Source: Bacteroidales bacterium
Lineage (GTDB): Bacteria > Bacteroidota > Bacteroidia > Bacteroidales > WCHB1-69
Length of the DNA: 32,537 bases
Assembly (NCBI GenBank): GCA_028684405.1
Contig: JAQUGA010000004.1
Location: 1-32,537, forward strand
Direction: 5' to 3'
Shown here: piece after piece, positions 1 through 32,537 of the stretch
Numbering within the stretch: the stretch's first letter is position 1
How the letters are laid out: each line of letters opens with the position of its first letter
Position numbers and translations under genes: made by a program
Notes under the pieces: model-generated
Told to the model about the DNA's origin: nothing
The model's database searches: none
The model's input: the letters and a program-made list of their open reading frames with translations, nothing else

Positions 1-2
1 TA

Positions 3-716
3 AATAATTATCCTTTATTTCCAGTTTATCCTGCTTATTTTAGAGCAATAGTAAACAGTGGAACCTGCAACACCTTGTATTCTCAAACGATCAAAATTGA
101 ATTGAGCAATTTTCAATGCGGAGATACATTATTTGATTACAGAGATGGACAAAAATATCCTACTGTTTTGATTGGAACACAATGTTGGTTTGCCAAAAAC
201 CTGAATATTGGAGAAAAACTAGAACACGGCGCAGAATATCAGACAGATAATGGAATTATCGAAAAGTTTTGTTACAACAACGATGACAACAATTGTAATA
301 TTCATGGAGGTTTGTATACTTGGACAGAAACCATGCAATATGACACCACTGAAGGCTCGCGTGGAATCTGTCCTTCTGGCTGGCATGTGCCATCTGATCA
401 GGAGTGGATAGAGTTGGAACTGGCACTCGGGATGAATTTAGAAACAGCTATGCTTTCGAATACATGGCGAGGAACAGATCAAGGTACACAGTTAAAAGTA
501 GGTGGAACTTCTGGTTATGAAGCTTTATTGTCGGGAAATGCCATTCCTGGCGGTTACTTCAATTCATTGAATCAATATGAATTTATGCACTCTTCAACCC
601 GCTATGGAGCTGGTAGTGCCTGGCGTCGATGTGTACGTGGCGGAGATCCTACGGTGGGGCGATGGAATACATTCACCCATAGTTATGGTTTGTCTGTTAG
701 ATGCCTGAAAAATTAA
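3..716 (+). CDS. FISUMP-domain (Fibrobacter succinogenes major paralogous domain) surface protein, C-terminal part; 5' truncated by window edge
   Basis: The frame of ORF 75..716 is open back to base 3 (NNYPLFPVYPAYFRAIVNSGTCNTLYSQ...). Motifs YPTVLIGTQCWFAKNLNIG, CPSGWHVPSDQEW and terminal YGLSVRCLKN are typical of FISUMP domains. The TTG at 75 is not a credible start. Confidence 0.85.
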   Translation, partial: NNYPLFPVYPAYFRAIVNSGTCNTLYSQTIKIELSNFQCGDTLFDYRDGQKYPTVLIGTQCWFAKNLNIGEKLEHGAEYQTDNGIIEKFCYNNDDNNCNIHGGLYTWTETMQYDTTEGSRGICPSGWHVPSDQEWIELELALGMNLETAMLSNTWRGTDQGTQLKVGGTSGYEALLSGNAIPGGYFNSLNQYEFMHSSTRYGAGSAWRRCVRGGDPTVGRWNTFTHSYGLSVRCLKN

Positions 717-729
717 AAAACAATCTATT

Positions 730-1071
730 ATGAAAAAAACTATTTTGACTTTTCTTATTCTGCTTTTTTTTCTATCCTGCAATAAAAAGGATGATAATAA
801 TGTTGACAAAAACAGTACTTTAAATTCATTTATTAGTCTTACGGCCGAAAATGATACTATTTTTACTGGACAGTCAACAGCTATTACAGCCGTTGTTGAT
901 GGCGATAAAGTGACTTATGCTTGGTCTGCTACGGCTGGAGATATTCTGGGTTCGGGCAGTAAAATTAATTATGTCGCCCCAACTTGTACGCCCGGTAACA
1001 ATGAGGTTAAATGCACTGTTTCGGCTTCAAATAAAACAGAATCAAAAACAATTATTATTACTGTATTATAA
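730..1071 (+). CDS. small lipoprotein with PKD/Ig-like domain
   Basis: MKKTILTFLILLFFLSCNKKD lipoprotein signal, then an Ig/PKD-like segment (VTYAWSATAGDILGSGSKINYVAP...NNEVKCTVSASN). Its stop overlaps the next start (TAATG). Confidence 0.7.
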   Translation: MKKTILTFLILLFFLSCNKKDDNNVDKNSTLNSFISLTAENDTIFTGQSTAITAVVDGDKVTYAWSATAGDILGSGSKINYVAPTCTPGNNEVKCTVSASNKTESKTIIITVL

Positions 1072-2024
1072 TGTATCGATTTTTTGCAATTCTCGTTATT
1101 TTGTTTTTCTCTACATACCAAGCAAAAGCACAATGTTTTGCCTCGGCTGGAAATCCTGTGGGAGGAACTGACAATATGGGCGTAATGGAAAAAAACACGC
1201 TCAGAATTGCATCGTTCTACCGCTATTCATATTCAGGGAAATACAAATCGGGCGACAAATCTTATTCAGGATCCAGTAGCGTCTTAAACCATGCTTTTTT
1301 TAATTATGCTGGTTGGCTTGCCGGATATGGAATTTCGGATAAACTTACCATAGAAACAGAAGGAGGCTATTTTATCAATAAAACGCAATCATACAAGTTT
1401 AATGATGAGCGTTTAACTGGTTTTGGACTTTCAAACGCAGTGATATCTCTCAAACCCCGTTTCTATATAAACAGAGGCAAACGAATTGAAATTTCCGGAG
1501 CTCTTGGTGTTAATATTCCCTTTTCAAGAGAAATGCAGATTGTTAATCATGTTACACTTCCCATTGATTTGCAACCGTCAACAGGTTCTTATGGCTTGGT
1601 TTTTCAATCGTTTTTTGTCAAAGAAGATTCTTTCAATGCCAATCGTTTTTTTTTGACGAACCGCATTGAAAAGTATTTTGAAAACAAAGAAAACTATCTT
1701 TTTGGAACTTCATATTCCACCTCTTTTTACTTTTCAAAACATTATGTTTTTGAAAAATGGAAACTAAAAGACTAGACGATGATATTGCAACTCAAAAATC
1801 AAATTAAACAAAAAAACATACGCAAAAATAATATTGTTGAGGCGTCGGGAAACTGTTCGTTCTTCCTAAGCCCACAAATTAATTTATCGCTGTATGATAA
1901 ATGGAATCTTTCGGTTTTGATTGATATTCCTATTTATCAATACTATAACGAAATACAATTGGCAAACTCATACTCTTTTGCATTTAGCCTAATTAGAGAT
2001 TTTTCATTTCATAAAAAGTATTGA
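1071..2024 (+). pseudogene. outer-membrane beta-barrel protein interrupted by an in-frame TAG at 1773-1775
   Basis: ORFs 1071..1775 and 1779..2024 are in the same frame, separated only by TAG-ACG. The second part (SFFLSPQINLSLYDKWNLSVLIDIPIYQYYNEIQLANSYSFAFSLIRDFSF) looks like the C-terminal strands of the barrel begun by the first part (signal peptide ...TYQAKAQ, alternating beta pattern). Confidence 0.65.
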
Positions 2025-2028
2025 TAAA

Positions 2029-3156
2029 ATGAAAAAAAGCGTTTTGATTATATATCTTCTGATCAGTTATAGTTGTGTTTTATTCGCACAGAATAATTAT
2101 GCCAACGGAAATGAAGCTTACTTTTATGAAAGCTCAATTGGTTTTAATCCAGTTACCATCAATAATGGAGATTTGGTTTATGTGTACGATTCCTTGAATA
2201 AAGTTTATTTCAGTCAAGATTTTATTTTAATTCCCGATTTGAGCAGTGTTGAAAATGGCAGAAATGTAGATGCCAATTTGTTTTTCGGCTTCGGAACTGG
2301 AGGTAATCCGAGCGATACAGCATTTTCTTGGGACAAAGAGACGATACTCTCAGGAAGTGATTTTGATGTCGAAAATATGTTTGTCAGTCCTTTGTCCGAA
2401 TTTGGAATGACCTATGCACAGGCTTTACAAAACAACAATTCATATTGTGCTTACGACACTTGCTATGCAATAATTGACGGTCCTTCGTCTTCTTTAGCCT
2501 ATCCCACGTATCTTCCTGCAAATGGCAACTATCATTTATGGACTGGAGAAGAATTAATTGATGCTGGAGATTTGAAAAATACGGGAACTATCCAAAAAGT
2601 ATCTCAACAACAGATGGCATCAACTCCAAATGCAAGCTATTGTGTTAGTAAATATGGACAGGGTTGGAGATTGCCTACCGATTTGGAAGTGGGTCGCATT
2701 AATGATAATGAAGGTGCTGGAAATGGGATTGACAGTGCATATTTAGGAAATTCCGATTTTTATTTATGGACTTCATCTTTGTTTAAAACATATTCTGTTA
2801 AAAGATGGACGGCTCGCCTTAGAGATGGATATTGGGAAAATTGTGCTGGCTTTTTATATGTTGCAAATCATGTTAGATGCGTATTTCCTGGTTATAAAAA
2901 TAATCCGATATCAAATGAAATAGAAAATTTTCAATTTGAGCAAATTGACATTTTTCCCAATCCAGGAAACGGCATTTTTTACATTCAAAATGCTGAGGTT
3001 TATGTATACAATATTTTGGGAAAACAATTGTTTGTCGACTTGCAAATAGGAACTTCACGAAATATTGATTTGAGTTTTTTACCCAATGGATTGTATTTCT
3101 TTTTTTTGAAATATAAAAACAAAACATGCGTTAGAAGAGTGGTGATTTGTAAATAA
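2029..3156 (+). CDS. secreted FISUMP/DUF1566-like (C-type-lectin-fold-like) protein with T9SS type A C-terminal sorting domain
   Basis: Signal peptide MKKSVLIIYLLISYSCVLFAQ. The segment WRLPTDLEVGRIND...YLWTSSLFKTYSVKRWTARLRDG...HVRCVF resembles FISUMP/DUF1566. C-term IDIFPNPGNGIFYIQN...VYNILGKQLF...LPNGLYFFFLKYKNKTCVRRVVICK is a T9SS tail. Confidence 0.75.
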   Translation: MKKSVLIIYLLISYSCVLFAQNNYANGNEAYFYESSIGFNPVTINNGDLVYVYDSLNKVYFSQDFILIPDLSSVENGRNVDANLFFGFGTGGNPSDTAFSWDKETILSGSDFDVENMFVSPLSEFGMTYAQALQNNNSYCAYDTCYAIIDGPSSSLAYPTYLPANGNYHLWTGEELIDAGDLKNTGTIQKVSQQQMASTPNASYCVSKYGQGWRLPTDLEVGRINDNEGAGNGIDSAYLGNSDFYLWTSSLFKTYSVKRWTARLRDGYWENCAGFLYVANHVRCVFPGYKNNPISNEIENFQFEQIDIFPNPGNGIFYIQNAEVYVYNILGKQLFVDLQIGTSRNIDLSFLPNGLYFFFLKYKNKTCVRRVVICK

Positions 3157-3182
3157 AGAAAACAAAACACGATTTTCTTTAT
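3153..3182 (+). terminator. possible weak AT-rich stem-loop downstream of the T9SS protein gene
   Basis: ATAAAGAAAA / TTTTCTTTAT perfect 10-bp arms with a 10-nt loop, overlapping the stop codon. Confidence 0.35.
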
Positions 3183-3294
3183 AGACTAAGGTGTAATTCT
3201 ATCTAGTTTGTGAGATTAAAACAATTATATAATTTATTTTAGTTATGTTTTGCTAAATTCTGGGACTCAAAATTATTTGTAGAATAAATATTTC

Positions 3295-3302
3295 TATCTT
3301 TG
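3295..3302 (+). promoter_or_regulatory. putative Bacteroidota -7 box (TATCTTTG) for pntAB
   Basis: Matches TAnnTTTG, 24 nt upstream of the pntA ATG; no well-spaced -33 element. Confidence 0.45.
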
Positions 3303-3326
3303 CCGCTTGTTAAATATTGAAATATT

Positions 3327-4868
3327 ATGAAGATAGGAATACCTAAAGAGGTTTCGCATGGTGAATTGAGAGTTGCTATCTCGCCCAAAAATACAGAACG
3401 CCTACTTAAAAAAGGTTTCGAAGTCCTGATAGAAGCAGGTGCAGGAAATAAAGCTAAGTTTAATGATGAAGAATATAAAGCTTACGGAGCTGAAATTTGC
3501 GCTTCGGCTAAAGAATTGTATGAAAATGTTGATATTGTTTTTAAAGTGCAAGCTCCTACCGATGAAGAGATTGCTCTGATTAAGCCCAATACATTGTTAA
3601 TGAGTTATTTGTATCCAGCTCAGAATTTGGATTTACTCCAAAAATTGGCGGATGCTAAAATCAATGCCATTGCAATGGATGCTATACCCCGAATTTCGAG
3701 AGCTCAAAAAATGGATGTTTTGTCTTCCATGTCAAACATTGCTGGATATCGTGCCGTAATTGAAGCTTCTAATTATTTTGGACGTTTTTTAAACGGACAA
3801 ATTACTGCAGCAGGAAGAGTAGAACCTGCCAAAGTTTTAGTAATTGGTGCTGGTGTTGCCGGTTTGGCAGCCATTGGTACTGCAAAATCTTTGGGCGCCA
3901 TTGTGCGTGCATTTGATACACGAAAAGAAGTTGCAGAACAGATAAAATCAATGGGTGCTCAGTTTATCACCGTTGAAATTGACGAAGATGGAAGCACCGA
4001 TTCTGGTTATAGCAAGCAGATGAGTCAAGCTTTTATTGATGCTGAAATGAAACTATTTTTAAAACAGGCTTCAGAAGTAGATATTATTATCACTACTGCA
4101 TTAATTCCAGGAAAACCAGCACCTAAACTTCTGTTTGATTATCATGTAGAAGCCATGAAAGCTGGTTCTGTAATTATTGATTTAGCTGCTCAATCAGGTG
4201 GTAATTGTGATTTAACCAAACCTGGTGAAATATTTGTTACCGAAAATGGAGTCACTATTGCTGGAAAAGTAGATCAACTTCCAAATCAAGCAAGTTTTTT
4301 ATATGGCAACAACCTAAGCAATATGTTGGATGACATGGGTGATGCCGAAAATTTCAGCATAAACATGAATGATGATGTTATCAAACGTGCGATGGTGAGT
4401 TATGAAGGAAGTGTAAACTGGCCTCCCGAGCCACTGGCAGTGAGTGTTGTTCCGCAGAGTAAAGGTGATGAGAAGAAATGTGCGGAAACGATAAAAGCTG
4501 AAAAAGCAAAGAAAGCCAAGAGAATGACTTACGCAAATATTATTTTTGTATTTGTTACCGGTGCTTTTTTGTTATTATTGGGTCAAGTTGCTCCACGAGA
4601 GTTTTTAGGACATATGACCGCTTTTGCATTGGCTGTTTTTGTTGGTTGGAATGTAATTTGGAATGTAACTTCGGCTCTTCATACGCCTCTAATGTCTGTT
4701 TCTAACGCCATTAGCGGGATTATTGTAATTGGTGGATTGTTGCAAATTAATGATGATTGGTCAAGCCCAATTTCAATATTAGCTTTTATAGCCATTCTGA
4801 TTGCCGCAATAAATATTGTGGGTGGATTTACTGTGACGTACCGAATGTTGAAAATGTTTAAAAAATAA
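3327..4868 (+). CDS. pntA: Re/Si-specific NAD(P)(+) transhydrogenase subunit alpha
   Basis: [22 protein letters not shown]...; Rossmann [30 protein letters not shown]; fused C-terminal membrane alpha-2 segment; adjacent to pntB. Confidence 0.95.
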
Positions 4869-4874
4869 AGAATT

Positions 4875-6269
4875 ATGATTACACCAAATATACAAACTGC
4901 CGCATATTTATTTGCGTCTCTATTATTTATTTTTAGCTTGTCGGGATTATCTTCGCAAGCTACCGCTAGGCGTGGTGTTATATACGGCATCATCGGTATG
5001 ATTCTCGCTATTTTAGCAACTATAGCTGGCGAAAATATGGATGGTTACATCTACATTATTCTAGCTTTTCTAATCGCATCTGTCATAGGTGTGATGGTTG
5101 CTCGAAAAGTTGAAATGACTTCCATGCCACAGCTTATTGCTATGTTGCATAGTTTTGTTGGTTTGGCTGCTGTTTTGGTTGGTTTTGGCTCTTTTATTGA
5201 TCCAGATGTCGCCCAAATGATAGCTGTTGAAAAAACAATCCACATGGTAGAGGTTTATTTTGGTATTTTTATCGGAGCTATTACATTTACAGGATCTTTA
5301 GTTGCATGGGGTAAATTAACGGAAAATATTAGTGGAAAGCCCTTTGTTTATAAAGGGAAAGATATATTAAATGTTGTATTACTCCTTGTTACAATTGTAT
5401 TGGGTGTTTTATTTGTTATGCATATGAATGAGCCTCATGCTATTATATATCTATACATTATGACAGCTATTGCTGCATTCTTTGGTGTGATGATGGTAAT
5501 GGCAATTGGAGGTGCGGATATGCCGGTGGTTATTTCGATGCTTAATTCATTGTCTGGTTGGACCGCTTCCGCAGCTGGTTTTATGTTGGGCAACGATTTA
5601 TTGATTATCACAGGGGCATTGGTGGGTAGCTCGGGAGCTGTTCTGTCCATTATAATGTGTGATGCTATGAATCGTTCTTTCTTCTCTGTAATTTCGGGAG
5701 GATTTGGTCAAGAAGTTAAAACCGGAAAAAAGATGGAAGGAACTGTTTTGTCGATAAACCATGATGAAGCTGCAGAGATTATTAAAGAAGCTCAATCTGT
5801 TATTATCGTTCCAGGATACGGAATGGCTGTTTCCAAAGCACAACATCCCGTCCATGATTTGGTAGAGAAATTAAGAAGCGAAGGGAAAAGCGTAAAATTT
5901 GGTATTCACCCCGTGGCAGGTCGCTTGCCTGGTCACATGAATGTTCTTTTGGCAGAAGCTCATGTTCCGTATGATATTGTCATGGAAATGGATGAAATAA
6001 ATCCAGAAATGCATGAAACGGATTTGGTTTTGGTGATTGGTGCCAATGACACCGTAAACCCTGGCGCATTGGAAGATGAAGACAGTCCAATATACGGAAT
6101 GCCAGTTATTGAAGTGTGGAAAGCGAAAAAAGTAATCGTAATGAAACGCTCAATGGCCGTTGGTTATGCCGGTGTTGAAAATCCACTGTTCTTCAAAGAA
6201 AACACAGTGCTTCTTTACGGGGATGCCAAAGACAGTGTCGATAAGATAAATGCAAAAGTGATTGGTTAA
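4875..6269 (+). CDS. pntB: NAD(P)(+) transhydrogenase subunit beta
   Basis: Multi-TM N-term; NADP domain [59 protein letters not shown] is characteristic of PntB. Confidence 0.95.
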
Positions 6270-6363
6270 AACGATGTCAATAATAGATATTTCGCTCTTC
6301 ATGAAGAGGATAAATTATGTTTTTATGCAAAATAAAGCTTAAAATAGATAGGAATAGAATTTT

Positions 6364-6412
6364 AAAAGTGGTTTCCGATTTCTTTTTTGAAGTCGGAAAC
6401 CACTTTTTTTTG
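6364..6412 (+). terminator. intrinsic terminator after pntAB (possibly bidirectional)
   Basis: AAAAGTGGTTTCCGA ... TCGGAAACCACTTTTTTTT: long perfect stem followed by a T tract; A-rich on the other side. Confidence 0.9.
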
Positions 6413-6490
6413 TATTTGCTGATTTTTATTTTTGACAGTTGAATAGGATAAACAAATGAAGAGCAAACCTGATTCTTAATTTACGAGAAT

Positions 6491-7072
6491 TTATCGTTGA
6501 AACATGATTCCTAGGCGGATATTACTGCCTTCGAGTTTGATATCGGATCGATTTATTGCAGGATGAATGTATTCCGCAATAAGGTGGATGGATAGTTTCT
6601 TTGTTGCTCTATAGGAAGCGTTGAGATAAGGATATGCAAACCAGGAGGAGTGCTTTTTTAGATATCCATCTGTGATTTTGTGGTCTATTAATCCATCAAT
6701 ATGAAGGTTTTTCATCACGCCACCGCCTATCCATATACCTGGGCTTATACTGAGTTTATGAATTGGAAATTTGAATTCTGTTACCAATCCGAAATATGTA
6801 TATCGAATATAGCTTTGATTTTCATAATTTAATGTGGAACTATTTCCAATTATTCCAGCAAATATATTTTTCCCAAAATGATAGCCCAATCTTCCACCAA
6901 TAACATTTGATTGAGCTCTTGTTTTTATATATTCATTTTGAATTTTGAACATGCCTAAGCCATAAAACATTCCTCCGCCAAAACTGTTTTTTGAAGTTGT
7001 GTCGGAGGATGCTTTGATGTATAATAAGTTAAAGCTTAGTGCAGTAAAAAGAAGTAGTATTTTAAAGTTCAT
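6491..7072 (-). CDS. porin-like/beta-barrel outer membrane protein
   Basis: Likely start is MNFKILLLFTALSFNLLYIKAS at 7072, not the ORF-track start 7168. Signal peptide and beta-rich periodicity; TAATG overlap with the stop of the upstream SPFH gene. Confidence 0.65.
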   Translation of the reverse strand: MNFKILLLFTALSFNLLYIKASSDTTSKNSFGGGMFYGLGMFKIQNEYIKTRAQSNVIGGRLGYHFGKNIFAGIIGNSSTLNYENQSYIRYTYFGLVTEFKFPIHKLSISPGIWIGGGVMKNLHIDGLIDHKITDGYLKKHSSWFAYPYLNASYRATKKLSIHLIAEYIHPAINRSDIKLEGSNIRLGIMFQR

Positions 7073-8211
7073 TAGATATTTGGAATGGGCGGAGGAGTAT
7101 TGGAAAAAATGGAGCTTAAAGCCGGAATAGTTCCGAGGGCTTCCCAGCCGCTCATGCCTTGTTTCCATGCCAAAGTATCTTTTGTAATTTGACCAGAATT
7201 TGCCATTTGTTGGAGAATATTTGGCGTAAATGGGCCTTGTTGTTGACCATTTACGGCAATAAAGTAGGGCTCTTGTCCAGGAATTGGAGGAGGACCTGCT
7301 TGATTGCCAGTATTTTGTTGATGCTGCTGCTGTTGTTGCTGTTGCATTCCCATGTTTTGCTGGCTCATCATTTGATTTGCCACGCCCATTCCCATTGCCA
7401 ATCCCATGGCATCCGAAGCCATGCTGTGTCCACCTCCTTCGGCAGAGGCTTCAAGAGAATTGGCAAATTGAAATTGAGTATATTTCCCCATGTCGCCAAC
7501 AACGCCCATGCTGGTGCGTTTGTCAAGAGCTTTTTCAACCTCTTCTGGAAGTGAGATGTTTTCAATTAAAAACTTGGTAACATCAATGCCATATTCGTCA
7601 AAATCTTTGGCTATAATGTCACTAATTCCTCCCGAAAGTTCGTTGTAATTGGATGCTAAATCAAGGGCAGGAATTTTTGATTCAGCAAGAAAATCGGTAA
7701 ATCTGGTTACAATTAAGTTTTTTAATTGTTCTTCAATATCTTCTGTTTTAAAATCTGGATTTGTACCCGCAATAGTTTTGAAAAACTTAGAAGCATCTTC
7801 TTGTATTTTAAAACAGTAGGTACCAAATGCACGCAATCTGACAGGACCAAATTCGGCATCACGCAACATAATGGGGTTTTTGGTTCCCCATTTGCGATTT
7901 GTAAATTGACGAATGTTTACAAAGTATACATCTACCTTGAAAGGGCTGTTAAATCCATACTTCCATCCCATTAGAGTGGTTAGAATGGGCATATTGTCAG
8001 TAGTTAAACGATGTAAGCCTGGTTTATACACATCTGCAATTTGTCCTTTGTTGACTAAAATAGCAACTTGAGATTCACGAACGGTTAGTTGTGCTCCGTT
8101 TTTTATTTCGTTTTCGTAACGAGGAAATTTCCAAATAATAGTGTCTGTTGAAGAATCGACCCACTCTATGATGTCGATAAATTCGTTTCTTAATTTATTA
8201 AATATTCCCAT
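7072..8211 (-). CDS. SPFH domain protein (virion-core-protein-like family) with C-terminal GYF_2 domain
   Basis: N-term ...IEWVDSSTDTIIWKFPRYENEIKNGAQLTVRESQVAILVNKGQIADVY...; C-term PYFIAVNGQQQGPFTPNILQQMANSGQITKDTLAWKQGMSGWEAL is GYF_2; Q-rich linker between. Confidence 0.85.
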   Translation of the reverse strand: MGIFNKLRNEFIDIIEWVDSSTDTIIWKFPRYENEIKNGAQLTVRESQVAILVNKGQIADVYKPGLHRLTTDNMPILTTLMGWKYGFNSPFKVDVYFVNIRQFTNRKWGTKNPIMLRDAEFGPVRLRAFGTYCFKIQEDASKFFKTIAGTNPDFKTEDIEEQLKNLIVTRFTDFLAESKIPALDLASNYNELSGGISDIIAKDFDEYGIDVTKFLIENISLPEEVEKALDKRTSMGVVGDMGKYTQFQFANSLEASAEGGGHSMASDAMGLAMGMGVANQMMSQQNMGMQQQQQQQHQQNTGNQAGPPPIPGQEPYFIAVNGQQQGPFTPNILQQMANSGQITKDTLAWKQGMSGWEALGTIPALSSIFSNTPPPIPNI

Positions 8212-8235
8212 GGTTTATGTTTGGTTTTTGGTTTT

Positions 8236-8243
8236 CAAAAATA
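8236..8243 (-). promoter_or_regulatory. putative -7 box (TATTTTTG on minus strand) for the SPFH operon
   Basis: CAAAAATA on plus strand, 24 nt upstream of the ATG at 8211. Confidence 0.4.
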
Positions 8244-8252
8244 CATATTTTT

Positions 8253-9512
8253 TTAAGCATAAATTTCACCATTTAAAATTACTCTATCAATTTTATTGCT
8301 TCCGAAAGAGTAGGGCATATATTCAATGCTTGGAATTGGTTTGGTAATAAATAGATTCGCTTTTTTTCCAACGGCAATGCTTCCTAAAATATCGGAAACA
8401 CCCATGGCATAAGCACTGTTGAGTGTTACTGAATTGATGGCTTCTTCCGGAAGCATTTTGTATTTGATACATCCCATGGAAAGTATAAGTTGCATGTTCC
8501 CCGAGGGCGAAGAGCCAGGGTTAAAATCGCTTGCCATGGCAACAGGAAGTCCACTGTCAATCATTTTTCGAACAGGAGCATAAATCATTCCTAAGAAAAA
8601 GGCAGCACCGGGCAGGAGTGTTGGCATGGTTTCGCTTCCCAAAAGAGCTTTTATTTCGTCGTCTCCGGTATATTCAAGATGATCAACCGACTGCGCACCA
8701 TACTTAACACCCACTTGAATGCCACCTGAATAATCTAATTCATTGGCATGGATTTTAGCCTTAAGTCCATATTTCATTCCTGCCATCAAAATTCTTTCCG
8801 TTTCGTACGGGGTGAAAAAACCTTTGTCGCAAAAAACATCAATGTAGTCGGCCAAATCTTCAGCAGCCACCATTGGAATCATTTCGTTGATAATTAAATC
8901 AACATATTCCGCTTGTCTTCCTTTGTATTCGAGAGGCACGGCGTGTGCTCCCAAAAAAGTAGATTTTATGGTAAGGGGTGAATTTTCTTTAAGTTTGCGA
9001 ATTACGCGCAGCATTTTCAGTTCATCTTCGGTCGTCAATCCGTATCCACTTTTGATTTCCACAGCACCCGTTCCCATCGAAATAATTTCTTCCAATCGTT
9101 CCCAAGCCTGATTGTATAATGATTCCTCTGAAGCTTCGTGCAAGCGTTTTGCCGAATTTAATATTCCGCCGCCACGTTTTGCTATCTCTTCATAAGATAA
9201 ACCTTTAATTTTATCAATGTATTCAATTTCGCGACTTCCGTCGTATACTATGTGCGTATGCGAGTCGCAAAAACTTGGAAATACCATTCGTCCACTAGCA
9301 TCAATTTCGGTTGTAAATTCGCTAATATTGGTGAGTTTTGATTTGTCGAGATTTTTCATTTCTCCAAAAGAATCAATATTTCCCTCTCTAATATATAACC
9401 ACGCATTGTCTAGTGTATGAAGGTCCGACATCTCTTTTCCGGCTCTAAATACTTTCGTTTCACCAGTTTCAATCTGAACTAGTTTCTTTATGTTTATCAA
9501 TAGAATGTTCAT
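8253..9512 (-). CDS. hutI: imidazolonepropionase
   Basis: FPSFCDSHTHIVYDGSREIEY metal-binding motif; GTGAVEIKSGYGLTTEDELKMLRVI; KAKIHANELDYSGG; PVAMASDFNPGSSPSGNMQLI. Confidence 0.95.
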   Translation of the reverse strand: MNILLINIKKLVQIETGETKVFRAGKEMSDLHTLDNAWLYIREGNIDSFGEMKNLDKSKLTNISEFTTEIDASGRMVFPSFCDSHTHIVYDGSREIEYIDKIKGLSYEEIAKRGGGILNSAKRLHEASEESLYNQAWERLEEIISMGTGAVEIKSGYGLTTEDELKMLRVIRKLKENSPLTIKSTFLGAHAVPLEYKGRQAEYVDLIINEMIPMVAAEDLADYIDVFCDKGFFTPYETERILMAGMKYGLKAKIHANELDYSGGIQVGVKYGAQSVDHLEYTGDDEIKALLGSETMPTLLPGAAFFLGMIYAPVRKMIDSGLPVAMASDFNPGSSPSGNMQLILSMGCIKYKMLPEEAINSVTLNSAYAMGVSDILGSIAVGKKANLFITKPIPSIEYMPYSFGSNKIDRVILNGEIYA

Positions 9513-9538
9513 TTTTTCTTTTTTTGTACAAACCTACA

Positions 9539-9546
9539 TATTTTTT
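9539..9546 (-). promoter_or_regulatory. putative -7 box (TAGGTTTG on minus strand) for hutI
   Basis: CAAACCTA on plus strand, 26 nt upstream of the hutI ATG. Confidence 0.4.
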
Positions 9547-9644
9547 TGTATTTGAACACTTTCTTTTTGTTTTTTTTTACTATATTATATTGTTAGATGG
9601 ATGTTAAAAAAAAATTATTGACAGTTTTTTAATGTCTAATAATA

Positions 9645-9652
9645 TATATTTG
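9645..9652 (+). promoter_or_regulatory. putative -7 box (TATATTTG) for the C10 protease gene
   Basis: Matches TAnnTTTG, 34 nt upstream of the ATG at 9687; TTG at 9618-9620 is a loosely spaced -33 candidate. Confidence 0.45.
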
Positions 9653-9686
9653 TGAAGTTATACAATCAAGAAAATATAGATATTTT

Positions 9687-11810
9687 ATGAAAAGAAAAAT
9701 TATAGTTGGCTTATTAATGATGTTTTTAGCATTAAACTTCGTATTTAGTGCCTCTGTTGATAGAGAGAAAGCAATTAAAGTTGCCCAGAATTATTTAGCA
9801 GAACGCTATGCAGCCAGAGGACTTGAAGTTCCCCTTGCTTTTGAAATTAAATCCACAGACATTATCTATAATTCGACAGGTGATTATGCAATTATGTATG
9901 TTGTAAACCTCATTCCTCAAGGATTTGTATTGATTAGTGCCGATGATAGAGTATTGCCTGTTTTGGGTTATTCTCATCAGAACTTTATGGATATCAATAA
10001 CATGGCTCCTTCTAATAAATATTGGTTAGGTGGCTACGAAATGCAAATTGAATACGCTATTAAAAATGATTTAGAAGCAGATCATAAAACAATAATGGAT
10101 TGGGATCGTTTGTCTGTAGATAATTTTGTGGTTCAAACTCCTAAAAGCATTGCAGTGGTTGGTCCACTCATGGATTTTCCTTGGGGTCAAGGGCGTTTTT
10201 ACAATCGATTGTGTCCTGAAGACCCCGAAGCTCCCTCTGGTTATGATGGACGTGTTCCAAACGGTTGTGTTGCTTTGGCAGCATCCTTGATTATGTATTA
10301 TCACCGTCATCCTGAAATGGGAACTGGCTCACATTCCTATTATGCCAGCGGATATGGCACTCAAAGTGCAAATTTTGGTGCTACAAGCTACGATTGGAAT
10401 GCAATGACCAATCAATTGACCTTCTACAATACCAATGTAGCCCGTTTAATTTATCATCTGGGCGTTGCTGTAGAAATGGGTTATGCTGCTGAAGGTTCTG
10501 GCTCTCAAACTCAATATACTGAAACGGCCTTGAAAAACTATTTCAAATACTCAAACACAATTACTACCAGAAGCAGATATTTGCAAACAACTTCCGCTTG
10601 GATTGCTTTGTTGAAGCAAAATCTAGACATTGATCGTCCCATGATATATTCGGGTAGAAGTCAGGCTAGTGGCGGACACGCATTTAATTGCGATGGTTAT
10701 GATGATGTCGATTATTTCCATTTTAATTGGGGATGGGGCGGATATGGAAATGGATATTACATCATATCAGATTTAAATCCCGTAGGAAATGACTTTAACT
10801 CATACCAACAAGCCGTTGTAAATATTTTTCCAGCAAATCCTGCTAATTCTTGTCCATCTCTAAAAACATTGACAGCCTCAAGCGGTTCCATTTCCGATGG
10901 TAGTGGATCCAATCGATATGGTCATAATTTAGATTGCCGTTGGTTAATCGCTCCCGAAAATGCTGCTTCAATTGCGATTTCTTTTTCCCGATTTAAAACT
11001 CAATTAAACAATGATATTGTTACTATTTATAACGGGGAATCGACCAATGATTCCGTTGTTGGAAGTTATTCAGGAACAACGATTCCGAATGATATTACGA
11101 TTCATGGTCCAAAAGCATTGGTGCGTTTTCAAACGAATAATTCAGTTGCCGATCAAGGCTTTTTGTTAAATTATAAAGCAAGTCATCAAACAACGTTTTG
11201 TGCTTCTACAAAGATTATTACAGCGCCAACGGGAACAATAAGCGATGGTAGCGGAGAACATAAGTATAACAATAACACATATTGCAGATGGTTTATTCAG
11301 CCTGCCGGAGCAACTTCCTTGACTCTTACTTTTAATAGCTTTGATGTGTCTCCAGAAGATGAGGTTTTGGTTTACAATCGTGCTGCAAGTCCAGTTGAAT
11401 TAATAGCCAAGTTCAGCGGAGCAAATTTGCCTCCAACAATTGTTATTCCATCTGGAAAATTGGCCGTTGAGTTTATTTCAGATAACTATAGTGTTGCTAA
11501 TGGATGGGACGCTACGTGGACTTCCACTGGTACTGCTTCAGGTATTCAAAATATGGATGGAATTAATCAAATGTCAGTTTTTCCCAATCCAGCAAATAGT
11601 GAGTTAAATATTCAAATTGCTAGCGAGTTTCTTATAAATGCAAACTTAAGTATTACTGATTTAACTGGAAAAAAATTATTTGAAGAGAATGTTTCTGTAT
11701 CTGATGTTTATAATTACAAATTGAATGTGAGTAATTACAGTAAAGGAATGTATTTTGTGACCCTGAAAAACGAAACAGGAACGATGATTTTGAAATTTAT
11801 TAAACATTAA
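9687..11810 (+). CDS. C10 family (streptopain-like) cysteine protease with two CUB-like domains and T9SS type A sorting domain
   Basis: Pro-domain-like N-term (VDREKAIKVAQNYLAER...GFVLISADDRVLPVLGYS); PNGCVALAASLIMYYHRHP (Cys) and SGGHAFNCDGYDDVDYFHFNWGWGGYGNGYY (His/Trp). Two repeats CPSLKTLTASSGSISDGSG...CRWLI and CASTKIITAPTGTISDGSG...CRWFI; C-term MSVFPNPANSELNIQ...GMYFVTLKNETGTMILKFIKH. Confidence 0.9.
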   Translation: MKRKIIVGLLMMFLALNFVFSASVDREKAIKVAQNYLAERYAARGLEVPLAFEIKSTDIIYNSTGDYAIMYVVNLIPQGFVLISADDRVLPVLGYSHQNFMDINNMAPSNKYWLGGYEMQIEYAIKNDLEADHKTIMDWDRLSVDNFVVQTPKSIAVVGPLMDFPWGQGRFYNRLCPEDPEAPSGYDGRVPNGCVALAASLIMYYHRHPEMGTGSHSYYASGYGTQSANFGATSYDWNAMTNQLTFYNTNVARLIYHLGVAVEMGYAAEGSGSQTQYTETALKNYFKYSNTITTRSRYLQTTSAWIALLKQNLDIDRPMIYSGRSQASGGHAFNCDGYDDVDYFHFNWGWGGYGNGYYIISDLNPVGNDFNSYQQAVVNIFPANPANSCPSLKTLTASSGSISDGSGSNRYGHNLDCRWLIAPENAASIAISFSRFKTQLNNDIVTIYNGESTNDSVVGSYSGTTIPNDITIHGPKALVRFQTNNSVADQGFLLNYKASHQTTFCASTKIITAPTGTISDGSGEHKYNNNTYCRWFIQPAGATSLTLTFNSFDVSPEDEVLVYNRAASPVELIAKFSGANLPPTIVIPSGKLAVEFISDNYSVANGWDATWTSTGTASGIQNMDGINQMSVFPNPANSELNIQIASEFLINANLSITDLTGKKLFEENVSVSDVYNYKLNVSNYSKGMYFVTLKNETGTMILKFIKH

Positions 11811-11835
11811 ATAGTTTTTTTGGTTTATAAGTAGA

Positions 11836-11871
11836 AAGAGGTTGGCTTATGTCAACCTCTTGGTTTTTTTG
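11836..11871 (+). terminator. intrinsic terminator after the C10 protease gene
   Basis: AAGAGGTTG-GCTTATGT-CAACCTCTT followed by GGTTTTTTTG. Confidence 0.88.
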
Positions 11872-11954
11872 TTAGACGATTTTGTTTGTCTTTTCAGTAT
11901 TTTTAATTTTTTAATACTAAATACTAAACACTCCATACTCCTTGTTTTTTTTTG

Positions 11955-11962
11955 TATTTTTG
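11955..11962 (+). promoter_or_regulatory. putative -7 box (TATTTTTG) for the polysaccharide operon
   Basis: Matches TAnnTTTG, 16 nt upstream of the likely ATG at 11979. Confidence 0.45.
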
Positions 11963-11978
11963 CGAAAATTATTTTAGA

Positions 11979-13196
11979 ATGAGTTTTAAGCGAGTTTTTG
12001 AAAATATAGATTTTTTATTATTAATTCTTATCTTTTTAAGCATTACAATTTTGCCTTCCATTCAGATTGAGGGCTTGCCAGTTGTTAATGTAGATGATTA
12101 TTTATTGCCACTGGTTTTGCTTAGAATTTATAAAAATAAAATTTTTAAACCCACTTTATATGTTTGGCTATTAGTTGCTTTTATGGGGTATATTTTATTT
12201 ACTATTTTCTTGAATAGCAGATACAATTCTGTTCAAGATTATTTTGAAATATATAAAATTGGAAAGTTTCTCCTTGTTGTATTGTTTTCACAACATGTTT
12301 TAAAATCTCATTTTGAAAAATTTACATGGGTCATAAAATCAGTATTTTTATATTTGCTTGTGTTCAATCTTTTTCACTATTTTTCTTTGTTTAATTTCAA
12401 CCAAACAGTAATGCCGTATTTTTCCGTGTCTGAAATCCATTTGTCTACTTTTGGATTGGATTCACTTGGAAATCCTTCAAGTAAAAGAATGATCGGAACC
12501 ATGAGTAATCCCAATATTAATGCCATTTTTTTTCTGTTTTTTTATTCTTTCTTCTTCGTTAATTACGGCAAATCAGAAGGATTAAAAAATAGGATTTGGA
12601 TTTATTTGTCCTTTTTGTGTATTTTATTAACTCAATCTCGAACAGCTTTTATTTCCTTGGCTTTTATCACTTTCTTCTGGTTCGTATTTGCAAAGTATGA
12701 TTATAAAAGAATTTTTATTCAGTTGGGAGCTTTTGTTATGCTTGTTTTTATTGCTTATTTGATTAATATCCATTCAGTAATTTATTACACAAATACAAAC
12801 GTAAATATCATGGAGAACTCTTCAATGATGGGACGCTTTGAAACCTGGCAACATTTATGGGAGATGATTTTGCAGAAACCTGTTTTTGGACATGGCCCCA
12901 ATAAAAATTATTTCTACGATAACCAAATTTATGCCGAAAGCGAATACGTTCTTTATTTGTGGAGATATGGTGTAATAGGATTGTTTTTCTATTTGTCATG
13001 GATATTAATGCCACTGAGGAAATCAATATTACAAAATAGAGAAAATGCGCATTATTTGTTGTTTGCCATTGTTATCTTAATCAACTCCTTGACTAATAGT
13101 CCTTTATCTAACCCAAGCATACTATTATTGTTTGCTATTAGTATTGGATATTATTTTGCATTTCCCGTAAAAATAAATCAGACAGACCATGTTTAG
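11979..13196 (+). CDS. O-antigen polymerase/ligase family (Wzy/WaaL-like) membrane protein
   Basis: Multi-TM; Wzy_C-like segment MGRFETWQHLWEMILQKPVFGHGPNKNYFYDNQIYAESEYVLYLWRYGVIGL. Start MSFKRVF at 11979 preferred over the TTG at 11952. Confidence 0.8.
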   Translation: MSFKRVFENIDFLLLILIFLSITILPSIQIEGLPVVNVDDYLLPLVLLRIYKNKIFKPTLYVWLLVAFMGYILFTIFLNSRYNSVQDYFEIYKIGKFLLVVLFSQHVLKSHFEKFTWVIKSVFLYLLVFNLFHYFSLFNFNQTVMPYFSVSEIHLSTFGLDSLGNPSSKRMIGTMSNPNINAIFFLFFYSFFFVNYGKSEGLKNRIWIYLSFLCILLTQSRTAFISLAFITFFWFVFAKYDYKRIFIQLGAFVMLVFIAYLINIHSVIYYTNTNVNIMENSSMMGRFETWQHLWEMILQKPVFGHGPNKNYFYDNQIYAESEYVLYLWRYGVIGLFFYLSWILMPLRKSILQNRENAHYLLFAIVILINSLTNSPLSNPSILLLFAISIGYYFAFPVKINQTDHV

Positions 13197-14457
13197 AAGA
13201 TTTACTGGAAATTCCTTTATAACGAATATTCTCACCTTAATGAGCGGAACAGTCATTGCCCAAGCATTGCCGATATTGCTTTCGCCATGGCTGTCGCGTG
13301 TATACTCTCTCGAAGATTTTGCATCCTTGGCACTAATTCTGCCTTTGATTTCTGTTGGTGCTTTGTTGGCAACATTTCGCTTAGATGTTGCCATTGTGAT
13401 ACCAAACACAGAGGAAGAAGCGGCAGAAGTGATTAAAACTGCTTTTATCATTAATTTTTTGACAACTTCTATCGTTGCAGTTCTGGTTTTTGTATTTACC
13501 TTTTTAGAAATTGCAACTTTTTTATTCCCAAGCATGAATAGTCACTTGTTGTGGCTGGTTCCCCCAGGTGTGTTTTTTGTGGCAAGTTATCAAATATTAA
13601 ATTATTGGTCAACCCGATGTAAGACTTTTAGAAACAATGCCGTTTCTAAAATAATACAATCGATTACAAATCTTGTCATTAGTATTGCCTTAGGATATGT
13701 TTTGCTGGGAGCTCAAGGTTTGATTATAGGATTTGTTTCTGGATATTTTTTAGGCTCTTTAGTATTGGCCTATCGTTTGAGAGAGAAAATACCAAGCTTG
13801 AAAAAAATCGATTATCAAACCCGAACATGGCAAAAAACAATTAAAAAGTATAAGAACTTTGTTGCTGTAAATACTCCTCATGCCATGTTAGATATATTTG
13901 TAGATCAGGGTTTAATATATTTGATGCGGTATTACTTTACGGAAATTATCGTGGGCGGTTTCGCATTTGCTTATCGATATACCAGAGCTCCTTTGTCTAT
14001 TATTACTTCGTCTATTTATCAAGTTTTTTACGAACAGGCTTCAAAGTCAGCAGCAAACAATCAAGATGTTCGACCTTTGATGCGTAAGATTCAAAAAAAT
14101 CTGTTTTTGATGGGAATAATTCCTTTTTTTGTGATTGTTTTGTTTGCTCCAGATTTATTTTCTTTTATCTTTTCCGAAGAGTATCGTAAAGCTGGAGAGA
14201 TTGCCAGATATTTGATGCCATGGATTTTTATGAATTTCTTGGCGAGTCCAATTTCGTCTGTTACTCTTATTTTCAATAAACAAAAAGAGGCATTATTAAT
14301 TACCGTAATTGATTTGATGTTTAGAATCTTGGCCATTGTTTTGGGAGCCCTATTTTTCGATTATCGTTTTAGTTTTATATTTATATCTGTTTTCTGTACT
14401 ATTATTCTTATTTTTGCTACAATTTGGTATTATCGAATTGCAAAACCAAATCTATAA
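13189..14457 (+). CDS. oligosaccharide flippase (Wzx-like)
   Basis: ITNILTLMSGTVIAQALPILLSPWLSRVYSLEDFASLAL... is typical of the MATE/Wzx-like PST family; multi-TM; overlaps the preceding gene by 8 nt. Confidence 0.88.
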   Translation: MFRRFTGNSFITNILTLMSGTVIAQALPILLSPWLSRVYSLEDFASLALILPLISVGALLATFRLDVAIVIPNTEEEAAEVIKTAFIINFLTTSIVAVLVFVFTFLEIATFLFPSMNSHLLWLVPPGVFFVASYQILNYWSTRCKTFRNNAVSKIIQSITNLVISIALGYVLLGAQGLIIGFVSGYFLGSLVLAYRLREKIPSLKKIDYQTRTWQKTIKKYKNFVAVNTPHAMLDIFVDQGLIYLMRYYFTEIIVGGFAFAYRYTRAPLSIITSSIYQVFYEQASKSAANNQDVRPLMRKIQKNLFLMGIIPFFVIVLFAPDLFSFIFSEEYRKAGEIARYLMPWIFMNFLASPISSVTLIFNKQKEALLITVIDLMFRILAIVLGALFFDYRFSFIFISVFCTIILIFATIWYYRIAKPNL

Positions 14458-14480
14458 ATTATTCTTAATTCAATATTTGA

Positions 14481-15071
14481 ATGATAAAAAGAGCAATTGA
14501 ATCCTTAAATTATCGTATATCGAGATTTATTTATCCGATTACGCAACCTAAAATGTTAGGACGAAAGAGGAATTTTCAAGGCGAAAAAATTAAAAACACT
14601 TCGATTGGAAATACCACTTTTATTGATTATCCCGAGAAGTTTATCATCTCGGACTATACCTATATTGGACATCATAATTTTATTGAAGCAAGTCAAGGAA
14701 TTGCTTTGGGCGAGGGATGTCAGATTACTGATTTTGTTAGTATTACAACACATTCTAGCCACATTTCTATTCGATTATATGGACGAAACTTCAATCGTTT
14801 TCAAAACCATATTGGTTATATTAAAGCTGCTATTTCGATTGGTTCGTATAGTTTTATTGGACCACATTCGGTAATTATGCCCGAAACAAAAATAGGGAAA
14901 GGTTCTATTGTGAGTGCATATAGCTACGTAAAAGGAGAGTTTCCCGACTTCTCTATTATCTCGGGAAATCCCGCTAGAGTAATAGGAGATACTCGAGATT
15001 TGGATAAAAAATATTTGGATGAAAACCCAGAATTGATTGATTTTTATCAAGAATGGATTAATTTAAGCTAA
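14481..15071 (+). CDS. hexapeptide-repeat (left-handed beta-helix) acyltransferase
   Basis: Hexapeptide pattern ISDYTYIGHHNFIEASQGIALGEGCQI...IGSYSFIGPHSVIMPETKIGKGSIVSAYSYVKGEFPDFSIISGNPARVIG. Confidence 0.88.
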   Translation: MIKRAIESLNYRISRFIYPITQPKMLGRKRNFQGEKIKNTSIGNTTFIDYPEKFIISDYTYIGHHNFIEASQGIALGEGCQITDFVSITTHSSHISIRLYGRNFNRFQNHIGYIKAAISIGSYSFIGPHSVIMPETKIGKGSIVSAYSYVKGEFPDFSIISGNPARVIGDTRDLDKKYLDENPELIDFYQEWINLS

Positions 15072-15076
15072 AACAC

Positions 15077-16135
15077 ATGAAAATGAAAAAACTCTTATTG
15101 ATTGGAAGCAATTCAGTCCATCTGTTTAACTATCATTCGTTGATGAAAGATAGCTTAGACAAGATTATGGTCATCACTAATCAGCAGAAATACGACTATG
15201 GTCATGACCAAGTTTTTTCTACCTATTTTGGACTTTGGAATCCTTTTAAACTTTGTAGGACCATTCGTTTTATAAAACGCAAAATCAAAATTTTTCAGCC
15301 AGATATAATTCACGTTCATCAAATTAACTCCTATTCTTTTATAACGATATTCGCATGTCGAAAAATGAATATTCCAATTGTACTAACAGCTTGGGGTGGA
15401 GATGTGCTTGTGAATCCTTGGAAAAATATTTTTCTAAAAAAAATGGTGACTTATTGTCTCAAAAAGGCTTCGGCTATCACTTCTGATTCTCTTTATATGT
15501 CGTTTAAAATCAAAGAATTGATCAATGGGAAAAATCAAATAATTGAAACCTTAAATTTTGGAGTAAATCCCCCAAATATAGTTCAAGCCAAAGAAAAACT
15601 TATATACTCTAATCGTTTGCATTATGAATTTTACAGAATTGACCATATTATAAAAGCATTCAATCGTTTTTATCAAACCAATCCCGATTGGCGCTTGGTA
15701 ATAGCTGGCGAAGGACCCGAAACGCAGCATTTGCAGTCCCTTGTTAATTCTTTAAAATGCAAAGACGCTGTTGATATTGTTGGTTGGGTAAAACAGGATG
15801 TAAACAACGATTACTATTCAAAGGCATCTATTTATGTTTCAATCCCAACTACCGATGCTACATCGGTAAGTTTATTAGAAGCAATTTCGTATGGTTGTAT
15901 TCCAATTGTATCAAATTTGCCAGCTAATTTGGAGTGGGTTATGGACGATATAAATGGACTTATTGTTCAAAATAGTGAGGTCGATTTTATCAGTAAAGCC
16001 TTGTTGCTGGATACAGAACAACTGGCTGTATTAAATCGTCAAATAATTGAAAGAAAAGCACTGAAAAAACAAAGTGTAAAAAAGTTTTTAAGTCTTTATA
16101 AAACCCTAATTCAAGACGATATATGTGCGGAATAG
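15077..16135 (+). CDS. glycosyltransferase family 4 protein
   Basis: N-terminal LFNYHSLMKDS...DIIHVHQINSYSF...PIVLTAWGGDVLV; C-term WRLVIAGEGPETQHLQSL...VDIVGWV...ATSVSLLEAISYGCIPIVSN. Confidence 0.88.
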   Translation: MKMKKLLLIGSNSVHLFNYHSLMKDSLDKIMVITNQQKYDYGHDQVFSTYFGLWNPFKLCRTIRFIKRKIKIFQPDIIHVHQINSYSFITIFACRKMNIPIVLTAWGGDVLVNPWKNIFLKKMVTYCLKKASAITSDSLYMSFKIKELINGKNQIIETLNFGVNPPNIVQAKEKLIYSNRLHYEFYRIDHIIKAFNRFYQTNPDWRLVIAGEGPETQHLQSLVNSLKCKDAVDIVGWVKQDVNNDYYSKASIYVSIPTTDATSVSLLEAISYGCIPIVSNLPANLEWVMDDINGLIVQNSEVDFISKALLLDTEQLAVLNRQIIERKALKKQSVKKFLSLYKTLIQDDICAE

Positions 16136-17925
16136 CGGGTATTGTTAAATCAAATAGAGATATTGATTTAAAGATTGTAATGCAAAGCATGCTGGATGCT
16201 ATTATACACCGAGGACCAGACGGGGAAGGTCTCTTAATATTTGATAGTTTGGCTTTAGGACATCGCAGATTATCTATTCTTGATTTGAGTACAAATGCTT
16301 CTCAACCAATGAATTACATGGCAAAGTATGAAATTGTTTTCAATGGTGAAATATATAATTATATTGAAATTAAAAACGTACTTGTTGAAAAGGGATATGC
16401 GTTTAAAAGTCAGAGTGATACAGAAGTAATAATGGCTTCGTATGATTATTGGGGAAACGAATGTGTAAATCAATTCAACGGAATGTGGTCTTTTGCAATA
16501 TATGATATTGAAAAAAATATTCTATTTTGTTCTCGGGATCGATTTGGAATAAAACCATTTTATTATACTCAACATAATGGAGGTTTTTATTTTTCTTCAG
16601 AGATAAAACAATTGTTGATTGCTGGAGTTCCTGCTAGGGTAAATTACCAGATAATGATGGATTACATTGTAATGGGCATGGAAGAGCACACCGAAAATAC
16701 ATTTTTCGATTCTATTCATAAACTTCCGGCATCTCATTCGATGGTTTTTGATTTGTCCACCCATACTTTTGAAATCTTTCGCTATTACACACTGGAAGTC
16801 AAAAAGGAATATCTTTCGCTTTCTAAAAAAGAATCCCTTGAGTTATTTGAAAAAGAGATGTTGCGTTCTGTAAAATACCGACTTCGTTCGGATGTTAAGG
16901 TGGGAACTTGTTTGAGTGGTGGACTGGATAGTTCATATGTAGCCTCTGTTGCATCAAAGGTCTACGGTTTAAATACCAATGAGCAACTCGTAGCAATAAC
17001 AGCAAAGTCAATAGATGAAAAAAAAGACGAAAGTCATTATGCCCAAAAAGTTGTTGAAGCATGCAATCTAAGTTGGCACGTAGTTGAACCAAGTACGTCT
17101 GATTTTAAAAACGATTTATTTGATATTGTTAAGGTTCAGGAAGAGCCATTTGGCAGTCCTTCCATTTTTATGCAGTATTATGTTTTTAAAGAAGCAAAAA
17201 AAATTGGGTGTGCTGTATTGCTCGATGGACAAGGAGGAGACGAAACCTTGATGGGATACGAAAACTACTACACTTCTTATGTTTTGTCTAAGAGTTTGCT
17301 AAAAAAACCATATGCAATTTTCAATGCTTCAAGAAATTCTAAGTTGGGCTTATTAAAGACTATAAAATATTGTTTTTATTTTGGAAATACCAAAATTCGC
17401 ATCAATCATCTAAAAAAAAGAATTCCTTTTATCAGAAAGGAAGCAATCGATAGGGTCGATTTCTCTATTCTACATGAATTGACAAAAGCTACCAATAATT
17501 CGCAATTGCTTCAGGTTTTAGAAATTGCCAAAACTAAACTTCCTCATCTGTTAAAGTATGAAGATCGTAACTCGATGATTAATAGCATTGAAACTCGCTT
17601 GCCTTTTTTGGATTATAAATTGGTCGAACTAATGATATCATTGCCCTTTAATCATAAAATTTATAAAGGATGGACAAAATATATTTTAAGAGAAGCTGTT
17701 TCGAAAAACCTTCCAGATTCTATTGCATGGCGTAAAAATAAGTATGGATTTGAAGCTCCCGAAGAGATTTGGCTGAATGATAAAGATTTTATTATGAACG
17801 AAATATCTCAATCAAAATTGTTGAAAAATGTGATAACAAATTCGTATTCATTTGAAAATAAAAGAATGACATGGAGATTGTTGAATATAGCGATATGGGA
17901 AAAATGTTATAAGGTTAATCTCTAA
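16123..17925 (+). CDS. asnB: asparagine synthase (glutamine-hydrolyzing)-type amidotransferase in polysaccharide locus
   Basis: MCGIAGIVKS with N-terminal nucleophile Cys; HRGPDGEG; VFNGEIYNY; VGTCLSGGLDSSYVASV (PP-loop); LPFLDYKLVELM. Confidence 0.95.
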   Translation: MCGIAGIVKSNRDIDLKIVMQSMLDAIIHRGPDGEGLLIFDSLALGHRRLSILDLSTNASQPMNYMAKYEIVFNGEIYNYIEIKNVLVEKGYAFKSQSDTEVIMASYDYWGNECVNQFNGMWSFAIYDIEKNILFCSRDRFGIKPFYYTQHNGGFYFSSEIKQLLIAGVPARVNYQIMMDYIVMGMEEHTENTFFDSIHKLPASHSMVFDLSTHTFEIFRYYTLEVKKEYLSLSKKESLELFEKEMLRSVKYRLRSDVKVGTCLSGGLDSSYVASVASKVYGLNTNEQLVAITAKSIDEKKDESHYAQKVVEACNLSWHVVEPSTSDFKNDLFDIVKVQEEPFGSPSIFMQYYVFKEAKKIGCAVLLDGQGGDETLMGYENYYTSYVLSKSLLKKPYAIFNASRNSKLGLLKTIKYCFYFGNTKIRINHLKKRIPFIRKEAIDRVDFSILHELTKATNNSQLLQVLEIAKTKLPHLLKYEDRNSMINSIETRLPFLDYKLVELMISLPFNHKIYKGWTKYILREAVSKNLPDSIAWRKNKYGFEAPEEIWLNDKDFIMNEISQSKLLKNVITNSYSFENKRMTWRLLNIAIWEKCYKVNL

Positions 17926-18000
17926 ACTGAAACAATAAATTACTTGAAATGATATTTGGAAAGAGAATGTTTTTAATTTATCAGAACAAAATCTAGCGAA

Positions 18001-19098
18001 ATGAAGGTTTGTCATATTACATCGGCTCATTCCTGGGATGATGTAAGAATTTTTAGAAAAGAGTGTACATCGCTTGCTCAAAATGGATTTGAAGTCTATT
18101 TGTTGGCATATGAGGCGGATGAAGGTCGTCGTAACGGAGTTCATGTTGTTTCGGCGGGAAAACGCCCTCTGAGTAGGTTTTCGAGAATGTATTCTGGGGT
18201 AAACCATATTGTTCGTCTTGCTTTAGAACTTGATGTGGATATTTATCATATTCACGATCCCGAATTGTTGAGGAAAAGTTCTGTTTTTATAAAAAAAGGA
18301 AAAAAATTGATTTACGATGCTCATGAAGACTTGCCAGAACAGATAAAAAGCAAACATTGGATTCCTTTGTATATAAGAAATTCCATCTCTTATTTTGTTC
18401 AGTTTTTTCTGAATTTTACTATTTCGCGAATTTCTGCAACGGTTTCAGCAACACCGATTATTCAACAAAAATTAAAGAAAATAAATCCCAATTCAATTAA
18501 TGTCAGCAATTTCCCTTTGCTAGAAGAGTTGGATTTTGTGGAACAGGATTTAGTGAAAAAGAATGCTTTTTGTTATGTGGGCGGACTGTTTATAACCAGA
18601 GGCTTGATCGAGATGCTCGATGCTATAAGACATGTTGATTCAAAACTATGTTTGGCTGGAAAGTTTTCACCCGAAAGTTTGGAAACGGAAGCAAAAAATC
18701 ATAAATCTTGGAATAAAGTCGAGTATTTGGGTTTTATCAATCGCAAAGAAGTTTATGAATTGATGTCCTCTTCTATTGCAGGATTGGTAATTCTTCATCC
18801 CACGCAGAGTTATCGCGATTCTTTGCCCATAAAAATGTTTGAATATATGTCCGCTGGAATTCCTGTTATTTGCTCTGATTTTGAATTGTGGAAATCAATT
18901 GTAGAGCAAGAGAAATGCGGAATTTGTGTGAATCCAATGAATACAGACGAAATTGCAGCCGCCATGAATTTTATAAAAAACAATCCCGATAAGGCCATAT
19001 TAATGGGGAAAAACGGAAAAGATTCCATCCTGAAAAAATACAATTGGAATATTGAATCAAAAAAAATGATAGCTTTGTATCACTCTTTATCGAATTAA
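18001..19098 (+). CDS. glycosyltransferase (GT4-like)
   Basis: MKVCHITSAHSWDDVRIFRKECTSLAQNGFEVYLLA...DVDIYHIHDPELL...LIYDAHEDLPEQI...CYVGGLFITRGLIEMLDAI...LPIKMFEYMSAGIPVICSDF. Confidence 0.88.
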   Translation: MKVCHITSAHSWDDVRIFRKECTSLAQNGFEVYLLAYEADEGRRNGVHVVSAGKRPLSRFSRMYSGVNHIVRLALELDVDIYHIHDPELLRKSSVFIKKGKKLIYDAHEDLPEQIKSKHWIPLYIRNSISYFVQFFLNFTISRISATVSATPIIQQKLKKINPNSINVSNFPLLEELDFVEQDLVKKNAFCYVGGLFITRGLIEMLDAIRHVDSKLCLAGKFSPESLETEAKNHKSWNKVEYLGFINRKEVYELMSSSIAGLVILHPTQSYRDSLPIKMFEYMSAGIPVICSDFELWKSIVEQEKCGICVNPMNTDEIAAAMNFIKNNPDKAILMGKNGKDSILKKYNWNIESKKMIALYHSLSN

Positions 19099-19149
19099 TT
19101 TTTATAGATTTTTTCTGATGGTTTTGAATTTTTATAATACCTAATTTGC

Positions 19150-20355
19150 ATGCCCAATAAAAAAACAATTTGGATTATTAATCAATATGCTGGCTCTTCC
19201 GTTCATGGAATGGAATATCGTCATTATTATTTAGCCAAAGAATTTATTGCTCAAGGGCATAAAGTGGTGATGATTTCAGGTTCTTATTCGCACTTACACA
19301 AAGTAGAACCAAAAATTAAAGAAGATTTTACAAACGAAGATATTGAAGGAATTACCTATTGTTGGGTAAAAATACCTAAATATGAACGTTCTGTTAGCAT
19401 GGGGCGCTTTAAAAACATGATGGCTTTTGCTTGGAATTTGCGAAAATTCCCTTCAAGCGATTTTCCAAAACCCGATGCCATTGTTGTCTCTTCACCATCT
19501 CTTTTTCCCATTATAATTGCACGAAAATGGGCGACAAAATTAAACGCAAAATTGATTTTTGAAATACGCGATATCTGGCCACTGACTCTTCAAGAGCTAA
19601 ATGGATTGAAGAAATGGCATCCGCTGAGTTTGCTGTTGTTTTTTTTCGAAAAATATGCGTATGCAAAAGCCGATAAAATTGTAAGTTTACTTCCAGATGC
19701 ATACAAACATATTCAGACCTATAATGTCCCTGAGTCAAAACTTGCGTGCATTCCCAATGGGATTTTTGTGGATTCGGACTCTTTAAATGAAAATGATTTA
19801 ATGGATTTGTCTTTGCCCAAAGACAAGTTTATTGTAGGTTATCTTGGTTCAATAGGAAAATCAAATGCTTTGGAGTATTTTGTTCAGGCAATTAATAAGT
19901 TGGAAAATAATTCCAAACTTTTTTTTGTTTTTGTTGGAAAAGGTGCAGAAAAAGAACATTTGCAAAACTCGCTTACCAATCCGCAAGTTAAATGGGTAGA
20001 TGCCGTCGATAAAAAGTTTGTTCCCTCGGTTTTGTCTCAATTTGATGTTTGCTATATTGGTTGGCATAAACTTCGATTGTATGAAATGGGGATTTCGGCA
20101 AATAAGATTTTCGATTATATGTATGCAGCCAAACCCATTATTCATTCTAATAATGCATCCAATGATTTGATAAAATCTGCGGATTGTGGTTTTTCTATTC
20201 CTGCGGAAGATGTCAATGCAATATCGGATGCTATTCTTGAATCTTCAAAATTAGAAAAGGATAAATTAGCGGAAATGGGACAAAAAGGAAAAAAATATGT
20301 TTTGGAAAATCACATGTACGAAAATTTGGCAATGCAGTATATTTCAATAATGTAG
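19150..20355 (+). CDS. glycosyltransferase family 4 (WbuB-like)
   Basis: WIINQYAGSSVHGMEYRHYYLAKEFIAQGHKVVMISGSYSH...FEIRDIWPLTLQEL...FIVGYLGSIGKSNALEYFVQAINKL...GISANKIFDYMYAAKPIIHS. Confidence 0.88.
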   Translation: MPNKKTIWIINQYAGSSVHGMEYRHYYLAKEFIAQGHKVVMISGSYSHLHKVEPKIKEDFTNEDIEGITYCWVKIPKYERSVSMGRFKNMMAFAWNLRKFPSSDFPKPDAIVVSSPSLFPIIIARKWATKLNAKLIFEIRDIWPLTLQELNGLKKWHPLSLLLFFFEKYAYAKADKIVSLLPDAYKHIQTYNVPESKLACIPNGIFVDSDSLNENDLMDLSLPKDKFIVGYLGSIGKSNALEYFVQAINKLENNSKLFFVFVGKGAEKEHLQNSLTNPQVKWVDAVDKKFVPSVLSQFDVCYIGWHKLRLYEMGISANKIFDYMYAAKPIIHSNNASNDLIKSADCGFSIPAEDVNAISDAILESSKLEKDKLAEMGQKGKKYVLENHMYENLAMQYISIM

Positions 20356-20360
20356 TTTTT

Positions 20361-21524
20361 ATGAAAAACGAACAACAATATAAAGCTCTTTTAGCAAATT
20401 TTTTGAAAGCAAATTCCGAAGATGTTTTTCTCTATTGGAAAGGTCGAGTGGCCTTGTATGCTTTGCTAAAAGCAATGGGGGTGAAAAAAGGGGATGAGGT
20501 GATTTTACCTGCTTATTCTTGTGTTGTGGTCCCCAATGCCATTATCTATCTCGGTGCAAAGCCAGTGTATGTAGATGTTGATTTGGAAACATACAATGCT
20601 GATATTCAGAAGATTAAAGATGCTGTTACGGAAAAAACCAAAGTCATTATTTGTCAAAATACATTTGGTTTGAGTTCAAATGTTGAAGAACTTATTGAAC
20701 TTGCCAAACAGAATAAGTTATATACTATTGAGGATTGTACGCATGGATTTGGTGGAACTTATAAGGATAAACCCAATGGAAGTTATTGTGATGCTGCATT
20801 TTATTCCACGCAATGGAATAAGCCCTTTTCGACAGGTGTAGGCGGTTTTGCGTTGGTGAAAAATGAGTCTTTAAGAGCCTCTTTGAAAGAACTAAACGAA
20901 AGTTTGGTAAAACCTTCTGTTAAGCAAGTTCTGATGCTGCGAATGCTCTATTTTGTAAAAAAGTATTTTTTGAGTGGATATACATATTGGACTTTGGTTC
21001 GATTTTATCGATTTTTAAGTAAACATAATTTGATTTTAGGTTCCTCTTCTGGAGAGGAAATCACCTCAATACAGATGCCTGAGAACTACTTTATGGGAAT
21101 ATCTTCCGTACAGATTAATGTTGGGATTAAAAATCTTACAGATATTGATAAGACATTGATATTGAGAAAAAAGAATGCTTCTATTTATACTGATTATTTA
21201 ATGAGTGTTTCGAAGAATTTTGTACCCAAAAGTCTGTTTGAAAACCATTCATTTTTAAAATATCCTTTGCTTGTCAAAGATAGAGAAATGGTTATAAAAC
21301 AAGCTGAAAAGCAAAAAATAGAATTGGGGGATTGGTTTAATAGTCCGATTCATCCAGTTCAAAATGGTTTTGAACAATGGGGATTGTCTTCAGATCTTTT
21401 CCCAAACTCTTTTTTTGCAGGTTGTCACATGATAAATCTGCCAACAGATACTACAAATCCAGATAAAGTTTGTGCTTTTCTGGATTCAATTTTAGACTTA
21501 ATAATGGATGAAAAATCATATTAA
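20361..21524 (+). CDS. DegT/DnrJ/EryC1/StrS family PLP-dependent aminotransferase
   Basis: GDEVILPAYSCVVVPNAIIYLGAKPVYVDVDLETYNADIQKI...YTIEDCTHGFGGTYKDKPNGSYCDAAFYSTQWNKPFSTGVGG with candidate PLP lysine. Confidence 0.9.
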   Translation: MKNEQQYKALLANFLKANSEDVFLYWKGRVALYALLKAMGVKKGDEVILPAYSCVVVPNAIIYLGAKPVYVDVDLETYNADIQKIKDAVTEKTKVIICQNTFGLSSNVEELIELAKQNKLYTIEDCTHGFGGTYKDKPNGSYCDAAFYSTQWNKPFSTGVGGFALVKNESLRASLKELNESLVKPSVKQVLMLRMLYFVKKYFLSGYTYWTLVRFYRFLSKHNLILGSSSGEEITSIQMPENYFMGISSVQINVGIKNLTDIDKTLILRKKNASIYTDYLMSVSKNFVPKSLFENHSFLKYPLLVKDREMVIKQAEKQKIELGDWFNSPIHPVQNGFEQWGLSSDLFPNSFFAGCHMINLPTDTTNPDKVCAFLDSILDLIMDEKSY

Positions 21525-22798
21525 TGAGGATTGATGCAATAAAAAAAATAGAACAAACTGAGCTTATTGCAGGGCTGCTATCTGTTTTGTTTATTCCTAT
21601 AAATAAACAAATGGTGGTGGTTTTCATGCTGTTATGGTTGGTGACTGCTTTATTTAATTTTTCATGGGCATTAAAGAGTGGATTTAAAATTGATTTTTTA
21701 AAAAAAGAATTTTTAGCGTTTGCAGTTTTGGCTGATTTCTATTTGCTTCACGTAATCGGAATGTTTTATTCGAAGAATTTGGAGTACGGTTTTTTTGATT
21801 TGGAAATTAAAATGTCTTTATTTATTGTTCCACTGCTTATTTTTGTGAGGTCTGATTTTTATGCTGATAAATTAATTCTATTTTTCAAATCGTTGACTTT
21901 AGGCATCGTTTTTTCATTTTTCATCAATTTGAGTTTTGCTTATTTGGCTTATATTGAGGATGGCAGTCGATTGAATTTTTATTATTCAAAATTGTCATCC
22001 CAAATTCATCCCACATACATGGCTCTCTATGTGAGTTTAGCATTGTTGGGAATGATATATTATAATAAAAAACATCAATTATTTGCAAATAAAAAGCTTT
22101 CGCTGTTTGTGAAAATATTTGTATTTGTCATTTTGGTGACGTATTTGTTTTTGTTGTCGTCAAAAGCTGGAATTATTGCTTTCTCAGTGGCTTTAGTAAT
22201 GTATGTCGCAATGCGTTTAATAAAGCGTTTGAAGTTGATAACGGTAATCATTATTTCTATTTTTTTATTGGTTTTGCCATTTTTGATTGTTTCAAAAATT
22301 CCGAATGTAAATATGCGTTTCAAAGAGATTTCAATGGTGTTTAAAAATCCTGAAAAATCGAATATTGATTCCGAATATGGCAGTTTGGTTCGTATGGCTA
22401 TCATTAAGGCAGGATGGGAGTTGTCCGTTGACAATTTGCCATGGGGAGTGGGTACGGGAGATGTTAAAGACGCAATCATTGATTATCACCAACAAAATGG
22501 TTCAGAAAGATTTCCATCAAATTATTTAAATGCTCATAATCAGTTTGCCCAGTCTACTATTGCTTTGGGCGTTTTGGGCATATTATTTCTTTCTCTTTTT
22601 TTCGTCTTTGGTTTTGTTTTCGCATATCGCCAGAAAAAACTCTTATTATTTGTCTTTATGATTATGTTGTTCATTCATTTTTTATTTGAGTCGATGTTCG
22701 AAACTCAAGCAGGAGTGGTTTTTATTGTTCTTTTTTACAGTTTGATGTTGGCTGATGAAAGAAACTTGATAAACAGCAATCCGCATTTGAAAAAATAA
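21524..22798 (+). CDS. O-antigen ligase/polymerase family protein (second WaaL/Wzy-like)
   Basis: Multi-TM; SLVRMAIIKAGWELSVDNLPWGVGTGDVKDAIIDYHQQNG...NYLNAHNQFAQSTIALGVLGILFLSLFF is Wzy_C-like; TAATGA overlap with the preceding gene. Confidence 0.85.
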   Translation: MRIDAIKKIEQTELIAGLLSVLFIPINKQMVVVFMLLWLVTALFNFSWALKSGFKIDFLKKEFLAFAVLADFYLLHVIGMFYSKNLEYGFFDLEIKMSLFIVPLLIFVRSDFYADKLILFFKSLTLGIVFSFFINLSFAYLAYIEDGSRLNFYYSKLSSQIHPTYMALYVSLALLGMIYYNKKHQLFANKKLSLFVKIFVFVILVTYLFLLSSKAGIIAFSVALVMYVAMRLIKRLKLITVIIISIFLLVLPFLIVSKIPNVNMRFKEISMVFKNPEKSNIDSEYGSLVRMAIIKAGWELSVDNLPWGVGTGDVKDAIIDYHQQNGSERFPSNYLNAHNQFAQSTIALGVLGILFLSLFFVFGFVFAYRQKKLLLFVFMIMLFIHFLFESMFETQAGVVFIVLFYSLMLADERNLINSNPHLKK

Positions 22799-22857
22799 TT
22801 TTTCCAGTATTCATTTTGCAAAGTTTCTCTATTTTCCATTGCGAAAAGTTTTTTTTG

Positions 22858-22865
22858 TACATTTG
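22858..22865 (+). promoter_or_regulatory. putative -7 box (TACATTTG) for the S8 protease gene
   Basis: Matches TAnnTTTG upstream of the ATG at 22919; TTG at 22839-22841 is a possible -33 element. Confidence 0.4.
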
Positions 22866-22918
22866 ATAAAATATACATCAAATAGTTGTTTAATATCAAT
22901 TTGCCAAAAACATCTTTT

Positions 22919-25093
22919 ATGAAAACAAAATCTTTAATAATTGCTTCCTTTTTCGTGTTTATTTCCGTTTATTCTTTTGCTCAAACTCGCTACAGTGTCA
23001 GTTTTGATGAACTAAGGAGCAAACATCAACAAGGTTTTGATATTTCGGAAAAGCATCAAACATTTACGGAAAATAACATACGTTTTGTTTCGGTGATTGC
23101 TCAAATAGATTCTCATTTTTCGGAACAAATTTTGGCAGAGAATAATATTATTTTACGTTCAAAAGTAGGAGATATCGTTACTCTTTTTGTGCCCGAAGAG
23201 CTTGTTTTACAAAAACAAACCATTCCTGGAATTCTATACATTGAAAAGCCACGAAAAATATCTCAAAATCTCCATAAAGTAGTTAAAGATGCTCGGATTG
23301 ACAGTGTTCATCAGGGCATAAATTTGCCTTCTGGATTTAGTGGGAAAGATGTTATTATTGGCATCACCGATTGGGGATTTGATTATACGCATCCCATGTT
23401 TTATGATACTTTACTGCAACACAGCCGGATTTTAAAAGCCTGGGATCAGTTTAAAGAATCTGGACCTGCTCCTCAGGGTTTTACTTATGGTACTGAATTT
23501 GTTGGTGAATCAGAATTGTTGGCAGCTCAGTGTGATACTATGAATATTTATGACTTAGCAACGCATGGATCACATGTTGCCGGAATTGCGGGTGGGAGCG
23601 GTGCTGGAACCAAATACAGAGGAGTGGCTTACGATGCCAATTTTATGTTTGCTACTTTCTTAATTGATGAAGCAGCTGTTTTAGATGCTTTTAGTTGGAT
23701 GAAAGAGAATGCCGAAATCTATCAAAAACGCTTGGTCGTCAATATGAGTTGGGGATTGTATTGGTTTGGAACTTTGGATGGAAATTCACTTTTGAGTCGT
23801 GCTATCGACACTATGTCGTCACAAGGAGTCGTTTTTGTCACCAGTGGAGGCAATAACGGTGATGAAGATTTGCATTTGAAAAAAGTTTTTTCAAATATGC
23901 AGGATACGTTAAAAACAGTAGTTGGTTTTGATATGTATTCATATTATTCAAAAATGTGGGGACAAGCCATTACCATGTGGGGAGAGGAAGGTGTTGATTT
24001 TCAAATAGAAATCCATGTTGCCGATAATTCTTATCAGACTTTGGCTCAATCAGTTCCAATTCGTACTTCAGATTTGAATGGATTTTTTGAAGATTTTTTG
24101 ATTGTAAATCAGGATACGGTTTTTTATAACTATATTTTAGAATCTGAAAATCCATTAAATCAACGCCCTCATATTCATTTGCGGATTAGCAATCGAAATT
24201 CGTCAAATAAAATTGTATTGAAGGCCAATGCACACTCAGGAACTTTACATATGTGGAATGTTATTGAGTTAACAACGGGTGTAGGCAATTGGGGAAGTCC
24301 CTTCTTGTCACCCAATTCAGAATATACTGCTGGCGATTCCTATTACAGTATCGGAGAACCGGCTTCAGCGCGTTCGGTCATCAGTGTGGCAGCCCACAGC
24401 AATGAAGCATTTTTACCAAACGGAACTATGGTAGGTGGCTATATTGCCCCGTTTTCAAGTAAAGGACCTACGCTGGATGAGCGCGTGAAACCCGATATTT
24501 CGGCTCCAGGAGTTGGTGTTGTTTCTTCAATTTCATCTTTTACAACGCAAAGTTTTTCGTCCATTGATATCGTTGAATCGGTCTCTTTTGGTGGTCGAAA
24601 TTATCCTTTTGTGAAATTTTCGGGCACTTCCATGTCTGGGCCTGTTGTTGCTGGAGTGGTGGCTCTAATGCTTGAAGCAAATCCAACTTTAAGCTCGCAA
24701 CAAATTAAACAAATTTTATTGGAAATTGCCCGTGAAGATATAAGAACAGGAACGATTCCTGAAAATGGTTCCACGCAATGGGGCTTTGGCAAATTAAGTG
24801 CGTATTCGGCCATCAAAAAAGCTTTAGAAACGCAGCAAGTAAGCTATTATCAGAAAAATGATGCTTGTATGATTTTTCCAAATCCAGCGAACAGCTATTT
24901 TTCTTTGATTTATGATTTGAATTTTAAACCATCGGAAATTATTATTTATGATACGATGGGAAAAATGTGCTATAGTAGTGTTTATATTTCTGATAATGTT
25001 GATGTTGGTTTTCTAAAAGAGGGTTTTTATTTTGTTTGCATTCAATCAGAAAACAATCAGATATCTGTTCAAAAATTAGTCAAAAAAAAGTAG
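22919..25093 (+). CDS. S8 family subtilisin-like serine peptidase with T9SS type A sorting domain
   Basis: Triad context: VIIGITDWGFDYTHPMF (Asp), DLATHGSHVAGIAGGSGAG (His), FVKFSGTSMSGPVVAGVVALMLE (Ser). C-term CMIFPNPANSYFSLIYDLN...GFYFVCIQSENNQISVQKLVKKK. Start MKTKSLIIASFFVF at 22919. Confidence 0.92.
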   Translation: MKTKSLIIASFFVFISVYSFAQTRYSVSFDELRSKHQQGFDISEKHQTFTENNIRFVSVIAQIDSHFSEQILAENNIILRSKVGDIVTLFVPEELVLQKQTIPGILYIEKPRKISQNLHKVVKDARIDSVHQGINLPSGFSGKDVIIGITDWGFDYTHPMFYDTLLQHSRILKAWDQFKESGPAPQGFTYGTEFVGESELLAAQCDTMNIYDLATHGSHVAGIAGGSGAGTKYRGVAYDANFMFATFLIDEAAVLDAFSWMKENAEIYQKRLVVNMSWGLYWFGTLDGNSLLSRAIDTMSSQGVVFVTSGGNNGDEDLHLKKVFSNMQDTLKTVVGFDMYSYYSKMWGQAITMWGEEGVDFQIEIHVADNSYQTLAQSVPIRTSDLNGFFEDFLIVNQDTVFYNYILESENPLNQRPHIHLRISNRNSSNKIVLKANAHSGTLHMWNVIELTTGVGNWGSPFLSPNSEYTAGDSYYSIGEPASARSVISVAAHSNEAFLPNGTMVGGYIAPFSSKGPTLDERVKPDISAPGVGVVSSISSFTTQSFSSIDIVESVSFGGRNYPFVKFSGTSMSGPVVAGVVALMLEANPTLSSQQIKQILLEIAREDIRTGTIPENGSTQWGFGKLSAYSAIKKALETQQVSYYQKNDACMIFPNPANSYFSLIYDLNFKPSEIIIYDTMGKMCYSSVYISDNVDVGFLKEGFYFVCIQSENNQISVQKLVKKK

Positions 25094-25099
25094 TTTATA

Positions 25100-26230
25100 A
25101 TGAGTCGTTTACCCCAAGGTTCTTTGATTGGTTATATGAGTTCTAAAGTAAAAGAGGGCGGCGGAATTAATTTAGCTCAGGGCATACCTGGCTATGATCC
25201 ACCAGCTGAACTGTTGGAATCCCTGCGTAAAGCATCGTTCAAAAATGTGCATCAATATCCTCCAGGAACGGGAAATTTCAGATTGGCTGATTTTATTGCC
25301 CAATCTTTCAAAAACGAACTTGAAATTACCAGAGATGACGTGTTGATTACCAATGGAGCCACTGAAGCTTTGTCATTGCTTTTTTTGTACTTTACACAGC
25401 TTTTTAAACACAATTTTTCGGTGCTTGCATTTGATCCTGCGTATGAAAGTTACAGTCGCTTGCCCGAACATTTTGGCGTAAATTATGTCTCTTTTAGTGA
25501 TTATTCGCAATCTTCAATAGATTTTGAATCTTTTGAAAAACATATTAGAGAGAATAATGTGAAACTTTTATTTCTTAGTTCTCCAGGAAATCCATATGGT
25601 CGCATGTTTTCTGAGTCTGAACTTGATACACTTTGTCTTTTGTCAGAAAAACTTGATTTTTACATCATTTTTGATGCTGTTTACAAGGAATTATATACTC
25701 AACAGAAACCGTATCAAGGTTTGAAACATTTCGGTGAACGATATATTTATGTAAATAGTTTTTCAAAACTATTGTCCATTACGGGTTGGAGGATTGGCTA
25801 TTTAATTGCTGATTCTATGCACATGAAAGGCATTCGAAGCATGCACGATTATACAGGTTTGTGCGTCCCTTCGGTCTTGCAAGAGGCTCTGATCGACTAC
25901 TTAGAAGGCAATAATAGTGGAGCTGAATACATCGTTTGGCTTCGAAATCAAGTCAACAAAGTATTTTCGTTTTTTGTTCCCGAATTAGAAAAAATGGGTT
26001 TTGATATTCCACCTATTGCGGGTGGGTATTTTATTTGGGCACAATTGCCCAGTAAATTCAAGTGTGGTTTTGAATTTGCTGAAAAATTATACGAAAAAGA
26101 AAAAATTGCGGTGGTTCCAGGAATTCATTTTTCAAAGAATGCTAAATCTTATATCCGAATCAATATCGCTCGACCCGAAAATGAATTAAATTCAGCGATA
26201 GAAGGATTGAAAAGGTTTGTTATTGCTTAG
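25100..26230 (+). CDS. class I/II PLP-dependent aminotransferase (methionine/kynurenine aminotransferase-like)
   Basis: INLAQGIPGYDPPAELL...ITNGATEALSLLF...SSPGNPYGRMFSESEL...YVNSFSKLLSITGWRIGYLIA (PLP Lys)...YIRINIARPENEL. Confidence 0.9.
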   Translation: MSRLPQGSLIGYMSSKVKEGGGINLAQGIPGYDPPAELLESLRKASFKNVHQYPPGTGNFRLADFIAQSFKNELEITRDDVLITNGATEALSLLFLYFTQLFKHNFSVLAFDPAYESYSRLPEHFGVNYVSFSDYSQSSIDFESFEKHIRENNVKLLFLSSPGNPYGRMFSESELDTLCLLSEKLDFYIIFDAVYKELYTQQKPYQGLKHFGERYIYVNSFSKLLSITGWRIGYLIADSMHMKGIRSMHDYTGLCVPSVLQEALIDYLEGNNSGAEYIVWLRNQVNKVFSFFVPELEKMGFDIPPIAGGYFIWAQLPSKFKCGFEFAEKLYEKEKIAVVPGIHFSKNAKSYIRINIARPENELNSAIEGLKRFVIA

Positions 26231-26341
26231 AATTGAGTTTTTACGATAATTGAAAGGGGCACAACTGAAAGGATTTTTGCAAAAATAAATGTTTAAATTG
26301 TCTAAAAAAACAACAAGTTATTACGGTGTAAGTTTAATTAT

Positions 26342-26349
26342 TATATTTG
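26342..26349 (+). promoter_or_regulatory. putative -7 box (TATATTTG) for rocD
   Basis: Matches TAnnTTTG, 38 nt upstream of the rocD ATG. Confidence 0.4.
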
Positions 26350-26387
26350 CAATGAATTATTGAAAACAACCTAGAAATTATAAAATT

Positions 26388-27617
26388 ATGATTGAACAAG
26401 TTAAAAGCTCAGCTCAAGCTATCGAATTGGAATTAAAATACGGAGCACACAATTATCATCCATTAGCAGTGGTTTTTGCAAAAGCCGAAGGTGCTTTAGC
26501 GTGGGACGTTGAAGGAAAACAGTATTACGACTTTCTTTCTGCTTATTCGGCTGTAAATCAAGGACACTGCCATCCAAAAATCATTGATGCATTGGTTGAT
26601 CAAGCACGTAAATGTACGTTGACTTCCAGAGCTTTTCATAGCGACCAATTAGGCGTTTATGAAAAATACATTACAGAGTTTTTTGGATACGACAAAGTTT
26701 TACCAATGAACACGGGTGCAGAAGCCGTTGAAACAGCATTGAAACTATGCCGTAAGTGGGCTTACATGAAAAAAGGGGTGCCAGATAATCAAGCGAAGAT
26801 TGTTGTTTGTGATGGAAACTTCCACGGCAGAACAATTACCATCGTTTCGATGAGTACAGATCCTGATTCTTATGGTGGTTTTGGTCCTTTTACCCCAGGT
26901 TTTATTAAAGTACCATACAATGATATCGATGCTTTAGCAAAAGTTTTGGAAGATCCTAACGTTGCTGGTTTCCTTGTAGAGCCTATCCAAGGAGAAGCGG
27001 GTGTTTTTGTTCCAGATGAAGGATATTTGAAAAAAGCATTCGATTTGTGTAAAGCAAAAAATGTTTTATTTATGGCTGACGAAGTTCAAACGGGTATCGC
27101 TCGTACAGGAAAATTGTTAGCATGTGATCACGAAGAAGTAAGACCTGATGTTTTACTTTTAGGAAAAGCATTGTCTGGTGGCGTGTACCCAGTATCTGCA
27201 GTTTTGGCTGACGATGAAATTATGTTGTGCATCCAACCCGGTGAGCATGGTTCTACATTTGGTGGAAACCCTGTTTCTTGTGCTGTTGCTATGGCTGCTT
27301 TGGAAGTAGTTCGTGAAGAAAAGTTAGCGGAAAGAGCTGAGCGTCTTGGAAAAATCTTCCGTGCTGAAATGCTTGCTTTGCAAAAAGAAAACAACATGGT
27401 TGAATTGGTTAGAGGAAAAGGTCTACTTAATGCCGTTATCATTCGCCCTACAAACGGAAAAGAAGCTTGGGATGTATGTGTTCGCATGAAAGAACTCGGA
27501 GTTTTGGCAAAACCAACACACCAACATATTATCCGCTTTGCTCCTCCATTGGTCATCACAGATGAGCAATTAATGGATGCCATTAGTCTTATTAAAGAAG
27601 CAATCAGAACTGTTTAA
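26388..27617 (+). CDS. rocD: ornithine--oxo-acid transaminase
   Basis: [112 protein letters not shown]. Confidence 0.95.
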
Positions 27618-27636
27618 TATTTCTGATATATTGAAT

Positions 27637-27666
27637 AAAAAGGGACGCGAAAGTGTCCCTTTTTTT
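27637..27666 (+). terminator. intrinsic terminator after rocD
   Basis: AAAAAGGGAC ... GTCCCTTTTTTT stem plus T tract. Confidence 0.88.
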
Positions 27667-27750
27667 AATTCTCCTTGTTTAATATATTCCCTAATTTCGT
27701 TCTGTTTTCATTTTGAATTCCTTCTTTTGAGATTTTGCTCAAATAAATGA

Positions 27751-27856
27751 CAGATTTCTCGCTGCGTTACCAATGACAAAGCTTGGTGACCCTGAAACAA
27801 GTTCGTAATGACCCTGTGTGTCATTACGAATGAAACGGAGTGAAATGAGGAATCTG
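27751..27856 (+). repeat. REP-like palindromic intergenic repeat
   Basis: Outer imperfect inverted repeat CAGATTTCTCGCTGCGTTACCAATGACA ... TGTCATTACGAATGAAACGGAGTGAAATGAGGAATCTG, enclosing a perfect 11-bp hairpin TTCGTAATGAC-CCTGTGT-GTCATTACGAA (27802-27830) and a duplicated TGACCCTG. Confidence 0.75.
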
Positions 27857-27910
27857 TTTTGACGTTTTAGTTAGATATTATAATGATTTTCAAAATCCTA
27901 TTCACAGAAA

Positions 27911-28402
27911 TCAGTAAAGTTCAATAAATTCATAGCTATTATTTGTAAATTCCATAAATTTCATAAAATCCTCAAACTTAAAAATCAGTGAAGCTGTATT
28001 AATATTTGGATGGAAACTTATTTTTTCTGTTTTTAGAAGATTTTTGTCAAAAAACACATGAACATGATTTTCTGTGTCATTTATTAATCCAAGAGGAGTC
28101 ACAGATCCAGGCGTCAATTTCAGATATTTATGCAGGCGTTTTTCGGAAGCAAAAGTGAGTTTGCCTTGTTTTAAGCGTTGTTCCAAATCCGATATTTTTA
28201 AATTTTGCTTGCAATCCAAAATTACTAGATAATGCTTATTCCCTTTGTGATTTCTGAAAAATATATTTTTGCAATGGGTTGCATCATGACCGTCCCAATA
28301 TTTCATGGCAACTTCAATAGTGGGAGCGGGAGGATGTTCAACATATTCAAAAGGGATGTCTAATTCGTCAAGGGTTTTGTATAGATTAATATCTCCATTC
28401 AT
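27911..28402 (-). CDS. prolyl-tRNA synthetase-associated (YbaK/PrdX-type) tRNA deacylase domain protein
   Basis: FEYVEHPPAPTIEVAMKYWDGHDATHCKNIFFRNHKGNKHYLVILDCKQNLKISDLEQRL...KLTPGSVTPLGLINDTENHVHVFFDKNLL. Confidence 0.9.
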   Translation of the reverse strand: MNGDINLYKTLDELDIPFEYVEHPPAPTIEVAMKYWDGHDATHCKNIFFRNHKGNKHYLVILDCKQNLKISDLEQRLKQGKLTFASEKRLHKYLKLTPGSVTPLGLINDTENHVHVFFDKNLLKTEKISFHPNINTASLIFKFEDFMKFMEFTNNSYEFIELY

Positions 28403-28625
28403 AATTTTTGTTTTTGTTTTTCAGCACTTTGTATTATATTTTACTGAGTTAAAAGTATTTATTATATGTTGTAAATAATTAGATCACAAAAATACAAATT
28501 ATTTCAGTAAAGGATTCTGCTTTGAGTATTCTAAGTGAAAGAGAAAAGATGTTGAACAAACAATTTGAATTTGTACAAAGAGCCACTGTGTTTATATAGA
28601 ATAATATGCAATATAAATCCAGGCT

Positions 28626-28663
28626 TGACAAAATATTTGTCAGAATCAATTTTGAAATTGATT
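28626..28663 (+). promoter_or_regulatory. two adjacent operator-like inverted repeats upstream of mini-lipoprotein copy 1
   Basis: TGACAAA-ATA-TTTGTCA (28626-28642) and AATCAATTT-TG-AAATTGATT (28644-28663), both with perfect arms, ending 6 nt before the -7 box. Confidence 0.5.
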
Positions 28664-28669
28664 TTTATT

Positions 28670-28677
28670 TATATTTG
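28670..28677 (+). promoter_or_regulatory. putative -7 box (TATATTTG) for mini-lipoprotein copy 1
   Basis: Matches TAnnTTTG, 24 nt upstream of the ATG at 28702. Confidence 0.45.
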
Positions 28678-28701
28678 ATGACTCAATTAAAAAATCATCC
28701 C

Positions 28702-28923
28702 ATGAAAAAAACTTTAGTTCTTTTAACTGTTTTTGCAATTTCTGCTATTGCTATGAGCTCATGCAAAAAAGATTATGTTTGCGAATGCAATTATACAAGC
28801 TATTTAGGAACACCCGAACGTGCCGAAATACCGTATAATAATTCAACCAAAAGCCAAGCAGAGGATGCATGTACTAACTATTCTATGCCAGGTGCAAAAA
28901 ACTTTGATTGCAAATTAAAGTAG
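28702..28923 (+). CDS. small Cys-patterned lipoprotein (paralog 1)
   Basis: MKKTLVLLTVFAISAIAMSSCKKDYVCECNYTSYLGTPERAEIPYNNSTKSQAEDACTNYSMPGAKNFDCKLK: lipobox SSC, CxC motif, two later Cys, terminal CKLK. Start revised from 28606 by alignment to paralogs. Confidence 0.75.
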   Translation: MKKTLVLLTVFAISAIAMSSCKKDYVCECNYTSYLGTPERAEIPYNNSTKSQAEDACTNYSMPGAKNFDCKLK

Positions 28924-28964
28924 AAAACACAAAGCTCTTGAATTCATTAAGAGCTTTGTGTTTT
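28924..28964 (+). terminator. terminator hairpin of mini-lipoprotein copy 1
   Basis: AAAACACAAAGCTCTT-GAATTCATT-AAGAGCTTTGTGTTTT, 16-bp perfect stem. Confidence 0.85.
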
Positions 28965-29063
28965 AATAAAGGTTAAAACGATATTTTAAAGCATCAATGT
29001 GGAAACTGATGTTTGTTTTCGTTTTAATTACTAATTTTACTGCCTTTCGTTGAAAACCCATTT

Positions 29064-29815
29064 ATGAAACGACATCAATTTAAACACGATATAGACCTTC
29101 CGCTACGAACCGTTGAACATCGTGATTTGATTTTGTCTAACAAGTATTTGAAGAAGACTTATGAAGAATGGTACTCATATTTGATTGATGCTTTGCCCGA
29201 ACTGGATGGCGATGTTTTAGAAATTGGATCTAGCGGTGGTTTTTTAAAGCAAATATTGCTCAGGTAATTACTTCTGATATTTTAGAACTAGATTATTGCG
29301 ATATGTGTTTTTCGGCTGAAGATTTGCCTTTTCAAGATGAAACATTGTCGACTATACTGATGGTGAATGTTTTACATCATATTCCAAATCCTGAAAACTT
29401 TTTTTCGGAAGCACAACGTTGTTTAAAACCAGGTGGTAAAATTTTGTTTATTGAACCTACAAGGACTTTATTAAGTCGGTTTTTTTATAAAAAAATCCAC
29501 CATGAGCCATTTGATGATAAAGCATCTTGGCAATTACAGCCGGGAAGCCCAATGTCAAACTCAAATCAAGCTACTCCATGGATGATTTTAAAACGAGATG
29601 AAAAAAAATTTGATGCTCTTTTCCCAAAATTATTACGCATAAAGTACAAGGTTTTAATGCCTTTTAATAATGTTCTTTCGGGTGGCTTATCGTGGCAGCC
29701 ATTGTTGCCACTTTGGATGTATTCTGCGGTACGTTTTTTTGAACGAATTTTAAGCCCTTTTTCATCTATTATTGGTTTTTTTGCATTTGCCGAAATTGTT
29801 AAAATTGAAAAATAG
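29064..29815 (+). pseudogene. class I SAM-dependent methyltransferase, frameshifted
   Basis: ORF 29064..29267 ends DVLEIGSSGGFLKQILLR*. The +1 frame continues from CAG 29261 as QVITSDILELDYCDMCFSAEDLPFQDETLSTILMVNVLHHIPNPENFFSEAQRCLKPGGKILFIEP... One missing base near 29258-29260 joins the SAM motif I half with the motif II/III half. Confidence 0.85.
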
Positions 29816-30066
29816 TTTATTTTGTTTACAATTATTATCTTTCAGTTCACACTATTTAATGCGTACGTTAAAGAAATGAAGGTTTTAAAGCAGCAATTTT
29901 TTGTAAAATATGCATTTTCTATGTATTGCCGAATTTTTTATTAAACATTTTTTTTCCGTTTAGCCTAGGCTAGAGCCATAAACAAAACATGAATTCAAAT
30001 AGTTTTTCCTCTTAATATATAAAAATAATAATTTGTCTAAGTATGTTTTTTAGATGATATTTTATA

Positions 30067-30074
30067 TATATTTG
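30067..30074 (+). promoter_or_regulatory. putative -7 box (TATATTTG) for mini-lipoprotein copy 2
   Basis: Matches TAnnTTTG, 29 nt upstream of the ATG at 30104. Confidence 0.45.
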
Positions 30075-30103
30075 TGGAATTAAACCAAATAAAAAATTAA
30101 ACT

Positions 30104-30325
30104 ATGAAAAAAACATTAATCGTATTCGGATTTGTAGCTTTTGCTGCTATTGCAATGAGTTCATGTAAAAAAGATTATACATGCGAATGTACAACTACTA
30201 TGCCTGGGCTTGCTCCGCAAACTACCACAACCGTAATTAATGCGAAAAAAAGTGATGCTAAAACAACATGTGAAAATGGAAGTCAAACCGTAATGGGAAT
30301 TGTTACTGTTTGTAAACTAAAGTAA
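30104..30325 (+). CDS. small Cys-patterned lipoprotein (paralog 2)
   Basis: MKKTLIVFGFVAFAAIAMSSCKKDYTCECTTTMPGLAPQTTTTVINAKKSDAKTTCENGSQTVMGIVTVCKLK; same length (73 aa) and Cys pattern as copies 1 and 3. Confidence 0.8.
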   Translation: MKKTLIVFGFVAFAAIAMSSCKKDYTCECTTTMPGLAPQTTTTVINAKKSDAKTTCENGSQTVMGIVTVCKLK

Positions 30326-30334
30326 CATAAATTT

Positions 30335-30367
30335 AAAAAAGCTCTTGAAAAATTCAAGAGCTTTTTT
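30335..30367 (+). terminator. terminator hairpin of mini-lipoprotein copy 2
   Basis: AAAAAAGCTCTTGAA-AAA-TTCAAGAGCTTTTTT, 15-bp perfect stem. Confidence 0.88.
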
Positions 30368-30412
30368 GTTTTTGTTACCCAAAATGATATCTACCTAAAT
30401 AGTTGTTTTTTA

Positions 30413-30420
30413 TACATTTG
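30413..30420 (+). promoter_or_regulatory. putative -7 box (TACATTTG) for mini-lipoprotein copy 3
   Basis: Matches TAnnTTTG, 27 nt upstream of the ATG at 30448. Confidence 0.42.
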
Positions 30421-30447
30421 AGGATGCAAAAACAAGAAATCTATACT

Positions 30448-30669
30448 ATGAAAAAAACATTAGTTATTTTAAGCATTTTCGCAATTACTGCTATCTCTAT
30501 GAGCTCTTGCAAAAAAGAATATGTTTGTGAATGCACATCTAATTATGCGCAATCGCCTCCCTCCAATTATTCAAAAATAATTTATGCAACTAAGTATGAA
30601 GCTAAATTAGAATGTGAAAATACAAATGAAACCGTATTTAATACAATTATGACATGTAAATTGAAATAA
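30448..30669 (+). CDS. small Cys-patterned lipoprotein (paralog 3)
   Basis: MKKTLVILSIFAITAISMSSCKKEYVCECTSNYAQSPPSNYSKIIYATKYEAKLECENTNETVFNTIMTCKLK; start revised from 30403 by alignment to paralogs. Confidence 0.78.
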   Translation: MKKTLVILSIFAITAISMSSCKKEYVCECTSNYAQSPPSNYSKIIYATKYEAKLECENTNETVFNTIMTCKLK

Positions 30670-30711
30670 GTTTTAAGCTCTTGTACTTTAAGTGCTTTAA
30701 ACCTATTGCTT

Positions 30712-32537
30712 CTATTCGTAATTTATATATCTTCCTGGCATTTCTTTAGAGCTAGGATTTTGTTTTAAGTAGAAGTCAAACCAATCCAAAGTTCGTACTA
30801 AAAAGTCATAGCGGTTGATGTTTTTTGCATTGCCATGACCTTCTTCTGGATATAACACCAAACGAACAGGCGCTTCGCCATGCAGTTTCAAGGCGGTATA
30901 TAATTCCTTACCTTGCGAAGCGGGAATTCTAGGGTCATCTTCGCCATGCAGAATTAACGTTGCCGTTTTGCTGCCCTTAGCATATTTTACAGGACTTGCT
31001 TCCCATACTTTTTCCGTGTTTTCGTGAGTCCAAAATCCCCAATGAACGAGATAATCTTCCAAAGGAATATCGGTTGTGTTTCGTTTTGAAACCTGATTCG
31101 ATATCCCCACAAAAACTACGGATGCTGCAAAACGCTCGCTGTGCTTGGTTGCCGAATAGGCAGCAAAATAACCACCATAAGAACCGCCACCAATGCCCAC
31201 TTTGCTTTTATCTACTTTTCCGCTAGCAATTAAATAATCAATGCCATCTAATACATCGTCGTATTCAGTGCCTAAAAGCTCGCCATAACCGGCCATCGTA
31301 AAATCTACTCCACGTCCGGAACTGGCTCTGTAATTAGGAGAGAAAACAAAATAATCTCTCGATGCAGCAAATTGTCCCCAAGTTGAGTAATGATTATTCC
31401 ATGCATTTTGTACTGCCGATTCAGGACCTCCATGGATGTAAACAATCATTGGGTATGCTTTTCCTTCTTGATAATTTAAAGGATATACCAAAACGCCTTC
31501 AATGACTTTTCCATCACGGGCTTTATAGCTGATTTTTTCTTGACGAGCCAATTTGACATCCTTTAGCCAGCTGTCGTTATGCGATGAAACTTTTGTTAAC
31601 TGCGATTTTTTTAAGTCAAAATGCATTAATTCATTCGGATATTGCCATGTGTTGCCAGCAAAATAGACTTGCTTGTCAAAATATGAAACTTCAGAGAAGG
31701 CCACAAGTGCAGGTTTAATTACATGAGTGATGCTCTTTTTTGATATATCATAACGACTCAATGTAATATCAACACTCTCTTCAGAAGTAAATAGTAGCGT
31801 AGTATTGTTTTCCCAAACTACATCTTTTACAGATAACTCGAGTCCTTTTACAATATTTGTGAGGTTTTCGTATTTCTCATTTTGATTTTCCACATTCATA
31901 ATAAAAAGACTTCCACAAACAGCGTCGTGCAAGCCCGAAGCGGCTACAAAAGCAATCTGCTTGCCATCCGGACTCCATGCCATTTTACCCAGTTTACCTT
32001 GATTATCGAGTTTTTTTAAGATTCTTCCGTTTTCGAGATCAATGATGTGTATTTTTTTAAACATATACTCATCATCAATATAATTTTGATCCGTCACTGC
32101 GGCAACGACTTTGGAACCGTCTGGCGAAATTGCAAAATCATAGACTGTTTTGTTTGCCAGAATCTGTACAGCTTTTTTGGTTTTGATGTTATAGCGATAT
32201 AATTCAAGATGTTGCAACTCTTCTTGGAAAACTTTCAAGTCTATTTTTCGATTTAAAAGTGCTTTTTTTTCCGCCACAGGATTGCTTAATGATGTGAAAA
32301 CTATTTCTTCTTTGTTTCGAAATTCATACTGTCCAACACTTTGGTCAAACGAAGTTAATGGCTCGATTTTTTCGGAACGCACATCCAACGAAAAAACGTG
32401 AATGCCTTTATTGTTTTCGGCTCTTTGACGAAATGTGACTTTGTCTTCACCGGGTAGCCAACTCAGTGAAGAGATCGGAGCACTGCCCGTATTCATCAAA
32501 CGCTGCGTCTTCTTTTTGGTGTCATAAACGTATAAAT
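30712..32537 (-). CDS. S9 family (prolyl oligopeptidase-like) serine peptidase, 5' truncated by window edge
   Basis: WD40-like beta-propeller (ISPDGSKVVAAV, MAWSPDGKQIAFVAASG); hydrolase motifs VYIHGGPESAVQNAWNNHYSTWGQ, VGIGGGSYGGYFAAYSA, LILHGEDDPRIPASQG, YPEEGHGNAK. Frame open to the window end (YVYDTKKKTQRLMNTGSAP). Confidence 0.92.
   Translation of the reverse strand, partial: LYVYDTKKKTQRLMNTGSAPISSLSWLPGEDKVTFRQRAENNKGIHVFSLDVRSEKIEPLTSFDQSVGQYEFRNKEEIVFTSLSNPVAEKKALLNRKIDLKVFQEELQHLELYRYNIKTKKAVQILANKTVYDFAISPDGSKVVAAVTDQNYIDDEYMFKKIHIIDLENGRILKKLDNQGKLGKMAWSPDGKQIAFVAASGLHDAVCGSLFIMNVENQNEKYENLTNIVKGLELSVKDVVWENNTTLLFTSEESVDITLSRYDISKKSITHVIKPALVAFSEVSYFDKQVYFAGNTWQYPNELMHFDLKKSQLTKVSSHNDSWLKDVKLARQEKISYKARDGKVIEGVLVYPLNYQEGKAYPMIVYIHGGPESAVQNAWNNHYSTWGQFAASRDYFVFSPNYRASSGRGVDFTMAGYGELLGTEYDDVLDGIDYLIASGKVDKSKVGIGGGSYGGYFAAYSATKHSERFAASVVFVGISNQVSKRNTTDIPLEDYLVHWGFWTHENTEKVWEASPVKYAKGSKTATLILHGEDDPRIPASQGKELYTALKLHGEAPVRLVLYPEEGHGNAKNINRYDFLVRTLDWFDFYLKQNPSSKEMPGRYINYE

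Follow-up and report, generated by a model that had tools for sequence, protein, structure and literature searches.

Four-cysteine lipoproteins of Bacteroidia and their gene linkage to MauE-thioredoxin fusion proteins, candidate enzymes for disulfide formation

Three genes for very small lipoproteins lie close together near one end of the window (the whole stretch of DNA analysed, 32,537 nt, from a Bacteroidales bacterium of the WCHB1-69 lineage), and the locus raises the question of what these proteins are, why each keeps the same set of cysteines, and which other proteins they work with. A first-pass annotation had described three lipoproteins of the same length sharing a lipobox and a CxC...C...CKLK pattern, which translation and alignment bear out. 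The three open reading frames encode 73 residues each from the ATG codons given in Table 1, copies 2 and 3 are 46-47% identical to copy 1, and 26 alignment columns are invariant, all five cysteines included. Common to the three copies are an N-terminal MKKTL, the lipobox (AIAMSSC in copies 1 and 2, AISMSSC in copy 3) followed by KK[DE]Y.C.C...C...CKLK, the segment CKK[DE]Y.CEC, one cysteine in the helix region, and the C-terminal CKLK. Positive residues at the N-terminus, a hydrophobic stretch and the lipobox cysteine (MKKT...AI[AS]MSSC) give all of them the features of signal peptidase II substrates. Chance likeness among the copies is excluded, since copy 3, used as the query against the entire assembly (2.62 Mb, 87% complete), retrieved the other two at E 3e-17 and 1e-12; no fourth family member was matched by this search.

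The lipoprotein region consists of three single-gene units, each with its own promoter-like box of the Bacteroidetes TAnnTTTG -7 type (Table 1). The spacing between these boxes and the ATG codons indicates that the 73-residue starts are right and that translation is unlikely to begin at the mechanically called starts of the longer ORFs. A TAnnTTTG box was also present within 100 nt upstream of 57 of 125 homologues, where shuffled sequences lead one to expect 9.2, and this excess suggests that single-gene promoters are usual for the family. The hairpins after copies 1 and 2 are strong and related to each other. Some 30 nt upstream of the promoter box of copy 1 lies a near-palindrome, TGACAAA-ATA-TTTGTCA (28,626-28,642), a possible operator that was not seen ahead of the other two copies. 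Between copies 1 and 2, a methyltransferase ORF (PF08241; 29,064-29,815) is read in two frames, split near 29,267 by either a frame break or an assembly error.

Copy 1 is under purifying selection and evolves as a real gene, with a dN of 0.084 and a dS of 0.458 against its orthologue in the same neighbourhood of a sister genome. Moreover, the tree joins copy 1 to homologues of its own genus and family (support 100/86) and pairs copy 2 with copy 3 (77/74), from which it follows that at least two duplications made the set, the last one in tandem.

Table 1. Features of the lipoprotein region (window positions) and phage-borne members of the family (positions on their own viral contigs)
Feature	Position	Strand	Details
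Lipoprotein copy 1, 73 aa	28702..28923	+	ATG at 28702; lipid Cys21 = 28762-28764; C27, C29, C57, C70
Lipoprotein copy 2, 73 aa	30104..30325	+	ATG at 30104; lipid Cys21 = 30164-30166; C27, C29, C56, C70
Lipoprotein copy 3, 73 aa	30448..30669	+	ATG at 30448; lipid Cys21 = 30508-30510; C27, C29, C56, C70
TATATTTG -7 promoter box, copy 1	28670..28677	+	32 nt upstream of ATG
TATATTTG -7 promoter box, copy 2	30067..30074	+	37 nt upstream of ATG
TACATTTG -7 promoter box, copy 3	30413..30420	+	35 nt upstream of ATG
Hairpin after copy 1, 18-pair stem, probable terminator	28924..28964	+	-23.2 kcal/mol, z -8.3
Intrinsic terminator after copy 2, 16-pair stem and T run	30334..30368	+	z -6.2
Weak hairpin after copy 3, resembling the other two in degenerate form	30670..30702	+	z -3.2
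Phage-borne family members, single genes	L143:3303-3554, L144:5983-6195, L145:5962-6168		phage genes confirmed

At E <= 0.01, a profile built from the three copies had matches in 48 of 99 relatives and in 87 of the 198 genomes sampled from the class Bacteroidia; as the weakest of these are signal-peptide matches, only the 53 class genomes that match at about E <= 2e-6 are counted here as family genomes. When 84,980 species were scanned, 245 relatives emerged, the best 80 of which are all from Bacteroidota where the record names the group, and a phylum-wide search at 1e-7 found the family in at least 3 of 297 genomes. The family is widespread in Bacteroidia, very common yet unnamed, often with 2-13 copies per genome, often in tandem, and with a single copy in many genomes. 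The first-pass annotation had recognised no named family, and the search for a characterised one that matches the mature part ended in the same place: Pfam, NCBIfam and PHROGs returned signal-peptide matches only. The PG1828 family lipoprotein (NF050142) was rejected at 14.5-18.4 bits against a curated cut-off of 50; its likeness (E 0.003-0.04) lies in the signal peptide and lipobox and stops at residues 23-30. Outside the sorting region and the cysteines, little is conserved in the family besides one alanine and one lysine. No paper on a four-cysteine lipoprotein family of Bacteroidia was found in the open-access literature, and the present analysis gives, to our knowledge, its first structural and genomic description.

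Exactly four non-lipid cysteines (C1-C4) occur in 109 of 110 mature homologues extracted by requiring the CxC only, and the remaining one adds an extra pair; the cysteine positions, whose common order had been noted in the three copies, are thus conserved across the family. In a wider set of 175 lipoproteins, selected without regard to cysteine pattern, the CxC is aligned in 161, and the non-lipid cysteines number four in 166, two in 4, six in 2 and five in 3, an even count in 172. The four two-cysteine paralogues, from two Brumimicrobium genomes, keep C1 and C3 and have lost C2 and C4, a joint loss that may be one ancestral event. Taken together, the even counts and the joint loss point indirectly to oxidised cysteines paired as C1-C3 and C2-C4 (C27-C56 and C29-C70 in copy 2). 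The two disulfides proposed in the first-pass annotation are supported by this pattern, and the pairing C1-C4/C2-C3 suggested there gives way to the one predicted here. The Brumimicrobium arrays (L064:4681-6721 and L077:5587-6234) mix four-cysteine and two-cysteine paralogues and offer a natural series for disulfide mapping.

AlphaFold2, given 110 aligned sequences, confidently predicted for the mature part of copy 2 a ββαββ domain (pLDDT 95.2), with strands at 3-12, 19-27, 41-43 and 46-52 around a helix at 29-37; strand 1 carries C1 and C2, the helix C3, and the last strand C4. A fold search with this model in the PDB and a viral structure library returned nothing at E <= 0.001, and unnamed phage proteins of 55-70 aa were matched weakly. 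With respect to location, the surface export signal of Bacteroidetes lipoproteins is C-X-K-(D/E)2-X, or SDDDD / SDDFE, after the lipid cysteine (PMC5080379). In the copies, C-K-K-[DE]-Y places a lysine at +3 and a single acid at +4, so that the second acidic residue of K-(D/E)2 is missing. The signal being incomplete, surface display, the first half of the earlier "surface or periplasmic", is doubtful, and from the sorting sequence a periplasm-facing orientation appears at least as likely.

The proteins encoded around 80 family loci were clustered all against all, with no prior choice, and the two commonest neighbours were both membrane proteins with thioredoxin-like CxxC domains, an association that is new. 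The first, found at 22 loci, is a protein of about 310 aa in which a MauE domain (PF07291), with the invariant CxC of an NCxCFG motif, is followed by a domain with a CxxC, often CPHC, that is invariant in 15 aligned partners; it is called MauE-CxxC below. PF07291 scored 66.5-75.9 bits against a gathering cut-off of 27 for three partners, the one from the window's own genome included, and the match was missing in two of four cluster members scanned. The C-terminal domain of the partner has a predicted thioredoxin fold (AlphaFold2 and Foldseek; best E 2e-5, probability 1.0), the closest structures being MPT53, ResA, TlpA and DsbE. The second neighbour (15 loci) has about 200 aa, with helices and a thioredoxin-like domain carrying CPYC or CPFC. 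Genes of both kinds lie mostly directly downstream of the lipoprotein gene. Furthermore, of 20 regions taken from relatives, chiefly members of the bacterial family to which the window belongs, 11 showed MauE-CxxC adjoining CxC...C...C lipoproteins. Most of these lipoproteins have diverged beyond the reach of the family profile, and the linkage consequently tracks the cysteine pattern where similarity fades.

In an independent test, a MauE-CxxC profile was run against the 198 class genomes and the coordinates were compared with those of the family profile matches. Strong matches lay within 1.5 kb of a family gene in 32 of 45 cases, usually at 70-190 bp and in 14 families, where the rough random expectation is about 0.4%. 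MauE-CxxC was present in 40 of the 53 family genomes and in 3 of 144 others (Fisher p 8e-27, uncorrected for kinship), and the spread of the linkage over 14 families makes shared descent alone an unlikely cause, again with kinship uncorrected. MauE-CxxC cannot be the sole maturase, since it is absent from 13 of the 53 family genomes; both partner types are absent from 10. In the window's own genome, the MauE-CxxC gene (NCNCFG and CQHC) is on another contig (C107, 8275-9186), with no four-cysteine lipoprotein gene beside it, and the redox linkage went unnoticed at first because this partner gene lies outside the window.

The known generators of envelope disulfides are DsbB and VKOR. DsbB was found in none of the 198 class genomes and VKOR in 12 (absent from 186), none of which was a family or a MauE-CxxC genome (one-sided p 0.02 and 0.05, respectively, uncorrected for kinship); neither enzyme was matched in the window's own genome (87% complete). 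MauE-type proteins as a whole occur in 169 of the 198 genomes. The BT_3928 family protein (NF045576) has the same MauE-type N-terminal domain as MauE-CxxC, which matches it in the N-terminal half only (2.5e-16; 59.8 bits against a cut-off of 250). Copies of BT_3928 length, one of which is encoded on contig C45 of the window's own genome, look like a second, far more widespread MauE type in Bacteroidia, and BT_3928-type MauE is a candidate general oxidase of the class.

In this context, we hold with moderate confidence that these proteins are disulfide-stapled outer-membrane lipoproteins and clients of the MauE-thioredoxin oxidoreductase. Each protein, lipidated at Cys21 and cleaved by signal peptidase II, would consist of a 53-residue ββαββ domain on a lipid anchor, held by a staple from the first CxC cysteine to the helix cysteine (C27-C56) and another from the second CxC cysteine to the C-terminal one (C29-C70). 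Both disulfides would be introduced by the membrane enzyme, which joins in one chain the MauE-type helical domain (NCxCFG) and a thioredoxin-fold domain in the periplasm (CPHC or a similar motif), and the electrons would probably pass through the MauE CxC to the membrane; in other lineages its place may be taken by the second, shorter membrane protein, whose thioredoxin-like domain has CPYC or CPFC. The variable surface of the folded lipoprotein domain would probably bind another envelope protein at the outer membrane. Against the client reading counts the separation of enzyme and lipoprotein genes in the window's own genome, and, since the closest solved relatives of the thioredoxin domain (ResA, TlpA, DsbE) are mostly reductases, the redox reaction may run in either direction.

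A parallel is provided by MauD/MauE, which serve the maturation of methylamine dehydrogenase: there, too, a MauE-type membrane domain and a thioredoxin-like part adjoin the gene of a disulfide-containing envelope protein, but here a single polypeptide combines the two, and its neighbour is a very small lipoprotein with four cysteines. No paper on MauE in disulfide formation of Bacteroidetes was found in the open-access literature, and for bacteria that lack DsbB and VKOR such a MauE-thioredoxin system is apparently undescribed. As most sampled Bacteroidia lack both enzymes, the pairing is of interest for bringing together, in two neighbouring genes, a candidate enzyme and a candidate substrate that is small and could serve as an easily assayed reporter. 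Small lipoproteins of a second type, CxKCxxC...C...C, also lie near MauE-CxxC genes (L063:4936-5232, reverse strand; L134:7314-7583, forward strand; L181:1417-1641, reverse strand) and are perhaps another client family.

The same linkage could be read with the lipoprotein as carrier instead of client, its CxC pair serving to exchange electrons or disulfides between MauE-CxxC and proteins of the outer membrane. The constant company of thiol-disulfide enzymes, the CxC aligned in most homologues (161 of 175), the scarcity of other conserved residues, and the many single-copy genomes are all consistent with such a role; nevertheless, the four paralogues that lose the second CxC cysteine together with C4, keeping C1 and C3, fit two separate staples better, and up to 13 diverged copies per genome would be odd for a carrier, which leaves this reading unlikely. 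A bolder version, which we consider quite unlikely, would make the MauE-CxxC fusion a one-chain DsbA-DsbB that forms disulfides de novo in Bacteroidia without DsbB or VKOR, and the four-cysteine lipoproteins a lipid-tethered relay carrying them to the outer membrane.

Another possibility is superinfection exclusion of the Llp/Cor kind, in which the lipoprotein would block phage entry by binding a TonB-dependent receptor on its periplasmic side, chromosomal copies being domesticated defence genes. One member of the family occurs on each of three viral contigs that also bear genes clearly of phage type (portal; virion structural protein; DnaB, Sak4 and exonuclease; Table 1), on L144 as a lone gene on the strand opposite to its neighbours. 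In Llp of phage T5, likewise a very small lipoprotein of the outer membrane, a Cys11-Cys58 disulfide joins the two termini; Llp resembles the family in size and lipid anchor and, should the predicted pairing hold, in a disulfide near the C-terminus, although a single disulfide is reported for it (PMC9586334). The Cor PHROG was matched weakly by 11 of 20 members (best 3e-4), but this match was lost with the mature sequence alone and reflects signal-peptide similarity. With Llp at E 0.52 in a sequence search of the PDB, homology of the mature part to Llp or Cor was rejected. We know of no redox gene partner of Llp or Cor, whereas the neighbours of the present family are redox genes. Phage-borne members are also rare: 2.9 million viral contigs yielded just 4 loci, a second viral scan added no contig, and one such member used as the query matched none of 50,697 named phages. 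Since close orthologues are, in addition, under purifying selection, we regard the exclusion role as improbable.

A metal site (Zn, Fe or Cu), raised in the first-pass annotation and suggested by four conserved cysteines in a tiny domain, is very improbable, given that cysteines are lost or gained in pairs (2, 4 or 6 in 172 of 175), that the linkage is to thiol-disulfide enzymes, and that no recognisable metal transport gene is among the recurrent neighbours of the 80 loci. Some bacteriocins are folded by a dedicated oxidase, and tandem paralogues with variable middles beside a folding enzyme recall a secreted or surface toxin, bacteriocin or signal peptide family; that reading is highly unlikely in view of the lipobox of the copies, the lack of a recurrent immunity or export gene near the 80 loci, and purifying selection between close orthologues.

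Elsewhere in the window, a secreted cysteine-peptidase-like protein (9,687-11,810) and a subtilisin-like protein (22,886-25,093) each have an end that resembles a type IX secretion tail.
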